IMG/VR virus record: IMGVR_UViG_3300045973_001145 | Coordinates: 1-56,859 of that record | From: a virus | Direction: 5' to 3' (one strand) | Length of the DNA: 56,859 nt | Shown here: piece by piece, positions 1 through 56,859 of the stretch | Numbering within the stretch: position 1 is the stretch's first letter | Layout of the letters: each line of letters begins with the position of its first letter | Translations under genes and position numbers: made by a program | Notes under the pieces: model-generated | Databases searched by the model: none | What the model was told of the DNA's origin: nothing | The model's input: only the letters and a program-made list of their open reading frames with translations

Positions 1-11
1 AATTAACACTA

Positions 12-43
12 CAAAGATAGGGAACCTTTCCCGAACCACCAAA
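12..43 (-). promoter_or_regulatory. Leftward promoter with palindrome in spacer
   Basis: On the minus strand a -33 TTTG is followed 20 nt later by TATCTTTG, which fits the Bacteroidota TAnnTTTG -7 element. The spacer holds the inverted repeat GGGAA-N3-TTCCC at 20-32. It would drive a gene beyond the left edge of the window. Confidence 0.7.
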
Positions 44-53
44 CATTTATGAA

Positions 54-203
54 TTATTTTTTACTTATTTTTAAATCAGAAATCACAAATTCATGTTGTA
101 GATTTTGTATATGAATCTTAATTTTTTCTACTCTTTCTGACGATACTGTACTGACTCTCAATACTTCTGTATCTATTATTTTACCCTGAATTACTATTTT
201 CAT
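54..203 (-). CDS. Small protein, N-terminal paralogue of the 1116-1493 gene
   Basis: This 49-residue protein has no recognised domain. Its first residues (MKIVIQGKIIDT) closely match those of the 125-residue protein at 1116-1493 (MKIAIQGSIIET), so the two are probably diverged or truncated paralogues in one operon. Its ATG overlaps the TGA of the upstream gene (ATGA), which suggests translational coupling. It is the last gene before the next leftward promoter at 12-43. Confidence 0.6.
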   Translation of the reverse strand: MKIVIQGKIIDTEVLRVSTVSSERVEKIKIHIQNLQHEFVISDLKISKK

Positions 204-547
204 AATTTTATTTTTTTATTATATTTACAACAATAAACAATAACATTTAATGATTGATATGTTTTTTCTTTACCATATTTAGAATTTTTATACTGATCAA
301 GTAATTTTTCAGCTTCTACAAAATTACTAGATTCAACTGCTTTTTTTATTAATCGAGCATGATTATCACTACGAAGATAAGAAACTTTTAAAATATAATT
401 TAGTAAATCATCATAAATAATAAATACAGCGATTACATCCAACAAAAAAATAATCCAAGTAGTAGTAAGGATATATATATTATAAGCTTTCAAAAACATT
501 TTTACCCCAGCATACAGATATTTTAAATACCAGTCACTTGGAAACAT
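200..547 (-). CDS. Small membrane protein
   Basis: The protein has about 115 residues with a hydrophobic segment near residues 28-50 and a polar, lysine-rich C-terminal half that is probably cytoplasmic. I chose the ATG at 547 (MFPSDW...) because the preceding small gene ends at 549. An upstream in-frame ATG at 604 would overlap that gene. Function is unknown. It belongs to the leftward operon from the promoter at 1882-1913. Confidence 0.55.
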   Translation of the reverse strand: MFPSDWYLKYLYAGVKMFLKAYNIYILTTTWIIFLLDVIAVFIIYDDLLNYILKVSYLRSDNHARLIKKAVESSNFVEAEKLLDQYKNSKYGKEKTYQSLNVIVYCCKYNKKIKL

Positions 548-548
548 T

Positions 549-704
549 TTAGAACATTTTAGAATATTCATGATAAGTAATAAAATGATATTTTGACATA
601 TCATCTGAATTTACAAGTAATGTAAATAACAAATACCATATAACACAAGAAACAACACTTAATACCAGAATTCTATTTTTGTAATTTTTTACTGCTTTGC
701 TCAT
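549..704 (-). CDS. Single-span membrane miniprotein
   Basis: This 51-residue reading frame has one clear hydrophobic segment at about residues 12-32 flanked by a lysine-rich N-terminus. It ends 1 nt before the next start codon at 547. Such miniproteins are common in early regions of large phages. No function can be assigned. Confidence 0.5.
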   Translation of the reverse strand: MSKAVKNYKNRILVLSVVSCVIWYLLFTLLVNSDDMSKYHFITYHEYSKMF

Positions 705-721
705 AATAAGTTTTTTAATGA

Positions 722-949
722 TTAATAAACTATTATATTATAATCCATTCCTTCTTCTTTGCTCATAGTATAAAACTTAAAATCGTATCCTTTACTCCTA
801 CACGCTATTCTTAATCTATTAGCAAATTCCTCACCTAAATGATCTGTTTCAGGTTCTACTACTTCAACTTTATCAATTGGAATAGTTAAATATGGTGGCT
901 TTGTTAAAGTTTCATCATATCTACTTATTATACATTTTTTATTTTTCAT
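722..949 (-). CDS. Hypothetical small protein
   Basis: The product has 75 residues, is soluble in character and has no recognised domain. It sits in the tightly packed leftward operon between 1852 and 54, 9 nt after the gene at 959-1114. Confidence 0.55.
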   Translation of the reverse strand: MKNKKCIISRYDETLTKPPYLTIPIDKVEVVEPETDHLGEEFANRLRIACRSKGYDFKFYTMSKEEGMDYNIIVY

Positions 950-958
950 TTTAATAAT

Positions 959-1114
959 TTAAATGGTTAATTTTTTCAAATCTTTAATAACAGCTTCAAA
1001 AGTGCAAATTTGTGTTGCAATCATAATTCTTATTGCATCAGTAGTAATTGCAACTTTTTTTCTAGCTTCAATTACTTTTTCATAATTTTCTATCAATACT
1101 TCAATTTCTTTCAT
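959..1114 (-). CDS. Hypothetical helical miniprotein
   Basis: This 51-residue reading frame fills the gap between two longer genes. It starts 2 nt after the stop of the 1116-1493 gene. The sequence (MKEIEVLIENYEKV...) is rich in Lys, Glu and Ile and should be helical, possibly a coiled coil. Function is unknown. Confidence 0.55.
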   Translation of the reverse strand: MKEIEVLIENYEKVIEARKKVAITTDAIRIMIATQICTFEAVIKDLKKLTI

Positions 1115-1115
1115 C

Positions 1116-1493
1116 TTAATAATTTTTAGTATCAAACATTGGAAGTTTTGGTTGATTTTCAGACCATATTTTGTAAATATCTTGTCTCATTCTTTCTAAA
1201 CGAGCTTTATTTTCTAAACGATGTTCAATCTGTAAATTTTGAATTTCATTATACATTTCTTTTTTTCTTTCTTCTGTTTTAATAATTTCATTAAAATATT
1301 TTGCCCTATGTTCCTCACATTTTATTGAAATCTTATTTTCTTCATACATATCAATAGAAACTTCTAAATTATTATCATTGAATGATTCTATTTCAAATAA
1401 GAATTTATTTCTATCATCATTATTTTCAACTATTTTACCAATACAATAAATGTTATCAGTTTCAATTATACTACCTTGAATTGCGATTTTCAT
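1116..1493 (-). CDS. Hypothetical protein, paralogue of the 54-203 gene
   Basis: The protein has 125 residues. Residues 1-70 are beta-rich and residues 75-115 are charged and helical. Its N-terminus resembles that of the 49-residue product at 54-203. It starts 2 nt after the upstream membrane-protein gene and belongs to the same operon. No enzymatic motif is visible. Confidence 0.6.
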   Translation of the reverse strand: MKIAIQGSIIETDNIYCIGKIVENNDDRNKFLFEIESFNDNNLEVSIDMYEENKISIKCEEHRAKYFNEIIKTEERKKEMYNEIQNLQIEHRLENKARLERMRQDIYKIWSENQPKLPMFDTKNY

Positions 1494-1495
1494 AA

Positions 1496-1852
1496 TTATT
1501 GATTTAATTTGGTTTGTAATTCTTCTATTCTGTTTTTATAATATTCTAATAATTCTTTTTTCTTCTTTAATTCATCAATTAATGATTGTGATTCTAATTT
1601 TTCAGTCCAAATACACCACCAGTAAAGATTAAATGCGCCATAAATTGAGCCACCACAAATTAATGCGAAGGAAATAGTAGCTGTTATTGTTGCTAGTACT
1701 TCATTGTCGAACAAAAACAGAAGTTTAGTAAACATATAAATTACTGTAATTGGTACAATAATAAAAATACAAGCGAGACAATACAATTGATCTTGCGTTC
1801 TCTGTCTACCACTTATAAGACTTTTCCATTCACTAAATGTTAACTTTTTCAT
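1496..1852 (-). CDS. Two-span membrane protein with C-terminal coiled coil
   Basis: The product (about 118 residues, MKKLTFSEWKSL...) has two hydrophobic segments near residues 24-43 and 54-76, then a Lys/Glu/Leu-rich helical tail of about 35 residues that may be a coiled coil. I place the start at 1852 because the frame can be extended to 1912 only by reading through the promoter at 1882-1913. It is the first gene of the operon. Function is unknown. Confidence 0.65.
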   Translation of the reverse strand: MKKLTFSEWKSLISGRQRTQDQLYCLACIFIIVPITVIYMFTKLLFLFDNEVLATITATISFALICGGSIYGAFNLYWWCIWTEKLESQSLIDELKKKKELLEYYKNRIEELQTKLNQ

Positions 1853-1881
1853 ATTTGTATTTTTAAGTGTTAATTTCACAA

Positions 1882-1913
1882 CAAAGATAGGGAACATTTC
1901 CCGAACTACCAAA
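1882..1913 (-). promoter_or_regulatory. Leftward promoter with operator-like palindrome
   Basis: The minus strand reads TTTG-N20-TATCTTTG. The spacer contains GGGAAATGTTCCC (1890-1902), an inverted repeat with 5-bp arms. The arrangement matches the promoters at 12-43 and 14371-14402. It drives the operon from 1852 to 54. Confidence 0.75.
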
Positions 1914-1942
1914 TATTTTTCAAAAAATTTTATATATATTTT

Positions 1943-2308
1943 ATGAAGAAGAAATTAAAGATATTGATTGTGGAGGATGATTCAGCTTCAGAAATTCTAA
2001 CAACATTAAGAGTGCAAGAATATTCTAAAAAAATATTTATAGCAAAAAATGGTATTGAAGCAGTTGAAATTTTTTCGAATAATCAAGATATAGATTTAAT
2101 ATTTATGGATATTCAAATGCCATTAATGAATGGATATGAAGCAATAATAGAGATAAGAAAAATTAATCAAAAGGTTATTATTATTGTACATTCTTCATCA
2201 AATAATGATAAATATGTATCAATTGAATCTGGCGCTAACGATTATGCATCAAAGCCATCCAGTACATTTATAATTAAATCTCTTATAAAAAAATACTTTC
2301 CTTGGTGA
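1943..2308 (+). CDS. Orphan response regulator (receiver domain only)
   Basis: The 121-residue protein is a single CheY-like receiver domain. Acidic residues E11-D12-D13, the phosphoacceptor D56 (in FMDIQMP), S84/S85 and the conserved K104 (ASKP) are all in the expected places. There is no output domain and no histidine kinase nearby. Known single-domain receivers act through protein-protein contacts or phosphotransfer. Here it might intercept a host two-component pathway, which is inference. It is transcribed divergently from the membrane-protein operon. Confidence 0.85.
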   Translation: MKKKLKILIVEDDSASEILTTLRVQEYSKKIFIAKNGIEAVEIFSNNQDIDLIFMDIQMPLMNGYEAIIEIRKINQKVIIIVHSSSNNDKYVSIESGANDYASKPSSTFIIKSLIKKYFPW

Positions 2309-2352
2309 TTATAATTTATAAACTTAATTTCTAATATTTACTACAAATTAAG

Positions 2353-2484
2353 ATGATAGATAAGATAAAATTAGATAAAAACAATAGAATGCTAAGAATT
2401 GGTTTCGGTAAAAATGAAGGAAATTGGTTTTTTAGAATAGATATTTGGTTTGTTGGTTATAGATTTAAAAAAGTCAAAGAGTAA
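2353..2484 (+). CDS. Conserved-looking phage miniprotein
   Basis: This 43-residue frame (core MLRIGFGKNEGNWFFRIDIW) lies between the response regulator and the nucleotidyltransferase, in the same direction. The Gly/aromatic pattern resembles small beta-strand proteins common in phage genomes. Function is unknown. A further 15-codon frame precedes the next gene and is too short to call. Confidence 0.5.
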   Translation: MIDKIKLDKNNRMLRIGFGKNEGNWFFRIDIWFVGYRFKKVKE

Positions 2485-2546
2485 AACAGCCAAAAATGAG
2501 AGATTTTATTTCAAACACAGGTATGCACAGTCTTTATGAATAAATT

Positions 2547-3293
2547 ATGATTACATTAAAAATTTTACAAAATAAAGTAGAACAAAGAATATCAGATTAT
2601 ATAGAATTTGATGTTAAAGAGTTATTTAGAGTATCGGATTATATTACAATTTATGGTGGTGCTGTTCGAGATAGTATTGCAGGTCTTGAAATACATGATA
2701 TTGATATTTTGTGTATGCCAGATTCTGCACAAAAATTAAGAATTTTTTTAAATGGTAAAGGATATACAACTTTAGATTTATATGATGTAGATTCACTTCA
2801 TATGTATAAAGGTATTTCATTAATATCGGAACCTTGGACACTTATGAATAAAGATAGAAAAATAATTCAAATTATACGTCCAAGATTTGGTGGACCAAAT
2901 AGAAATGGCACAACTTCTGAAATGGAATATCAATTCGCTTATTATAATCTAATAAAGAATGTTGATATTTCTTGCTGTGGAGTTTTTTTAGAAAATTTAG
3001 GAGATAATATTAAATTAAGAGAAGCTTGTGATAAAGCTATAGTTCAATGTTTATCAAAAACTTATATTATTAATGAATGGGCTAAATTGTATAATAGAAA
3101 TAGAACTGATTTTAGAGAATGGAAATTGACTGCGAGAGGATGGAAGCCTTTCACTGGCGAAATAAAAATAATAAGAAAATTGAAAATTATTAATTTAGAT
3201 TTTAAACCTGAATATAATTATAAAATTTGGACTGAAGAAGAATATCTTCATAGAGAAAAATATAGAAAAAATTATGATGATTTACCATTTTAA
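2547..3293 (+). CDS. CCA-adding-type nucleotidyltransferase domain protein
   Basis: The 248-residue protein carries the pol-beta-superfamily signature of class II tRNA nucleotidyltransferases: GGAVRD at residues 37-42 and the metal-binding DID at 51-53. It is much shorter than a full CCA-adding enzyme, and I see no RNA-binding C-terminal body. It could end-process RNA alongside the window's RNA-repair genes or act on another substrate. Family is fairly sure and substrate is not. Confidence 0.75.
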   Translation: MITLKILQNKVEQRISDYIEFDVKELFRVSDYITIYGGAVRDSIAGLEIHDIDILCMPDSAQKLRIFLNGKGYTTLDLYDVDSLHMYKGISLISEPWTLMNKDRKIIQIIRPRFGGPNRNGTTSEMEYQFAYYNLIKNVDISCCGVFLENLGDNIKLREACDKAIVQCLSKTYIINEWAKLYNRNRTDFREWKLTARGWKPFTGEIKIIRKLKIINLDFKPEYNYKIWTEEEYLHREKYRKNYDDLPF

Positions 3294-3296
3294 AAA

Positions 3297-3794
3297 TTAA
3301 ACATTCATAGACTTAGGCAATCTATATCCAAAGACATTAACAAGTCTTGTGCTTTTTTTAGATTTTGACCAAAAATATGGAATTTCAACTGGTTTAAATT
3401 CACCGTTAAAATCTATATTTTTAATAGTTCCATTTTCGTAAATAACTTTTAACTTTCCTGATTTTGGTCTTTTTTTTAGATTAAATCGCCATTGTGTTTG
3501 TTGATCAAGAATAGCTGTTAAAATAAATATTTTTAATTTAGACTCAATGGAATAATTTCCATTACGATTACAATAACCTTTATGAAGTCCATGTAAATCT
3601 CCATATTCTACTTCATCAATAGTTGTTATAAATTCTACATCTTTATCAAATATTTGATATTGAGAATTATTTGGTCCATATATGACCATGTGCTTTATTT
3701 TTGTTCCCTTATAATTTTCATTAATTTTTCCACACGACCACACATTTGTTCCTATATGGACTTTTTTTAATGACGATTTAATTTTTGTTTCCAT
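3297..3794 (-). CDS. Hypothetical protein
   Basis: The 165-residue product is basic and beta-rich with no motif I recognise. Its start overlaps the end of the upstream gene by 17 bp, which indicates coupled translation in the leftward operon between 5950 and 3297. It converges on the rightward nucleotidyltransferase with a 3-nt gap and no visible terminator. Confidence 0.6.
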   Translation of the reverse strand: METKIKSSLKKVHIGTNVWSCGKINENYKGTKIKHMVIYGPNNSQYQIFDKDVEFITTIDEVEYGDLHGLHKGYCNRNGNYSIESKLKIFILTAILDQQTQWRFNLKKRPKSGKLKVIYENGTIKNIDFNGEFKPVEIPYFWSKSKKSTRLVNVFGYRLPKSMNV

Positions 3795-4242
3795 ATATTA
3801 AGATTTCAAGTTCATACATTAATTTATAAACGTTAACAACTCTGTTGTAACGGGTTGGTACAGGAACATTGTCAATTTTAGTTCCAGCACATAAAATTTT
3901 TCTCAAAAGAATACAATCTTCAGTACAAGACCATTCTATAAGTTCAAATTCTTGATCTTTTAGTTTCTCCCGTATTTTAGCTAACATTTGATCTTTTATA
4001 GGTATCACTTCTTTTTTCATTTCTCTAAATGTTGTGTTGTATTCGTTTTTTACTTTTTTTGGATTTTTACCACTCAACAAAGCTTCTGTCATAGGTACAG
4101 TTATGAAATATGGCAAATCTTCACCTGTATCATCTGAATAAAACCATACTACAAGTCCAGAACTTGTCACTTTTGGCATTATTACAATATTATCATTGTA
4201 TAATTGTCCTAACCATTGTTTTGCTAATTCGATAATTTCCAT
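3778..4242 (-). CDS. Hypothetical protein
   Basis: The 154-residue product looks soluble and contains a Lys/Glu-rich helical middle. No catalytic motif is recognisable. It directly abuts the lipoprotein gene, whose stop overlaps its start at 4242, and continues the same operon. Confidence 0.6.
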   Translation of the reverse strand: MEIIELAKQWLGQLYNDNIVIMPKVTSSGLVVWFYSDDTGEDLPYFITVPMTEALLSGKNPKKVKNEYNTTFREMKKEVIPIKDQMLAKIREKLKDQEFELIEWSCTEDCILLRKILCAGTKIDNVPVPTRYNRVVNVYKLMYELEILIYGNKN

Positions 4243-4502
4243 TATTTTATAGTAATTTTAGTTTTTTCGTGATATTGCTGAGCATCATATCCGGCTATTC
4301 CATTATTTTGGTCAAAATTTGCATCATTTAAATAATAGAATTTACCTTCTGAATTTTGACATTTAACAATATGTCTTGAACCATAATTCCAAATAACATA
4401 TTCACCTTTTGGAAGTCGTTCAACAAGTCCTAAATCGTTTGGATCTTTAGGACCAGCACAACTAATTAAGACAATAATGAGTAAAAATAAAATATATTTC
4501 AT
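4242..4502 (-). CDS. Small lipoprotein
   Basis: The 86-residue protein starts with a short charged N-terminus, a hydrophobic core and the lipobox LISC|AG, which predicts lipidation at Cys15. The mature part is about 70 residues with aromatic beta strands. A phage-encoded lipoprotein could act at the envelope, for example in superinfection exclusion. That is inference from location only. Confidence 0.7.
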   Translation of the reverse strand: MKYILFLLIIVLISCAGPKDPNDLGLVERLPKGEYVIWNYGSRHIVKCQNSEGKFYYLNDANFDQNNGIAGYDAQQYHEKTKITIK

Positions 4503-4515
4503 AATTAAAATTTAT

Positions 4516-5073
4516 CTAATAACCAATTTTGTTTGCCCATAAACTCCATTCTTCAATCTCTTTTTTTCTAGCCTCTTCAAATTTATTGTTTATTTTTTTA
4601 AAGCCATTTTTATTTCTAACTATATACAGAATTTCAAGGTTCTGACGAAGTTCTTTTAATTTTTCTTTATCAGTATCACTATTAAGTATTTCAATTTCTT
4701 GAGTTAGAATACTTATATTTTCTGAAAAAAATATTTCTTTTTTAGAAGAGTCTAAGTCTTTTATTTTATCTTCAACTTCACTTATTTTTTTGATTTTTAT
4801 TTCTTCTTTATTTACAATATTTGTTTTATTTTCTTTTTCTCTATTGAATAACAATTGCTCTTTTTTTGATAATCCAATTTGCTCTTTTATACTTGTTGTA
4901 TGCCATCCACCACAAAAAAGACAATAGTAACTTCTTTTAGGACTATAACCAGATACCGATTCTATTTCTTCATTGTTGAACTTCATAAAAATTTCTGCTT
5001 TCTTTTCTGTATCAAAAAGCATTTTTATTCTATCGCAATTATTGCAAAATACCTTATTTTTAGTAGGTTTCAT
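4516..5073 (-). CDS. Zinc-finger protein with coiled-coil tail
   Basis: The N-terminal 60 residues hold two metal-binding knuckles, C10-x2-C13 and C51-x2-C54 followed by H58. This resembles the zinc-ribbon phage proteins with an FCGGWH-type motif. Residues 75-170 are Lys/Glu-rich and helical. It may bind nucleic acid or a host protein. The role is unknown. Confidence 0.65.
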   Translation of the reverse strand: MKPTKNKVFCNNCDRIKMLFDTEKKAEIFMKFNNEEIESVSGYSPKRSYYCLFCGGWHTTSIKEQIGLSKKEQLLFNREKENKTNIVNKEEIKIKKISEVEDKIKDLDSSKKEIFFSENISILTQEIEILNSDTDKEKLKELRQNLEILYIVRNKNGFKKINNKFEEARKKEIEEWSLWANKIGY

Positions 5074-5075
5074 GT

Positions 5076-5309
5076 TTATTTATCTTCAACTTTTGTAACT
5101 ATTGTACACCATTCTGCAACATAAGACCGTTCTTCATCATTTTCTAATCTTACATAGACTTTGTTATTATCCATAACGCCATAACCAATAACTTCAGCTA
5201 ATGTATCTTTATCTTCTTTTTTAAAGTTGAAAAAATCCAATTTTACGGTGTCGCCAATTCTTAATCCATAATAGCGTCTGCGTTCTGCATTATTAAATGT
5301 CTTCTCCAT
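5076..5309 (-). CDS. Small SH3-like hypothetical protein
   Basis: The 77-residue product is beta-rich (RIGDTVKLDFF, AEVIGYGVMDN) and resembles small SH3-fold proteins. It lies 2 nt downstream of the ligase-family gene and 2 nt upstream of the zinc-finger gene in one leftward operon. Function is unknown. Confidence 0.55.
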   Translation of the reverse strand: MEKTFNNAERRRYYGLRIGDTVKLDFFNFKKEDKDTLAEVIGYGVMDNNKVYVRLENDEERSYVAEWCTIVTKVEDK

Positions 5310-5311
5310 AA

Positions 5312-5950
5312 TTAAAATTTATAATTTTTTGTTGGTTTACGACTTTTCAATTGCCATAGAGTATTATTTTTTTCAGCTAAACCTCTATCTAATTTAGCAA
5401 CAGCTTTTTTCAAAACAAATCCTTCGAGCATATCAACTTCGGTAATTTTTTTCCATAGCTCTGAAAAATTTTCATAGAATGTTTTAACTCTATAAATATC
5501 ATCTGTTATTTTATAGAGATAGTCATTTTCACTTTCAGTACCTAATAAAGTGTCAAGAAGTGCAATTCTTTCTTCCATTGTTGTACCAATGAGGTAATCA
5601 CCATTATATACAAGGATGTCAAAAATTACAAATTTATGATTCCAAGGTTTGCCATCAATACCGTTTTTGTTCTTGTTCATATATTCTCCAACAATAACAT
5701 TCCAGCCATCATTACCAAAATTAAGAATTTTAAGTTCAGGTAATTTTAATTTGAAATTTGAAAGATTTTCATTTTGATGCCTACCAAAGTATCTTAATTC
5801 ATCACCTTTGATGTAAATTTCACAGCAAGAACCATTGAGTTTTGGTTGCCCGATATGAGTGCCTTCATATTTACAAAGTTGTTCTGGAGAGATAACATAC
5901 TCTGGCCGAGGTGGAAACATATACCTAAACGACTCATACTTTACTGACAT
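5312..5950 (-). CDS. ATP-dependent DNA/RNA ligase-family nucleotidyltransferase
   Basis: The roughly 212-residue product has the core of the covalent nucleotidyltransferase superfamily: motif I KLNGS with the adenylated lysine at about K37, a downstream motif III-like FVIFDIL, motif IV-like EGFVLKK and motif V-like LWQLKSRKP. No separate OB-fold or BRCT domain follows, so it is a minimal ligase. I chose the ATG at 5950 because the frame upstream of it enters the promoter at 5975. It could seal nicks in DNA or RNA, and sequence alone does not decide which. Confidence 0.75.
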   Translation of the reverse strand: MSVKYESFRYMFPPRPEYVISPEQLCKYEGTHIGQPKLNGSCCEIYIKGDELRYFGRHQNENLSNFKLKLPELKILNFGNDGWNVIVGEYMNKNKNGIDGKPWNHKFVIFDILVYNGDYLIGTTMEERIALLDTLLGTESENDYLYKITDDIYRVKTFYENFSELWKKITEVDMLEGFVLKKAVAKLDRGLAEKNNTLWQLKSRKPTKNYKF

Positions 5951-5974
5951 ATCAATATGCTTTAAGATTGAGTA

Positions 5975-6001
5975 CAAATGTACGGATAGTTTTTGATATA
6001 A
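5975..6001 (-). promoter_or_regulatory. Leftward TAnnTTTG promoter
   Basis: On the minus strand TACATTTG lies at 5982-5975, preceded by TATATCAAAAACTATCCG. The same TATATCAAAA stretch precedes the promoters at 7715 and 8262. It drives the ligase operon leftward and sits back-to-back with the rightward signal at 6007. Confidence 0.65.
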
Positions 6002-6006
6002 AAAAA

Positions 6007-6016
6007 TTAATATATA
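6007..6016 (+). promoter_or_regulatory. TTAATATATA start-proximal motif
   Basis: An exact TTAATATATA lies 6 nt upstream of the ATG at 6023. The same 10-mer sits just upstream of several other phage genes here and is a candidate phage-specific promoter element. Confidence 0.55.
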
Positions 6017-6022
6017 ATAAAT

Positions 6023-6511
6023 ATGAAATATTTAAAGACTTTTGAAAATAGCTATGAAAGAACAATAGTTTATGAATATGTTTCTGAGCAAAATCGTATT
6101 AAGATTGAAAATTTTGTTCGGGAGTATATGAATAAAGATGAATTTTTTAAAAAAGTTAATCGCTTAAATAAGACTCATTTTGAAAACGATAATTATATTT
6201 ATAGAGATATTTTTAATACAATATTATCTGCAAATAAATATATATATTGGGAGATTGATAGATTTTGTTTGATTAATGATATAAATGAAAGTGCACCAGC
6301 TATTAGAAATACTTTAGTCGGTGTTTTACAAGAAATATATAAAGAATATTACTCTGAATTTAAACAAAAATTAGATGATAAATTAGTATCAATATTTGAA
6401 AAAAATCCAGATGAATATAAATCAAAATATCGTCTTATTTCTCAAAAACTTAACTCAGATGTTAAAAAAAGATGTGAATGGATGTTAATGACCGATAAAT
6501 ATAATTTATAA
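6023..6511 (+). CDS. Hypothetical protein with MKYLKTFE N-terminus
   Basis: The 162-residue helical protein begins MKYLKTFENS. The same octapeptide, or a near variant, opens unrelated products at 22627-23106, 54207-54497 and 54953-55138, so it looks like a detachable tag. The rest is Lys/Glu/Asn-rich without known domains. It is the first gene of a three-gene rightward operon that ends at the terminator at 7162-7189. Confidence 0.65.
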   Translation: MKYLKTFENSYERTIVYEYVSEQNRIKIENFVREYMNKDEFFKKVNRLNKTHFENDNYIYRDIFNTILSANKYIYWEIDRFCLINDINESAPAIRNTLVGVLQEIYKEYYSEFKQKLDDKLVSIFEKNPDEYKSKYRLISQKLNSDVKKRCEWMLMTDKYNL

Positions 6512-6515
6512 AGCT

Positions 6516-6776
6516 ATGAAAAATATTAAAAATGTTAGATTGTTTAAGGAAAGCCTTAGTTATTGTGATAGTTGTCATATGTTATCTGATACAAGAATGT
6601 GCAACTTTTGTCAAATTTTAGATATACTTGGTATAACTAAAGAAGAAGATGCTGATAATATTTATGGAAAATTGAAATATTATAAAAATTTCAAAGATAA
6701 AAATTATGCGATAGATTTTATTGATACTCTTAAAATATCAGATGAACAAAAAGAAAAAATAATAGAATTGTTATGA
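6516..6776 (+). CDS. Small Cys-rich hypothetical protein
   Basis: The 86-residue product has two CxxC knuckles near residues 17-31 (CDSCH and CNFC), which suggests a zinc-binding N-terminal part, and a helical C-terminus. Its start (MKNIKNVRLFKES) is a loose version of the N-terminal tag of its neighbour. The next gene starts inside its stop (ATGA). Confidence 0.6.
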   Translation: MKNIKNVRLFKESLSYCDSCHMLSDTRMCNFCQILDILGITKEEDADNIYGKLKYYKNFKDKNYAIDFIDTLKISDEQKEKIIELL

Positions 6777-7132
6777 AAAAATATGAAGAATTCAAGAAAA
6801 TGAATGAACTATTAGCAACTACTCCAGTAGATTTGAAGTATGTTGATAGAGAAACTAGTGATAAAGAAATTTTAAGATTAGCTATAATTGGAGAATTGGA
6901 CGCAGTTAGTTTATATGAGCAATTAGCAGAAACAGCAAAGGATGATAAAGTTAAAACCACTTTATTGAAAATTGCTAAAGAAGAAAAAACTCATGTTGGT
7001 GAGCTTCAACAATTATTAAAAGAATTAGATCCTGAATATAAGAAAGAGTTAAAAAAAGGAAAAGAGGAAGTTAAGAAAGATGAAGAAGATGATGATAAAG
7101 ATGATAAAGATAATGCAATTCAAAAAACTTAA
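6773..7132 (+). CDS. Ferritin-like protein with acidic tail
   Basis: The 119-residue protein has the two-helix pattern of encapsulated-ferritin/rubrerythrin-type domains: E41 in GELDAVSLYEQ, then E71-x2-H74 in KEEKTH. These match the iron-ligand positions of that family. An N-terminal MKKYEEFKKM precedes it and a strongly acidic tail (KDEEDDDKDDKD) follows. The N-terminus recalls the capsid-targeting peptides of T4 internal proteins (MKTYQEF...). Packaging into the head is a hypothesis. The domain assignment is fairly secure. Confidence 0.7.
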   Translation: MKKYEEFKKMNELLATTPVDLKYVDRETSDKEILRLAIIGELDAVSLYEQLAETAKDDKVKTTLLKIAKEEKTHVGELQQLLKELDPEYKKELKKGKEEVKKDEEDDDKDDKDNAIQKT

Positions 7133-7161
7133 AAAATAATATAAAATAAATATAATTTATA

Positions 7162-7189
7162 AAAAAAGCCACCTCACGGTGGCTTTTTT
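7162..7189 (+). terminator. Intrinsic terminator
   Basis: The hairpin AAGCCACC-TCAC-GGTGGCTT is flanked by an A run and a T run, so it can act in both directions. It closes the 6023-7132 operon. Confidence 0.85.
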
Positions 7190-7207
7190 CTGCTTATCTA
7201 TTCTGAT

Positions 7208-7496
7208 AGCCAAAATAGACTTTTGAATTTTGGATTAGCATTATCAGTCTTGCATTTATATTCATTAATTATTATCTCATTATATTTGCTTTTTTGGCTT
7301 CTATTATATTATTTATATATTATCTAGTTATTACCTCTTGGGCGGACTATTACATTTCTCCATTTTGTCGTTATTAAGGGTTTATATTTTATCTATATTA
7401 TTATCTCATATCTTACTAATCTAATTTATCTTGCTTTTCTGGCTTCTATATATCTAATTAAATTTATAAGATACCACTGGGCGGACCATTACATTT
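7208..7496. repeat. Two imperfect copies of a structured element in a gene-free stretch
   Basis: This is most of a 350-nt gene-free stretch. Unit 1 (7268-7357) and unit 2 (7397-7496) share, in the same order, ATTATTATCTCAT, then TGCTTTT[TC]TGGCTTCTAT, then TGGGCGGAC[TC]ATTACATTT. The linkers between these blocks differ. An upstream AGCCAAAA (7208-7215) is exactly complementary to TTTTGGCT (7292-7299). Conserved blocks with variable linkers suggest a duplicated RNA element or protein-binding array rather than a decayed gene. No reading frame is shared. Confidence 0.5.
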
Positions 7497-7542
7497 GTTA
7501 TCCATATTAATAAATGTTAAAAAGTGAAAATATGCTGTGATA

Positions 7543-7683
7543 TTAAGAGTTCAGTTTATTTTTATTCAACTCTTTTAGTTTATGATTGTAATAAATTGCA
7601 CGAAGTTTATAATAAAAAAGTAAAAATCCGAATGCTACTAATGCGGACAGAACGACAATACCTGCAATAATTAAAAATTTCAT
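7543..7683 (-). CDS. Single-span membrane miniprotein
   Basis: The 46-residue product has a hydrophobic helix at about residues 2-25, then a basic tail (KLKELNKNKLNS). It follows the promoter at 7715-7722 by about 32 nt. Function is unknown. Confidence 0.55.
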   Translation of the reverse strand: MKFLIIAGIVVLSALVAFGFLLFYYKLRAIYYNHKLKELNKNKLNS

Positions 7684-7714
7684 ATTAATAGTTTTTAAGT
7701 TTTTTTTAACTCTA

Positions 7715-7741
7715 CAAATATACGGGAAATTTTTGATATAA
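7715..7741 (-). promoter_or_regulatory. Leftward TAnnTTTG promoter
   Basis: The minus strand reads TATATCAAAAATTTCCCG followed by TATATTTG (7722-7715) and TAGAG. It is very similar to the promoters at 5975 and 8262. It drives the 7543-7683 miniprotein. Confidence 0.7.
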
Positions 7742-7751
7742 AAAAGGATTT

Positions 7752-8221
7752 TTAATAATTTCTTGTGACAATTAATTTATATTCTGGATTGTAACGTCTA
7801 TGATTATGTTCACCGCAAGAACGATCTCTTTTTGGTAGTCTGCTTAATTGTGTTTTATGATTGCATATTGGACAGGTTAAAGTGTATTTTTCAAGTCTTT
7901 CTGCGATAACATTAGCATCTTTATATTTTTCTACACCACCACATCTTTGACCATCACCACCAAGTTCAATGCATTTTCTTTTCCAAACATTATTATGATT
8001 GTGACCTTTTGTTAGAGCGTGTGCAATTTCGTGAATAATAGTATCTTTTATTGCTTCATCTGTCATGTCTGGAACAAGAACAGATGAAAGTTCTATTTGA
8101 AATTTGCGATACAGATGCCAAAAGCTCTTTTTCTATTATTAAAGGTTACTTTCCAAGCTATTAATTCTCTATGCTCACTTATTATTGTTTTTGCTAGTTC
8201 TATTGCTTGTTTGATATCCAT
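7752..8221 (-). CDS. SprT-like zinc metalloprotease, split by a -1 frameshift
   Basis: The C-terminal 104 codons (7752-8066) encode the SprT-like core: HEIAHAL with catalytic Glu and two His, a third His in the GHNHNNVW region, then a zinc ribbon starting CPIC. The missing N-terminal part (MDIKQAIELAKTII..., WKVTFNNRKRAFGICIANFK) lies just upstream in the other frame, from an ATG at 8221 to a TAG at 8093-8095. A -1 shift near 8099 joins them as ...IANF-(Q/K)-IELSSVLVPDM, exactly as the family requires. The shift site reads A-AAT-TTC (8105-8099), a possible slippery heptamer. A missing A in the assembly is the simpler explanation. Confidence 0.8.
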
Positions 8222-8261
8222 AAAAAATTGTTTAGAATTGTTTATTACTTTTTCAACACTA

Positions 8262-8289
8262 CAAATATACGGACTACTTTTGATATAAC
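8262..8289 (-). promoter_or_regulatory. Leftward TAnnTTTG promoter
   Basis: TATATTTG lies at 8269-8262 on the minus strand, with TATATCAAAA upstream. It overlaps the 3' end of the gene at 8274-8525 and gives the SprT gene a leader of about 35 nt. Confidence 0.7.
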
Positions 8290-8525
8290 CTCAACATTTC
8301 TAATTTATTTTTTCTTAAAAATTTTGTTGGTATAGGGAACCATGGCGAAATTGTAGGAGGCATAGTTTTACAAGTTGTACAATGAGCTTGAAAATAATTA
8401 TCATCAATTTCTATTTCATTTACAATAATACAGTTGTACTTGATATACATATCTTTCAATGATTTTTCAATTATACTTGTATTTTTTGATAGATAATCTT
8501 TTAATTTTAATTCCAGATCAGTCAT
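8274..8525 (-). CDS. Hypothetical protein with basic C-terminal tag
   Basis: The 83-residue product has two Cys and two His in its middle (HCTTCK) and ends FLRKNKLEMLRLYQK. This tail is a divergent member of the RKEKLKKLN-type C-terminal peptide found on many products in this window. Its ATG overlaps the stop of the upstream gene (TAATG). Function is unknown. Confidence 0.6.
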   Translation of the reverse strand: MTDLELKLKDYLSKNTSIIEKSLKDMYIKYNCIIVNEIEIDDNYFQAHCTTCKTMPPTISPWFPIPTKFLRKNKLEMLRLYQK

Positions 8526-8746
8526 TACATACTTTCTTGAAATCCTTTATTATGTTTTTCAATCATTTCGCTGATTTTGTTGAGTTCTTCAGCTATAACA
8601 ATTTGATTGCGTAGAATTGCTTCTTGCGATTTTAATGATGTAGCTTGAATAAGATCATTGAGTGTAAATGTTGAACACTTTCTTGCAAGATCAGAACACT
8701 CTTGAGCGTCCTGACTTGCGTTTTCAAAGAAAGATTTAGATATCAT
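8525..8746 (-). CDS. Small helical hypothetical protein
   Basis: The product (about 73 residues from MISKSFFENA) is helical, with a heptad-like C-terminal half (NQIVIAEELNKISEMIEKH). I chose the ATG at 8746, which overlaps the upstream gene by 11 bp. The ATG at 8788 would overlap it by over 50. Function is unknown. Confidence 0.55.
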   Translation of the reverse strand: MISKSFFENASQDAQECSDLARKCSTFTLNDLIQATSLKSQEAILRNQIVIAEELNKISEMIEKHNKGFQESM

Positions 8747-8930
8747 TTGTTGGTTTTTTACGAGGAAAGAATCTTCCAATAAAAACACCTAATGCAAATG
8801 CCAAAAGTAGTCCAAATGTGATTGCGACTTTAATTAAAAATGCTGCAAGACTTAGAATGAATGGCACTAATACGAAACCTAAAACAACTGCTGCTAGTAT
8901 GACTAGCAAAATAATAGCAATTTTACTCAT
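8736..8930 (-). CDS. Hydrophobic membrane protein
   Basis: Almost all of the 64 residues are hydrophobic, with two adjacent membrane segments (about 4-26 and 28-50) and a basic end (RFFPRKKP). It is the first gene after the promoter at 8963. Holin-like size and topology are noted, but there is no lysis gene next to it. Confidence 0.6.
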   Translation of the reverse strand: MSKIAIILLVILAAVVLGFVLVPFILSLAAFLIKVAITFGLLLAFALGVFIGRFFPRKKPTNDI

Positions 8931-8962
8931 AATGTATTGTTTTAATTGATTACAATTGACTA

Positions 8963-8986
8963 CAAATATACTAACAATTTTTGATA
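8963..8986 (-). promoter_or_regulatory. Leftward TAnnTTTG promoter
   Basis: TATATTTG lies at 8970-8963 on the minus strand, preceded by TATCAAAAATTGTTAG. It overlaps the 3' end of the secreted-protein gene at 8987 and drives the genes from 8930 to 8274. Confidence 0.65.
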
Positions 8987-10420
8987 CTACAAAGGTTTTA
9001 TAGGTAAATTATAATACCAAGAATAAAAATCTATATCAGTAGATTTTCGTTGCCTAGACCAATATGATATTGAAATCCAATAATAAGCTTGACCAGAAGC
9101 TAATGCAGGTAATCTAGTTTCTGTTGCAGGAATATTTTTATACTTACGAAATCTATATTGGTTATAATTTATTCTACTATTTACTACACAATTTTGAGTT
9201 TGCCAAGTTCCTGTTGAATTAGTAACTGGAACTAATGGAATTGTTTTATATCCAACAATTTTTGTTGTATCTAATACCATTCTATGACAATATATTAGAT
9301 ATTGATTAAACAGTGCATAATCTTCTATTTTTATTGTTGCTGGTGGTGGTCCAAAAATTGGTAATATTTTATAAGATGCATTATAATCATCAAGACTTGA
9401 TTTTCTTTGAAGTACATAATATGAAACCTTAGTCCAACTAATTGTTTTCCCAGTTGGTAAAATAGGCAATCTAGTTTCTGTTGAAGGAATACTTTTGTAT
9501 TTTTTAAATCTATATGGATTATAATTATTTGAAACTGTATTAATTATTTTTTGAGTAATATTAAAATTATTAGCGACTAATGGTTCAGAATATCCGACAA
9601 TTTTTACTGAATCTAATACTAATGTATTACAATAAGTTAGATATAGTCCAAATAGAGTTTTATCTTCAAATTTAACAGTTGATGGCGTTGTACCATAGCT
9701 GTAAGTTATTGTATTTGTATTTACTGTTAAATTTGTAATTACTGTGCTATCAGCGCCTAAAATAGATTTAAGATTTCTTGTATATTGTCCAGATATGGTA
9801 TGACCATTATAAATATGACCATTATTTATTGTTATATTTTCTGTTACTGTGTATTTTATTAATTTACAATACCAAGAATAAAAATCAGTGGTACTAGATT
9901 TTCTTTGAAGACAAGGATAAACAATTGTTGACCAATTTGCAATTTTACCTGTAGGTAATGTAGGCATTCTTGTTTCAGTTGATGGAATATTTTTCCATTT
10001 TTTAAGTCGGTATGGATTATAGTTATTAGTAGCTGAGCAAACAATATTTTGAGTTAAATATACACCGCTTTGAACTATAGGTGTAGCATATCCTATTATT
10101 TTAACTGTATCATAAACTATTTTATTGCAATACACAAGATATAATTTGTATAATTCAATATCTTTAGTTTTTAATCCTGTTGTTGATATTGTACCATATG
10201 TGAATGTTGAAGAACCAGTAATAGCTAGAGTAGTGCTTATGATACTGTCACAATTTGTGTGAATTGTTTTTAGTGTTCTTAGATATTTACCAGAAGTTGT
10301 GAATGTGTAATAACTTTGACCACCTGTGATTGTGATATTTTCAGTTATTGAATAGGTGCATTGAGAATACCCTATAAATGAAATAAATATTAATGCTAAA
10401 AAAAGAATTAATGTTTTCAT
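8987..10420 (-). CDS. Secreted three-repeat surface protein, host-like
   Basis: The 477-residue protein has an N-terminal signal peptide (MKTLILFLALIFISFIGYSQ) and three diverged copies of a roughly 115-residue module. Each module has YL.YC, KI.GY, NYN.YR.KK, IP.TETR.P.L and QRKS in order. Modules one and two are preceded by a sequence of the type TENITI-x-G...CDSII...L.I. This resembles the GCDSI..L.LT repeats of Bacteroidota surface proteins. It is probably exported or displayed on the cell. A phage origin for such a host-like protein is unusual. Function is unknown. Confidence 0.65.
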   Translation of the reverse strand: MKTLILFLALIFISFIGYSQCTYSITENITITGGQSYYTFTTSGKYLRTLKTIHTNCDSIISTTLAITGSSTFTYGTISTTGLKTKDIELYKLYLVYCNKIVYDTVKIIGYATPIVQSGVYLTQNIVCSATNNYNPYRLKKWKNIPSTETRMPTLPTGKIANWSTIVYPCLQRKSSTTDFYSWYCKLIKYTVTENITINNGHIYNGHTISGQYTRNLKSILGADSTVITNLTVNTNTITYSYGTTPSTVKFEDKTLFGLYLTYCNTLVLDSVKIVGYSEPLVANNFNITQKIINTVSNNYNPYRFKKYKSIPSTETRLPILPTGKTISWTKVSYYVLQRKSSLDDYNASYKILPIFGPPPATIKIEDYALFNQYLIYCHRMVLDTTKIVGYKTIPLVPVTNSTGTWQTQNCVVNSRINYNQYRFRKYKNIPATETRLPALASGQAYYWISISYWSRQRKSTDIDFYSWYYNLPIKPL

Positions 10421-10440
10421 AATTTGTGTTTTAGAAAAAT

Positions 10441-10581
10441 ATTACCGCTATGGTTTCGGACCATAACAACAGGACCGCTCCTGTTTGCTCTATTTTCAGG
10501 TAATTACTCCTTATCTTCAAGTTCCGTATTGTAATTCGTGCGCACTCTATACAATCAAAGCTAGCCAATAGCTACGGTAAT
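10441..10581. ncRNA. Candidate structured RNA (multi-helix junction)
   Basis: This gap of relatively high GC is closed by an exact 7-bp stem, ATTACCG (10441-10447) with CGGTAAT (10575-10581). Inside are exact hairpins: TATGGT/ACCATA (10449-10465), AACAGGA/TCCTGTT (10468-10485), ATTGTA/TACAAT (10528-10555) and AGCTA/TAGCT (10559-10573). Four perfect helices within one closing helix are hard to explain by chance in such AT-rich DNA. Neighbouring genes run leftward, so a minus-strand leader of the 8987-10420 gene or a free-standing RNA is likeliest. I cannot match it to a known class. Confidence 0.6.
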
Positions 10582-10587
10582 AATTTT

Positions 10588-10866
10588 TTATTTTACTTTT
10601 TTTATTTGTTTTAGGATCTTTTCACGATCTTTTATTTGACCTTCGTTATACGAAATATTTTTCTCGTATTGACGAATTTCATCATTTTTTTGCTTGATTG
10701 CAGATTTTTTCAACTGTTTATCTTTTTTGACATCTTCTTTCAATCTAACAATTTCTTTGTTTAATTGAACACTGTATTCATTTTGGACTACAGGAACAGG
10801 TTTTTGAGCAACTGTTACAATTGAAATTGCAACTACCAACATAATCATTACCATTAACTTTCTCAT
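10588..10866 (-). CDS. Exported coiled-coil protein
   Basis: The 92-residue product has a signal peptide (about residues 1-20, ending TVAQ) and then an almost entirely Lys/Glu/Gln-rich helical region. It may be periplasmic. It lies just upstream of the structured RNA and in the same direction. Confidence 0.6.
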   Translation of the reverse strand: MRKLMVMIMLVVAISIVTVAQKPVPVVQNEYSVQLNKEIVRLKEDVKKDKQLKKSAIKQKNDEIRQYEKNISYNEGQIKDREKILKQIKKVK

Positions 10867-10886
10867 AATTTTACTTTTTTTTTTGG

Positions 10887-11351
10887 TTAAAAATCTTTAT
10901 ATTGTGGATATTTTTTTAATAATTCTATATCATAATGGACGAATGATTCATTGTAATTTCCATCAATGTCATAATTAACTTGGATATAGTTATTGTGCCA
11001 TTCTTGTTTTATAAACTTAGATTCAAAATTTTTATCTAAGTAATCTTGATATTTAAAAAGCATTTTATCATTTTTTGGATAATATCTAACTCCATATAAA
11101 TTATTATCTATTAATAATAAAACAACTTTAATTGTTCGTTGTTTATACACATATTCGTTAAGTGTGATTCTTGTCACATCATTATCGAAGCTGTAATAGT
11201 TCAATTCATTCATATCAACTTTTTCTTTCAAAGTTTTTTCATTGTCATATCCAAGAATAAACTTGTTTAATACAGTTTTAGCCTTAGCATCTTTTTGTGA
11301 AAATGAATTCAATGAAAAAAGTAAACAAAATAACATTAACAAGGTTTTCAT
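10887..11351 (-). CDS. Exported hypothetical protein
   Basis: The 154-residue protein has a typical Bacteroidota signal peptide (MKTLLMLFCLLFSLNSFSQ) followed by a basic, aromatic-rich mature region with no known motif. Its start overlaps the stop of the upstream gene (ATGA-type, 11348-11351). Envelope location is likely and the role is unknown. Confidence 0.6.
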   Translation of the reverse strand: MKTLLMLFCLLFSLNSFSQKDAKAKTVLNKFILGYDNEKTLKEKVDMNELNYYSFDNDVTRITLNEYVYKQRTIKVVLLLIDNNLYGVRYYPKNDKMLFKYQDYLDKNFESKFIKQEWHNNYIQVNYDIDGNYNESFVHYDIELLKKYPQYKDF

Positions 11352-11545
11352 ATTTTCTTATTTTTTAGTAAATGTTTTACATTATTGAAAATTAAATATA
11401 CTCCATAGCAAATACCAAATATTATAGCTAATACTACTGTTAGCATAGTAACAAACATTAATGATACAATAGTCCAGCAAAAAAGAACTGCCATAATAGA
11501 AATTAGTAACAGTTTATACCCATATCCTGCAAGTTTTTTCATCAT
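11348..11545 (-). CDS. Small two-span membrane protein
   Basis: The 65-residue product has two hydrophobic segments (about 11-32 and 34-55) and a Lys-rich end. It overlaps both neighbours by 4 nt, so the three envelope genes 11910-10887 are translationally coupled. Confidence 0.6.
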   Translation of the reverse strand: MMKKLAGYGYKLLLISIMAVLFCWTIVSLMFVTMLTVVLAIIFGICYGVYLIFNNVKHLLKNKKI

Positions 11546-11910
11546 TCTCTTTCTTTTATTTCAAAAAATTTAGACTTTAATAGAAAATCAAAATGTACAA
11601 TATCCCCAACTCTATGATTATAGATCCATACATTATCTATATGAATTTTACTATGTAATTTGCAGGTATTAAGTTCTCTATATTGTTTTGGACCATCGAT
11701 AGTTTCAAGCAATATAGTATTACAAGTTTCTGGTTTATGAAATTTATCGTCACTTAGAACAGTTTCTCCGTTTATTGATGTGATTTTCATATCAATATTT
11801 CTGACAAACTTATCTTCAACTGTTCTATGAGAACAAGATATAATAAACATAGAAATAAATAGAACATAGCTAATAGACAAAACACGCCAATATGATACTT
11901 TTATTCTCAT
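11542..11910 (-). CDS. Lipoprotein-like exported protein
   Basis: The 122-residue product has a signal sequence ending in the lipobox IISC|SH. The mature region is beta-rich with two further Cys residues (TCN and TCK). It is the first of three overlapping envelope-protein genes. No function is recognised. Confidence 0.6.
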   Translation of the reverse strand: MRIKVSYWRVLSISYVLFISMFIISCSHRTVEDKFVRNIDMKITSINGETVLSDDKFHKPETCNTILLETIDGPKQYRELNTCKLHSKIHIDNVWIYNHRVGDIVHFDFLLKSKFFEIKERE

Positions 11911-11924
11911 AAATTTGAATTTTT

Positions 11925-11963
11925 AAAAAAAATCTGATACTCAAATGAATACCAGATTTTTTT
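11925..11963 (-). terminator. Intrinsic terminator
   Basis: On the minus strand a 12-bp stem (11931-11942 with 11947-11958), including two G-U pairs and a 4-nt loop, is followed by a U run. It ends transcription of the 11999-12601 gene. Confidence 0.75.
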
Positions 11964-11998
11964 GACTTGAATTTAACTATAAAAAATGAAAAATGAAC

Positions 11999-12601
11999 TT
12001 ACTTTGTTTCTTTCAACATCAGAACTGGATTCGTGTCACTCAAAAGTCCTTCAACATCGCCATTGTTCAAAGTGAAAGCTTCGTTGATTGCATCACTTTT
12101 GATGTTGTAAACAACTTTGTTTACGAAAAGTTCTTCTTTTTCTGAGTCTGTCATAAAGTCAGCACTCATAATAAGAGCTTCCAATTTGTCAGCATATTTA
12201 TTCAACAGGTCGTTGTTCATAACAACTTCTGATTTTTCTTCAACGAAGGTATCTCCGTATTTTTCACGAAGTTCAGTTGCTCTTTCTTCGTCAACTGATC
12301 CGGCATATTTCTTCATTACGATGAACATCACTTTGTCGCCTTTTTCAGAAGCAACCTTAATTGATTCTGGATTTCTTTTCAACTTTGAATACATCTTCAC
12401 ATATTCTTCAAAAGCAACAGATTTAATGTCACCTTCAATACTTTTCTGCTCGGCAGTCTTATTTTTGATTTCTTCTTTCAACTTATTATATTTTGAAAGT
12501 TTACTAGCGAAGTCTTCACCAGGTACTACTGCTACTGGATGTGTGTCTGCCTTTGTTGTTGCTTTCTTAGCTTCTACTACTTTTTTACCGAACATTGCCA
12601 T
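11999..12601 (-). CDS. Probably abundant hypothetical protein
   Basis: The 200-residue product (MAMFGKKVVEAKK...) has an Ala/Lys/Thr-rich N-terminus, a Lys/Glu helical stretch at about residues 35-60 and an acidic C-terminal half. Its codons are clearly richer in G and C than those of its neighbours, like gp32. It has its own strong promoter (12641) and terminator (11925), so high expression is likely. I chose the start at 12601 because longer starts would lie in the promoter region. No homologous family is recognised. Confidence 0.65.
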   Translation of the reverse strand: MAMFGKKVVEAKKATTKADTHPVAVVPGEDFASKLSKYNKLKEEIKNKTAEQKSIEGDIKSVAFEEYVKMYSKLKRNPESIKVASEKGDKVMFIVMKKYAGSVDEERATELREKYGDTFVEEKSEVVMNNDLLNKYADKLEALIMSADFMTDSEKEELFVNKVVYNIKSDAINEAFTLNNGDVEGLLSDTNPVLMLKETK

Positions 12602-12640
12602 AATTTTATTTTTTAGATTGTTATTTTTATATTTGCTATA

Positions 12641-12671
12641 CAAAGATACTTATAATTTTTGAACTACCAAA
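12641..12671 (-). promoter_or_regulatory. Leftward TAnnTTTG promoter
   Basis: The minus strand reads TTTG (12671-12668), a 19-nt spacer and TATCTTTG (12648-12641). It lies about 40 nt upstream of the ATG at 12601. Confidence 0.75.
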
Positions 12672-12688
12672 CAAAAATGAATTATTTT

Positions 12689-12808
12689 TTAATTTTTTTC
12701 ATCTTTATTTTCATCATAAAAATCAAACGGTTTAATGTCTTTTGAAATTTCTGCACCAAAACCTGTCAGTAACATTTCATCTTCTTCTGTAATCAGTTCG
12801 TTTTCCAT
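12689..12808 (-). CDS. Acidic miniprotein
   Basis: The 39-residue frame (MENELITEEDEMLLTGFGAE...) is strongly acidic and follows the promoter at 12847 by about 40 nt. Small acidic phage proteins often inhibit host enzymes or mimic DNA, but there is no direct evidence for that here. Confidence 0.5.
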   Translation of the reverse strand: MENELITEEDEMLLTGFGAEISKDIKPFDFYDENKDEKN

Positions 12809-12846
12809 TTTTGAGCTTTTTAAGTGTTTATATCTTTTTGACTCTA

Positions 12847-12878
12847 CAAATGTACGGGAAGTTTTTCAATCTACCAAA
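12847..12878 (-). promoter_or_regulatory. Leftward TAnnTTTG promoter
   Basis: The minus strand reads TTTG (12878-12875), a 20-nt spacer and TACATTTG (12854-12847). It precedes the acidic miniprotein and lies close to the 3' end of the 12885 gene. Confidence 0.7.
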
Positions 12879-12884
12879 TAATTC

Positions 12885-13256
12885 TTAATAAATTTTTTGA
12901 ATATTTAATGATTTCCAAATCCTATTTTTTGTATATTTCACTTTAACTATAGTACCAATATTGATATAATTATAATATGATTCGGTGACAGATATGCTAC
13001 CAATTAGATCATCTTTTGAAATATTATTAGTAAGATTATCAATACAAATACTAACTATCCATTCATCATCATAATGATAAATAACAGGCATTGTCATTTT
13101 TAATACTACATCATATTCTAATGTAGTGTCATCATGTGCTGCTATAAATTGTTTTATAACAATTTTTCCATCACCATCTTTTGAATATAAAAATGTATAA
13201 TTTGCTAAAAAAATACAAATTATTAACACAGCTATAAATATATATAATGCTATCAT
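12885..13256 (-). CDS. Membrane-anchored hypothetical protein
   Basis: The 123-residue product starts with a hydrophobic anchor (about residues 2-24), followed by a beta-rich domain that is probably outside the membrane. It belongs to the leftward operon from the promoter at 14371. No known family. Confidence 0.55.
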   Translation of the reverse strand: MIALYIFIAVLIICIFLANYTFLYSKDGDGKIVIKQFIAAHDDTTLEYDVVLKMTMPVIYHYDDEWIVSICIDNLTNNISKDDLIGSISVTESYYNYINIGTIVKVKYTKNRIWKSLNIQKIY

Positions 13257-13261
13257 AGTTT

Positions 13262-13438
13262 TTAGTTTAATAAGTTATTCAAATAATTTGATAAAAAATC
13301 TCTACGACCTTCGCCATAAACAATCATATAGCATTTTCCATTTTCGTCTATGAAAGCATAGCCATTCATAGATATTTGCTTTCTATCATCATTCATAAAG
13401 CTCAAAACGTGCTCCATTTTCTTAATAGTGTGCTTCAT
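13262..13438 (-). CDS. Hypothetical small protein
   Basis: The 58-residue frame (MKHTIKKMEHVLSF...) lies between two longer genes. It overlaps the upstream gene by 17 bp and ends 5 nt before the next start. The GYAFIDENGKCYMIVYGEG stretch suggests a beta hairpin. Function is unknown. Confidence 0.55.
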   Translation of the reverse strand: MKHTIKKMEHVLSFMNDDRKQISMNGYAFIDENGKCYMIVYGEGRRDFLSNYLNNLLN

Positions 13439-13847
13439 ATTTTTTTATTTCAGATTTAAAAAACTCGATATTTTCGATATGACTTTTAATAGCATCTTTA
13501 AACACATTTGGTCTATACAGCATACTAAAAGTTTCTTTTATGACAAAACTTTCACATTCTTTATCAAAAACTTTTTTAAGTCTTTTGAATGCTGACATCA
13601 TTTCTTGCTCAAGTTTAATCATATTGTTGATAATAACAATTTTATCTTCATTTGCTATATGATTAAAATTATCTTGCTCTTTAAGCCTGCTAAATGAAAC
13701 AAATCCAAATTTTCGATCAATTACATCATCAATAGTAATTTCATTTTTTGCTAAAATTGCTAAAATTTCAGGATTTATGTCTTTTTTACTTTTTTCAAAA
13801 TCTTCTTTGAAGATCGGTCCATAAGGCATTCCAAACATTCCAAACAT
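13422..13847 (-). CDS. Helical hypothetical protein
   Basis: The 141-residue soluble protein is predominantly helical after an N-terminal MFGMFGMPYG stretch. No catalytic motif is seen. It lies in the 14336-12885 operon. Confidence 0.55.
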   Translation of the reverse strand: MFGMFGMPYGPIFKEDFEKSKKDINPEILAILAKNEITIDDVIDRKFGFVSFSRLKEQDNFNHIANEDKIVIINNMIKLEQEMMSAFKRLKKVFDKECESFVIKETFSMLYRPNVFKDAIKSHIENIEFFKSEIKKYEAHY

Positions 13848-13862
13848 AGTTTTATTTTAAAG

Positions 13863-14336
13863 TTAATAAATATCAAAGAAATTTGATGCAGATTTGAATA
13901 ACTGATCTGAAAAAACAACTGGAAAAAATGCATCAAATGGCTGATTTGTATATGGATTTAAATTGTTATAAGATTTATCCGATAAAAATGTAAATCCGCT
14001 TTTTTTATTAAGACTAACATTATATTTATAAGTATTCTGACTAGGAAAATAATTTAATGATGATCTAGCATCTCTAATTAATGCATCGTAATCATTAAAA
14101 ATTTGTTCATATTTAAATACTTCTCTTTTAGTATTTGTTACAATAACATTGAAATTACCATTATTATCTGGCTCTGATGTTGCTTCAAATATGAAGTCTC
14201 CAACTACTTTGTAATGAGTGTGAATTTTACCATTAAAGGTTTGATGACCAACGCCTGGTAAAAGGCTAAAAAGAAACGATACCAATAAAATAATAGCAAA
14301 GACTTTAATAATTAGATAAATTGCACTTTTGTCCAT
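13863..14336 (-). CDS. Membrane-anchored hypothetical protein
   Basis: The 157-residue product has an N-terminal membrane anchor (about residues 7-28) and a beta-rich exported domain. It is the first gene after the promoter at 14371-14402. Function is unknown. Confidence 0.6.
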   Translation of the reverse strand: MDKSAIYLIIKVFAIILLVSFLFSLLPGVGHQTFNGKIHTHYKVVGDFIFEATSEPDNNGNFNVIVTNTKREVFKYEQIFNDYDALIRDARSSLNYFPSQNTYKYNVSLNKKSGFTFLSDKSYNNLNPYTNQPFDAFFPVVFSDQLFKSASNFFDIY

Positions 14337-14370
14337 TTTTTAAGTTTTAAGTGTTAATACTTTGATACGA

Positions 14371-14402
14371 CAAATGTAGGGACATTTTCCCGAACTACCA
14401 AA
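14371..14402 (-). promoter_or_regulatory. Leftward promoter with operator-like palindrome
   Basis: The minus strand reads TTTG, a 20-nt spacer and TACATTTG (14378-14371). The spacer holds GGGAAAATGTCCC (14379-14391), an imperfect version of the GGGAA-N3-TTCCC repeat seen at 20-32 and 1890-1902. Confidence 0.75.
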
Positions 14403-14436
14403 TAAAACTTATAACATATATTTTATTTTTAAAATT

Positions 14437-14757
14437 TTAAGGTAAAAACATCCAATGAGTTACATTTTCTGTAACACAAATTGTAGATTCTACAAATTCA
14501 AGGTTAAAAACCTTTGTGTATTTACAGACAGTTTTTCTTCCACCTTTAAGTAAACACAATACAACAGAATCGACGTCAGGTAATTTAGTCCTTACATCTA
14601 TCCATTCTTCTATTGGCTTTTTTTTTGGCTTTATGAATTGTCTCACAACTCTTGCTATACCATTAAATATAGTAGCTATTAATACTATAATAAATACTCC
14701 GTACCAAAATAATGTATCACCATCTTGGCTTTTTAAAAATGCTAATAATTCTGTCAT
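14437..14757 (-). CDS. Membrane-anchored DUF551-type protein
   Basis: The 106-residue product has one membrane segment near residues 17-36, then a DUF551-like domain: WIDVRTKLPDVDSVVLCLL and a terminal VTHWMFLP, matching the W-I...LP...VTHWMPLP pattern of that phage family. The role of DUF551 is unknown. Its ATG overlaps the TGA of the zinc-ribbon gene upstream. Confidence 0.7.
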   Translation of the reverse strand: MTELLAFLKSQDGDTLFWYGVFIIVLIATIFNGIARVVRQFIKPKKKPIEEWIDVRTKLPDVDSVVLCLLKGGRKTVCKYTKVFNLEFVESTICVTENVTHWMFLP

Positions 14758-14882
14758 TTATCTAATTTTTTAGGTTTACAAACTTCTTCTATCTTTTTAG
14801 ATGATCTTCCACACTTTTTGCAAATATATTTTGGCTCCTTAGGTGCTTCATATTCATCTTTTTCTGCACATTTTTTCTTCAT
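14754..14882 (-). CDS. Zinc-ribbon miniprotein
   Basis: The 42-residue frame is Lys/Cys-rich and holds CKKC flanked by further Cys, which suggests a single zinc knuckle. It is translationally coupled (ATGA) to the DUF551 gene. Confidence 0.5.
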   Translation of the reverse strand: MKKKCAEKDEYEAPKEPKYICKKCGRSSKKIEEVCKPKKLDK

Positions 14883-14883
14883 A

Positions 14884-15183
14884 TTAAAAATAATGTTCTG
14901 CTAATTCATAAAAACCAATTTCGCTTGAATTGGCTGTAAATGGATCACCAAGACCTGAATTAATAACCATACACTCACTATCAATATGATATGCAATTGT
15001 GTTATATTCATCATTAAATTTGAATGTGAAAGAATATTCACCTGTCATTTTTAATTCACTAACTTTTTTGGATTTTGATAATTTGTTAAAAAACTTTTTA
15101 ATATCTTTTTTACCAAATTTTGCTGATTCTTCTTGGATAAGAGAATTTAATTCATCGATTGTCATTTTACTATAGTCTATCAT
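14884..15183 (-). CDS. Hypothetical protein
   Basis: The 99-residue soluble product has a helical N-terminal half (MIDYSKMTIDELNSL...) and a beta-rich C-terminal half. It belongs to the leftward operon starting at 16288. No function is recognised. Confidence 0.55.
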   Translation of the reverse strand: MIDYSKMTIDELNSLIQEESAKFGKKDIKKFFNKLSKSKKVSELKMTGEYSFTFKFNDEYNTIAYHIDSECMVINSGLGDPFTANSSEIGFYELAEHYF

Positions 15184-15187
15184 ATTA

Positions 15188-15348
15188 TTATTTTAAAATT
15201 TCTTCATTCATATCTTCTTTGTTTGCGCAATATGCTATACATATTTCAGCTTCAAATTCTTCTTCGAAATTTTCTTCAAGTTCAATAATGAACCACCTTC
15301 ATCTTCATATAAATATTTTCCTGTTGGCTTGTGTTTTAATGCGAACAT
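15188..15348 (-). CDS. Small acidic protein, split by a -1 frameshift
   Basis: Reading from the ATG at 15348 gives MFALKHKPTGKYLYEDEGG and then runs out of sense. A -1 shift near 15291-15297 continues as WFIIELEENFEEEFEAEI... to a stop at 15188-15190 that sits neatly before the next gene. Together they make a 53-residue acidic protein. A missing base after the GG pair is the simplest cause, since no slippery heptamer is present. Confidence 0.55.
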
Positions 15349-15351
15349 AGT

Positions 15352-15621
15352 TTAATTATTAATGGCGTTTAACTTCTGTAATTTATATTTTCTTTTAACT
15401 AATTCTAATTTAGCTAATGTGTCTGGGTTTTCAGGATCTAAAACTGTATAAAGTTTACCTACACCAACATCATCAATATTTGCAAATTCATAACCATGAT
15501 ATATCTGTAGCACATCTTTCGCAGGATTATACAAAATTTTATTCATTACAATATCAGTTCTACCAATATTGTAAATTCTATAAAAAAATAAACCACGTTG
15601 CAATATATCTCCTTCTTTCAT
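15352..15621 (-). CDS. SH3-like protein with basic C-terminal tag
   Basis: The 89-residue product is beta-rich (KEGDILQRGLFFYRIYNI) and ends KRKYKLQKLNAINN, a member of the shared RKEKLKKLN-type tail. The tail codons lie next to the start of the next gene at 15348. Function is unknown. Confidence 0.6.
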   Translation of the reverse strand: MKEGDILQRGLFFYRIYNIGRTDIVMNKILYNPAKDVLQIYHGYEFANIDDVGVGKLYTVLDPENPDTLAKLELVKRKYKLQKLNAINN

Positions 15622-15935
15622 TTTGAATCTTCGATATTAAAAAATAAATAATCTAATTTTTCTATTAAATGTTTAGCATCAATATTATCAACACAATCAT
15701 ATATAATTTCACCTCTTTCAGTTGTCTTGAATCTTTTTGCTAATAAATCCTTTGTAATTGAAATGCAAAATAACTGAAAATATTTCAAATCTTCTTCTTC
15801 TTTACATTCTGGTGTTACATTCCAATCAAATCCAATAAATCTTGTTTTTGGTAAGCCATTAATATTATTAAGCTTCATTTTTCTGGTGGTCTTAATATCA
15901 TGAGGTTCATTAATTCTTTTTACATTTATATTCAT
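15618..15935 (-). CDS. Hypothetical protein, tandem paralogue 2
   Basis: The 105-residue product matches the next gene upstream: GFDWN against GFHWD, FQLFCISITKDLL against FHLFCLSIVKDLF, and TTERGEIIYD against TNERGAFTYE. The pair is a tandem duplication linked by ATGA overlaps. Function is unknown. Confidence 0.65.
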   Translation of the reverse strand: MNINVKRINEPHDIKTTRKMKLNNINGLPKTRFIGFDWNVTPECKEEEDLKYFQLFCISITKDLLAKRFKTTERGEIIYDCVDNIDAKHLIEKLDYLFFNIEDSK

Positions 15936-16261
15936 AACAATAATTTAATTGCTTTTTCTTTTGAAATCATATTAAATAAAGCTTTCAATTCATTTGAAAC
16001 ATGTTCGGTGTCAAAGAAATCCATATTTTCATATGTGAATGCACCTCTTTCATTTGTTGTAAATTTTTCTTCAAATAAATCTTTTACAATTGATAGACAA
16101 AATAAATGAAAATCTAATAAATCTTCATCATTTGATTCTCCTTTTAAGTCCCAATGGAATCCAATAGGTATTTCTACAGGCGTATCATCTGCAACTATAA
16201 GAAGTTTTAAATTTTGTTTATCTTGATTAGTTAGTGTTTTTCTTTTAACGTGTAATATCAT
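15932..16261 (-). CDS. Hypothetical protein, tandem paralogue 1
   Basis: The 109-residue product is the partner of the paralogue at 15618-15935. It is the first gene after the promoter at 16288. The conserved LFCLSIVKDL helix is the best marker of the family. No known domain. Confidence 0.65.
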   Translation of the reverse strand: MILHVKRKTLTNQDKQNLKLLIVADDTPVEIPIGFHWDLKGESNDEDLLDFHLFCLSIVKDLFEEKFTTNERGAFTYENMDFFDTEHVSNELKALFNMISKEKAIKLLL

Positions 16262-16287
16262 TCTTTTTTATTCTTTTTTGAATTCTA

Positions 16288-16295
16288 CAAATATA
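16288..16295 (-). promoter_or_regulatory. Leftward -7 element
   Basis: TATATTTG on the minus strand lies 27 nt upstream of the ATG at 16261, just downstream of the ribbon-helix-helix gene. Confidence 0.6.
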
Positions 16296-16299
16296 AGGA

Positions 16300-16458
16300 T
16301 TATTTTTCAATTAATTTGATTTCTTCTAAATATTTTCGAATTAATATTGCAACTAATTTGCTGCGATCTATTATATTATCTTCAATGTGTTTCTGAAATA
16401 TATCATTAAGTTCGGCATCTAAACTAAAATATATTTTTACTTTCTTTTCTTTTTTCAT
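16300..16458 (-). CDS. Ribbon-helix-helix (CopG-like) DNA-binding protein
   Basis: The 52-residue product begins with a basic strand, KKVKIYFSLDAELND, followed by two helices and the turn IIDRSKLVAILIRKYLEEI. This is the pattern of Arc/CopG repressors. It could regulate its own or nearby promoters. It lies directly upstream of the promoter at 16288. Confidence 0.65.
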   Translation of the reverse strand: MKKEKKVKIYFSLDAELNDIFQKHIEDNIIDRSKLVAILIRKYLEEIKLIEK

Positions 16459-16546
16459 AGTTAATTTTATCATTATATATTTATAAAGTTTAGTTTCTTT
16501 TTAGTATATTTTTTCTAAAAGTAGAAAAAAGCGACTTTATTTAATT

Positions 16547-16556
16547 TATATATAAT
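16547..16556 (+). promoter_or_regulatory. AT-rich start-proximal motif (variant)
   Basis: TTATATATAA lies 17 nt upstream of the ATG of the homing endonuclease and is a variant of the TTAATATATA motif. Confidence 0.4.
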
Positions 16557-16573
16557 AGAAAGAAAGAATAATT

Positions 16574-17428
16574 ATGAATTATAAATGGCACTATGATAAT
16601 TTAATTAAAACAAGAAAAATTTTAGATAGAAAGAAATATAATGGAGCATATTATGAAGATCATCATATAATAATGACTTCAATGAATGGAACAGATGATA
16701 AAAATAATAGATTGTTATTAACAGCAAAAGAACATTATATTGCACATTATTTATTATGGAAGATATATAGAAATAATCAAACAGCATACGCATTTTTTTA
16801 TATGTGTATTGATGCTAATAAAACTGACCTTAAAATTTCAAGTAGAGTATATGAGGAAATTCGTATAGAATGTGCAAAAATTTCATCAAATACACTTAAA
16901 TCTCAATGGACTGATCCAGAAAAAAGAATAAAATTATCTGTGGCAAACAGTATAAAAAATAAAGGTCGAAAACATAGTGACGAAAGCAGAAAAAATATGA
17001 GTGAAGCACATAAAGGTATTAAACAATCTCAGGAATCTATAAATAAAAAAAATTTGAAATTAACTGGTCAAAAAAGATCAAATGAAACTAAACAACTTTT
17101 AAGTGAAAAGAATAAGGGAAGAAAAATATCAGATGAAACAAAAAAAAGGCAATCAATATCTGCAAATAATAGAATGATCTCTGAAGAAACTAAATTAGAA
17201 ATGTCTAAAAAAATGTCAATTTCAAAAAGTAAACCAAGAAAACAATATAAATTAATTTCATCAAATAACTATGAATATATATTTGATGGACTAAAATCTG
17301 TATTTGAGTTTGCAAAAAATAAAGAAATTTCGGTAACCTTACTTAAAAATTTTAAAAATAAAGGAAAAATAATCTCAAAGGCAAGACATACCGAAAATAG
17401 TAGTAATTGGGAATTTATTTCATTATAA
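16574..17428 (+). CDS. HNH homing endonuclease with NUMOD3 repeats
   Basis: The 284-residue protein has an N-terminal HNH-type core: a DHHI pair, then N and EHYIAHYLL at about residues 53-62. It is followed by several Lys/Ser-rich NUMOD3-type DNA-binding motifs (NKGRKHSDES, HKGIKQSQES, GQKRSNET, NKGRKISDET). It stands alone on the plus strand between leftward genes, as free-standing homing endonucleases often do. It is probably a selfish element cutting related phage DNA. Confidence 0.85.
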   Translation: MNYKWHYDNLIKTRKILDRKKYNGAYYEDHHIIMTSMNGTDDKNNRLLLTAKEHYIAHYLLWKIYRNNQTAYAFFYMCIDANKTDLKISSRVYEEIRIECAKISSNTLKSQWTDPEKRIKLSVANSIKNKGRKHSDESRKNMSEAHKGIKQSQESINKKNLKLTGQKRSNETKQLLSEKNKGRKISDETKKRQSISANNRMISEETKLEMSKKMSISKSKPRKQYKLISSNNYEYIFDGLKSVFEFAKNKEISVTLLKNFKNKGKIISKARHTENSSNWEFISL

Positions 17429-17429
17429 T

Positions 17430-17924
17430 TTATTTATGATATGTTTCAATTGTTTTTCTGTTCCAAGATGGATCTGGTTTATATTTAGAATTTATAAAAT
17501 ACTCATAAATAGGTTGCCAATCTAGTTCTGGATCAAACCCCGATTTATCATCTGCTAGAACATTATAGTATGGCTTTTTATCATAGCATCCAAAATTACC
17601 TTTAGCATCAGTAATTTCAGGATTTTCATTCACATATTTAAAATGAATACTATCTTCTTCAAATTGTTTTAAATAAATTTCAATTTCATCAGGATAAGAT
17701 GAAGTATATAAAATCATAATAATATCTGGTCTATTTTTTGTAATATATTGAAGTGTTTCTTTAACATACAAATAATATTCTATTTCTTTGATAGATTTTC
17801 TATAATCTGGCTTAGAAATAACACCATGCACATCTATAAAAAAATAAGTTTCATACCATTGCCTTTCTTCTGCATGTTTGAACATTTTTTTTATCCATTT
17901 TAATATTGACGGTTCGTATATCAT
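17430..17924 (-). CDS. HAD-superfamily phosphatase-like protein
   Basis: The 164-residue protein has HAD motif I as FFIDVHGVI (nucleophile Asp, but His in place of the usual second Asp), motif II-like ILYTSSYPDE and a late ADDKSGFD. It may dephosphorylate a nucleotide or other small molecule. The motif I change leaves activity uncertain. Its start overlaps the stop of the gene upstream. Confidence 0.65.
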   Translation of the reverse strand: MIYEPSILKWIKKMFKHAEERQWYETYFFIDVHGVISKPDYRKSIKEIEYYLYVKETLQYITKNRPDIIMILYTSSYPDEIEIYLKQFEEDSIHFKYVNENPEITDAKGNFGCYDKKPYYNVLADDKSGFDPELDWQPIYEYFINSKYKPDPSWNRKTIETYHK

Positions 17925-18142
17925 TCTGGAATTATTAAGTCCAAATTAAGTTCTTTAATATTAAATATCAAAGATTCTTTATCACAACAATATTTAATAA
18001 CATCATAACCAGGAATACAAAAAATAACATAACCTTTACAAATCATATATCCAATATATAATTTTCCTTCATATGGATATGTTATTTCTTGAATAAAATA
18101 ACCTGTATTTAAATTAAAAAATTTATTAATAATTTTCATCAC
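17921..18142 (-). CDS. Hypothetical protein
   Basis: The 73-residue product is beta-rich (GYFIQEITYPYEGKLYIGYM) without known motifs. It overlaps genes on both sides in the 18581-17430 operon. Confidence 0.55.
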   Translation of the reverse strand: MMKIINKFFNLNTGYFIQEITYPYEGKLYIGYMICKGYVIFCIPGYDVIKYCCDKESLIFNIKELNLDLIIPE

Positions 18143-18581
18143 TATCTAAACTTATGAAATTTAATTCACTAATTTTAAGCATTCTAATCATAAGAGTAGC
18201 ATCTTTATATTTTTTCTGATTATTATTACATCTATAACCACTAAAGCCAGAGTTACTATCCTTTTCAGTATAATAATCTGCACTATCGCAAGTAACTTTG
18301 AATTTTTTACCTTGATAATCAGAAGGATTAGCACGAGGATTTATATTATCCATAGGTGCAGAAAAAACGCAATTTCTATACATAATGAAATTGTGAAGTT
18401 TAAACTTACATTGCCAGACAATACTAAGTTCGTCGTCACGTTCTTCACATTTATGTAGCAATTCTAACATTTCTTTAACTTTGTCGTCAGATAGAATAAT
18501 TAGTTCAAAGCCTTTTTCGGATTGACCAATCATTTTAATAACATTTTTGTCTTTTTGGTAGAATTTAAGAAATCTTTTCAT
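18126..18581 (-). CDS. Hypothetical protein
   Basis: The 151-residue soluble product has several Cys residues but no clear metal site. It is the first gene of a three-gene leftward operon with the promoter at 18607. Function is unknown. Confidence 0.6.
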   Translation of the reverse strand: MKRFLKFYQKDKNVIKMIGQSEKGFELIILSDDKVKEMLELLHKCEERDDELSIVWQCKFKLHNFIMYRNCVFSAPMDNINPRANPSDYQGKKFKVTCDSADYYTEKDSNSGFSGYRCNNNQKKYKDATLMIRMLKISELNFISLDSDENY

Positions 18582-18606
18582 TTTTTCAAATTTTAATTAT
18601 ACTTTA

Positions 18607-18614
18607 CAAAGATA
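18607..18614 (-). promoter_or_regulatory. Leftward -7 element
   Basis: TATCTTTG on the minus strand lies 26 nt upstream of the ATG at 18581. The -33 region is A/T-only and gives no clear TTG. Confidence 0.6.
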
Positions 18615-18637
18615 GAAATAATTTTTGAATAAAAAAA

Positions 18638-19825
18638 TTAAAATGTTGAAATTAATTTTTGAAAATGCTTATCAAAAATAGTTTTAACTCTTTCTTGATA
18701 TGATTTTGGAAAGATAATAGAATCGTGAACAGTAAATAATACAATTTCTGGATAAGTTTCATAAATTTCTTTGACTACATTGTTGAATATAAAATCACTT
18801 TCCATCTTCATCAATTCATGTGATAATTCTTTGTAGTTTTTCTTAACTTCTTTGAATTCTAAAACATATTCATACACGGATGGATATAATTTCTTAAAAA
18901 TATTATTAGCTTTCTTATTAGCTTTCACATTATCACCAAATAGAACTTTATAAATCAATTCTTTTGCTTCTTTTTTTTTCTCCAAACAAGAATTTGCAAT
19001 TATATCATCATATAATAAACCATTTTTAACTAAATCAAAATATTTATATGTATCACCATTAATGTGAGTTAGTTGCTTTTTTAAAATTACAGCAAAAAAT
19101 AATGGTTGGGAATTACTAATATCAACTTCCGCAATCATTTCATTGTTTATTGTTAAAAATTCATTACGAACTTCCTTTTTTAGAATTGTAAAATTTGTAT
19201 GAAATCTACCATAATCATCAAAATTATAATAGATATTATCTATGTCTATATTTTCTATTGATATTTTATTCTTATAGAATTTAGTATCATCCAATAATTT
19301 ATTATCTTTCAAATTTGTGATATATTTAATCGCTTCATCACAATCAATTGTTATTTTATTTAATGAATCAATTAATTTATCTCTTATGTCAAGGTTAATA
19401 CTATTTTTATCCATTTCAGTAATGGATGCTGTATTTCTATCTTTATTTTTTTTGATTAAAAATTTATCATGATTTTTCCATCTTATTATATCATAAGCAC
19501 ATTTAGAATCAATTTTATATGAATTTGTTTTTTTACCAACATAATATTTTGAAATTAAACTCATAAAACCATTAGCACATAAAAAATCTATGTAATAATT
19601 ATAATGTTCGCCATATTTTTTTCTGAGGATGCTAGATGATAAATTAAAAGACAATTCTGTATTATTGCTAAAATAATACTTAATCAAAAGTTCATTAATA
19701 ATATTAATTAGATAAGTGCTTTTTAATTTAACTCCATTGTGAATAAAACTAGGTTGTTGAGTTAAGTATATGAAATCTTTGGATATAAATTGTACTAAAT
19801 AGTCTTTATTAGATTGAGAAACCAC
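18638..19825 (-). CDS. Compact family-A polymerase-like protein
   Basis: The 395-residue protein has three motifs ordered as in the palm of family-A DNA and single-subunit RNA polymerases: EVDISNSQP with D235 (motif A), the Lys-rich helix KKEAKELIYKVLFGDN at about 284-299 (motif B-like) and FTVHDSIIFP with HDS at 367-369 (motif C). There is no exonuclease domain, and the N-terminal 200 residues are of unknown type. The start is a GTG at 19825 with a stop shortly upstream, so the true N-terminus is unsure. Activity is unproven. Confidence 0.6.
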   Translation of the reverse strand: MVSQSNKDYLVQFISKDFIYLTQQPSFIHNGVKLKSTYLINIINELLIKYYFSNNTELSFNLSSSILRKKYGEHYNYYIDFLCANGFMSLISKYYVGKKTNSYKIDSKCAYDIIRWKNHDKFLIKKNKDRNTASITEMDKNSINLDIRDKLIDSLNKITIDCDEAIKYITNLKDNKLLDDTKFYKNKISIENIDIDNIYYNFDDYGRFHTNFTILKKEVRNEFLTINNEMIAEVDISNSQPLFFAVILKKQLTHINGDTYKYFDLVKNGLLYDDIIANSCLEKKKEAKELIYKVLFGDNVKANKKANNIFKKLYPSVYEYVLEFKEVKKNYKELSHELMKMESDFIFNNVVKEIYETYPEIVLFTVHDSIIFPKSYQERVKTIFDKHFQKLISTF

Positions 19826-19877
19826 AAGAATGTTTTTCTTTATGTATCATAATAAATCATATTTGTTTTTTAAAAAT

Positions 19878-20501
19878 TTAAATATTTTCATCTTCATTAA
19901 ATGAAGCTTTTAATCTATTTAGTTTGTATTTTCTTAATGCAACCTTTACTTCGTATTGCTCAAAAAAATGTTGTTCAAAATCTTTTTTAACTCCTGTTAA
20001 TTCGCAATATATAACATCACCATTTTTATCAACAATTTGATATAATTCGTTTTTTTTATAATGTATTTTACCTTTGATAATTACCTCTTTATAAAGTTTA
20101 TCTTTGCCTGTTTGTTCATATAGTGGTGAAACAGGAATAAAAAAAACACCTGCAAAAAAATTCATATTATTTGGATAAAATTTTCCATTAATAACATTAC
20201 CATATTCAAATGTTATAAGAAAAAGTTTATCATTAATAACTTTTTTGTATGCTGAAAAGAAAATTTCAAAATTTGGTTGATAATTGTATGTACAAAATAC
20301 AATAGCATCATCATTGATATCATAAAATTTTAAATATTTAAGCTCAAATCCAAAGTCATCAAATTTTTGTAAAAGTTCACTATATTTAATTGGTGAAAAT
20401 TTTTCTTTTGAATTTTTTGAAATTAAAAAGTTATAATCAAAATCTACTGAACCTGGATTATATGAATTTTTAAAATTAATATGTATTACATCATGATACA
20501 T
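19878..20501 (-). CDS. Hypothetical protein with basic C-terminal tag
   Basis: The 207-residue product has two beta-rich halves, the second SH3-like (VIIKGKIHYKKNELYQIVDK). It ends with LRKYKLNRLKASFNEDENI, a divergent RKEKLKKLN-type tail. Its start overlaps the frameshifted gene upstream. Function is unknown. Confidence 0.6.
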   Translation of the reverse strand: MYHDVIHINFKNSYNPGSVDFDYNFLISKNSKEKFSPIKYSELLQKFDDFGFELKYLKFYDINDDAIVFCTYNYQPNFEIFFSAYKKVINDKLFLITFEYGNVINGKFYPNNMNFFAGVFFIPVSPLYEQTGKDKLYKEVIIKGKIHYKKNELYQIVDKNGDVIYCELTGVKKDFEQHFFEQYEVKVALRKYKLNRLKASFNEDENI

Positions 20502-20834
20502 TAGTAATTCTTTTAATTATTTCTCTTTTACTTCCACCTTTTGGATGATTAATCATACCATTTGAAATACCTCTGTCATATAATATTTGTATATTCTCAA
20601 ATTGCTCAGATGTTGGATCTAAAATTTCACCAGTTTTTTCGTTTTTTAGAAACCAATGTGTTTTAATACATATGGTTTGAAATCACTACTTGGTCCACCT
20701 AATATCCAATATAAAGCTTCTGTTGCAATATAGCAATGCCCTGCTAAAGGATTTTCAAATTTTTTGGACCAAATTCCTTTGAGTAAATCAGGTGTTAATA
20801 CCGATTGAATTTTATGTATTAAAAAATTATACAT
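20491..20834 (-). CDS. Conserved phage protein, split by a -1 frameshift
   Basis: The first part (20646-20834) ends ...GHCYIATEALYWILGG...YVLKHIGF. A -1 shift at the AAAA run just before CACATTGG restores VLKTHWFLKNEKTGEILDPT... to a stop at 20491-20493. The joined product has about 114 residues with a Cys, a His and an Asp in conserved-looking contexts (GHCY, THWFL, LDPT), so a thiol-hydrolase-like fold is possible. One missing A explains the break. The family has no known function. Confidence 0.65.
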
Positions 20835-21064
20835 TATTTTTTTAATAATTTAGTTTCTAATTGTATTACCTTAGCTTCTAATAGTTTTAATTTAGCCTCT
20901 AAAATTTTAAATTTATCTTCTACTTTATCGACATGACTTGTAATTACATTTACAATACCATAGTCTTTCATAAATTCTTCTTGTGTTAAAAAACACATAT
21001 TCTTAGATTTATCTAAGATTGACTTCAGAGAATAACCATATAATTTATTTATATCTTTATTCAT
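20834..21064 (-). CDS. Coiled-coil hypothetical protein
   Basis: The 76-residue product ends in a clear heptad coiled coil (KILEAKLKLLEAKVIQLETKL, in part). It overlaps its neighbours by one base at each end and is translated in a chain with them. Confidence 0.55.
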   Translation of the reverse strand: MNKDINKLYGYSLKSILDKSKNMCFLTQEEFMKDYGIVNVITSHVDKVEDKFKILEAKLKLLEAKVIQLETKLLKK

Positions 21065-21510
21065 TAGAATATTTTTGGAAATACTGCGTTTACTCTATCT
21101 TTATAATTTATATATTCCAATCCAAACATTTTAATTAAATAATCTTCTTCAATATGAATATTATTTCTGAAAATTAGGTATGCTACAATTGGAATAGTGA
21201 GACCTATAACTGAGCCCCAATATAATACAATCCCAGGAATGATAAGAACAATCCAAGCTGAATAAATTGGATGTCTGCAAATTGCATATAAACCTTTTGT
21301 GCGAAGTCTACCTTCGTTAAAGTATTTGTCAATTGTCACTGCTGGATAAATGAATAAACAAAATCCAACAGAAATTAATACTATACCTAATGTATGAAAT
21401 CCTGAAAAATTTTCTGGAAAATAACTATGTATTAAATACATAAGTGCGGAATATATTGATGTCAATATTCCGAATTTTGGACCTATACCCCATCTTGTCA
21501 TTTTATTCAT
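21064..21510 (-). CDS. Isoprenylcysteine/phospholipid methyltransferase-like membrane protein
   Basis: The 148-residue protein has four or five hydrophobic segments and the ICMT/PEMT signature: GLYAICRHPIYSAWI near residues 83-97, then E-E-x2-L...FGLEY...Y..RV...P at the end. These motifs bind S-adenosylmethionine in that family. It may methylate a lipid or prenylated substrate in the inner membrane. It is a plausible consumer of SAM from the MetK at 44915. Confidence 0.75.
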   Translation of the reverse strand: MNKMTRWGIGPKFGILTSIYSALMYLIHSYFPENFSGFHTLGIVLISVGFCLFIYPAVTIDKYFNEGRLRTKGLYAICRHPIYSAWIVLIIPGIVLYWGSVIGLTIPIVAYLIFRNNIHIEEDYLIKMFGLEYINYKDRVNAVFPKIF

Positions 21511-21716
21511 TTGAATTTAATATTAGTTGGATATACTGTACTATTAAAATGATGATTAACCAATTTATGTGTTTTTGCATTTTTTTGAGATGTTGATAAT
21601 TTTTCAAAATCTAAAAAACTACATTCTAAATCATCTTCATCTATTATAAATTTAATTTTCTTTGTTTTGAAACCACAACCATAACTAATTGTATATGATA
21701 CTTCCATTTTATTCAT
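21507..21716 (-). CDS. Hypothetical small protein
   Basis: The 69-residue product (KMEVSYTISYGCGFKTKK...) is beta-rich with one Cys and has no known domain. Its ends overlap both flanking genes. Confidence 0.55.
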   Translation of the reverse strand: MNKMEVSYTISYGCGFKTKKIKFIIDEDDLECSFLDFEKLSTSQKNAKTHKLVNHHFNSTVYPTNIKFK

Positions 21717-22218
21717 AATTTTCTTTGAAAATTTTGTTTAATTCTTTAATTTTTAATTTTTTATCATTTCTCTCTTTTTCTTCTTTTTCTTCTTTCAATC
21801 TATTTTTTTCATCTAATTTATTATAAATTGATTCCAAATCAGTTGATAATTCAGTTATTTTTTTTGATTCACATAGAAAATATGTACCAACTTCATAAAA
21901 TCTATAAAATAATAGCGTAATTGGATATGGAATTAACAAAAATAACCATATCTTAGCAGTTAAATTTTCATCATACATTAAAGTCCATTTACCAACATAA
22001 TAATCACTACTATATTGTTTTTGATACATTTTAAAAATTGGATCAACTTTGGTGAAATATTTTTTTAATTTTGGAAGTTTAATTGATATGCTAATTTTAT
22101 CATAAACAGTTGTCAAATATAAAAATAAATTTACTACTGCGCTAAATATCATCCAACAAAATAATGTTCCGCAATAAGAGATTACATACACTACAAGATT
22201 TCCAAAAAATTCTTTCAT
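21709..22218 (-). CDS. Membrane protein with helical tail
   Basis: The 169-residue product has membrane segments near residues 7-35 and 90-112 and a Lys/Glu-rich C-terminal helix (about 125-165). It precedes the ICMT-like gene in the operon. Function is unknown. Confidence 0.6.
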   Translation of the reverse strand: MKEFFGNLVVYVISYCGTLFCWMIFSAVVNLFLYLTTVYDKISISIKLPKLKKYFTKVDPIFKMYQKQYSSDYYVGKWTLMYDENLTAKIWLFLLIPYPITLLFYRFYEVGTYFLCESKKITELSTDLESIYNKLDEKNRLKEEKEEKERNDKKLKIKELNKIFKENYE

Positions 22219-22234
22219 TTTATTATTTTTTAAG

Positions 22235-22570
22235 TTATACTAATGTGCTTAATGTGTGATTAATAAGTTTTTTTGTTGATTCTGTCCAATGAATGAAAAA
22301 ATCATTTTTTTCAAAATTTTTAACATTTTTCATAAAATTTTCATCTTCTGAAATAAAAACAAAAGATGTGATAACAGTATCATTTTCTTCGAATTTTTCT
22401 AATTTTTGAGAATATTCTTGTTTTAGATCAGAATATATATCAAGAAGATTGTCAATATTAAAATCTGGATTTGCTGTTTTAACTGATTCGAATGTTGGCT
22501 CAACAGGTTTTACAACTACTTTACGAGTATAATTTAGAATTACATCGAAAACTTCAGAATATTCAGTCAT
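22235..22570 (-). CDS. Hypothetical protein
   Basis: The product (about 111 residues from MTEYSEVF) is soluble and helical. I chose the ATG at 22570, because the ATG at 22594 lies inside the -7 element at 22592-22599. It is the first gene of the leftward operon that includes the ICMT-like protein. Confidence 0.55.
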   Translation of the reverse strand: MTEYSEVFDVILNYTRKVVVKPVEPTFESVKTANPDFNIDNLLDIYSDLKQEYSQKLEKFEENDTVITSFVFISEDENFMKNVKNFEKNDFFIHWTESTKKLINHTLSTLV

Positions 22571-22591
22571 ATCTTTAATATTAATGAGTTG

Positions 22592-22599
22592 CAAAGATA
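22592..22599 (-). promoter_or_regulatory. Leftward -7 element
   Basis: TATCTTTG on the minus strand lies 21 nt upstream of the chosen ATG at 22570. Confidence 0.55.
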
Positions 22600-22626
22600 C
22601 AACTAATAATTGAAATAAAAAAATTA

Positions 22627-23106
22627 TTAAAGATTAAATTTATTTAATGTTGGTGCTGAATCTCTACGAAATTCATGTTTTTTAACAAGATCATCGTATA
22701 CTTGTTTTCTTCTGTCTCCTGTTATTTTTCCTAATTCAAGTTTATGCTCGTCAATTAAGTTTATTGTCCAAGGCTCAAGTTGAGATGTTCCTTTACCTTC
22801 TACTTCTATATCTAATTCTTTTGGTAACCAAATATAATATAGTTTAGAATCGTTTTGAAATCTTATTCTCAGTTGCATTCCTTGCATATTTGCAATGCTA
22901 TTTTTGTCTCCTGATATTTTTATCATTCTTTCGATGTCTAAAGATTTTGTATAACGACCATCATCATCTTTTACAAAAGTATCTTTAGCAATAAAAAGAT
23001 AAAAATCATGATCTTTGGCGATAGGATTATTATCAAGTATATCTTTTAAAAAATCTTCATTAAATATACTATCTTTTCTATCTTCAAATTGTTTAAGGTA
23101 TTTCAT
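22627..23106 (-). CDS. Hypothetical protein with MKYLKQFE N-terminus
   Basis: The 159-residue product begins MKYLKQFEDRKDS, matching the N-terminal tag of the proteins at 6023, 54207 and 54953. An upstream extension to 23289 is very hydrophobic and runs through the intergenic motif, so I reject it. The body is mixed alpha/beta and not recognised. Confidence 0.6.
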   Translation of the reverse strand: MKYLKQFEDRKDSIFNEDFLKDILDNNPIAKDHDFYLFIAKDTFVKDDDGRYTKSLDIERMIKISGDKNSIANMQGMQLRIRFQNDSKLYYIWLPKELDIEVEGKGTSQLEPWTINLIDEHKLELGKITGDRRKQVYDDLVKKHEFRRDSAPTLNKFNL

Positions 23107-23122
23107 TTTATAGAATTTATTT

Positions 23123-23136
23123 TTAATATATATTAA
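23123..23136. promoter_or_regulatory. Palindromic TTAATATATATTAA between divergent genes
   Basis: This perfect 14-bp palindrome contains the TTAATATATA motif on both strands. It lies between the leftward gene at 23106 and the rightward genes from 23215. Confidence 0.45.
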
Positions 23137-23183
23137 AAAATAAAGATGAGTTTTATATTTTAATAAAAATCCATATTTTTTAT

Positions 23184-23193
23184 TTAATATATA
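23184..23193 (+). promoter_or_regulatory. TTAATATATA start-proximal motif
   Basis: An exact TTAATATATA lies 21 nt upstream of the ATG at 23215, at the head of the two-gene BIG2 unit. Confidence 0.5.
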
Positions 23194-23214
23194 GAATAAA
23201 AATAAAAATAGCAT

Positions 23215-23409
23215 ATGAAAACAAGAAAAAATATTAGAGATGCATTCAAATCTAATGGTGGTGATGCAAGTATAGCAGATGAATTGCAAACTGCGGAAAT
23301 AACTAGTATTACTACTTATCCTAGTAATATTAATGATTTTTATGTGTATTACACATATGCTGCTGTAAATAAGAAAATTTCATTCACTGATGGTGAAGAA
23401 AATGCATAA
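23215..23409 (+). CDS. Small virion-type protein
   Basis: The 64-residue product starts MKTRKNIRDAFKSN, similar to MRIRKLMYDSFYSN at the start of the next protein. The two probably share an N-terminal attachment peptide. The rest is short beta strands. It is cotranscribed with the BIG2 protein. Confidence 0.55.
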   Translation: MKTRKNIRDAFKSNGGDASIADELQTAEITSITTYPSNINDFYVYYTYAAVNKKISFTDGEENA

Positions 23410-23425
23410 AAAATAATTTAAAAAA

Positions 23426-24376
23426 ATGAGAATAAGAAAATTAATGTATGATTCGTTCTATTCAAATAACGAAGCGTTTTCTGGTGTGACTGCTATAGAA
23501 AACTTAGGTAGTGATTTATATTTTCACTATATTAAAAACGAAAGTGGTCATTATAAATTGTCTGGTAATACTGCTGCAACAGCATCTGGTGTTATTTTTG
23601 AAGATTCTGTGACAACTTCTATTGTTGTTACACCTACTGGCTATACGAATTATAGAGGTCTTGGTGACCAAATATCAGTTGTTAATCAAGATGGTGTTAA
23701 TGTAATTTCAGAATGTACTTTTGTTAGTGCAAATACTGGTATTACTGTAGTTGATTCTGATGGAGCATTTGGAATTGATTTTACCGCTATTACAGGAACA
23801 ACAAGAATTAATGTAACACATAATGATGGACCAACAGGCACTACAATTGTTACTTGTTTACCATATACTTCAATAGACGCAACTATTAATGGTGGAAATA
23901 TAGTATATACTAATTTTACTGGTGCAACAACATCTATGGATGTTCACTTTAATAGTGACACAATTACCGCATATACAACATTAACAAGTCAAAATACAGC
24001 AGCAGTTACTGTAGATTCTTCTGGATTAGTTACTCTTGTAGGAACTGGTACAACTACTATTACTGCAACAATAGATGGTCTAAGTGATTCAGTTACAGTT
24101 ACAAGTTATTGGCCAGTCACATCAGTTGTAGTAACGCCAGCAGCATTTACTGGAACTACAACGGGTCAAACTCAACAATTGACTGTTGTTGATCAAAATG
24201 GTAGAAATATTATAGCTGAATGTACATTTGTATCATATGATACTTCAATATTTACTGTAGATACTACAGGTTTAGTAACCTGTGTTGGTAATGTTGGAGA
24301 TGGTTATGTCACAGCAACACATACTGCATCAGGTAAATATGCAAGACCTGTTACAACTTGGAGATTCCAACCATAA
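23426..24376 (+). CDS. BIG2 (Ig-like) domain structural-type protein
   Basis: The 316-residue protein has a short basic N-terminus and at least two bacterial Ig-like group 2 modules. The patterns are VVTPTGYT...VVNQDGVNVISECTF, VDSSGLVTLVGTGTTTITAT and VVTPAAFTGTT...VDTTGLVTCVG. In phages such domains usually decorate capsids or tails and bind surface glycans. The Thr-rich composition fits an extracellular virion protein. A terminator follows at once. Confidence 0.75.
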   Translation: MRIRKLMYDSFYSNNEAFSGVTAIENLGSDLYFHYIKNESGHYKLSGNTAATASGVIFEDSVTTSIVVTPTGYTNYRGLGDQISVVNQDGVNVISECTFVSANTGITVVDSDGAFGIDFTAITGTTRINVTHNDGPTGTTIVTCLPYTSIDATINGGNIVYTNFTGATTSMDVHFNSDTITAYTTLTSQNTAAVTVDSSGLVTLVGTGTTTITATIDGLSDSVTVTSYWPVTSVVVTPAAFTGTTTGQTQQLTVVDQNGRNIIAECTFVSYDTSIFTVDTTGLVTCVGNVGDGYVTATHTASGKYARPVTTWRFQP

Positions 24377-24394
24377 TATGAATAATAATAAAAT

Positions 24395-24425
24395 AAAAAA
24401 AGCCACTTTAAAGTGGCTTTTTTTG
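24395..24425 (+). terminator. Intrinsic terminator
   Basis: AGCCACTTT is followed directly by AAAGTGGCT, with flanking A and T runs. It is similar in sequence to the terminator at 7162-7189. Confidence 0.85.
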
Positions 24426-24433
24426 TTTTAAAT

Positions 24434-24552
24434 ATGAAATTCATAAGAAACAACATTCAGGATATATTTTAAAACATCATGAAACTGGACTTTATTATAT
24501 ACTTATGAATGTGAAAAAGAACAGAATGAAGCAAAAAAAGAAACCACTATAA
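24434..24552 (+). CDS. Possible frameshifted small gene
   Basis: From the ATG at 24434 the frame stops after 12 codons. Adding one base at ATAAG would join MKFIK to KQHSGYILKHHETGLYYILMN and a basic tail ending at 24552. The protein-like Gly/Tyr/His pattern of the second part is the only support. The rest of the 24426-24614 gap shows nothing further. Confidence 0.25.
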
Positions 24553-24614
24553 ATAATGGCTTCTTGTTTAAATTTTTGATAAATAAAAATTACAAATTAT
24601 TTGTAATTAACTAA

Positions 24615-25574
24615 TTATTGATCATCTGAATCCAATTCAAAAAAGTCTCCAGCGTCATCGGTATCTTCACCAAATGTATCTTCTTCTTTTGTTGATATAT
24701 CATCATTTTTAGATGATTTAGCTGCTTTTTGAGTAGAGTTAATTTCATTACCATTAAGAATTTCTAAAATTTGGGTAACTTTATATTTTTCTTCTGATGT
24801 CCATTCTGCTTTTGGCATATGATCTTCCAAATTAACTATTCTATCCATTAAGAAAGTTGTAATTTTTTCTTTTGCTTTCGCATTAGTAATTTTACTTTTT
24901 CCAGTTTTTTCATCAATTTCAACTGGTGCTTTAACAAATTTACCATCTTTACCAGGAATTTGAATTGGACTAATATCCATAAATGTGCTAGAATCGTAAT
25001 TAGGAAATTCACCAAGTTGCTTCATAACAAGTTTGAAATTTTTACCATTAGCAATATCAAAAACATTACAAGGATCACCAGAAATACCATCTTTTTGATC
25101 TTTAATTTTTTCCTTGATCTTGTAACCATAAGGATAGATTAAAATTTTACCTTCTAATTCACGATTTTGTTCATCTTCAATAACAAGAATATATGAATAA
25201 TATTTTGTATTTCTACTAATCAAAGCTGCTTTTTCAACGTCAGAAGCATTTTTTGAATTAAATAGTTTCCAATACATAGTACAGAAATCACATTTGTCTG
25301 TAAAATTTTTCATACAATCATAATATCCAGCTAATTCAGGATGATTTTTGAAGTCAACATAATGTTGGTGTTTTTCAATTGCTGCTTGAGCTACTTTGCC
25401 TTCTTTTGTGAGATTAGGTAAGAACCTAATTGTTGCTACATAACCTTTCTTTTTGTCTGTTATTTTTGGACGGAAGATGCCATCTAATGCACCACCTTTT
25501 TTTTCTAGAAAATCTAGAGTTTCACTACCTGCGTCAATACTGTCGAATATATCGACATTTTCAATTTCTCTCAT
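24615..25574 (-). CDS. T4 gp32-like single-stranded DNA-binding protein
   Basis: The 319-residue protein has the layout of T4 gp32. There is an N-terminal self-interaction region, a DNA-binding core with a zinc site (H78, C87, C95, C98, in the order His-Cys-Cys-Cys) and an acidic C-terminal tail (EDTFGEDTDDAGDFFELDSDD). The family coats single-stranded DNA in replication, repair and recombination and recruits partners through the acidic tail. Codons are richer in G/C than average, as expected for an abundant protein. The leader has repeats that could mediate autoregulation. Confidence 0.85.
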   Translation of the reverse strand: MREIENVDIFDSIDAGSETLDFLEKKGGALDGIFRPKITDKKKGYVATIRFLPNLTKEGKVAQAAIEKHQHYVDFKNHPELAGYYDCMKNFTDKCDFCTMYWKLFNSKNASDVEKAALISRNTKYYSYILVIEDEQNRELEGKILIYPYGYKIKEKIKDQKDGISGDPCNVFDIANGKNFKLVMKQLGEFPNYDSSTFMDISPIQIPGKDGKFVKAPVEIDEKTGKSKITNAKAKEKITTFLMDRIVNLEDHMPKAEWTSEEKYKVTQILEILNGNEINSTQKAAKSSKNDDISTKEEDTFGEDTDDAGDFFELDSDDQ

Positions 25575-25576
25575 CT

Positions 25577-25674
25577 GCCTTTAATTTATTTTTTAAGCCT
25601 TTAAGCCTTAAAAACATTCCAAATGCCTTATCAGCCTTGAAACATTTTATATATTTTATATGATAAATCATATA
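25577..25674 (-). promoter_or_regulatory. gp32 leader with AAGGC repeats and hairpin
   Basis: Upstream of the ATG at 25574 the minus strand carries five copies of AAGGC (at 25577, 25597, 25605, 25625 and 25634) and an exact 8-bp inverted repeat, TATATGAT/ATCATATA (25657-25674). T4 gp32 is known to repress its own mRNA through a structured leader. A similar role here is inference. Confidence 0.45.
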
Positions 25675-25753
25675 AAAAGTTTAATTTAATTTAATATTTA
25701 TTATTACATTTTTTCCTAAAAGAATTTAATAAATTTATTCATTGGCCGTATTC

Positions 25754-26125
25754 TCATTCACTCAAGTATTTTTTATCAATATTCTGTTTAATAGTTGAGT
25801 TATTATAAAATTCTTCAAATTTATATCCCAATCCATCTAATTTCTTATTTAACATACATTGAAGATTATATAAATTAAATTGCCAGAAATTTACATAAAA
25901 TTGGTTGTATTCATTAAAGCTGAATATATCTATATCTTCAAGATTCTTTAAAGTTTGATTTAAAAATTCAACACAAAATTCATCATATGTATATTGAAAA
26001 TTAATATTTGATTCATATAAGTCCTTATTTATGAACTCAATAGTATTCTTATATGCCTTATAGTCATCAACAAAGGATGTTGTAAGCGCAAAATGTAAAA
26101 CTTTCTTTCTATCATCAACAGTCAT
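25754..26125 (-). CDS. Hypothetical protein
   Basis: The 123-residue product is helical and rich in Phe, Tyr and Asn, with no recognised motif. It is preceded by the TTAATATATA motif 4 nt before its ATG and lies alone between gp32 and the NNG-repeat gene. Confidence 0.55.
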   Translation of the reverse strand: MTVDDRKKVLHFALTTSFVDDYKAYKNTIEFINKDLYESNINFQYTYDEFCVEFLNQTLKNLEDIDIFSFNEYNQFYVNFWQFNLYNLQCMLNKKLDGLGYKFEEFYNNSTIKQNIDKKYLSE

Positions 26126-26129
26126 ATGT

Positions 26130-26139
26130 TATATATTAA
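26130..26139 (-). promoter_or_regulatory. TTAATATATA start-proximal motif
   Basis: An exact copy on the minus strand ends 4 nt before the ATG at 26125. Confidence 0.55.
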
Positions 26140-26188
26140 TAATTATATTTAATATTTTTCGTATTTATAAAATTTATCAGAGTAATTT

Positions 26189-26202
26189 ATTTTATATATA
26201 AT
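26189..26202 (+). promoter_or_regulatory. AT-rich start-proximal motif (variant)
   Basis: TTTTATATATAATG lies 20 nt upstream of the ATG at 26223. It is a variant of the TTAATATATA signal. Confidence 0.4.
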
Positions 26203-26222
26203 GGTAAAATAAAGTAATACTA

Positions 26223-27494
26223 ATGAGAATAACACAAGGTGTTTTAAAATGGTGTAATGTTACTAATATCACATTTGAAGATAAATATTCAGATATGAAA
26301 TCTATTATAACAACTTCAGATTATCATTCTAAATTTGCATCAAAAGAAACTATATCAAAAACATCTACTGTATTATCAAAAAATAATAATTATTATAATA
26401 GTGTTGAAGAATGTACATTAAATAATTGTAATGTTAAAAATGGTAAATTTGTTAATACTTCATTTTATGGTTTATCCAGTAATTTAAATTATATTGATGA
26501 TGGGTTTTTTAGCGGGTGTAGTTTTTCTGGATATACTATTAATGGTGGAAAATTTTATAATTGTGTTATAAATTCAAGTAATGTTTGGAATAATGGTGAA
26601 TGGAATAATGTAAATGGCACTGCTGATTTTCACGCTATTTGGAATGATGGTGTTTGGAATAGTGGTGTTTTTGGTGTTGGATCTTGGCTAGGTGGTACAT
26701 TTAATGATGGCACATTTCAATCTCCTGCAATATGGTATGGTGGCGTAGCAAATGGCGGAACATTTAATGGTATAGTTTGGAATAATGGTTTAGTCCGAAA
26801 TGCAATTTTTAATTATTGTACATTTATAGATGGTATTTTTAATAATGGAGCAATGAATAATACAACATTTAGTGGTGGAACATTTAATGGCGGTACAATG
26901 AATAATTCTATTATCAATAATGGTATTATAAATAATGGCACTTTTTATGGTCTAATTATTAATTATGCGGAAATAAGAAGTGGAAATTTTAATCATGTTC
27001 TAATAAATGATGCTGATGTTTATGATATTGATTGTAAAAATATGAAGATATATGGTGGTAGATTTTATAGTGGAAATTATAATAGAAGTGTACAATTTTA
27101 TGGTGGTGATATACATAATGGTATATATTTAAATTGTACTATTGGAGAATCATCAAATCCATTTGAACTTTTTGTACATAATGGTGTTTTTAAAGATTGT
27201 TATTTAGATTCTACAACTGTTAATAATGGAAATTTTACTAATTGTTATTCAAATAATATTATTTGGAATTATGGTGTTTATACAGATGGCACAATGAGTA
27301 ATAGTGAATGGTTTGATGGATATTGGAACGATGGTAATTTTGATGGAACTGGAGTTTGGTACAATGGACAGTTTTATGGTGGTGTTTTTGCATCTACTTG
27401 TATTTGGTATGACGGTAATTTCTATTATGGCTCTAAAAATGGTGTTGTTTTTGATCCACCTGCACCTAAGCCTAAACCATTTATTAAAAAATAA
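26223..27494 (+). CDS. NNG-repeat beta-helix-type structural protein
   Basis: The 423-residue protein contains dozens of short repeats of the type [FWIM]-N-[ND]-G-x-[FWM], such as VWNNGEWNN, TFNDGTF and WNDGVW, from about residue 70 to the end. The five- to ten-residue period, as in pentapeptide-repeat proteins, predicts a solenoid or beta helix. The low-charge, Asn/Gly-rich composition suits a virion fibre or baseplate protein. The specific role is unknown. Confidence 0.7.
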   Translation: MRITQGVLKWCNVTNITFEDKYSDMKSIITTSDYHSKFASKETISKTSTVLSKNNNYYNSVEECTLNNCNVKNGKFVNTSFYGLSSNLNYIDDGFFSGCSFSGYTINGGKFYNCVINSSNVWNNGEWNNVNGTADFHAIWNDGVWNSGVFGVGSWLGGTFNDGTFQSPAIWYGGVANGGTFNGIVWNNGLVRNAIFNYCTFIDGIFNNGAMNNTTFSGGTFNGGTMNNSIINNGIINNGTFYGLIINYAEIRSGNFNHVLINDADVYDIDCKNMKIYGGRFYSGNYNRSVQFYGGDIHNGIYLNCTIGESSNPFELFVHNGVFKDCYLDSTTVNNGNFTNCYSNNIIWNYGVYTDGTMSNSEWFDGYWNDGNFDGTGVWYNGQFYGGVFASTCIWYDGNFYYGSKNGVVFDPPAPKPKPFIKK

Positions 27495-27532
27495 ACTTTC
27501 TCAATTTTTTGTCATATAAAAAAATAAAATAT

Positions 27533-28342
27533 ATGGCACAAATCTTAGATTTCATCAAAAAAAATTACTTCTTCATATTAGTTATTGCTGTAGTGGTATT
27601 ATCTGTACTTCTATTTAATACTTGCTCAACACTTAAAACTGAAAGAGCTGATAGAAAATATCAAGAAAAACAAGATGCACAAAATTATAGCGCAAAATTA
27701 GATAGCGTCACTGTTATATATGATAAAAAATTGAAAGCTTATGTATCATCAAAAGATGAATATGTTGTTAAAGAATTGTCTGATTTAAAAAAATATAATT
27801 TAGAATTAGCAGCCGAAATAAAAAAGATTAAAGGTGATGTTATTGATGCTATTAATAGTAAAGCTCAAATAGATATTGGTAAAATTTCAACTTCAAGTAA
27901 AGTTGTTGTTTTAGATGAAAAAACAAATCATTATGGACTTAATTTCACTAGTGGGTATAAAGATCCAGGATTTACGCAAACAATAGAAGGTACTAGTAGA
28001 TTTTTTGTAATTCCAGACTTAACCGCAAAAAAATGGTCAATTAAAGCTGATTCAACAATATTTAATACTGATTTAACTACAATAAGTGTTACATATGGCT
28101 CAAGACTAAATAAAGATAAAAAATATGAAGTCTTTGCAATTTCACCATCACCTAAAGTTAAGTTTATTGACTTGACTGGTGCATATATTATTGAAAATCA
28201 GCCAAAGCCAGCTCCACTTAAAACTAAAAGATTTGGAATAGGACCATATATTGGCTATGGATTGAATAACTTTAATTCACCAAAATTCGGTATGAGTATT
28301 GGAGTAGCAGCACACTATGATCTTTTACAATTTAAATTTTAA
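27533..28342 (+). CDS. Membrane-anchored protein (DUF6808-like, spanin-like layout)
   Basis: The 269-residue protein (MAQILDFIKKN...) has an N-terminal membrane helix (about residues 10-30), a Lys/Glu-rich helical region to about 115, a beta-rich domain and a Gly-rich end (FGIGPYIGYGLNN...). I chose the ATG at 27533 over a TTG at 27509. The layout resembles DUF6808 proteins of Bacteroidota phages. A role spanning the periplasm is possible but unproven. Confidence 0.6.
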   Translation: MAQILDFIKKNYFFILVIAVVVLSVLLFNTCSTLKTERADRKYQEKQDAQNYSAKLDSVTVIYDKKLKAYVSSKDEYVVKELSDLKKYNLELAAEIKKIKGDVIDAINSKAQIDIGKISTSSKVVVLDEKTNHYGLNFTSGYKDPGFTQTIEGTSRFFVIPDLTAKKWSIKADSTIFNTDLTTISVTYGSRLNKDKKYEVFAISPSPKVKFIDLTGAYIIENQPKPAPLKTKRFGIGPYIGYGLNNFNSPKFGMSIGVAAHYDLLQFKF

Positions 28343-28371
28343 ATTTAATGATAAATTATAAAAAAAATGAT

Positions 28372-28379
28372 TATCTTTG
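28372..28379 (+). promoter_or_regulatory. Rightward TAnnTTTG -7 element
   Basis: TATCTTTG lies about 62 nt upstream of the ATG at 28442. It is the clearest host-type promoter on the plus strand. Confidence 0.5.
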
Positions 28380-28441
28380 CTTAATTAAAAATGAAAAATA
28401 AATATTAAAAAAAACAAGATTAAAAAAACTTAATAAATTAA

Positions 28442-28684
28442 ATGGAAAGACCTGATAATATTAGTTTAGAAAATTGGAATGAATTGACAAGAGCTGAAAA
28501 AGCAGAAAGATTATTACCAAAAGATGTACAAGATAAACATCTTAGAGAAGCTGGAATGATGGATTGTAATGATTTGACGTTAGATCAACTTTCAGAATAT
28601 TTAGAAAAACAATGGATGTTTAGCAGTAGCATTGATGCACTTGCTATACATAAGTTAATAGAATTTTATAGACAAAATAAATAA
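28442..28684 (+). CDS. Small hypothetical protein
   Basis: The 80-residue acidic, helical product (MERPDNISLENWNELTRAEKAERLLP...) starts a rightward operon ending at the terminator at 29692. No known domain. Confidence 0.6.
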   Translation: MERPDNISLENWNELTRAEKAERLLPKDVQDKHLREAGMMDCNDLTLDQLSEYLEKQWMFSSSIDALAIHKLIEFYRQNK

Positions 28685-28686
28685 TT

Positions 28687-29172
28687 ATGGATTTAGAAAA
28701 AAGAATGTATTTTTTTGTACCTTATCAATTGACAGGTATTCAAAAGGGAATTCAAAGTGGGCATTCTAGCCTTAGATTTGCACTAAAATTCGGTAGATAT
28801 AACCCAGATCATTTAATATGGGATTTTATTGAAAATCATCAAACTTGGATTGTATTGAATGGAGGTACAACAAATAATGGTCGTGATTTTGAAGGTTTTT
28901 CAAAAGGTTCATTAAATAGAATCGCTGATCAATTATTGGAAAATGATATTGAATTTTCATATTTTTGTGAACCAGATTTACAAGATGCTTTAACAGCAGT
29001 TTGTTTTATCTGTGATGAAAGAGTATTTAATAAAGAAACATATCCAGATTATGAAGAATTTGATATTGATGATAATTATATTGAATATGATGATTGGATT
29101 TCTTATGTCGGTGGCAAAAAAAATGTATTCTTAAGGGAATTATTAAAAGAAAAAGACCTTGCAAATGGATAG
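28687..29172 (+). CDS. PTH2-fold-like protein
   Basis: The 161-residue protein begins with MYFFVPYQLTGIQKGIQSGHSSLRF. This recalls the peptidyl-tRNA hydrolase 2 strand-helix motif (compare RKGKMMAQAAHSSLKLF in the PTH2 at 44009). The C-terminal part is acidic. It is probably a phage-specific relative of PTH2, and the catalytic role is uncertain. Confidence 0.5.
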   Translation: MDLEKRMYFFVPYQLTGIQKGIQSGHSSLRFALKFGRYNPDHLIWDFIENHQTWIVLNGGTTNNGRDFEGFSKGSLNRIADQLLENDIEFSYFCEPDLQDALTAVCFICDERVFNKETYPDYEEFDIDDNYIEYDDWISYVGGKKNVFLRELLKEKDLANG

Positions 29173-29386
29173 ATTATTTTCACATAAAATAGATAAACTG
29201 GTAATTACTCAGGTTGTCACTACTCAAGTAAATAATAATGTGAATAAAAATGGTAGAATTTATACTAAAGAAGCATTAGTTAATGCGTATGATAAATTTT
29301 TAAAAGCCATAGTACGGCAAGAGAGAAAAGAAAAAATAGAAAAAATAAATGCAAAAACAGCACTTCATATTCAAGATAAAGAATGA
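29165..29386 (+). CDS. Small protein with protease-like NGRIY motif and basic tag
   Basis: The 73-residue product (MDRLFSHKIDKLVIT...) contains NVNKNGRIYTKEAL, which resembles the N-terminal motif of T4-type prohead proteases. It then reads VRQERKEKIEKINAK near the end, a member of the shared RKEKLKKLN-type tail. It is too short to be a protease. Its ATG overlaps the upstream stop. Confidence 0.5.
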   Translation: MDRLFSHKIDKLVITQVVTTQVNNNVNKNGRIYTKEALVNAYDKFLKAIVRQERKEKIEKINAKTALHIQDKE

Positions 29387-29693
29387 ATATTTACCTCAAT
29401 TTATAAATGATAATATTAAATCTGGTATTATAGATTATACTATTAATTGGTTGGGTATATTTAATGTTGATCAAAAATATTTTAGAAAAATTAAAATTGA
29501 ATCTATTGAAAAAAGAATATCTAATACTGATAAACAATTATTAGAATATTTGACTGATGATAAATATACACTTCTAATTTCACAAGAAGATGTAGATTTA
29601 AAAGTTAGAAATTCATCTTCAGGTGGTTGTCCAACAGGAGTGCAAGGTCAGCAAGGTGTAACAGGTAAAAAATTTAATGCTGGTTTGTTATAA
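29349..29693 (+). CDS. Hypothetical protein with collagen-like end
   Basis: The 114-residue product has a Lys/Ile-rich body and ends with a short Gly-x-y stretch (CPTGVQGQQGVTGKKF). It overlaps the previous gene by 38 bp. A structural role is possible. Confidence 0.5.
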   Translation: MQKQHFIFKIKNEYLPQFINDNIKSGIIDYTINWLGIFNVDQKYFRKIKIESIEKRISNTDKQLLEYLTDDKYTLLISQEDVDLKVRNSSSGGCPTGVQGQQGVTGKKFNAGLL

Positions 29694-29722
29694 AAAAGAG
29701 TGATTAATTATCACTCTTTTTT
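29692..29722. terminator. Bidirectional intrinsic terminator
   Basis: AAAAAAGAGTGAT and ATCACTCTTTTTT form an exact 13-bp stem with loop TAATT. It lies between convergent genes and can stop transcription from both sides. Confidence 0.9.
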
Positions 29723-29988
29723 ATTCTTTCTAATTTAACTTTTCTCCAGTATTTTATTGGATCTTTATTATAAATTTGAGTTAATTTTGATGATGTTAAA
29801 TCTTCTGGTATTTTTTCAACTCTTGTATATTCACCTGGTATAATTCTTACTATAAATCCAATTTTTCTAAGCATATTAATATAATTATCTGATGTGCTTC
29901 CATCTAATAAGTCTATTGAATTTAATTCTTTTCTTGTTATAAACTCATGTGAATTTACATAATCTTTAAGAGTTTCCCATTTGTTCAT
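29704..29988 (-). CDS. Hypothetical winged-helix-like protein with basic C-terminal tag
   Basis: The 94-residue product (LKDYVNSHEFITRKELN..., DNYINMLRKIGFI) has the helix-turn-helix plus wing pattern of small DNA-binding proteins. It ends KYWRKVKLERIKKSDN, a divergent RKEKLKKLN-type tail. It follows the DNA methyltransferase with a 23-bp overlap. Confidence 0.55.
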   Translation of the reverse strand: MNKWETLKDYVNSHEFITRKELNSIDLLDGSTSDNYINMLRKIGFIVRIIPGEYTRVEKIPEDLTSSKLTQIYNKDPIKYWRKVKLERIKKSDN

Positions 29989-30793
29989 TTTTAGCCTTTT
30001 TTATTAGTTGTCTTTCTTTGTAAGTTATACCTTTTATAACATGTTTATCAATTTCATCTTGATATTTTTTAATATAATCATTTGAATTTTTTAATCTTTC
30101 TTTAGCCATATTAGTGTAAGATTCAGAAATATCAATTCCAACATAATTGCAACCAAAAAGTTTTGCGGATAAAGCTACAGTACCACTACCAGAATATGGA
30201 TCTAATACAATTTTATCTTTATTTTCATCAAACAATGAATATATAATTCTTGTTGGAATATCAATTGGAAAAGGTGCAGGATGAGGATTTTTGTTCTCTG
30301 GCATAATATCCCATATTCCTGTCATACTTGCATGCTTTGATAATAATTCTTCACCTATTCTATTATTATTAGGCTTATATAGCCAATAGATCCTTTCATC
30401 CATTTGCCAAAATCTCCAACCTCTTAAATTCCCAGTTATTTTTCTATTCCAGATTATTTCTTGTTTAACTATCCATTTAGTTTTAGATAACCACATTATA
30501 GGATGAATCATATTTCCATCATTCCATCTACATTTGTGATTATAAAAAAATGAACCGCCAGGTTTCATAGTTCTGAAAATTTCATCTAAAACTTCTATTT
30601 GATGTTTTTGATATAATTCTTCAGGTACAGAATCTTCATAATTATCATATTCAACTTTTTTGATAATTTTACCGAATGTACCGGCCTTATTGTATGGGGG
30701 ACTGGTTATACCAAGATCAAAATAATCTGAATCTATTGTTTTTAATGTTTGTAGTGTATCACCAATAAGTAATTCATTAATAGGTCTTATCAT
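29966..30793 (-). CDS. DNA methyltransferase (SPPY type)
   Basis: The 275-residue protein has the catalytic motif TSPPYN at residues 30-35 and, near the C-terminus, the SAM-binding motif DPYSGSGT followed by NYVGIDIS. This is the beta-class order of DNA amino-methyltransferases (N4-cytosine or N6-adenine). It probably protects phage DNA from host restriction. No restriction partner lies nearby. Confidence 0.85.
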   Translation of the reverse strand: MIRPINELLIGDTLQTLKTIDSDYFDLGITSPPYNKAGTFGKIIKKVEYDNYEDSVPEELYQKHQIEVLDEIFRTMKPGGSFFYNHKCRWNDGNMIHPIMWLSKTKWIVKQEIIWNRKITGNLRGWRFWQMDERIYWLYKPNNNRIGEELLSKHASMTGIWDIMPENKNPHPAPFPIDIPTRIIYSLFDENKDKIVLDPYSGSGTVALSAKLFGCNYVGIDISESYTNMAKERLKNSNDYIKKYQDEIDKHVIKGITYKERQLIKKAKNEQMGNS

Positions 30794-30842
30794 ATTTTCT
30801 AAATGTTTTGTTATATTTTTTAGATAAATATAATAGAAAAGT

Positions 30843-32399
30843 TTAAATAATTGATGTATCTACTGTTATTATATCACCAAAAAAATAATTACCTAAATAT
30901 AATGTATATGCTCTAAGATAATATGTAATACCAGGAGTAAATATATAATCTAAATTTGAAGACCAAGCCAATCCACTTAATCCTATTGTTTGCCCAGTTA
31001 ATTGTACTAAAACAGTGGTATATTGATTAGGATTTGGATTAATATCTAAGCATACCCCTAATTCTGTAACTTGTTGTTCACAATAATTTACAAATCCACC
31101 AGCATTAACAGTTGTGGTATCTATTACTATTGGTATTGTTGTAGTTGTTATTGGCTCATGTTTAAATCTTAATCCAGCTTGCCAATATCTATTTCCTCCA
31201 AAATCAACATATTTTTGATTACTTTTACCATTAATTGTAATTTCTTGAATATTTGAAGTATTTGAAAAATTAATTAATTCTCCATTCCAAGGCGAAATGT
31301 TCATTAATGTTGAAATAAAATCTATTCTACAAGCATAACCAATTGTGCTATAATAATTAGGATATACTCCTTGTTGATCAGCAGCAAAGCATAATCCTAC
31401 TATTTTTATTTGGCCTGATATATTTGCCAGTAATGCTGAGCCTGAATCTCCGTGCCAAATAGGATATTGACAAGAACTATATGGTGGGCTTGAGTTAAGT
31501 GTTGCTACAAACCCAATAGCATTTCTAAAAGAAACTGTAGAATTTTGAAAATTTTGCTTATTATAATTAATCATAAAAGAATTACCTAACGAAATAGCTT
31601 TTAATTTAGTAATACCTTCTCCTTTTGCTCCAGTTCTATCACCAGAACTATATAAATCTGGATTAGTGATTAATAAATTATCAATTTCTGATGTTGTTGC
31701 AAATTGATATGTATTTGCACTTAATCCTAATTGATAATATGAGTTAGAATCAATAACAGATTGATCTATTGTTGTTAATGCAATATCAATATCATTATCA
31801 GATTGATCAGTAATTGGATAATATCTTTTAATAACACCTATCGATTCTGATAAAATTGAATTATCTCCACCTGGTTGTGCTGTTATTTCATTTTTAATAT
31901 TAGTTGTTATATTATTAATATTTCTTGTCGAACAAATAAAAGCATCTCTAACATATACATGATTATTTGTCACTCCAACTAATGAATTTGTTTCATTATC
32001 TTTAGCTAAAAATCCTAATGTTGCTGGTCCTAATATTTCTCTTTGTGAATAGTTACTAGTAGATATGCCGCCACGTAATGGTCTAATTGATTCTGTGTTT
32101 GGAACAGTATAGCCAGTTGTGTTTTGCCATAAATAAAAAGATGGATCACACATTAACATAAAATTATTTTGAACAACGTCAGTTGAAATTATTTCATTAG
32201 ATATATTTATTGTTTTTGGTAATAATTGTTCTGGTTTTATATTTTCTAATGATAATTTTTCTTTAACAGTAAAAACTATAGATTTTTCATCTATTAGTAA
32301 TCCATTAACAGTTTTATATCCATATCCAACACCAATTATATTATCATCAGTATTTTTATAATACCCATTTATAGTTTGTAATAGTTCTTCTTTTATCAT
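30843..32399 (-). CDS. Trypsin-like serine protease with C-terminal Ig-type domain
   Basis: The 518-residue protein has the catalytic triad of chymotrypsin-like peptidases: H147 in VTNNHVY, an Asp at about 203-205 in DNDIDIAL and S319 in GDSGSALL. A beta-rich C-terminal region (about 415-518) resembles a fibronectin/Ig-type domain. There is no obvious signal peptide, so a virion-borne enzyme cutting host surface protein, or a processing protease, is more likely than a Sec-exported one. It abuts another structural-type gene. Confidence 0.75.
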   Translation of the reverse strand: MIKEELLQTINGYYKNTDDNIIGVGYGYKTVNGLLIDEKSIVFTVKEKLSLENIKPEQLLPKTINISNEIISTDVVQNNFMLMCDPSFYLWQNTTGYTVPNTESIRPLRGGISTSNYSQREILGPATLGFLAKDNETNSLVGVTNNHVYVRDAFICSTRNINNITTNIKNEITAQPGGDNSILSESIGVIKRYYPITDQSDNDIDIALTTIDQSVIDSNSYYQLGLSANTYQFATTSEIDNLLITNPDLYSSGDRTGAKGEGITKLKAISLGNSFMINYNKQNFQNSTVSFRNAIGFVATLNSSPPYSSCQYPIWHGDSGSALLANISGQIKIVGLCFAADQQGVYPNYYSTIGYACRIDFISTLMNISPWNGELINFSNTSNIQEITINGKSNQKYVDFGGNRYWQAGLRFKHEPITTTTIPIVIDTTTVNAGGFVNYCEQQVTELGVCLDINPNPNQYTTVLVQLTGQTIGLSGLAWSSNLDYIFTPGITYYLRAYTLYLGNYFFGDIITVDTSII

Positions 32400-32405
32400 A
32401 TTTAT

Positions 32406-33719
32406 TTAATTATTTGGTATATACAAAAAAACAGTTTCAATTAAAGGTGCAACTGTTGTTGTTGTAGTAGTAGTACTTATTTGTGATATTGATATAGTAA
32501 TAGAATTACTAGCAATTACACCAATTTTACAAATTATTATATCACCATCATTTAATGTATTTGTTGAATAAGTATCGCCAGAAGTAATGAAAATATCGTT
32601 AACATACCATTCATATATTTGATTTGTTATACAAGTCAAAATAGCAGTAAATAAAACAGTATCACCTTGATATATTATATTTGATGGATCGGCATTAATT
32701 AATATTGCTGGTGGTGATATTGAAATTATTATTTCATTACTTATACTCGTTGTGATATCATCACTAATTTCGCAAGTTACAATATCACCATTAATAAAAT
32801 AATTATATGAGAAAACTGAATTATTTGTGCCAACATCTACGCCATTAATTTTCCATTTATAATTAGCTGGTAAATCATATCCAACTTGATATGACATGAA
32901 ACTAGCCCAACCGCCAGAACATACAGTACTTCCACAAATTGTTATTGAGTTTTCACCTGGTGTCATAAATATATTTTTAGTATAAAATCTATTTTCTTCT
33001 ACTGTAATGATAAATGTTTCAGTAATATAGCCTTGCACATCCGCACTACATTTAACCGAATTTGTACCAGCAGGAATATCTAAAGAATAATGACCATTTA
33101 TATCTGAAGTTGTACTTAATCCTGAGCATAATATTTTTGCACCAACAATTGTTGATCCACTAACAACACCAGAAATAGTAGCAAAAGTACTATTATGTAA
33201 ATTACAATCATAAAATACAACACCATCAGTAACATCATCATAAAAATCCCCACCTCTACAAGAAATTTTACTTAAATATTGATTTTTTAACAATTTACCA
33301 GCAGGAATATCATTGAAATGCCTATTTATAACAATTTCATTTTTATATTTATTTACATATAAAACTTTATATCCTAAATAAAAATTAATTGGTGGATCAA
33401 AAGGATTATCGAAATTAGATGGATTTTCAAGATTAAATATTGATGTATCAATTGTTAATGGCGAAGTATATGTAATATAAACAGTATCATTAACATTGAA
33501 ATTGTTTTCAAATATTGTGTAAAGTCTAATATATCCATTCCAGTTAGAAAAAGTATCTAAAATCTGAACTGCATTTCTAATATTAATATAAGTATTTGAT
33601 TTCTGAGATATTTGAGATTGTACTAAATCCATATTACCACTTACTGAGCTTGATACATTTGATGATTGTGCTATAGTAGAAGTTGTTGGAGTTAGACTTT
33701 TAGTTTTAATTACTGGCAT
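32406..33719 (-). CDS. Multi-domain structural-type protein
   Basis: The 437-residue protein has a Ser/Thr-rich N-terminus, a domain near residues 180-255 like a carboxypeptidase regulatory module (VSGSTIVGAKILCSGLSTTS...GHYSLDIP), two Ig/PKD-like repeats (YKWKINGVDVGTNN, YEWYVNDIFITSGDT) and a poly-Thr linker. It is probably part of the virion surface and is encoded just upstream of the serine protease, with which it may act. Confidence 0.65.
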   Translation of the reverse strand: MPVIKTKSLTPTTSTIAQSSNVSSSVSGNMDLVQSQISQKSNTYINIRNAVQILDTFSNWNGYIRLYTIFENNFNVNDTVYITYTSPLTIDTSIFNLENPSNFDNPFDPPINFYLGYKVLYVNKYKNEIVINRHFNDIPAGKLLKNQYLSKISCRGGDFYDDVTDGVVFYDCNLHNSTFATISGVVSGSTIVGAKILCSGLSTTSDINGHYSLDIPAGTNSVKCSADVQGYITETFIITVEENRFYTKNIFMTPGENSITICGSTVCSGGWASFMSYQVGYDLPANYKWKINGVDVGTNNSVFSYNYFINGDIVTCEISDDITTSISNEIIISISPPAILINADPSNIIYQGDTVLFTAILTCITNQIYEWYVNDIFITSGDTYSTNTLNDGDIIICKIGVIASNSITISISQISTTTTTTTVAPLIETVFLYIPNN

Positions 33720-33790
33720 AGTAAAAATATATAATTTATCTTATATATAAAATTTAATTTTTTCAAATAAGAAAAACTTTATTAAAAAAC

Positions 33791-33800
33791 TTAAATATAT
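33791..33800 (+). promoter_or_regulatory. AT-rich start-proximal motif (variant)
   Basis: TTAAATATAT lies 5 nt upstream of the ATG at 33806. It is a one-base insertion variant of TTAATATATA. Confidence 0.45.
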
Positions 33801-33805
33801 AAAGT

Positions 33806-34549
33806 ATGAATATAATATATAATGAAAATTGTATAATAACACTAAAAAGATTTGAAAATAAATATATAGATGGTATTATAACATCACCACCATATAATAT
33901 AAATAGCGAAAGAAGTGATTGCTACTATAATAATGGTTATTCTGAAATAGACGATTTATCTGAAAATGACTATTTAGAAGTTCGAACAATTGAATTTAAA
34001 GAATTTAGTAGAGTAATAAAAGATAAAGGTGTTATATGCTATAATATTAGCTATGCTAAAGAAAATCCTATATTACCAACATTATTAATCGCAAAAATAC
34101 ACAATGAAACTGATTTAACATTAGCTGATATAATAACTTGGAAAAAATCTCATGCAATACCATTTCAAACATCACCAACTAAATTAAGTAGAATAACAGA
34201 ACTAATATATATTTTTGTGAAAAAAAGTGAATTACACTCATTTAAAACAAATAAAATAGTAAGCACTATTAATGATAAAACTAATCAAAAATTTTATAAA
34301 AATTATGTTAATTTTATAGAAGCTAAAAATAATGATGGATATAAATGTAAATTAAAAGCATCATATTCACAAGATTTGTGTAACCAATTAATTGACATAT
34401 ACTTTCCAAAAGATAGCTTAATATATGACCCATTTACAGGAATAGGAACAACTCAACTTAGCTGTATTAATAAACAATGTAATTATATAGGTAGTGAGAT
34501 AGATAAAGAGCATTTTAATATTGCAATAGAAAGAATTAATTCCTCTTAG
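33806..34549 (+). CDS. DNA methyltransferase (SPPY type), second copy
   Basis: The 247-residue protein has TSPPYN at residues 26-31 and DPFTGIGTTQ near residue 210, followed by NYIGSEID. It shares the beta-class layout with the enzyme at 29966 but is clearly diverged, so the target sequence probably differs. Confidence 0.85.
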   Translation: MNIIYNENCIITLKRFENKYIDGIITSPPYNINSERSDCYYNNGYSEIDDLSENDYLEVRTIEFKEFSRVIKDKGVICYNISYAKENPILPTLLIAKIHNETDLTLADIITWKKSHAIPFQTSPTKLSRITELIYIFVKKSELHSFKTNKIVSTINDKTNQKFYKNYVNFIEAKNNDGYKCKLKASYSQDLCNQLIDIYFPKDSLIYDPFTGIGTTQLSCINKQCNYIGSEIDKEHFNIAIERINSS

Positions 34550-34566
34550 TTACATCGTTATTAACG

Positions 34567-34782
34567 ATGGAAACAATTTCTAAACTGCGACTTTGGAGAG
34601 TTGCAATCATACACCGTAATGGGTATGAAGCCCCGTCAATATTGGTGGAGGCTAAATTAGCAGATGTACACAAAGAGGTACAAAAATTAAATCTAAGGTT
34701 ATTAGATTTTCCTGAAAAATGGAGTTATCATTTAACCGACCTTAAAAAAGAATTTAATTCTAAGAGAGGAAAATGGATTTAA
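34567..34782 (+). CDS. Hypothetical small protein
   Basis: The 71-residue basic product follows the methyltransferase by 17 nt and ends before a strong terminator. It has higher G/C codon use than its neighbours. No recognised family. Confidence 0.55.
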   Translation: METISKLRLWRVAIIHRNGYEAPSILVEAKLADVHKEVQKLNLRLLDFPEKWSYHLTDLKKEFNSKRGKWI

Positions 34783-34786
34783 AAAC

Positions 34787-34820
34787 AAAAAGAGTTGTCA
34801 ATTTGACAACTCTTTTTTTT
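34787..34820. terminator. Bidirectional intrinsic terminator
   Basis: AGAGTTGTCAA and TTGACAACTCT form a long perfect stem flanked by A and T runs, between convergent genes. Confidence 0.9.
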
Positions 34821-34854
34821 TATACTGAAATCATATTTTTGGCGATTTTCATTT

Positions 34855-35046
34855 TTAATTTTTTAATTGTTCAAGTTCTTTTTCAAGCTGAGTGATAATT
34901 TGTTTAACATCTGAATCTCTTTGTTCACCAAATGAGCCTTCACCTTCATAATAAGTATATTTGTGCTTATATAAAGGATTATATAATTTTATTATTGCAT
35001 TTAAAGCAGTAGCTTTTTTTTGTAATTTAATTTCTTTTTTTGTCAT
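34855..35046 (-). CDS. Coiled-coil miniprotein
   Basis: The 63-residue product has helical ends (KEIKLQKKATALNAIIKL and QIITQLEKELEQLKN) around a short loop. It follows the 35053 gene by 6 nt. Function is unknown. Confidence 0.5.
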   Translation of the reverse strand: MTKKEIKLQKKATALNAIIKLYNPLYKHKYTYYEGEGSFGEQRDSDVKQIITQLEKELEQLKN

Positions 35047-35052
35047 AATTTT

Positions 35053-35289
35053 TTAGTTTACCATTTCAATAACATCTGAAATTTCACTGTTGTATAGCTC
35101 TTCTTGCTTTTCAGCATCTGAACTATTGAATAAGTCCAATATTTTATGAACAGTATCAATAACTTGATCTTTTTCAGGATCTTTTTCTAATTCTTTAATA
35201 AGTAAATCTTCAAAGATGAAAAATTTACCATTATTTGCGTGTAGTGTGAAAAATGATTCTTCTACTTTTTCGATAAATTCTTGTGTCAT
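35053..35289 (-). CDS. Acidic hypothetical protein
   Basis: The 78-residue product (MTQEFIEKVEESFF...) is acidic and helical. I chose the ATG at 35289 because a longer frame to 35343 runs into the promoter at 35313-35344. Function is unknown. Confidence 0.55.
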   Translation of the reverse strand: MTQEFIEKVEESFFTLHANNGKFFIFEDLLIKELEKDPEKDQVIDTVHKILDLFNSSDAEKQEELYNSEISDVIEMVN

Positions 35290-35312
35290 GATTTTTTGTT
35301 TTAATGTTGGTA

Positions 35313-35344
35313 CAAATATCGGGATAATATTTGACACTACCAAA
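35313..35344 (-). promoter_or_regulatory. Leftward promoter
   Basis: The minus strand reads TTTG, a 20-nt spacer and GATATTTG. Only the first base of the -7 element departs from TAnnTTTG. It lies 24 nt upstream of the ATG at 35289. Confidence 0.6.
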
Positions 35345-35360
35345 TAAATACCAAATAAAA

Positions 35361-35852
35361 TTATAACTCAAAAATTCTATTTATTGCAGCTACTCTTCTT
35401 AATTCTGGTAGTATTGTTACCATAGTTAATGCGGTATAATTTTCGAATATTTGTGTTGGTTCGTATTCTATAATGATATATGCATCTAATTTTTGTATTT
35501 TAACAGCAATTCTATTTAATTTTTTATAACTCATTTGAGTTGAGATTTCTCTAAAATAATTTGTAAATAATATTATAATAGATTTTTTTATAATTTCGTT
35601 AAATTCTGTTATTGAATTTGCTGTTGTTCTATTTTTTATTCTTTCTTTAATTATATGATCAAGAGTAGTATCATCATACCAATGTAAATGAATATTTTTA
35701 CTATTTTTTTCAATATATACATTATTTAAAGGCTCAGCATCATCAATAAATGGCTTATCTATATATTTTTCAAAATCTACATAATCCCCCGAAAATATAG
35801 TTTTTTGTTTGAAGGTGCCGGATTCTAAAAATAATGTGAAATTTGTTATCAT
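35361..35852 (-). CDS. Hypothetical protein
   Basis: The 163-residue product starts MITNFTLFLESGTFKQ, which might be a looser form of the MK-x-LK-x-F-E N-terminal tag. It has no known domain. A TTAATATATA motif ends 5 nt before its ATG. Confidence 0.55.
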   Translation of the reverse strand: MITNFTLFLESGTFKQKTIFSGDYVDFEKYIDKPFIDDAEPLNNVYIEKNSKNIHLHWYDDTTLDHIIKERIKNRTTANSITEFNEIIKKSIIILFTNYFREISTQMSYKKLNRIAVKIQKLDAYIIIEYEPTQIFENYTALTMVTILPELRRVAAINRIFEL

Positions 35853-35857
35853 TCTAA

Positions 35858-35867
35858 TATATATTAA
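35858..35867 (-). promoter_or_regulatory. TTAATATATA start-proximal motif
   Basis: An exact copy on the minus strand ends 5 nt before the ATG at 35852. Confidence 0.55.
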
Positions 35868-35882
35868 AATGATAAATCGGTT

Positions 35883-36416
35883 TTAATATCTCTCTGGATG
35901 ATTAAGATATGAATTTAATTCTCGCCAATCTAAATCAGTAATACCTAGATATCCTTTATCAATATAATACTGATTAAGTTCTTCTCTACTTAGATTTTTG
36001 ATTTTATTAACCTCAGACTTAATATAATTTTTTGATACGTTAGAAGTTCTTTTTATAATAGGTATCATATTAACGCCTAATTTGATCATTGCAACTGCTC
36101 TATGCCTACCTTCTTGAGCAGAACTATTTTCACTATAAAACCCAACTGGAAATTTGTCGCCTTTTTTCATATCTTGAATATATTTATTTACTACATTATC
36201 ATTAACTGGAATTAATGCATCTTCATAAGATAAATCACCAAAATTTCTAGCTACTTTATAAATGTATTGTTTAGGATTAATGTAGGTTAATTCTTCTATT
36301 GTTCTTTTCCAAAGTAAAGAATAGACTGGATATTCATATGCAGGATAATATCTTGCGACACTTGTAGTGTCAAAATATTTACAGCCATCACAAGATTTAT
36401 CAAATTCTAAATTCAT
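35883..36416 (-). CDS. ParB-like domain protein
   Basis: The 177-residue protein holds QEGRHRAVAMIKLGVNMIPII near residues 101-121, matching the GxxRxxA..LG...IPV core of ParB/Srx-fold proteins. It starts with a possible CxxC metal site (CDGCKYFD). ParB-fold proteins include CTPases, nucleases and kinases. The role here is not determined. Confidence 0.65.
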   Translation of the reverse strand: MNLEFDKSCDGCKYFDTTSVARYYPAYEYPVYSLLWKRTIEELTYINPKQYIYKVARNFGDLSYEDALIPVNDNVVNKYIQDMKKGDKFPVGFYSENSSAQEGRHRAVAMIKLGVNMIPIIKRTSNVSKNYIKSEVNKIKNLSREELNQYYIDKGYLGITDLDWRELNSYLNHPERY

Positions 36417-36420
36417 ATGA

Positions 36421-36430
36421 TATATATTAA
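36421..36430 (-). promoter_or_regulatory. TTAATATATA start-proximal motif
   Basis: An exact copy on the minus strand ends 4 nt before the ATG at 36416. A related TTATATATAATA runs rightward at 36448-36459 immediately before the ATG at 36461. Confidence 0.55.
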
Positions 36431-36460
36431 AAAGTATTTTAGAAAAATTATATATAATAT

Positions 36461-36571
36461 ATGATTAAAAATTTTGATAATTTATATCTTAGACCAATGT
36501 TTCCTGATAATCATTTCATTCATAAACTCGATGATAGTGATTGGTCACATATTTGGGTTGGTGATTTTTAA
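36461..36571 (+). CDS. Miniprotein
   Basis: The 36-residue frame (MIKNFDNLYLRPMFPDNHF...) starts 1 nt after a TTATATATAATA signal and ends at the stop of the convergent Pnkp gene. The aromatic-rich sequence looks like coding DNA. Function is unknown. Confidence 0.45.
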   Translation: MIKNFDNLYLRPMFPDNHFIHKLDDSDWSHIWVGDF

Positions 36572-37522
36572 TTATCTATCAAAAAAGAAGTTTTGATGCT
36601 GATATTTCATCCCTAGTCTTTCAGCAAATGTTTTATCTGAAGTTGCATCGCCAACCATAATACAAGAACTCAAATCTAATTGATATTTATGCATCATCAA
36701 TACTCCAAATCCAGATTGAGGTTTCCTACAATAGCATACATCTCTAGGTGGTAAATGTGGACAAAAATTGTAATCATCAATTACATCACCTAACAATTTA
36801 TTTGTATGTTCAATAAGTTCTTTTACTTTACTTGCAGTCAAAATTTTCTTTGAAATACCAGACTGATTTGTGACAGCTATAATTTTATATCCTTGATCTT
36901 TGTATTTTCTTAAAACTTCTTCACTATGTTCTAAAATTTCAATGTCTTCAATTTCAATAGGATATGCTAATTCTCCATTACTCTTTCTTACTGTACCGTC
37001 CAAATCAACAAATATAGCTTTATTGATATAACCATAACTATCAGTTCTTACAAATTTTGTAATTTCAAGTTGATCAAATCCTTCGTATTTACTTATTTTT
37101 TCAAAATTCTTTGCAATAGTAAAAATTGCAGATATAACAAATAAATTTGAACTTTTGTGTTTAGCAGGAACATCAGAAAGATGCATATAAACTTCACCAT
37201 GTCTATCATACATACGATTTAGAGAGTTTATCAAACAATCATCTTTTGTAGTATTTATTGAATGAATACCAATTGTCATATTATGATTTTTGACACAATC
37301 AATAAACCTTTTTCTAACATCTGATAAGCTATTTGTATTATCAATAACCACTTTATTACCAAGATTTAATTCCTTCTCTAACGAAGCAGTTTCAGTAGCA
37401 CAATACATATTTTTTTTATCTAAGCTAAGAACTTTATAGCCTAAATCTTCATACTGCTTAGTTATCGAAGTTTTTCCTGATGCTGGTAATCCAGCCATTA
37501 ATATTACATCTGTTGATAGCAT
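36572..37522 (-). CDS. Polynucleotide kinase/phosphatase
   Basis: The 316-residue protein fuses an N-terminal P-loop kinase (GLPASGKT at residues 11-18) to a C-terminal HAD phosphatase (DLDGT at 173-177, VTNQSG near 218-222, GDATSDKTFA near the end). The order is the same as in T4 Pnkp. The phosphatase half also has a C-x-H...C-x-C-RKP loop (C254, H256, C263, C265) like zinc-binding GmhB/HisB phosphatases, which T4 Pnkp lacks. The enzyme would heal RNA ends (5'-OH, 2',3'-phosphate) for sealing by the RNA ligase at 38725. Confidence 0.85.
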   Translation of the reverse strand: MLSTDVILMAGLPASGKTSITKQYEDLGYKVLSLDKKNMYCATETASLEKELNLGNKVVIDNTNSLSDVRKRFIDCVKNHNMTIGIHSINTTKDDCLINSLNRMYDRHGEVYMHLSDVPAKHKSSNLFVISAIFTIAKNFEKISKYEGFDQLEITKFVRTDSYGYINKAIFVDLDGTVRKSNGELAYPIEIEDIEILEHSEEVLRKYKDQGYKIIAVTNQSGISKKILTASKVKELIEHTNKLLGDVIDDYNFCPHLPPRDVCYCRKPQSGFGVLMMHKYQLDLSSCIMVGDATSDKTFAERLGMKYQHQNFFFDR

Positions 37523-37576
37523 ATTTAACTTTTTAATATTTCAGGCCAAGTTTTCATAAAGCTGTTTTTTAATTCT

Positions 37577-37900
37577 CTACAAAGATAGGGAAATTAAATC
37601 ATATTTAATAGCTAATTCCTTAGAACTTTTTATTTTTTTATATAAATCATCGGGATGAAAACCATCAGTCCATTTTTCACCATTAGTTTCGTGAAATTTT
37701 TCAGCCATTTTATGATGTTCTTCACATAAAGATATACCATTCTGCAATACATATCCACCATTAGAAAAAAAATATGAATTTCTGTCAGAAATATGATGTG
37801 CGTCTACCGCAGGCTTATCACAGCATTTACAAGTAAAATTATCTCTTGTAAAGACAACATGCCTGAAATGCTCTCGTATTTGCTTTTTAGTTTTCATCAT
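37577..37900 (-). CDS. HNH endonuclease
   Basis: The 107-residue protein has a compact zinc HNH module: CKCCDKP, then DAHHI and a closing CEEHHKMAE. It may be a homing-type nicking enzyme or a packaging- or defence-related nuclease. It lies between Pnkp and RNA-ligase genes, interrupting the repair cluster. Confidence 0.8.
   Translation of the reverse strand: MMKTKKQIREHFRHVVFTRDNFTCKCCDKPAVDAHHISDRNSYFFSNGGYVLQNGISLCEEHHKMAEKFHETNGEKWTDGFHPDDLYKKIKSSKELAIKYDLISLSL
37580..37587 (-). promoter_or_regulatory. Leftward -7 element
   Basis: TATCTTTG on the minus strand overlaps the end of the HNH gene and lies about 57 nt upstream of the Pnkp ATG at 37522. A GGGAAAT half-site borders it. Confidence 0.6.
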
Positions 37901-38018
37901 ATAATTTTTGCCTTACTTGTGTTAACCAAGCTTCATATTCAGGATTATTACCACAATCTTTAACTTTTGCTATTATATATATAAATGCAAATAACATACC
38001 TATCATTAACTCTTCCAT
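37887..38018 (-). CDS. Single-span membrane miniprotein
   Basis: The 43-residue frame (MEELMIGMLFAFIYIIAK...) has one hydrophobic segment at about residues 5-17 and overlaps the HNH gene start by 14 bp. Function is unknown. Confidence 0.45.
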   Translation of the reverse strand: MEELMIGMLFAFIYIIAKVKDCGNNPEYEAWLTQVRQKLYDEN

Positions 38019-38025
38019 AATATTT

Positions 38026-38241
38026 TTATTTTACTTTTCTTCTATCTTTTGCTCTAACACGATGAGGTCTTTTTGATAATTCGTTATATAACAACTCTTT
38101 ATCAATATACCAACTTCTTCCGCTATCATTAGAAAAATCAGGTGCATCACTTTCTACTTTTGGATAACTGCAAGTTCTTGCATACCTTAATCTTAAAAGA
38201 TTATCAGTTTGAGTTTTTTTGAAAAAGTATTCTTGTATCAT
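38026..38241 (-). CDS. Basic hypothetical protein
   Basis: The 71-residue product is Arg/Lys-rich, especially at the end (KRPHRVRAKDRRKVK), so nucleic-acid binding is possible. Its ATG overlaps the stop of the upstream gene. Confidence 0.55.
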   Translation of the reverse strand: MIQEYFFKKTQTDNLLRLRYARTCSYPKVESDAPDFSNDSGRSWYIDKELLYNELSKRPHRVRAKDRRKVK

Positions 38242-38687
38242 TCTATTTCTTTTAAATATTTTTCTTCTAGATAATCATATACATGACCTATATTTCTAAG
38301 TTTGTATTCCCATGTTTGTTTTGGACCATCCCATCTTATATTTAGAATTTCAGGATTTATTTTACTATCAAATGAAAATTTCTTTTCATTATTGAACTTA
38401 GGATATGAAGTTGGTTTAGGATGTTCAACAATTATTAAACATTTTTTAAATTCTTCTTCAGGTAAATTTGTCCAATTTCTTGTAACTAGAATTTGACCAG
38501 GTCTATTTAATTCTTTCCACACTCTTTCAAGTGTTTCTTCCTCAGTTTCATTTTTATTAAGTCTTCCAACATAACCAAACTTAAATCCAAGTGTTGCTCT
38601 TAACGGCAATTCACTATTCTTATATGTCATAGTAGGATGAATTAACTGAACTTCTTTGTCTATAAATTCAAAATCTATTTTTTGCAT
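38238..38687 (-). CDS. Hypothetical protein in RNA-repair cluster
   Basis: The 149-residue soluble product is not recognised. It lies between RNA ligase and Pnkp in the same direction, so a link to RNA repair or its regulation is possible from context only. Confidence 0.55.
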   Translation of the reverse strand: MQKIDFEFIDKEVQLIHPTMTYKNSELPLRATLGFKFGYVGRLNKNETEEETLERVWKELNRPGQILVTRNWTNLPEEEFKKCLIIVEHPKPTSYPKFNNEKKFSFDSKINPEILNIRWDGPKQTWEYKLRNIGHVYDYLEEKYLKEIE

Positions 38688-38724
38688 CTTTTTGATATTT
38701 TTTCTAATTTTAATTTACGGATAA

Positions 38725-39348
38725 TTATTTTTTTAATGTATTAGGTATAACTTTTTCTTGTTTCCAATGTTTTGAACTAGTTACATGGTTGGATCTTACA
38801 AATTTAGCTAGTGAAATATCAAAATCATCATAGCTAAAATTGTCAACTAATCTTATCACATAACCTTCTTGTTTTTCTGTATCAAATTTATAATTTCTTA
38901 AAAAGTTTTCATCAAATATACCTCGCCATATCACAGGAACTGTAGTTAATCCTAATAATTTACACCAATCTTCTGTATCATCCCAAGATAAACAAATATT
39001 GTTTTCATTCCATATTGAAAATACTTCAAAATAAGTTATTAAATTAGTGTACGGTATGCTATGTTTTGCATATAAGTTTTCACCACAAATTCTCCAATCT
39101 TCTGGAATATTATAATTAAATGTTGACCAGAAACCTTTAAGCCAATGCTGAGACGGATGATCAACACTATCTAATGATCTTGCGTATATACATTCTTTCA
39201 TTAAGGTCGAATTTTCACCATCCATTTTCTGAGACATTACAATTTCTTTACCAATAAAATGCTCAATAGATAATAATTTCTTATCATCTGACGAACATCC
39301 CTCACTAAATGGAAGATGAAATGAACGAGGATATTTAAATTTATTCAT
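38725..39348 (-). CDS. RNA ligase family protein
   Basis: The 207-residue protein has nucleotidyltransferase motif I as QKMDGEN (adenylated lysine K41), a motif III-like CGENLYAKHSIPY, motif IV EGYVIRL and motif V LAKFVRS. YARSLDS and the following region match the compact RNA ligases often paired with Pnkp. It would join the RNA ends healed by the Pnkp at 36572. Confidence 0.8.
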   Translation of the reverse strand: MNKFKYPRSFHLPFSEGCSSDDKKLLSIEHFIGKEIVMSQKMDGENSTLMKECIYARSLDSVDHPSQHWLKGFWSTFNYNIPEDWRICGENLYAKHSIPYTNLITYFEVFSIWNENNICLSWDDTEDWCKLLGLTTVPVIWRGIFDENFLRNYKFDTEKQEGYVIRLVDNFSYDDFDISLAKFVRSNHVTSSKHWKQEKVIPNTLKK

Positions 39349-39370
39349 AGCATTATATTATTTGATGCTA

Positions 39371-39378
39371 CAAAGATA
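39371..39378 (-). promoter_or_regulatory. Leftward -7 element
   Basis: TATCTTTG on the minus strand lies 23 nt upstream of the RNA-ligase ATG at 39348. It could also serve the genes from the RNA ligase down to Pnkp. Confidence 0.6.
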
Positions 39379-39471
39379 ATAATAAATACCGAAAAATTAG
39401 CAAAATATCATATTTTTCTGTTAATATAAAAAAGATTTATTGAATTTAGTAATCGATAAATTACCAAATAA

Positions 39472-40290
39472 TTAATAATTAAAAATTAGAATCTCTTGTG
39501 AATTTGTTATATTTTTTCTTCTTGCAACACCATCGTAATTAAAATCTAATATCTTATAGTTATATCCATCACTAATTAGATTGTCAATTATTTCTGATCT
39601 TTTTTTATCCATATGCTCACCTAATAATCCAGATATTGCAAATGAATGACCTTGACTATCTACTTTTTTAAGATACTCATAAAGTCTATTTTCTAAATTT
39701 TGTGACCAATATCTATTATATCCGGCTAATGTATTCGTATATGGTGGATCACAGTAGATCATAGATGGTTTTGTTGGTTTTATTTCATAAAAGTTTTTAC
39801 TTGCGTAGAAAATATTATCAGAATAATTTGAAATGTGCTCAATAAATATATTAACTTTTTTCTCAACACTATCATTCCAACCTCTCTTACCCCAAGTTTG
39901 GTTAAAAATTCCTTTTTGATTATATCTTAGCATATTATTAGTGCAAGATAGCATTAAAGCATAAAGTTCTTCTGGACTATTTTTTTTATTGAAAGATTCT
40001 CTTAGCTCAAGGTATAGCTGTTGATTTTCCTTAGTTTTTGCAAGGTTTTTGACACTTTCTATGAATTCGTGAGGATTACTACTTAGGTTTTTATGTATCT
40101 CTATAAGTTCATATAATACATCGTTTATAAGAATTTTTTTATATTTATCTAAGACATTTGTATAGACTGAGCCACCGCCACAAAATAAGTCAATGAAGTA
40201 ATCTTTTGAATAATCAAATAATGGAAGTAGTTGATCAAGTAGTTTGAATTTTGAACCAGAATAGTTCATTGGTGAATTAACGTAACTCAT
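39472..40290 (-). CDS. Dam-type (D12 class) adenine methyltransferase
   Basis: The 272-residue protein has the alpha-class order of Dam/DpnM enzymes: N-terminal NYSGSKFKLL and DLFCGGGS (34-41) for SAM binding, then the catalytic DPPYTNT. It probably methylates adenine at a short palindrome, GATC being the commonest in the family. Its start overlaps the tagged gene upstream by 14 bp. Confidence 0.85.
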   Translation of the reverse strand: MSYVNSPMNYSGSKFKLLDQLLPLFDYSKDYFIDLFCGGGSVYTNVLDKYKKILINDVLYELIEIHKNLSSNPHEFIESVKNLAKTKENQQLYLELRESFNKKNSPEELYALMLSCTNNMLRYNQKGIFNQTWGKRGWNDSVEKKVNIFIEHISNYSDNIFYASKNFYEIKPTKPSMIYCDPPYTNTLAGYNRYWSQNLENRLYEYLKKVDSQGHSFAISGLLGEHMDKKRSEIIDNLISDGYNYKILDFNYDGVARRKNITNSQEILIFNY

Positions 40291-40597
40291 TTATTTTTTT
40301 TAATTTTTCTTTTCTTAGATTAATCTCACCTATATATTTACAGCCTTGTGAACTCATATGTTTTTCATAATCTTCTTCAAACCAACTCCAATCAAATCCG
40401 TCTCCTTCAAACCATGATGACGATTTACTTTTTGTGCAAGATATATAAACATATTTTGGCTTTGGATTGTCATTTAAATATTCCATAAAATCTGAGCCTT
40501 CTTCTAAAAGAATGTGTATGTAATCAGGTCTTACTTTTAAGTATTCCATACATAATTTAATATCTGAGTTATTCTTTATTTTCCAAAAATTTGACAT
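40277..40597 (-). CDS. Hypothetical protein with RKEKLKKIN C-terminal tag
   Basis: The 106-residue acidic, Trp-rich protein ends INLRKEKLKKINELR, an exact-type member of the shared tail. The tail codons contain the start codon of the Dam-type gene (AAATGAG). The N-terminal body is not recognised. Confidence 0.65.
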   Translation of the reverse strand: MSNFWKIKNNSDIKLCMEYLKVRPDYIHILLEEGSDFMEYLNDNPKPKYVYISCTKSKSSSWFEGDGFDWSWFEEDYEKHMSSQGCKYIGEINLRKEKLKKINELR

Positions 40598-40796
40598 TAT
40601 TTAGTTTTTTCAATTTTTCTTTTCTAATTTCTTTGATAGTTGAAAATCTTTCTTTATAAAAACCATATCTACGATTATTATCATCTATTATACGATAGAA
40701 ATTACTTTCGTTAGTAAGTAGTGGTAATGTTTCATATATTTTACCAATTGTTAATCTAGTATTATTCTCACTATTATCAATGCATATTATTTTCAT
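40569..40796 (-). CDS. SH3-like protein with RKEKLKKLN tag
   Basis: The 75-residue product has a small beta domain (MKIICIDNSE..., IGKIYETLPLL...) and then EIRKEKLKKLNNVKF. The next gene begins inside this tail (AATG). Two further tagged genes flank it, so the tag occurs in three consecutive genes. Confidence 0.65.
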   Translation of the reverse strand: MKIICIDNSENNTRLTIGKIYETLPLLTNESNFYRIIDDNNRRYGFYKERFSTIKEIRKEKLKKLNNVKFLENKE

Positions 40797-41664
40797 TTAG
40801 TTTTTTTAATTTTTCTTTCCTAATTTCTTTATTAGGATCATAATTAAGTTTTGCATTTAAAATAAAATCTGTGTCAAAATTATATAGTTTTATATTGTGA
40901 GATTTTATATAATCATCAATTTCAGTATTACCTTCTTCTGATAATCGGTGAGATATATTCCATGTAGATTCTATTGTTTCTTTTGATTCTTTAGCAATTA
41001 ATCTTCTTTTAGCTATTGATCTTATTCTTTGTTCATCTGATGGAATATTTTCTAAAATTTTGGTTATTAGTTCATCACCACGAAAAAGTCGATTTAATCC
41101 GTTCCAATAATGTGTTGGATCAAATAATAAAATTTTCATATTGAAACCTTGGATTTCATTAAATTTATTCCAATCTTTTTCACGTTGTTTCCATTGTTGT
41201 CTTGGTACATCTTTATCTGGATCACTACTATTTTGACAATACCAATCTTCTAAAAATTCTAATAGAATTTTTTTATGCTCTTGTACAAGAATATTTGGAT
41301 AAACTAAAATTTTTCGATTAGAAATAGCTTCTAAGGATATATTTAAATGTACAGTAAAGTCATTTCTTTGAGATGATTCAGCTAAAATTTTTGAAGCTTG
41401 AAAAATATACGATAATACAGTTATTTCGTCTGTTATTATTTCACTTATTTTTTTCTGTATTTCTGAATCTCCATGAGAATCGTAGCCAATATTTTTAACA
41501 CAATCCATTCCGCCATCAAAGTGATCAACAAAAAGTTCTGCATATTTTTTTGCTAATTCATTTTTTGATGCCTCTTTGAATCTATCTAATCTTTTTACAA
41601 TTTCATCTTGAATGTATTTGATGCTTTTTCTAGACATCATTCCATCATATGCTGCTAAACTCAT
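40777..41664 (-). CDS. Large hypothetical protein with RKEKLKKLN tag
   Basis: The 295-residue helical protein has no recognised domain. It ends EIRKEKLKKLNENNMH, nearly identical to the tails of the next two genes, although the bodies are unrelated. The next gene starts inside the tail. It overlaps the HD-protein gene by 4 bp upstream. Confidence 0.65.
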   Translation of the reverse strand: MSLAAYDGMMSRKSIKYIQDEIVKRLDRFKEASKNELAKKYAELFVDHFDGGMDCVKNIGYDSHGDSEIQKKISEIITDEITVLSYIFQASKILAESSQRNDFTVHLNISLEAISNRKILVYPNILVQEHKKILLEFLEDWYCQNSSDPDKDVPRQQWKQREKDWNKFNEIQGFNMKILLFDPTHYWNGLNRLFRGDELITKILENIPSDEQRIRSIAKRRLIAKESKETIESTWNISHRLSEEGNTEIDDYIKSHNIKLYNFDTDFILNAKLNYDPNKEIRKEKLKKLNENNMH

Positions 41665-42191
41665 AATTCAAATAATTTATCTAAAAAAATCCACATATCA
41701 TCATATTCAGAACTATATAGCATACTCTTAAAATGTTTGTGTTCTTTTTTGTACATTTTTAATGCATCACTGTTGTTTTCAACAGAATATAAAACATTTG
41801 CAATTCTATCACAAAGTTTAACAAATGTTGCATACTTTGTGTTTTTAATACCTTCATAGTATTTATCGTTTGCCTTTTCTGCACGCGTTCTACCTTTTTC
41901 ATTAGTACAGGCATACGCTAATTCCGCTACTCTTTCATTAGTAGTTTTTTTAATACTAGTATAAGAACATTCAGTATCTTCAAGTGTATCGTGATGTAAA
42001 ACACCTGCAATAACATCATTTACATCTTCTTCTGGTATAAGATATGCAAATTTATGTGCTGTTGTTTGTGCCATTATTAAATGAACGTTATACGACTGAC
42101 CATCATAAAGATGATTAACATCTTTATGAGCTTTAAATGCCTGTTCTCTAGCTATATCAATTATATTTTTAGTTACCATATTTTTTATCAA
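41661..42191 (-). CDS. HD-domain (p)ppGpp hydrolase-like protein
   Basis: The 176-residue protein shows the RelA/SpoT hydrolase motifs: H37 in the first helix, HHDTLEDT at 66-73 and KLCDRIAN at 125-132. There is no synthetase domain. It resembles small alarmone hydrolases (MESH1 type), which remove the 3'-pyrophosphate of (p)ppGpp. In a phage it could blunt the host stringent response or neutralise alarmone-based toxins. The substrate is inferred. Confidence 0.75.
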   Translation of the reverse strand: MIKNMVTKNIIDIAREQAFKAHKDVNHLYDGQSYNVHLIMAQTTAHKFAYLIPEEDVNDVIAGVLHHDTLEDTECSYTSIKKTTNERVAELAYACTNEKGRTRAEKANDKYYEGIKNTKYATFVKLCDRIANVLYSVENNSDALKMYKKEHKHFKSMLYSSEYDDMWIFLDKLFEL

Positions 42192-42468
42192 TCATTTTTA
42201 ATACCCATAAAGCTAATAATGAGAAAGTTGGTGCAAGGTATGCATTTCCTTCCCAAGCATCAACACCTTTTAACCAATCTTCTTTTGTGAAAGTTGAAGC
42301 GTCAAAAGCTTTAACAAGATTTGTGTGACTTATAACTGTTCCGTATGCGCCAAGGCTAGCTGTGGTTTCTTCTTCTCTGAAACCATTTAAGAAAACCATA
42401 TTTTCAGTCAAGTAATCTTCAATTTCCCAAGATGTTATACCTGGATTTGCTTTTGTTAATGCTGTCAT
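42169..42468 (-). CDS. Hypothetical protein
   Basis: The 99-residue product has a mixed N-terminal part and a hydrophobic stretch near the end (APTFSLLALWVLKMI). It overlaps the HD gene by 23 bp and is first in the operon from the promoter at 42491. Confidence 0.55.
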   Translation of the reverse strand: MTALTKANPGITSWEIEDYLTENMVFLNGFREEETTASLGAYGTVISHTNLVKAFDASTFTKEDWLKGVDAWEGNAYLAPTFSLLALWVLKMIDKKYGN

Positions 42469-42490
42469 TTTATAAGTTTTAAATAATATG

Positions 42491-42498
42491 CAAATGTA
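42491..42498 (-). promoter_or_regulatory. Leftward -7 element
   Basis: TACATTTG on the minus strand lies 22 nt upstream of the ATG at 42468. Confidence 0.6.
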
Positions 42499-42702
42499 CT
42501 AATTATTTTTGGATATTTCATTCAATTTCTTTAATCTTTTATTTCTTATGAATGAAGTTATTTCATTTTCATTTAATACTTTAACATCTGACCAACAATT
42601 TTCACACATGAAGATATTTTCTAATTCATAACAACTTTTATATAATTTGTTACATTCTTCACAATAATAAATACATTTTTCTGAAGTTTTAAATGATGAC
42701 AT
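42499..42702 (-). CDS. Zinc-ribbon protein with basic C-terminal tag
   Basis: The 67-residue product has two CxxC pairs (CEEC and CENC) forming a zinc ribbon. It ends FIRNKRLKKLNEISKNN, a member of the shared tail. Here the tail is not followed by an overlapping gene, which argues that the peptide itself is selected. Confidence 0.65.
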   Translation of the reverse strand: MSSFKTSEKCIYYCEECNKLYKSCYELENIFMCENCWSDVKVLNENEITSFIRNKRLKKLNEISKNN

Positions 42703-42901
42703 TTTTAAGATGTTCTAATTTTTTTTTTCTTTCTTTCTTTAAAAAAGCACTATTCAATAATCTTGCAACTTTTGGGCTTACAATTAAAAATTCTTTATCT
42801 GAATCTTGTTTTCTACCTCGTAATGCTGAATTATCGTCTTGATATTCATCTACATATACTGTAATATTGTTTTCACTATAAACAAATTCAACGCCCATCA
42901 T
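42689..42901 (-). CDS. Small protein with capsid-like motif and basic tag
   Basis: The 70-residue product contains EFLIVSPKVARLL, loosely like a motif in T4-type capsid proteins, and ends with a Lys-rich KKERKKKLEHLKN tail. Its tail contains the next start codon. The capsid link is weak. Confidence 0.5.
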   Translation of the reverse strand: MMGVEFVYSENNITVYVDEYQDDNSALRGRKQDSDKEFLIVSPKVARLLNSAFLKKERKKKLEHLKNVII

Positions 42902-42932
42902 ATTTTTTAATTTTATCTTCTATTGACATATT

Positions 42933-43271
42933 TTAATTTAATTCCCAGCAAAGTTTAGTTAAAAATCTTTCGCATTCAGTATATTTTTTAATATCTTCAT
43001 CAACTAATTTTAAAAATTCATTTAATATTAATTGATCCGTATGATTTAATTTTGCAATATGAACTATATAATTATAATCATCTCTTAATTGACCTTTTAG
43101 TGGCATAATTCTACCAACACAAGTATTCCAATTTATATTTCTACCATCAAATGTGACATAATAATAATCCATATCATCTTCACCAATAGCTATTTTAAAC
43201 ATATCTGAAATGATGTGTTGACCTTTTAATGTTTCAAATTCTTTTAAAATTTTTATTAAGTTATTTTCCAT
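42933..43271 (-). CDS. Hypothetical protein
   Basis: The 112-residue product is helical with a beta centre and shows no known motif. It lies between the tagged genes and FkbM in the same direction. Confidence 0.55.
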   Translation of the reverse strand: MENNLIKILKEFETLKGQHIISDMFKIAIGEDDMDYYYVTFDGRNINWNTCVGRIMPLKGQLRDDYNYIVHIAKLNHTDQLILNEFLKLVDEDIKKYTECERFLTKLCWELN

Positions 43272-43283
43272 ATTTTATTTATT

Positions 43284-44009
43284 TTAAGGTAAAAAAAGCC
43301 AATCTGAATTTTTTATTTGAGTTAATGAATAACCAATATCAATTAGCATTTTGAAAGTATTTTTAGTATATTCATAATTTACTTCGCCATAATGATTAGA
43401 CCAACATTCTACAGTAATTACTGGGTGACATTTTTTGATTGTGTTTAATGCTCCATTTATTACTTTCGACTCATATCCTTCAACATCTAATTTTATAAAA
43501 TCCAATTTATCTAAATTTAATGAATCTATTGTAATTAATTTAACTTCAACTTCATCATCATCTGTTTCAATCCATTTTGGCTTACCCATAGGATTATCTA
43601 ATAAACCAGAACCACCAATGTTTCCGAATGGTATCCATTCAAATTTAGTTTTTGATATTTTATCAGATAACCCACAAATAGAAACAATGACATTATCGCA
43701 ATTATTTATTAATAAATTTTTTTTAAGTAATTTATTAGATTCTGGTAATGGTTCAAAGCAATATAATTTTTTTGATAGTTTTGATAATTTGACACTATGA
43801 CTGCCAATATGACAGCCTCCTTCAATTACAACAGATTCTTTATTTATATACTTTTCAAATATTTTATGAAGATGCGGTTCATATATTTCACCCGATTTTA
43901 ATACATTAGAAAGAGAACAATTTGAAAAAACACTAAAATAGACAGTATAATTATTGTGATAATTTTTAATTTCAAATAATTGTTTCTCTGTATTATATTT
44001 TTCGTTCAT
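43284..44009 (-). CDS. FkbM-family methyltransferase
   Basis: The 241-residue protein has a class I SAM-binding core: VVIEGGCHIGSHSVKLS near residue 60, YCFEPLPES as motif II, and LDFIKLDVEGYESKVI near 170, the FkbM hallmark. The family O-methylates sugars or polyketides, so it may modify a glycan together with the nearby glycosyltransferases. It adjoins the PTH2 gene. Confidence 0.85.
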   Translation of the reverse strand: MNEKYNTEKQLFEIKNYHNNYTVYFSVFSNCSLSNVLKSGEIYEPHLHKIFEKYINKESVVIEGGCHIGSHSVKLSKLSKKLYCFEPLPESNKLLKKNLLINNCDNVIVSICGLSDKISKTKFEWIPFGNIGGSGLLDNPMGKPKWIETDDDEVEVKLITIDSLNLDKLDFIKLDVEGYESKVINGALNTIKKCHPVITVECWSNHYGEVNYEYTKNTFKMLIDIGYSLTQIKNSDWLFLP

Positions 44010-44425
44010 TACAATAGCTCTAAATGCTTTGTTATTTCATCAATTTCATTTGAGAATGCTGGACCAATAGCAATACAAGTTTTAGTTGGTATACCTTTGA
44101 ATTCTGTTAGTCCTGCATCAATTATCATAGTGCAAGGTAAATTTTTATTTTTTGCTTGCTGATATAGTTTATCTAATTCTTCTTCATCTTTACAGCTAAC
44201 TACAATCTTTGTAAATAGACCATTTAACCATAAATCCCATGCTGTATCTTTTTTATAATAGAAAGAATATACATCTAATACACCTTCTTTATCGTCATAA
44301 ATTGATCCTTTTTTACAACGGTCTAAAAATAATTTTAAACTCGAATGGGCTGCTTGTGCCATCATTTTACCTTTTCGAACTTTAAGATCCTTTCTCCAAA
44401 CTATAATTTGTTTTACTTGTTCCAT
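44009..44425 (-). CDS. Peptidyl-tRNA hydrolase, PTH2 family
   Basis: The 138-residue protein matches the archaeal/eukaryotic PTH2 fold along its length: KQIIVWRKDLKVRKGKMMAQAAHSS at the start, KIVVSCKDEEELDKLY, then TMIIDAGLTEF and KTCIAIGP. PTH2 cleaves peptidyl-tRNA and recycles tRNA. Bacteria use the unrelated Pth1, so this adds a second activity. It may rescue tRNAs during infection. Confidence 0.85.
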   Translation of the reverse strand: MEQVKQIIVWRKDLKVRKGKMMAQAAHSSLKLFLDRCKKGSIYDDKEGVLDVYSFYYKKDTAWDLWLNGLFTKIVVSCKDEEELDKLYQQAKNKNLPCTMIIDAGLTEFKGIPTKTCIAIGPAFSNEIDEITKHLELL

Positions 44426-44657
44426 TTAATACTTTTAATTTTTGTTTTCTATGATAATTATTTATTTGTTTTTCTACTTGTTCTGTTGTATAAAGGTCAC
44501 TTTGAAAAATAGAAGGATATTTATGAATATTTGATGTATTTTTATTAATACAAAATCTAGGTCCATCTGATGTCATATATCCTGTAATATCCCAGTTTTT
44601 AGGTATTCTATAATTCAGATTAAAATGTAATGTGCTAAATATTCCAAATATTTCCAT
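44382..44657 (-). CDS. Hypothetical protein with basic tag
   Basis: The 91-residue product contains SDLYTTEQVEKQIN, resembling VNLYTAQDIQKIYG of the gene at 56346. Both are followed by a Lys/Arg tail (HRKQKLKVLN here). The PTH2 gene starts inside the tail. Function is unknown. Confidence 0.6.
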   Translation of the reverse strand: MEIFGIFSTLHFNLNYRIPKNWDITGYMTSDGPRFCINKNTSNIHKYPSIFQSDLYTTEQVEKQINNYHRKQKLKVLNGTSKTNYSLEKGS

Positions 44658-44899
44658 TATTTTATAAGCTGTTTAGCACGTTCAAAAATTGATGAATCAT
44701 CTAATAAAACAATTCCACCGTTTGGTCCTGGTTCAATGTGCATACCAATTGATGAACCTTTTGTATAATTTGCACCACCGAAATAATTTCTAATGGTTTC
44801 TTCTGATAGACCAAATTCCTTTGAGAGTTGTTTAATAGATCCGTTAGGTAATTTGTCTTTAATTTCCCGCAATTCATTAAATGTTATTTTTACTTCCAT
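44657..44899 (-). CDS. Helix-turn-helix protein
   Basis: The 80-residue product has a clear HTH (GSIKQLSKEFGLSEETIRNYF, in part, at residues 19-40), then a Gly-rich loop. It may regulate the SAM-synthetase region or bind phage DNA. It follows the MetK gene by 15 nt. Confidence 0.65.
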   Translation of the reverse strand: MEVKITFNELREIKDKLPNGSIKQLSKEFGLSEETIRNYFGGANYTKGSSIGMHIEPGPNGGIVLLDDSSIFERAKQLIK

Positions 44900-44914
44900 G
44901 TTTTTTATTTTATT

Positions 44915-46186
44915 TTATTTTACTTCAAATACTTTTTTAATTACATCAACATAATCTAATTTTTCCCAGCCAAAAAATTCGACTGTTTTGAATATTTTTG
45001 TTACACCTAAATGTGTAGTTGAATATGTTTTACTATCTTCATAATATACTTCAACATCTTTTTTATAACTATCTCTACCAAAATGACCATATGATGCAGT
45101 AGGTGTGAAAATAGGATTTTTTAGACCAAATCTTTCAATAATTGAATATGGTCTCATATCAAATAAAACTTTTAATTTTTCAGCAATAATATCATCTGGA
45201 AATTTTCCAGTTCCAAATGTATTAACATAAAAACCAACTGGCTTTGCTACACCAATAGCGTAAGCAACTTGAATTAAAACTTCATCAGCAACTCCTGCTG
45301 CTACTAAATTTTTAGCAATATGTCTAGTGGCATATGCTGCTGATCTATCGACTTTTGAACTATCTTTTCCTGAAAAAGCTCCACCACCATGAGCGCCTTT
45401 ACCTCCATATGTATCAACAATTATTTTACGACCAGTTAAGCCTGTATCACCGTGAGGACCACCTATTACAAATTTTCCAGTTGGATTGACTAATAACTTA
45501 AAATTATATTTGAATAAGTTTAAAATATCTGGTTCTAATAATTTTTTAACTCTTGGTAAAAGAATATCAACAATATCAATACCAATATCTTCAACATCAA
45601 TATTTTCATCGTGTTGAGTAGAAATTACAATAGTATCTATTTTTAATGGTATATTATTTTCGTCATATTCAATTGTGACTTGTGATTTACTATCAGGTCT
45701 TAAATATGTCATTTGCATTCCTTCTTTTCTAATATTAGAAAGTTCTTGTAATAATAAATGTGACAAATAGATAGTTAACGGCATATAACTTTTAGTTTCT
45801 TTACTTGCGTAGCCAAACATCATACCTTGATCCCCAGCACCTTGAAGTTCTGGATTTCCTCTATCAACGCCTTGATATATATCATTGGATTGCTCATGTA
45901 TTGTAGATATTACGCCACAAGATTCGCTTTCAAATTTATATTCTGCTTTTGTATAACCTATATTTGAAATAGTTTCACGAACAACTTTTTGTACGTCTAT
46001 ATAACCTTGCGTTCTAACTTCTCCAGCACATACAACTAATCCTGTTGTAACTAATGTTTCACAAGCAACTTTGGAGTTTGGATCATTTTTTAGAAATTCA
46101 TCTAGTAAAGCATCTGATATTTGATCTGCAACTTTATCTGGATGCCCTTCAGATACGCTTTCTGATGTAAATAAGTATTTAGTCAT
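44915..46186 (-). CDS. metK: S-adenosylmethionine synthetase
   Basis: The 423-residue protein is a full-length methionine adenosyltransferase with GHPDK (14-18), GAGDQG (about 116-121) and GGGAFSGKD (about 267-275). It is preceded by no other sulphur-metabolism gene. It makes SAM from methionine and ATP. In this window it probably boosts SAM for the DNA methyltransferases, FkbM and the ICMT-like enzyme. A complete phage copy is uncommon. Its AT-rich codons match the surrounding genes, so the gene has been here for some time. Confidence 0.95.
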
Positions 46187-46227
46187 TAAATATGTTTTAT
46201 TTTTATATCATTTTTTATGAAGAATGT

Positions 46228-47127
46228 TTAATTTATATCTATTGTATTGTGTATAATACTGCTAATTAATTCTGTTATATCTTGTGACTGCTCATTAAAT
46301 TTAATTATTACATTTGATATATTATTTTTATCACCTAAATCAATGAAATCACCATTATAAACAAAATTAATATAATTGTTAATATTAATTTCCAAATTGT
46401 CTGCATTATCATAAAAAAATAATCTCACATTTTGTTCTAGTGTATTTTTAATTATAAAAAATTTTAATCCATCAATTTTAGAATAGTTATGTAAGTCTGA
46501 ATGACCATGAAAAAGTACTTTATCATCAACAAAGTGATCTTCTATTGTATAATCAAAGAAATTCATTTTTAATAGGCCATCTAACCATTGCTCAGCTATA
46601 CCGCCAATATTTAAGTATTGATTTAAAGTTAATTGATTTAAAAATTTAATTAAATGTTCTCTATCAAAAATCATTAATTGTAAACTAACATTATGCTCAT
46701 GAAAATGATAAAAGTTACATTTTTTATCTGAATTAAATCCATCTATAACAATATCATCAATAATTAGATCATAAATAATATGATAAAATTGATCATAATC
46801 ATATGTTAATGCAAATTCACTTAATTTTTTTATTTGATATATGTTTGCCCAACCATAATCAGAAAAACATCTATTTTTTGTGATAGTTTTTCCATTTATT
46901 ATTGATGAATTCCATACATAGACTGCTTTCTCAGGCCATTCTAAAATCGGATTATCTTTTGTTAAAAAGAAGTAATCACATTTATTTATTAAATCTAATG
47001 GTAGTGATAATGGACTATTTAGCATCACATCAAGTCCTAAACTTTTTATTGTATCTATATTGCTTTTTAAAATTTCAATTTTTTCATCTGTATCACAATA
47101 AGAACTTATTAATACTATTTTTTTCAT
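46228..47127 (-). CDS. Glycosyltransferase-like protein
   Basis: The 299-residue protein opens with KKIVLISSYCDTDEKIEILK and contains LDVMLNSPLSLP and DYFFLTKDNP, a pattern I associate with phage and bacterial sugar transferases. It lies between MetK and the TonB receptor, in a region with two other glycosyltransferases and FkbM. Donor and acceptor are unknown. Confidence 0.6.
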   Translation of the reverse strand: MKKIVLISSYCDTDEKIEILKSNIDTIKSLGLDVMLNSPLSLPLDLINKCDYFFLTKDNPILEWPEKAVYVWNSSIINGKTITKNRCFSDYGWANIYQIKKLSEFALTYDYDQFYHIIYDLIIDDIVIDGFNSDKKCNFYHFHEHNVSLQLMIFDREHLIKFLNQLTLNQYLNIGGIAEQWLDGLLKMNFFDYTIEDHFVDDKVLFHGHSDLHNYSKIDGLKFFIIKNTLEQNVRLFFYDNADNLEININNYINFVYNGDFIDLGDKNNISNVIIKFNEQSQDITELISSIIHNTIDIN

Positions 47128-47170
47128 AATGTTTATATAATCTTAAATATAAAATGTTTAAAATAAAAAA

Positions 47171-47200
47171 AAGGATGCAAAAAAAATTGCATCCTTTTTT
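47171..47200 (-). terminator. Intrinsic terminator
   Basis: AAGGATGCAA and TTGCATCCTT form a 10-bp stem with a 6-nt loop flanked by A and T runs. It lies immediately downstream of the TonB-receptor gene. Confidence 0.9.
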
Positions 47201-47207
47201 GAAATGT

Positions 47208-50200
47208 TTAATTAAATAGATATTTAATACCAAACATCATTTGCCATCTTGAACTAATACTAGTTGAGTTTTGATATGGTTGAGTAAATGGTGTTGTTCC
47301 TGTTTGGAATGGAAGAGAGAATGAAGGAGTTTTTCCATCAGCAGATAGACCTTCATATTTTATGATATTTGTTGCAGTCGGAATTCTAACTACACCCCAA
47401 TCTCTGTTAATGAAGTTTCCAGCATTAATCATATCCAATGAAAATCTAAGAGTGTTAGTTGAGTTGCCAACTTTAATTTTTAAATCTTGTGTGATATTCA
47501 AATCTAATTTACTATAATAGGGTGCTACAGCGGCATTTCTTTTAGCATATTGACCTCTATGAGTATTCAAATAAGTTGAATTAGAAATAAAAGCGTCCAA
47601 TTGTGACCATATTTGTGCAGATGTTCTTGTATCAGTTGAAGTTCCTGTACCTAAGCCACCAGAACCAACTTTAACTAAATTGATGTCAGTAATAGTTTTT
47701 GGAATATACATCAAGTCATTACCTGAATTACCATCACCATTTAAGTCGCCATTATAAGTATATGAATTTACACCGTTGTTAGCCAATTCATAAATTGCAC
47801 CAACTGATGTAGAAAGATTTTCTCCTTCATTAAGTTTGTATGCAAAATTAGCAATAACTCTATTAGGTTGATAATAAGATGCATAACCTAAATTTACTGA
47901 GTTAGGATCTTGATTAGCAACAGGTGCTGCACTCCATAAGGAAGATGCTGTTGATCCACCTTCTGCGGTGTTCTTAGATACTGAACGGGTGTATGCTACA
48001 CCATAAGATAAATTTTCAGTAGTTCTTTGAACTTTTCCAGTTAAAGTGTAAGTATAACCTTGACTTGAATTGCTCATTAAAATTGCATTACCAATATTAG
48101 GATTAGTCAAAGTTGCTGTTGGCGTTCCACTATAATACTTGTTAGTATTTGCTGTAGTTAAATAACGCATTCTATTATCAACACCACCCAATGCAAATCC
48201 ATTAGATTCATTTAAATTTATGTTAGAATAATAAACTGCATTGATGTCTTGAGTATAATTATATTCAGCACCAATTAGCCAGCCAGCTTCTAATTTCTTA
48301 TCAATAGCTATAGATGATTTCCAAGCTGTTGGATATTTGAAGTTGCTAGATACTAAGGCAGTACTATAAGAAGAATTAGGAGCTCCAGCAGTTGGTAGGT
48401 AAGTTGTAGGATCAGAATTAAATGCAATTTTGCTTTTTGTGAATGAACCAAATTGAATACCATTATTAGATGCCTGATTAGAAATCCAAACGAATGGTGG
48501 AGGTCCTGCAAAAATACCAGATCCGCCTCTTACTTGTAATGTTTTATCGCCAAATGGGTTCCAGTTGAAACCTAATCTTGGTGAAATAATAACATTATTC
48601 ATAGGTGCTTTACCAATATTATAAGTTGAGCCATCTTTGAATTTTAATGCATCAAAGTCTGGATTATCTGTCATTGCTTGTTTGTATAAAGTTTCATCAA
48701 GTCTTAACCCAGCAGTTAAAGTGAAATCATTTGTTACTTTCCATTTATCTTGAATGAACTGAGATAACTCTGTTGAACCTGCATTAGCCCAAGGAAATGC
48801 GCCACCAGGTAAAGCTGAATATTGTAAGTAATATGATTTAGCGTTTGCTGTACCATTTTTTGCTGAATTATAGAAGTCTGTCAAACTATTGAATTGATAA
48901 ACACCTTCATAACCAGGAGCAAATGCATTTTGATATTTCTTAATAGAGTTTTGAGTACCTACTGTTAATTCATGTGAGCCTTTATAATAAGTTAAAATAT
49001 CGTTTAATTGATAAACATCAGTATTTAACTTATTATTATAAGTGTACATTTCATAACCAAATGATGTGTAAATATTACCATTATTTAAAATATCAACCAA
49101 CGGCATTGTTGCACTACTAGAATGAGGCGAACGAAAATCTCTTAATGCGGTATAACCAATTTGTAATTTATTAGATAAACTATTATTAAAATGTGTATTT
49201 AATTCAGCTATTAAAATATTAAAATTGTTATTAATTACATAGCCACTACCAAAGAAAGGCATTGAATATGTACCTGGTTGTCCGCCAGTTGTTTGACCAG
49301 TACCTGGTCTTGAAGTAGATGCATATTGATCAGATGAAGATTTTAAGTAGTTATACTTCAAAGTGAAAGTATTCTTGCTATTAATGTTCCAGTCTAATTT
49401 TGCTGTGATCTTATCAGAATTAGTTTGAAATGAATATCCTTGGAAAGAGCCAGGATCATATCCATATTTAGTTTTTAAGAAACTAGATAAAACTTTCAAA
49501 GTATCTGCGTTTGCCTGAGAATAATTTCCACCAGCAGCATGAGATGCATCAGAAGCTTGCATTGAAGTTGCTGGAGCATTTTGTTTAGATTGTTCACCAC
49601 TTACGAAGAAGAACAATTTATCTTTGATAATTGGACCGCCTAAACTAAATCCTTTGATAGAATAATCAAAAGGAGTTTTTGTAACAGTTGTTGGACCAAC
49701 CTCGTAACCTAAATAATTTTGATTCCTAGAATATTGATAGATACTTCCTATAAATTTGTTTGTACCACTTTTTGTCACTGTGTTAACGCCTGTTCCAGCA
49801 AATCCACCTTGTTTAACATCATAAGGTGACACATTAACCTGAATTTGTTCAATAGCTTCTAATGAAATTGGTTGTGCGCCTGTTTGACCACCTAAGATAG
49901 ATGATAATCCAAATGAATTATTAAAATTAGCGCCATCGACTGTCATGTTATTGTATTGGTTACTTCTACCACCAATATTTAATCCGTTTGATGTTGGTTC
50001 TAATTTTACAAAATCTTGAATTGAACGGTTAATTGTTGGTAAACGATCAACTTGTGTTCTTGTAATTAATTCCTGAGAACCAGTTCTTGAACTACTAAAA
50101 GATTTATCATTAACTGCTGTAACAACAACTTCACCTACTTCTGTAGATTCAACTTTCATTACAAAATTTGCTTTAAAAGTTTGACCTAAATAAAGCATTA

Positions 50201-50474
50201 CATTATCTTGATGTTCTGTTTTTAAACCAACAAAACTAACATCAATTGAATAAGGTCCGCCAATTTTTAAATTTGGTAAATTGTAACGTCCATCATCACG
50301 TGTTGTAGTTCCATACTTTGTACCACTTGGAATGTGAGTTGCAATTACAGTAACATAAGGTAATGCTCCTTCAGTACCAGAAATAACACCCTGAATTTCA
50401 GATGTCGTTTCTTGTGCGTACATAAATAAACTACTAAACGTAAGTAAAAAAAGAAAAATTAATTTTTTAATCAT
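47208..50474 (-). CDS. Oar-like TonB-dependent outer-membrane receptor
   Basis: The 1088-residue protein has a signal peptide (about 1-20), a carboxypeptidase-regulatory-like domain (about 25-110), a plug domain (VEVVVTAVND-like segment, GRSNQYNNMTVDGANFNN, VSPYDVKQGGFAGTGVNTVTK, in part) and a long beta-barrel ending in an aromatic (GIKYLFN). This is the full architecture of Bacteroidota Oar/SusC-type receptors. It has its own terminator and phage genes on both sides. Codons are richer in G/C than nearby genes, which suggests recent acquisition from a host. It may replace or mask the phage receptor. Confidence 0.9.
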   Translation of the reverse strand: MIKKLIFLFLLTFSSLFMYAQETTSEIQGVISGTEGALPYVTVIATHIPSGTKYGTTTRDDGRYNLPNLKIGGPYSIDVSFVGLKTEHQDNVMLYLGQTFKANFVMKVESTEVGEVVVTAVNDKSFSSSRTGSQELITRTQVDRLPTINRSIQDFVKLEPTSNGLNIGGRSNQYNNMTVDGANFNNSFGLSSILGGQTGAQPISLEAIEQIQVNVSPYDVKQGGFAGTGVNTVTKSGTNKFIGSIYQYSRNQNYLGYEVGPTTVTKTPFDYSIKGFSLGGPIIKDKLFFFVSGEQSKQNAPATSMQASDASHAAGGNYSQANADTLKVLSSFLKTKYGYDPGSFQGYSFQTNSDKITAKLDWNINSKNTFTLKYNYLKSSSDQYASTSRPGTGQTTGGQPGTYSMPFFGSGYVINNNFNILIAELNTHFNNSLSNKLQIGYTALRDFRSPHSSSATMPLVDILNNGNIYTSFGYEMYTYNNKLNTDVYQLNDILTYYKGSHELTVGTQNSIKKYQNAFAPGYEGVYQFNSLTDFYNSAKNGTANAKSYYLQYSALPGGAFPWANAGSTELSQFIQDKWKVTNDFTLTAGLRLDETLYKQAMTDNPDFDALKFKDGSTYNIGKAPMNNVIISPRLGFNWNPFGDKTLQVRGGSGIFAGPPPFVWISNQASNNGIQFGSFTKSKIAFNSDPTTYLPTAGAPNSSYSTALVSSNFKYPTAWKSSIAIDKKLEAGWLIGAEYNYTQDINAVYYSNINLNESNGFALGGVDNRMRYLTTANTNKYYSGTPTATLTNPNIGNAILMSNSSQGYTYTLTGKVQRTTENLSYGVAYTRSVSKNTAEGGSTASSLWSAAPVANQDPNSVNLGYASYYQPNRVIANFAYKLNEGENLSTSVGAIYELANNGVNSYTYNGDLNGDGNSGNDLMYIPKTITDINLVKVGSGGLGTGTSTDTRTSAQIWSQLDAFISNSTYLNTHRGQYAKRNAAVAPYYSKLDLNITQDLKIKVGNSTNTLRFSLDMINAGNFINRDWGVVRIPTATNIIKYEGLSADGKTPSFSLPFQTGTTPFTQPYQNSTSISSRWQMMFGIKYLFN

Positions 50475-50589
50475 ATTATTTACATTTTTTTTTATAATAT
50501 TCCTAAGAATATGTTTTTTTTATAAAAAAAATAGTTGTTTGTTTATATTAAAATTGATATATAATGATTAATTTTTGTTAATTTTACAA

Positions 50590-51792
50590 TTAAATATCAT
50601 TGAGAATCTTAATTGCTTTATTTGCAGCATTTACCCATGAGAATTCGGTTCTTATTAATTCTGAATCTTTAAGTGCGATTTCTTTATATTTCCAATAATT
50701 GGTATAAACATCTCTCATTATTTTTGATAAATCATCAAAATCTGGCTGATAATAATTCCCAACAAATCCTGGTATAGCCTTTTCTCCTAAAATTTTAACT
50801 GGATGCCCTTTACCTTTTGCATATTCTAATTGGGCACTACAATTAGAATATATTGATGGTGTACCACAAGCCATAGCTTCTATTAATGGAAGATTAAACC
50901 CCTCTGATCTTGAACAAGATAAGAAAACATGACCATTTCTTAAATAATTAATATAATCTTGTCTTGCTAAGAAATGAAGAACTTTTAATCTATCATCTTT
51001 AAAATTAAAATGATTTAATCTTTCTTCGGTAGTTTTCATACCATCAACTGCATAATCAGCATTATCCACAGCTAATATAAGATCAACAGGCTCATTTTTA
51101 TTAAATGTTTTAAGGAATGTTTGAATAATTTCAGTTGTTGATTTTCTATATTCCCATCTACCAAAGAGTATAAATTTGAATTTATTATCTTTATACATAT
51201 TTAAATTATAATTAAAATAATCTGGATTAAATATATTACCATCAACAGCTTCAGGTATAACAAAAACTTTATTTGCAGGATAACCTTGATTTATAATACA
51301 TTGTTTTTGCCATTCAGATGGACACCAAAATTGATCAAATTTTTTAAGTATTTCGAAAAAATTATTATCGTATAATGTTGATTCCCAAACATTGTAAGCA
51401 ATTTTGAAACCTTTATATTTTTCCATTTGATGAAAATATGGATGATCTGTTTCACTAAGAATAATATCAATAATATTTTCTTGACTATATTTTTTAAGAT
51501 ATTCATTACCATCATTAATTTCATAATCACAAATTCCTGTATCACAATATAATGTTTGTTCACATAATAATGATCTCTGATAATCAGTTATATACAATTC
51601 GTGTTTATGTGGATCATTATAACGACCATAGATGTTTTTTGGTCCTAAGCCAATCCAACTTTTTCCTATTGTAAAATTTCTAAGTTTTAAATCTATTTTT
51701 TGACTTAATGCTGTGAAAAAATCTCTTGCGTGAGCGTTATAGCCAGTTTGCCCAATAAAGCTTGTGTGACCTTTTACGAAATAATTATTCAT
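50590..51792 (-). CDS. GT4-type glycosyltransferase
   Basis: The 400-residue protein has the C-terminal half of GT-B glycosyltransferases: FILFGRWEYRKST near residue 208 and SCSRSEGFNLPLIEAMACGTPSI near 295, with the E-x7-E motif. It would transfer a sugar from a nucleotide-sugar donor. Its start overlaps the tagged gene upstream by 8 bp. Confidence 0.85.
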   Translation of the reverse strand: MNNYFVKGHTSFIGQTGYNAHARDFFTALSQKIDLKLRNFTIGKSWIGLGPKNIYGRYNDPHKHELYITDYQRSLLCEQTLYCDTGICDYEINDGNEYLKKYSQENIIDIILSETDHPYFHQMEKYKGFKIAYNVWESTLYDNNFFEILKKFDQFWCPSEWQKQCIINQGYPANKVFVIPEAVDGNIFNPDYFNYNLNMYKDNKFKFILFGRWEYRKSTTEIIQTFLKTFNKNEPVDLILAVDNADYAVDGMKTTEERLNHFNFKDDRLKVLHFLARQDYINYLRNGHVFLSCSRSEGFNLPLIEAMACGTPSIYSNCSAQLEYAKGKGHPVKILGEKAIPGFVGNYYQPDFDDLSKIMRDVYTNYWKYKEIALKDSELIRTEFSWVNAANKAIKILNDI

Positions 51793-52618
51793 TTCTTATG
51801 CTATTTAATTTTTTAAGTTTTTCTTTTCTATAATAAGAGATGCTTCTCGAATTTAATGTGAGATATTGAGAATATGCACTACCAACAGATGCAATACAGT
51901 AATACATTATAATATGATTTCCTTGTGGTGTTTTTATTTCATCAAATTTAATAAATCCATCAGTATCTGTTAATATTAAACAATGTGTACCTATATTTTC
52001 CATATTATTTTTTCTACCCATTAAAATTAATCCATCATCTATGGAATTGTTAATATTATAAGCTATTGTTCCAAGTTGTAAGATTCCATTACCATCATAA
52101 ACATGTTGAATACCAATTAAATAATTAAGAATATATTTATATGTTTTTGAGTTTGATATCATAAAATTTGCTGGACCTATTCTACCATTAACAGCGATAA
52201 AACTACCAGCAGATATAAATTTTGATAATAGTTTTCTTGATGTTAATACTGAATCATCAGTTTTAAAGTATTTTATATTTATATCTAATCTATTATTATC
52301 TAAATTTTCATTTCTATTTTGTTCACCTAATTTAGATATTTCTTCAATAAAATTTTTTTGTATTCCTGAATTTATAAATTTAATATAGTTGCTATGATTA
52401 TCATCTAAATGATCTTGTGATTTAAATCCTAATCTAATATCAGTTTTAAATGTCTTAGTATAAACTTGAAGTCCTACTGTTGTTGAAAGTGATGATGTTT
52501 GAGCTGAAGGATTATTAATTCTATAATCCATATATGATACATCAATTATGCTATTGTTTACTGGTATTATTGTAAAAAAAGTATTGTTTAGTTCTTCAGG
52601 TTTAATATTAGGTATCAT
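51785..52618 (-). CDS. Hypothetical protein with RKEKLKKLN tag
   Basis: The 277-residue protein has a segment (VNGRIGPANFMISNS near residue 145) loosely reminiscent of T4-type capsid proteins, then a beta-rich end. It finishes SYYRKEKLKKLNSIRNE, an exact tag. The GT4 gene starts inside the last codons. The family is not recognised, and the capsid likeness is a weak impression. Confidence 0.6.
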   Translation of the reverse strand: MIPNIKPEELNNTFFTIIPVNNSIIDVSYMDYRINNPSAQTSSLSTTVGLQVYTKTFKTDIRLGFKSQDHLDDNHSNYIKFINSGIQKNFIEEISKLGEQNRNENLDNNRLDINIKYFKTDDSVLTSRKLLSKFISAGSFIAVNGRIGPANFMISNSKTYKYILNYLIGIQHVYDGNGILQLGTIAYNINNSIDDGLILMGRKNNMENIGTHCLILTDTDGFIKFDEIKTPQGNHIIMYYCIASVGSAYSQYLTLNSRSISYYRKEKLKKLNSIRNE

Positions 52619-52663
52619 ATTATTTTTTTATTTAATATATTATTTAAATGTGTTTTTGTTTTT

Positions 52664-52673
52664 TTAATATATA
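52664..52673 (+). promoter_or_regulatory. TTAATATATA start-proximal motif
   Basis: An exact copy after a T run ends 6 nt before the ATG at 52680. Confidence 0.55.
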
Positions 52674-52679
52674 AAAAAT

Positions 52680-53585
52680 ATGAAAGTAAAAATTATAACC
52701 TGCATTTATTCTAATTTATATGGTACAAACTTTGGAGGAAGAAATGATAGAAATGATCATTATAAATATAGTTTATTGTCAATATTAAAAATAACTGATG
52801 CTGATTTTGTTTGCTATACTTCTAGTTCTGAATATGATTTGTTGTGTGATTTCTTTTATGATAAAAATAAAATAGATAAAAATCATTTAGAGATAAAAAT
52901 ATTTGATCTAGAAAATAATAATTTCAAAGAATTATTAAGTAAATATAAAGATTCGGATAATGTTAAAAAATCTGAAAGATGTTATGAAATTCAATATATG
53001 AAATTCATTTGGCTTACTATGGAAGATATGTCATATGATTATTATTATTGGATAGATGCTGGATTATGTTTTGATGGATTAATACCACAAAAATATTTAA
53101 ATACTGATAATAATAATAAAATTGGATTTAATTCACCGTTATTTAATAATAAATTTCTAAAGAATCTAATTACAATAAGTAAAGATAAATGTATATTTAT
53201 AAGTAAAGAAAATTCTAAATTCTTTTATTCAGATACAGTAACTATGAAACATTATGATAGATATGATTCATCAAGGCATATTATTGGTGGATTATTTGGT
53301 GGAAGAAAAGATATAATGCTTGAAATAATAAAAAAATTCAAATATTACTTAGTGAAAGTAACAATTGAAGATGAAAAATTATATTATGAAGAAGCTATTA
53401 TGTCATTAATGAATTGTAATCATAATGAATTATTTATAACTCTAAATTTTGATACTTGGTATCATCCCGATACTGATTTATATCGTAGTAGAATTATTAA
53501 AAATTTTTCAAAAACTGATAGCAAATTGCTTGATGAATTGAGAAATCACAAAAGTTTCTATAAAATTATAGAAGAGCTACAATAA
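52680..53585 (+). CDS. HtrL/YibB (WlaTC)-type glycosyltransferase
   Basis: The 301-residue protein has the family's YYWIDAGLCF near residue 120, GGLFGGRKDIM near 200 and YYEEAIMSL...FDTWYH towards the end. WlaTC/HtrL proteins are linked to lipopolysaccharide or capsule synthesis. It is the third glycosyltransferase-type gene in 7 kb, so a glycan-modifying set is likely. Confidence 0.8.
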   Translation: MKVKIITCIYSNLYGTNFGGRNDRNDHYKYSLLSILKITDADFVCYTSSSEYDLLCDFFYDKNKIDKNHLEIKIFDLENNNFKELLSKYKDSDNVKKSERCYEIQYMKFIWLTMEDMSYDYYYWIDAGLCFDGLIPQKYLNTDNNNKIGFNSPLFNNKFLKNLITISKDKCIFISKENSKFFYSDTVTMKHYDRYDSSRHIIGGLFGGRKDIMLEIIKKFKYYLVKVTIEDEKLYYEEAIMSLMNCNHNELFITLNFDTWYHPDTDLYRSRIIKNFSKTDSKLLDELRNHKSFYKIIEELQ

Positions 53586-53598
53586 TCATTTTTGTTTT

Positions 53599-53608
53599 TT
53601 AATATATA
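53599..53608 (+). promoter_or_regulatory. TTAATATATA start-proximal motif
   Basis: An exact copy after a T run lies 17 nt upstream of the ATG at 53626. Confidence 0.5.
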
Positions 53609-53625
53609 AAAGAAAAAGTACCTTA

Positions 53626-54210
53626 ATGGAAAAATTTACACAAATAGAAGATAAGCCAATTGTACCAGAAGATGAAGTATTATTTAACGGAAATCATATA
53701 GACATGATTAAGTATAAAGATACTGAAATTATGCAAATTGGTGATAAAGTTGCGATACTACCATATTTTAGAGATGAAGCAACATTCTTAATGAGATTAG
53801 AATATACCCCAGCATATCAATATAAAAATCGTGATAAGTCAAATTTGAAAAGAATAACAAATTATTTGACTGTTATTACAGAAGCAATGGAGCAAGGTGA
53901 AACACCTGAGCAAACAATTAGAAGAGGATTATACGAAGAAGGTGGAATAGTTCTAAATAATTTATATCCATTTGAAGTAGAAGGTCCTTTTTTTGTTGAT
54001 AAATTTAGTACAGGACAAATGTATATTTGCTTGTTAGAATTACCTGTAAATTCATTTCGTCAAATTAAACCACCAACAGATGGCTCAAAAAATGAAAAAT
54101 TATCAAAAAATATTATAATTTCAATTGGTGATGTTAATCAAATTGTTAATAATGACTTACTTACTAAATATTTAATTAGTAAATTAATACAAAGAATAGC
54201 AAATACATGA
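53626..54210 (+). CDS. Nudix-like hydrolase
   Basis: The 194-residue protein has a degenerate Nudix box: GETPEQTIRRGLYEEGGIV near residue 104. The EEGG half is kept but the usual RE pair reads RG. It may hydrolyse a nucleoside diphosphate derivative or be catalytically altered. The next gene starts inside its stop. Confidence 0.6.
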   Translation: MEKFTQIEDKPIVPEDEVLFNGNHIDMIKYKDTEIMQIGDKVAILPYFRDEATFLMRLEYTPAYQYKNRDKSNLKRITNYLTVITEAMEQGETPEQTIRRGLYEEGGIVLNNLYPFEVEGPFFVDKFSTGQMYICLLELPVNSFRQIKPPTDGSKNEKLSKNIIISIGDVNQIVNNDLLTKYLISKLIQRIANT

Positions 54211-54497
54211 GATATTTAAAAACATTTGAATTATATAATACATCAACAGGAAATTATGTTGATTATAAAGAAGGTGATATTGTTGTTTGTGACGAACCAA
54301 CATCTAATCTTTTTTTAGTAAAAGATAAAAAATATAAGGTTTTAAGAATTTATACTTCAATAGAATATAAAATGATGGGTAAACCTTATTTAATAGTAGA
54401 TGTAGAAGATGTTGAAACTGGTGAAATATCAAAAGGTTGGGAATCAACTAGATTTCACGCAATTGTTGAATTTGATGTGGATAAATATAATTTTTAA
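54207..54497 (+). CDS. SH3-like protein with MRYLKTFE N-terminus
   Basis: The 96-residue product begins MRYLKTFELYN and continues as a beta-rich domain (YKEGDIVVCDE, KYKVLRIY). It shares the N-terminal octapeptide with the products at 6023 and 54953. Function is unknown. Confidence 0.6.
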   Translation: MRYLKTFELYNTSTGNYVDYKEGDIVVCDEPTSNLFLVKDKKYKVLRIYTSIEYKMMGKPYLIVDVEDVETGEISKGWESTRFHAIVEFDVDKYNF

Positions 54498-54773
54498 TTA
54501 TTTTTTGCATAATGTTTTTTCATCCCTATATTTTATCAAATAAATCATTTTATTTGCATATTTTTCAATTTCTTTATCTGAATCTGATGCTGTCTGTATT
54601 TCCATTTTTATAATATCTTCGTCCATTTCAGCTTTAACAAATTTTGAAGGATTATACTTTGAATCTTCTTCTACTTTTGTTAGCCATGCTTCATTTTCTA
54701 TATTTTTTGACATTAAATTACTTGATAATACTAGTGATAATGCTGCGATTGTAATAATTGTTTTAATTTTCAT
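54498..54773 (-). CDS. Exported small protein
   Basis: The 91-residue product has a signal peptide (MKIKTIITIAALSLVLSSN) and an acidic, Lys/Glu-rich mature part. It converges directly on the gene to its left. It is probably periplasmic. Function is unknown. Confidence 0.55.
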   Translation of the reverse strand: MKIKTIITIAALSLVLSSNLMSKNIENEAWLTKVEEDSKYNPSKFVKAEMDEDIIKMEIQTASDSDKEIEKYANKMIYLIKYRDEKTLCKK

Positions 54774-54887
54774 AATTTGTTTTTTATTTTTATTTGTTTT
54801 ACACTATTAAGACGGCTAAAATACTATAAGTTACTTGATTTACCGTTAAATAAAAGATAAGGTTATCTTAAATTAACATCACCAAAA

Positions 54888-54913
54888 TATGTTTTTTAAC
54901 TATGTTTTTTAAC
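54888..54913. repeat. 13-bp perfect tandem repeat
   Basis: TATGTTTTTTAAC occurs twice without a gap, just upstream of the TTAATATATA motif at 54939. A weak inverted repeat (AAGATAA-GG-TTATCTT, 54854-54869) precedes it. Nothing else is seen in the 54774-54952 gap. Confidence 0.6.
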
Positions 54914-54938
54914 ATTAGATGTTTTTTTAAAAAAAATA

Positions 54939-54948
54939 TTAATATATA
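54939..54948 (+). promoter_or_regulatory. TTAATATATA start-proximal motif
   Basis: An exact copy ends 4 nt before the ATG at 54953. Confidence 0.55.
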
Positions 54949-54952
54949 GAAT

Positions 54953-55138
54953 ATGAAATATTTAAAAACATTTGAAGAAATAACGCCAGTTGAATATGTT
55001 GCGCCACAAGTAGATCATCCATCATATAAAGCTGAGGAAAAAAAGAAAAAAAGAAAAAAAAGTGGTATTGGAATGGAGCCTCTTATGGTTCTACCTAATA
55101 AAACTAAAGATGCAATATCTTTCAAAGCTAAACCTTAA
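54953..55138 (+). CDS. Small protein with MKYLKTFE N-terminus
   Basis: The 61-residue product begins MKYLKTFEEITPVEY and continues with a Lys-rich centre (EEKKKKRKKSG). It heads a three-gene rightward unit with a membrane protein and the CHAP lysin. Confidence 0.6.
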   Translation: MKYLKTFEEITPVEYVAPQVDHPSYKAEEKKKKRKKSGIGMEPLMVLPNKTKDAISFKAKP

Positions 55139-55143
55139 ACAAT

Positions 55144-55518
55144 ATGAAAAACCTTTGGTTAAAATTTAAACGTAGTGATTTTTATAGAACATATAAAGAA
55201 GAAATGATAGTTGTTCCAGCTATATTAATAATCTTTTTTTTATTTAATAGTTTTTTAGTTTATATGTTTCCAAATAGTGCTTTTTTTGATTATTATAGTG
55301 AAATTGAAACATTATTATCTAAAATAGTAGTATTCTTAGTTGCAGTATGGACCGCACGTTTAGCATTAAGAGTATCATTTCCTAAAATGTATAAATTTAT
55401 GCATCAAGAAATATATCATAAATTTGATTCATTACCAATGGATAAAAAAATGCAATATTCTATTATCTATTTGGTTACTTTTATAATTGCAGCAGCATTA
55501 ATATTTAGTAAAATGTAA
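55144..55518 (+). CDS. Three-span membrane protein, possible holin
   Basis: The 124-residue product has hydrophobic segments near residues 19-40, 57-75 and 104-120 and lies 14 nt before the lysin. Size, topology and position fit a holin, but no family motif supports it. Confidence 0.5.
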   Translation: MKNLWLKFKRSDFYRTYKEEMIVVPAILIIFFLFNSFLVYMFPNSAFFDYYSEIETLLSKIVVFLVAVWTARLALRVSFPKMYKFMHQEIYHKFDSLPMDKKMQYSIIYLVTFIIAAALIFSKM

Positions 55519-55532
55519 AAAAAATTGTTTAA

Positions 55533-56060
55533 ATGAAATATAGAATTGTATTTACTTTTATATTTATGCTCATATTTGGAGTATTAGACTCTGAAAATTT
55601 AGAGCTACGTAATAAATTGATAGTATCTATTGAATCTCAACTAAATGTTCGTGAAACGACACCAAATAGAGGTCCTATGGTTGATAAATATCTTAAAGAA
55701 GTAGGTGCTGATTATGGTAATCCTTGGTGTGGAGCATTTGTTGGTTATAATTTAACTGCATATAAAATAAAAAACCCTAATAGTGCATGGTCACCAAATT
55801 ATGCTAAGCCAATTGATATTATATGGAAAGCAAAACGAAAAAATAATAAAACACCATTAGCTGGAGATGTTGTAACTTATTATTATCCAAATCTTGGTAG
55901 AGTTGGTCATGTTGGATTTTTTGTAAAATTAGATAAAGATGGATATTTTATCACAATTGAAGGCAATACAAATGGTAGTGGTGGTCGTGAAGGTGATGGT
56001 GTTTATAAAAAGAAAAGAGATCCAGATAAAGTATTTGCTGTTTCTAGATATATAAAATAA
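55533..56060 (+). CDS. CHAP-domain lysin with signal sequence
   Basis: The 175-residue protein starts with a hydrophobic signal or anchor (about residues 3-18), followed by a CHAP amidase/peptidase domain: C66 in NPWCGAFVG, H126 in VGHVGFF and E143/N145 in TIEGNTN. It would cut peptidoglycan peptides at the end of infection. The signal sequence suggests Sec export, as in SAR-type endolysins. Confidence 0.8.
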   Translation: MKYRIVFTFIFMLIFGVLDSENLELRNKLIVSIESQLNVRETTPNRGPMVDKYLKEVGADYGNPWCGAFVGYNLTAYKIKNPNSAWSPNYAKPIDIIWKAKRKNNKTPLAGDVVTYYYPNLGRVGHVGFFVKLDKDGYFITIEGNTNGSGGREGDGVYKKKRDPDKVFAVSRYIK

Positions 56061-56061
56061 T

Positions 56062-56319
56062 TTAATTTATTTTGGAAAGTTGTTCTAATTTTATTTTTCG
56101 TTCTTCTCTTATATCATAAAAATAATTGTAAAAATAATATTCATTTTCACCAATAAAATCCTCTATAAAATCTTTTGATGTATTTAACCTAAATCTATAA
56201 GGATAATCATTTTGTATTGTTATAAAATCATTTTGTTCAAACACAGAAGCAATAGAAATGACTTCATAATATTTACCTTTTTTAAATTTTTGACAATTAT
56301 TTTTACAATATACTTTCAT
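56062..56319 (-). CDS. SH3-like protein with basic C-terminal tag
   Basis: The 85-residue product has a beta-rich N-terminal part (MKVYCKNNCQKFKKGKYYEV) like that of the protein at 40569 and ends DIREERKIKLEQLSKIN, a divergent shared tail. It faces the convergent lysin gene, so the tail does not overlap any downstream start. Confidence 0.6.
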   Translation of the reverse strand: MKVYCKNNCQKFKKGKYYEVISIASVFEQNDFITIQNDYPYRFRLNTSKDFIEDFIGENEYYFYNYFYDIREERKIKLEQLSKIN

Positions 56320-56324
56320 GAAAA

Positions 56325-56334
56325 TATATATTAA
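56325..56334 (-). promoter_or_regulatory. TTAATATATA start-proximal motif
   Basis: An exact copy on the minus strand ends 5 nt before the ATG at 56319. Confidence 0.55.
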
Positions 56335-56345
56335 AAAAAGTGGTA

Positions 56346-56603
56346 CTATTTTAAAGTTTTATTGATTTTTATTAGTTTTTCTTTTCTCAAAAATGTAGTA
56401 ATTCCATAAATTTTTTGAATATCTTGAGCAGTATAAAGATTAACGTCAACACTTTCATACTCTCCTGATTCTAATATGCAATCATATTTATTATTCCATC
56501 CAGATTTAACAATTAAAAGAGAAAAAGCATTTGTCATATCAACATATCTATATACTTCACCATTTTGTATTTTAGAAAAATTATATCTAGCTTTGAGTAT
56601 CAT
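56346..56603 (-). CDS. Hypothetical protein with RKEKLIKIN tag
   Basis: The 85-residue product has a beta-rich body, then VNLYTAQDIQKIYGITTFLRKEKLIKINKTLK in outline, like the 44382 product. The tail ends 27 nt before the next gene, so no start codon lies inside it. Function is unknown. Confidence 0.6.
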   Translation of the reverse strand: MILKARYNFSKIQNGEVYRYVDMTNAFSLLIVKSGWNNKYDCILESGEYESVDVNLYTAQDIQKIYGITTFLRKEKLIKINKTLK

Positions 56604-56856
56604 TTATTAAACATTTTGCAGCCCAGCTAAATCTATCTGTTTCAAAACCTGATATTAATTCTAAATTTGTCAATTCAACTTTTGACATTCCATTTATATA
56701 TCTATCTAATTCTTTGATATATACTATAAAAGTATAAGGTTCACCTGTCTTTCCTTCATTTTTGTCTTCTTTAGATACTAAATTAATGACTTCTTGATAA
56801 TATCCAACTCTTTTAGTTGATAATTCATCTTTAAAATTATTCAATTTTAAAATCAT
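56587..56856 (-). CDS. Hypothetical protein at window edge
   Basis: The 89-residue frame starts with an ATG at 56856, 3 nt from the window end, so the true start could lie beyond it. It is mixed alpha/beta with no recognised domain. Its end overlaps the tagged gene downstream by 17 bp. Confidence 0.5.
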   Translation of the reverse strand: MILKLNNFKDELSTKRVGYYQEVINLVSKEDKNEGKTGEPYTFIVYIKELDRYINGMSKVELTNLELISGFETDRFSWAAKCLINDTQS

Positions 56857-56859
56857 CTT

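Follow-up and report, generated by a model that had tools for sequence, protein, structure and literature searches.

A phage-encoded EncFtn-type ferritin with a putative capsid-targeting peptide

We find that a 119-residue protein encoded by a probable large T4-like phage is a member of the encapsulated ferritin (EncFtn) superfamily, with a conserved di-iron site and a 12-residue N-terminal extension, MKKYEEFKKMNE, that resembles the capsid-targeting sequence (CTS) of phage T4 and is absent from cellular homologues. In other phages the same domain is fused to portal or head-maturation-protease-like proteins, or lies between protease and major capsid protein genes. In the absence of virion proteomics, cleavage data or an iron assay, the best reading of these observations is a head-packaged ferroxidase, to which we assign a probability of roughly 0.7. 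EncFtn and T4-type capsid targeting are each known separately; we found no description of their combination, or of the portal fusions, in the open-access papers searched.

Identification of the EncFtn domain

The window analysed here is the whole 56,859-base stretch of IMG/VR record IMGVR_UViG_3300045973_001145, apparently a fragment of a viral genome. Its gp32-like gene is closest to those of uncultured huge phages of 636–735 kb, suggesting a large T4-like phage, although no head genes lie in the window. The ferritin gene is an intact open reading frame from ATG to TAA (Table 1).

Table 1. Coordinates of the ferritin gene, its parts and other features noted in the window and in other loci (L numbers denote the loci retrieved in this study; residue numbers refer to the 119-residue protein)
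Record	Position	Strand	Feature
Window	6023..6511	+	First gene of the run; N-terminus MKYLKTFE, C-terminus KYNL, a tag pair common in this phage lineage
Window	6516..6776	+	Upstream gene, 86 aa; its stop overlaps the EncFtn start (ATGA), so the two are probably co-translated
Window	6773..7132	+	EncFtn-like ferritin gene, 119 aa plus stop
Window	6773..6808	+	N-terminal extension MKKYEEFKKMNE, codons 1-12, capsid-targeting-like; predicted prohead-protease cut after E12
Window	6809..7078	+	EncFtn domain, residues 13-102, starting LLATTPVDL
Window	6893..6895	+	E41, first iron ligand (equivalent to R. rubrum EncFtn E32)
Window	6914..6916	+	Y48, conserved tyrosine near the site
Window	6983..6985	+	E71, bridging iron ligand (equivalent to E62)
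Window	6992..6994	+	H74, iron ligand (equivalent to H65)
Window	7079..7129	+	Acidic C-terminal tail DEEDDDKDDKDNAIQKT
Window	7168..7189	+	GCCACC-TCAC-GGTGGC hairpin followed by T6, likely transcription terminator after the EncFtn gene
Window	24615-25574	-	gp32-like gene
Window	6023-6511, 54207-54497		Genes of the paired end-tag family (also many in L133, L134, L138)
Window	40277-40597, 40569-40796, 40777-41664, 42499-42702, 51785-52618, 56346-56603		Genes of the second C-terminal tag, like RKEKLKKLN
Window	47208-50474		1088-aa protein with an apparent signal peptide that reads like a TonB-dependent outer-membrane receptor, unusual in a phage
L004	8373-10821		Run of genes repeating the peptide NPRxAFEQAL
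L006	3680-6580		Five consecutive genes beginning MRLxxY(I/L/M)xE
L022	5980-8637		885-aa ORF reading portal, EncFtn, DNA topoisomerase IB
L141, L145	5910-8255 (L141), 9913-12336 (L145)		S77-like prohead protease as the N-terminal part of a 780-807 aa protein
L152 (Eggerthella phage LE2-3)	272-3493, 5436-8549		Portal gene and a gene annotated tRNA synthetase, both with intein-like splicing domains

Several lines of evidence place the protein in the EncFtn superfamily, an assignment we regard as nearly certain. First, a Pfam search returns Rubrerythrin (5e-11) and EncFtn-like (PF22277, 1.6e-7; 31.4 bits against a curated cut-off of 27), and NCBIfam ranks EncB_fam first (1.3e-18), although below the cut-off of that model. 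Second, a phmmer search of the PDB places the Pyrococcus furiosus encapsulated ferritin (5n5e) first at E 2.6e-20, with 61% identity over 72 residues (residues 31–102 of the phage protein). Third, an AlphaFold model built from a 35-sequence alignment (mean pLDDT 86.9, with the two main helices mostly above 94) gives a predicted EncFtn hairpin with helices at residues 26–54, 58–85 and 87–117. With this model, the top Foldseek hits are all EncFtn (best 4.6e-5), and the top 13 rows of VIA-align all belong to the EncFtn family (Z 10.6 over 89 residues to 5n5e), ahead of rubrerythrins. We rejected a generic rubrerythrin reading because EncFtn entries outrank rubrerythrins against solved structures by both sequence and fold, although the Pfam Rubrerythrin model scores higher than EncFtn-like. 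Among viral proteins, the best fold match is the 87-aa rubrerythrin-domain protein of Pyrobaculum filamentous virus 1 (A0A140F3M3; TM 0.77 by target length), but at E 0.004 only and in an archaeal filamentous virus rather than an HK97-type head. PHROGs gave only chance-level matches for the window protein.

The original prediction, that E41 and E71-x2-H74 form an iron-ligand pattern resembling that of encapsulated ferritins, is confirmed. The 30- and 3-residue spacing equals that of R. rubrum E32/E62/H65, whose substitution abolishes or lowers ferroxidase activity (PMC11202242). E41, H74, E71 and a fourth site residue, Y48, are invariant in the 35-sequence alignment of viral and cellular relatives and are conserved over a wider set of 39 viral and 78 cellular domains, with one viral sequence shifted by a one-residue insertion; the E..Y part of the latter count is partly selected by the pattern used. 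The predicted MKKYEEF start and acidic tail are also present, except that the tail is mixed-charge overall (10 K/R and 12 D/E over residues 89–119) and only the last ~17 residues (103–119) are clearly acidic. The C-terminus, DDKDNAIQKT, does not carry the LxI(L)x-type targeting peptide of FLP-TP encapsulin cargo described in PMC11202242.

An N-terminal extension resembling the T4 capsid-targeting sequence

To ask whether the N-terminal peptide is a phage addition, we collected 39 viral loci in a virus-wide search and at least 533 candidates in cellular genomes, of which 80 were kept. The cellular proteins, mostly from archaeal and candidate-phyla metagenome-assembled genomes, are about 93 aa and nearly all begin MLSxIPIDL or similar. 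The window protein reads MKKYEEFKKMNE-LLATTPVDL, matching a cellular start such as MLSKIPIDL with 12 residues in front and E12 exactly at the junction. The same joint is seen in L003 (MKNFYEFMKINE-LLATTPVDL), L005 (..MLSE-LLSKIPLD), L007 (..RQLNE-ITSAVPTD), L013 (MKKTLNFDDFLNE-TLSTIPG) and L029 (MKFKEFMLNE-MLSNEMNL). Among 23 non-redundant phage EncFtns, [LI]NE occurs in the N-terminal region in 9 (0.73 expected by shuffling, P 3e-9) and [LI]xE in 17 (8.4 expected, P 6e-5), whereas [LI]NE occurs in 0 of 72 cellular sequences; the phage sequences are partly related, so the true significance is lower than these P values imply.

T4 internal proteins carry a roughly 10-residue CTS that also directs foreign proteins into the head, with residues 4 and 7 governing targeting and residues 8 and 10 governing processing (PMC9026906), and the prohead proteases of T4, phiKZ and SPN3US all cut after glutamate (PMC5694885). 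The window protein has Y4 and F7, followed by M10-N11-E12, a resemblance in sequence. This site is M-N-E rather than the L/I-x-E that is probably the T4 motif and lies two residues further in than that of T4; L003 and L010 have I-N-E. The helical moment of the peptide is not unusual. In huge-phage relatives (L141 and L145), the S77-like prohead protease itself has an N-terminal I-N-E site (LKPINE, LKKINE) like the one in the EncFtn tags, and the L013/L014 lineage has a gp20 portal, gp23 and a weakly matched S77 protease.

Comparable tags are shared with unrelated neighbouring genes in several phages. In L004, a 411-kb virus contig, the EncFtn begins MNPRKAFEQALAK and both flanking genes begin almost identically (scores 55 and 43; best unrelated 21), and a run of genes repeats the peptide NPRxAFEQAL at N-termini and internally, as if one tag were reused on many proteins. 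L012, L013 and L015 share MKxxxxFDxF..E starts with adjacent genes, L024 carries six CTS-like starts (MKFKKYLQE, MRFKRYIDE, MVNFKDYLTE and others) on a 6.6-kb contig, and the five consecutive L006 genes (counted in the near-identical L005) begin with a T4-like targeting-peptide pattern. Overall, CTS-like N-termini occur on 7.7% and 10.1% of ORFs in two sets of loci from related or T4-like phages, against 0.7–1.1% of internal windows and 0.7% of ORFs in cellular loci. In the lineage of the window itself they are only weakly enriched (1.8% against 1.1%), although [LIVM]NE at position 10 occurs 5 times against 0.33 expected, including this gene and an orthologue.

Fusions and gene neighbourhoods in other phages

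Independent evidence comes from phages in which the EncFtn domain is part of a head-related polypeptide. L022 and L026 are single ORFs with a phage portal domain (8e-77 and 8e-72) followed by EncFtn, with L022 continuing into a topoisomerase IB; L021 is a portal–EncFtn ORF by PHROGs (1e-43); and L020 combines EncFtn with DUF2213/head maturation protease. L008 and L023 combine NUDIX with EncFtn, and L008 lies between genes that read as portal-like and capsid-like. Genes of gp23 type occur in 10 records, with the EncFtn on the same strand in 8, mostly within about 15 kb, and in L009 between gp21 and gp23; L028 and L035 are exceptions.

Among cultured phages, a tblastn search of 50,697 records with the window protein found nothing, and queries from L017, L024 and L029 also found none, but L009 found a ferritin-like protein between portal and capsid genes in Eggerthella phage LE2-3. 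The best-scoring portals of cultured relatives of L026 match only its portal part. The huge phages LR756501, LR756502, LR756504 and LR745206, the closest records by the gp32-like gene, have no EncFtn. A sigma-70 scan was no better than shuffles, the T4 late-promoter TATAAATA is not enriched, and a consensus terminator scan reported none near the EncFtn gene despite the hairpin in Table 1, possibly because A–T pairing draws the T run into the stem.

Ancestry and relation to known systems

In a tree of 118 domains, the window protein groups with L003, L010 and L011 (100/94) inside a set of 26 viral rows (97/81). Viral and cellular labels need five changes, so more than one transfer or capture is likely, but the alignment is short and many forks are open. 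No encapsulin family match occurs in 50 genomes holding the closest cellular homologues, or (PF04454) in the window and 39 related virus records, which are fragments, while three of the control genomes are detected. The source is therefore more likely a short stand-alone ferritin than an encapsulin cargo, and the link to encapsulins is by family rather than by direct descent from such a cargo.

The P. furiosus protein PFC_05175 (5n5e; 2e0z) has the same ligands and is the best Foldseek and VIA-align match, but is fused to an encapsulin shell protein, whereas the phage protein is stand-alone. Short ferritin-like proteins (s-FLP, such as N. europaea 3k6c) and the 93-aa archaeal and candidate-phyla homologues share the single domain without a C-terminal targeting peptide, with 50–60% identity to the archaeal set, but start at MLS.IPIDL and lack the extension and acidic tail. 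EncFtns such as R. rubrum 5da5 and M. xanthus EncB/EncC share the fold, here predicted, and the E/E/H site but load into encapsulins by a C-terminal peptide; the putative loading signal here is N-terminal. The T4 internal proteins IPI–IPIII, which are likewise non-conserved accessory proteins, have a short N-terminal MKxYxxF-type peptide followed by a prohead-protease-type E site, but at 8–10 rather than at the predicted 10–12 and on an anti-restriction or unknown protein rather than a ferritin.

Discussion

The original prediction of a ferritin carried in a phage head is supported by these analyses. In our preferred model, the extension binds the assembling scaffold core, a gp21-like protease cuts after E12 to leave a cellular-length EncFtn inside the head, and the subunits form the usual ring with iron sites at subunit interfaces. 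The ferritin may then oxidise Fe(II) in the packaged head and/or be ejected with the DNA, limiting Fenton damage to the genome during packaging or early infection. Packaging into the head is likely; ejection into the host is a more tentative proposal, and a protective role against iron or peroxide damage is inferred from family chemistry only. A broader possibility, about as likely as not, is that tailed phages have installed EncFtn ferroxidases inside HK97-fold heads more than once and by different routes—a removable T4-type targeting peptide, fusion to the portal, and fusion to or placement beside head-protease proteins—in parallel with how encapsulins load the same ferritin, so that the virion carries a working ferroxidase that protects or accompanies the injected genome.

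The leading alternative, which we consider unlikely, is a cytoplasmic auxiliary metabolic gene that manages iron or oxidative stress in the host during infection and is never packaged. In keeping with this, the closest cellular relatives are stand-alone short ferritins, a few beside peroxiredoxin-, superoxide-dismutase- or catalase-like genes, and the window carries other metabolic genes such as an S-adenosylmethionine synthetase. This reading does not, however, explain the N-terminal extension, its protease-type end, the sharing of tags with unrelated genes, or the fusions to portal and head-protease-like proteins in other phages.

Less likely still, the N-terminal peptide could bind another partner, such as a membrane, replication compartment or host protein, and not be removed. 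This lineage has a separate family of small, otherwise dissimilar proteins with paired end tags, MK(Y/H)(I/L)KxFE at the N-terminus and K(Y/F)N(L/I/M) at the C-terminus: of 280 ORFs, 24 have both, 5 only the first and 3 only the second (Fisher P 1e-26). The EncFtn start partly resembles these tags and the gene closes a run of such genes, but the EncFtn lacks the KYNL end and its extension ends at E exactly where cellular homologues begin. A second C-terminal tag ends up to 11 proteins of this lineage, and the same pattern is absent from residues 31–54 of 199 proteins.

Finally, a packaged structural or core filler, in which the ring serves as a scaffold or DNA-condensing body and the metal site is secondary, would fit the fusions and the reported condensation and protection of DNA by the M. 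xanthus encapsulin, which naturally holds ferritin-like cargo (PMC9321382), but is doubtful because conservation of E41, Y48, E71 and H74 across very divergent phage copies, including the fused ones, indicates selection on metal chemistry.

Encapsulins and phage heads share one shell fold, and encapsulins are famous for holding EncFtn. Finding the same ferritin with head-loading signals, and fused to portals, in phages would give a direct functional counterpart on the virus side and would also name a protein-based iron component of phage particles. It further shows how a phage tag system can be read from sequence to predict virion cargo.

What the first reader, a model, noticed from the sequence alone, without database searches (positions are those of the whole stretch)
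47208..50474. Complete Oar-like TonB-dependent receptor inside a phage genome
A 1088-residue outer-membrane receptor with signal peptide, regulatory domain, plug and barrel lies between phage genes and has its own terminator. Its codon use is richer in G/C than its neighbours, suggesting recent transfer. Possible roles are replacing the host's phage receptor, blocking superinfection or supplying nutrients. Receptor-type proteins are frequent phage targets, so a phage carrying one is striking.
Basis: partly seen in the sequence, partly recalled or inferred. Interest (0 to 1): 0.8.

Follow-up and report, generated by a model that had tools for sequence, protein, structure and literature searches.

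The report
Phage-carried Oar-type outer-membrane transporter
A giant phage of Bacteroidota carries a complete bacterial-type outer-membrane transporter gene, and relatives show that such genes have been picked up many times, swapped at fixed places in phage genomes and kept intact by selection, so phages probably use them to change what an infected cell takes up or shows on its surface.

Summary
An intact 1088-aa Oar-type TonB-dependent receptor lies at 47208-50474, on the minus strand, inside a phage contig, with a 14-bp-stem terminator. Misassembly is refuted: contigs from other metagenomes (L003, L004, L113) carry an Oar right after the same glycosyltransferase, and relatives (L151/L152, L156) have that locus without it. 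'GC-rich codons, recent transfer' is not supported: synonymous GC is near the phage mean (z 0.7), the excess comes from amino-acid composition, and dS to the nearest bacterial copy is about 0.7.

It is not a one-off. Oar genes occur on dozens of large Bacteroidota phage contigs; 10 of 36 tested also carry T4-type portal and terminase. The tree needs about 10 phage/bacterium switches. Within the window's phage genus the slot holds Oars from different bacterial lineages (single clade rejected, p=3e-7; L113's copy only 36-37% identical). L002 shows the same in a second lineage. Phage copies are under strong purifying selection (omega 0.04-0.23), tightest in the plug; loops are no faster than in bacteria. 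That favours a working transporter over an arms-race decoy, though surface remodelling is not excluded. Prior art: a SusC-type receptor in megaphages. Function untested.

The parts
47208..50474 (-). Oar-type TonB-dependent receptor, 1088 aa, complete ORF
50412..50474 (-). signal peptide (residues 1-21, ...MYAQ), by inspection
   Evidence: sequence; residues 1-20 at low pLDDT with a short helix
50154..50396 (-). periplasmic CarboxypepD_reg-like domain (residues 27-107)
   Evidence: PF13620 E 6.7e-14
50115..50141 (-). candidate TonB box / linker (residues 112-120, EVGEVVVTA); V116 and V118 nearly invariant across 38 phage and bacterial copies
   Evidence: alignment A3; flexible 111-122 in the model; called a TonB box by position and motif, not tested
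49785..50075 (-). plug domain (residues 134-230)
   Evidence: PF07715; slowest-evolving part
47211..49778 (-). outer-membrane beta-barrel (residues 233-1088)
   Evidence: PF25183 E 4e-50; AF2 strands
47167..47200 (-). intrinsic terminator of the receptor gene, 14-pair stem then T tract
50519..50530 (-). T-tract-ATA element about 55 nt upstream of the start, at -55/-56 also in L003 and L004; possible promoter, weak evidence in AT-rich DNA
50590..51792 (-). GT4-type glycosyltransferase that borders the slot; 74-76% identical in L003, L004, L113
51785..52618 (-). conserved neighbour of unknown function (30-39% in the slot relatives)
53626..54210 (+). Nudix-like gene, backbone marker of the phage genus (72-79% identical)
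46228..47127 (-). gene downstream of the receptor, no family match
44915..46186 (-). S-adenosylmethionine synthetase (82% to L003)

Best explanation
What it is (shown, about 0.95): a functional, host-derived Oar-family TonB-dependent outer-membrane receptor carried as an accessory gene in a fixed slot, next to a glycosyltransferase, of a large Bacteroidota phage. The same family has been acquired several times by unrelated large phages, and its alleles are replaced from bacterial or other pools while the slot stays put. How it works (inferred, about 0.5): during infection the phage makes this receptor with its own signal peptide and terminator; it is exported and assembled in the host outer membrane, coupled to the host TonB-ExbBD system through the retained TonB box and plug, and actively moves a substrate across the outer membrane (most likely import of a nutrient such as a peptide, glycan or chelate), keeping the cell supplied during a long jumbo-phage infection. 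Allele replacement keeps the receptor matched to the current host. Export, insertion, energisation, substrate and benefit are all inferred.
For: Intact ORF, domains and fold. Same gene at the same locus in L003 and L004, with the neighbouring GT4 and Nudix genes 74-77% identical. Relatives L151/L152 and L156 have the locus but no Oar anywhere in 113-308 kb: an accessory slot. L113 has the same slot with a 36-37% identical Oar that groups with Flavobacterium. The three syntenic phage copies as one clade are rejected, p 3e-7, and again for residues 1-235 and 661-1088 (2e-5, 4e-5). L002, by its neighbours a clade-B phage (kinase 49-54%), has a window-type Oar (81% to L003, 51-53% to clade-B Oars). 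Contigs with Oar plus T4-type portal and terminase: 10 of 36. Purifying selection: omega mostly 0.04-0.23 in phage clades; by region, plug 0.05-0.07, strands 0.06-0.11, loops 0.06-0.18, not faster than in bacterial copies. V116/V118 of the TonB box nearly invariant. Long loops 87-92% identical within the closest pairs of the window clade, at or above the strands.
Against: No substrate, host or expression is known. Glycosyltransferases and sugar-nucleotide enzymes lie next to the slot in L003 (DegT, epimerase, GDP-mannose dehydratase) and a GlcNAc transferase in L002, which suits surface remodelling equally well. The closest characterised Oar (Myxococcus) is needed to secrete a protease rather than to import (PMC6434023). 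No partner enzyme or SusD-like lipoprotein was noticed beside the gene. Loops evolve 1.65 times faster than strands in clade B, though bacterial Hymenobacter Oars show a similar ratio.
Confidence: 0.5

Rival explanations
1. Surface remodelling / superinfection exclusion: the phage receptor displaces or competes with the host's own Oar-type receptor, so later phages (or bacteriocins) that use it no longer bind, together with the neighbouring glycosyltransferases that alter surface glycans.
For: The slot borders a GT4 gene; sugar-nucleotide genes follow in L003 and a GlcNAc transferase in L002. Alleles are replaced at the slot. TonB-dependent receptors are common phage receptors, and phages are known to inactivate one of them, FhuA, by Cor (PMC11436027) or Llp (PMC9586334, listing and abstract only).
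Against: Known exclusion proteins are small blockers, not full receptors (general knowledge). The predicted surface loops are not diversified relative to bacterial copies (omega about equal to the strands in the window clade and clade D), and the plug, which a passive decoy would not need, is the most constrained part.
Confidence: 0.27
2. Protein secretion: like Myxococcus Oar with PopC, the receptor exports a phage or host protein (a protease or depolymerase) across the outer membrane late in infection.
For: [quoted passage not shown] The window also encodes a possible trypsin-like protein (30843-32399, GDSGS motif).
Against: No conserved cargo gene was seen next to the receptor in the phage clades examined. 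No sequence feature separates exporting from importing TBDTs (PMC6434023).
Confidence: 0.1
3. Passive cargo: a bacterial gene caught by chance in phage genomes, without function.
For: Transfers between bacteria and phages are frequent on the tree, and relatives live without it.
Against: Full-length ORFs in divergent phages, omega 0.04-0.23, a phage-only clade of 14 copies in a conserved position, and at least two slots refilled with another Oar.
Confidence: 0.05
4. Misassembly or bacterial contamination of the contig.
For: Some IMG/VR Oar contigs may be bacterial or contig-edge cases (L007, L009-L011).
Against: The GT4-Oar junction recurs in L003, L004 and L113 from other metagenomes; in other lineages Oar shares contigs with T4-type portal and terminase.
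Confidence: 0.02

Closest known systems
SusC-type TonB-dependent receptor of megaphages (Mar_Mega_1, LR745206; PMC9723777; probably BFVD A0A8D9FQQ5)
   Same: A phage-encoded outer-membrane TonB-dependent receptor in giant phages. The window's gp32 and RNA ligase are nearest to megaphage records of that set (LR756501-4, LR745206). It is the only TBDR named among the hits in the viral structure library.
   Different: Another subfamily: 10% identity, 805 aa, TM 0.59 by its own length. The Oar query finds nothing in these megaphages, whose plug proteins are 666-883-aa frames. No repeated acquisition or slot replacement was described in the passages read.
Bacterial Oar-like receptors (PF13620 + Plug + PF25183), Chitinophagales and Bacteroidales copies
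   Same: 65-86% identical over the full length, same domains.
   Different: Chromosomal. Copies of the >=80% subfamily are rare in the sampled Bacteroidales (1 of 393 genomes), and two of them have lower GC3 than their chromosomal flanks.
Myxococcus xanthus Oar (PopC secretion; PMC6434023)
   Same: Family name, N-terminal extension domain, plug with TonB box, barrel.
   Different: Bacterial, needed to secrete a protease. Sequence not compared here.
Phage receptor-blocking proteins Cor (phi80, N15) and Llp (T5)
   Same: Phage proteins that act on an outer-membrane TonB-dependent receptor (FhuA).
   Different: Small blockers, not complete receptors.

Membership tests
TonB-dependent receptor (Oar-like) | N-terminal CarboxypepD_reg-like domain | tested here: met
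   PF13620 E 6.7e-14
TonB-dependent receptor (Oar-like) | Plug domain | tested here: met
   PF07715 21.8 bits (just under the cut-off of 23.9), 25.4 bits over the cut-off; invariant plug residues in alignment A3
TonB-dependent receptor (Oar-like) | Large outer-membrane beta-barrel of the Oar type | tested here: met
   PF25183 E 4e-50; AF2 model matches TBDR barrels (FusA E 1.2e-35, FepA)
TonB-dependent receptor (Oar-like) | TonB box before the plug | tested here: inconclusive
   EVGEVVVTA at 112-120 with V116/V118 nearly invariant; interaction with TonB not testable here
TonB-dependent receptor (Oar-like) | TonB-dependent transport activity | not testable with these tools
   needs experiment
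Phage auxiliary gene / moron | Gene on a bona fide phage genome | tested here: met
   phage genes and synteny for the window; portal and terminase on Oar-bearing contigs of other lineages. The window contig itself, a fragment, has no portal or terminase match
Phage auxiliary gene / moron | Accessory, absent from close relatives | tested here: met
   L151/L152, L156, L159-L166 and L170 lack it
Phage auxiliary gene / moron | Related to bacterial genes and under selection | tested here: met
Megaphage SusC receptor (PMC9723777) | Same protein subfamily | tested here: not met
   no tblastn hit in LR745206; 10% identity by fold
Superinfection-exclusion protein | Blocks adsorption of other phages | not testable with these tools
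   needs experiment

The most novel reading that the evidence does not exclude
Large Bacteroidota phages keep a dedicated receptor slot, often beside surface-glycan genes, and refill it with whole outer-membrane receptors taken from successive hosts (possibly helped by neighbouring homing endonucleases). The phage thereby reprograms the infected cell's envelope, matching uptake or phage sensitivity to the host, and moves receptors between bacterial orders.
Probability: 0.4. Interest if true: 0.8.

Novelty: new variant of a known kind. Interest (0 to 1): 0.62.

Why it matters
Outer-membrane receptors are classic entry points for phages, so phages that carry and swap complete ones bear directly on how phages reshape the cell surface, exclude rivals or feed the infected cell. 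The pattern is testable by comparison, offers a route by which transporters could move between bacterial orders, and turns a single annotated oddity in a megaphage (SusC) into a recurrent phenomenon with a second receptor family.

Tried and rejected
Recent transfer from codon GC: rejected (GC3 z 0.7; dS 0.74 to L012). Misassembly: rejected (independent contigs). One single phage acquisition: rejected by AU test and tree, with the caveats that the gene is mosaic, that the middle third alone does not reject it (p 0.083) and that the window+L004 split rests mainly on the N-terminal third. Oar in isolated phages: none in 50,697 GenBank phage records except a 6-kb faecal contig, MT837825, not shown to be phage (one search also gave a 75-aa match in MT836368). 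T4 portal in the window's own genus: not found; phrog_2 terminase hits there are weak and not relied on. NCBIfam gave no match for P0001; the PDB sequence search of P0001 gave none and the profile only a marginal N-domain hit (6ytc, E 0.0086). Loop diversification as a sign of a receptor arms race: not seen in the window clade and clade D. Conserved upstream promoter: weak, in AT-rich DNA. Literature searches for phage-encoded TBDRs found mainly PMC9723777.

Full report
Observation. The gene is at 47208-50474 on the minus strand, 1088 aa, uninterrupted, with CarboxypepD_reg, plug and OMP_b-brl_4 barrel domains. An AlphaFold2 model is confident (pLDDT 86.4, pTM 0.82) and its PDB matches are TonB-dependent receptors (FusA 4zgv E 1.2e-35, YddB, FepA). 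A 14-pair terminator follows the stop codon. The contig is an IMG/VR record of 56,859 bases, probably a fragment, with T4-type gp32, RNA ligase, polynucleotide kinase and a homing endonuclease. By gp32 and RNA ligase its nearest named records are the 635-735 kb megaphages LR756501-4 and LR745206.

Not an assembly error. L003 and L004, contigs of other metagenomes, have the same order Nudix - conserved gene - GT4 glycosyltransferase - Oar, and L113 has it too. The GT4 and Nudix proteins are 74-77% identical to the window's in all three. Related contigs L151/L152 (113 and 168 kb) and L156 (308 kb) have the GT4 gene but no Oar. L159, L161 and L170 lack both at this place, and none of the L159-L166/L170 contigs (58-330 kb) has an Oar anywhere. 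In L151 a short ORF and the methyltransferase follow GT4 directly; in L003 the Oar sits before the homologous methyltransferase. The Oar is therefore an accessory insert in a fixed slot.

Not recent by composition. GC3s of the window Oar is 0.138, other genes 0.106 +/- 0.041 (z 0.7); GC at positions 1+2 is 0.404, as in bacterial Oars. The GC excess follows from the protein's composition. L003 and L004 do retain a GC3 excess (z 3 and 4). The bacterial copies L012 and L013 have lower GC3 than their flanks (z -3.4, -2.6; few genes), so the direction of some transfers is open (same call). NG86 dS between the window and L012 is 0.74.

Recurrent in phages. A scan of IMG/VR with a phage Oar alignment gave 52 loci, many on 100-274 kb contigs. 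Ten of 36 tested Oar-bearing contigs also carry a T4-type portal and terminase. The tree of 111 proteins needs 10 phage/bacterium label changes, all forced by well-supported branches. This is a quick tree, two of the 'phage' rows (L007, L119) are doubtful, and L007 ends at a contig edge. Main phage groups: the window clade; a phage-only clade of 14 (L092 and others, up to 274 kb; called clade B); L008/L122/L124/L128/L132; L005/L006 with L105-L117 near Algoriphagus (called clade D); L113 with Flavobacterium.

Replacement in the slot. The Oars of the three syntenic phages window, L003 and L004 do not form a clade (AU p 3e-7): L003 pairs with a Marinilabiliales MAG copy (L014, 89%), the window with a Prolixibacteraceae MAG copy (L012, 86%). 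By thirds the rejection holds for residues 1-235 and 661-1088 but not 236-660 (p 0.083); the window/L004 split comes mainly from the N-terminal third, so the genes look mosaic. L113's Oar in the same slot is only 36-37% identical and lies with Flavobacterium. Independently, L002 has clade-B neighbours (kinase 49-54%, others 54-65%) but a window-type Oar (81% to L003, 51-53% to clade B). Homing endonucleases adjoin the Oar in L004 and L113, a possible but untested driver. In bacteria the >=80% subfamily was found in 1 of 393 sampled Bacteroidales (the genome of L012 itself), and 50-75% relatives in 32 of 398 genomes of the order of L015, a Chitinophagaceae MAG.

Function. Pairwise omega in phage clades is mostly 0.04-0.23 (NG86, dS partly saturated). 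By region (topology inferred from the model's strands and general TBDR architecture) the plug is the most constrained (0.05-0.07), loops equal strands in the window clade and clade D, and exceed them 1.65-fold in clade B, as in bacterial Hymenobacter copies. The TonB-box valines are nearly invariant. A passive decoy would not need plug and TonB box, so an energised transporter is the best reading, with host-matched allele exchange; export, coupling, substrate and benefit are inferred. Glycosyltransferase and sugar-nucleotide genes beside the slot (GlcNAc transferase in L002) keep surface remodelling and superinfection exclusion as the main rival. [quoted passage not shown]

Known and new. PMC9723777 reported a SusC-type receptor in megaphages as an auxiliary gene; a phage protein of that name is the only viral TBDR found by structure and is a different subfamily. 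GenBank phages hold no other full-length Oar save one 6-kb faecal contig. The new points are the Oar family in phages, its repeated acquisition, the accessory slot and the replacement of alleles within it. Literature was searched only in open PMC papers. Filed as a new variant of a known kind.

Noticed in passing
window 6023-6511, 54207-54497, 54953-55138; L113 (13 ORFs), L151 (10), L159 (13), L161 (10): Many otherwise unlike small proteins of this phage genus begin with the same tag MKYLKTFE / MKHLKTYE. The motif is almost only N-terminal (1 internal hit in the window, none in the others) and absent from the unrelated phages tested. It recalls the T4 capsid-targeting sequence (from memory), so these may be internal head proteins.
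   Followed up: partly
L004 13316-14443, L113 13826-14977; window 16574-17428: Homing endonucleases (phrog_12131/DUF7487) directly beside the Oar gene in L004 and near it in L113; another type (phrog_655) elsewhere in the window.
   Followed up: partly
L182 (G016:1600-2271), G017:43613, G031:69488: Clade-B phages carry a second, different TonB-dependent receptor (760-830-aa frames; TIGR01782-like in L182, below that model's cut-off) besides the Oar.
   Followed up: partly
W01 (LR745206), W02 (LR756501), W04 (LR756502): Named megaphages carry plug-domain proteins of other subfamilies in 666-883-aa frames.
   Followed up: no
window 44915-46186 and 44009-44425: Phage-borne S-adenosylmethionine synthetase and peptidyl-tRNA hydrolase 2; MetK is 82% identical in L003.
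   Followed up: no
window 30843-32399: 518-aa protein with NHVY and GDSGS motifs, possibly a trypsin-like protease (by inspection).
   Followed up: no
L003 7220-9550: The GT4 homologue runs in one 776-aa frame with GT4 similarity only in the first ~310 aa; it may be fused or frameshifted.
   Followed up: no
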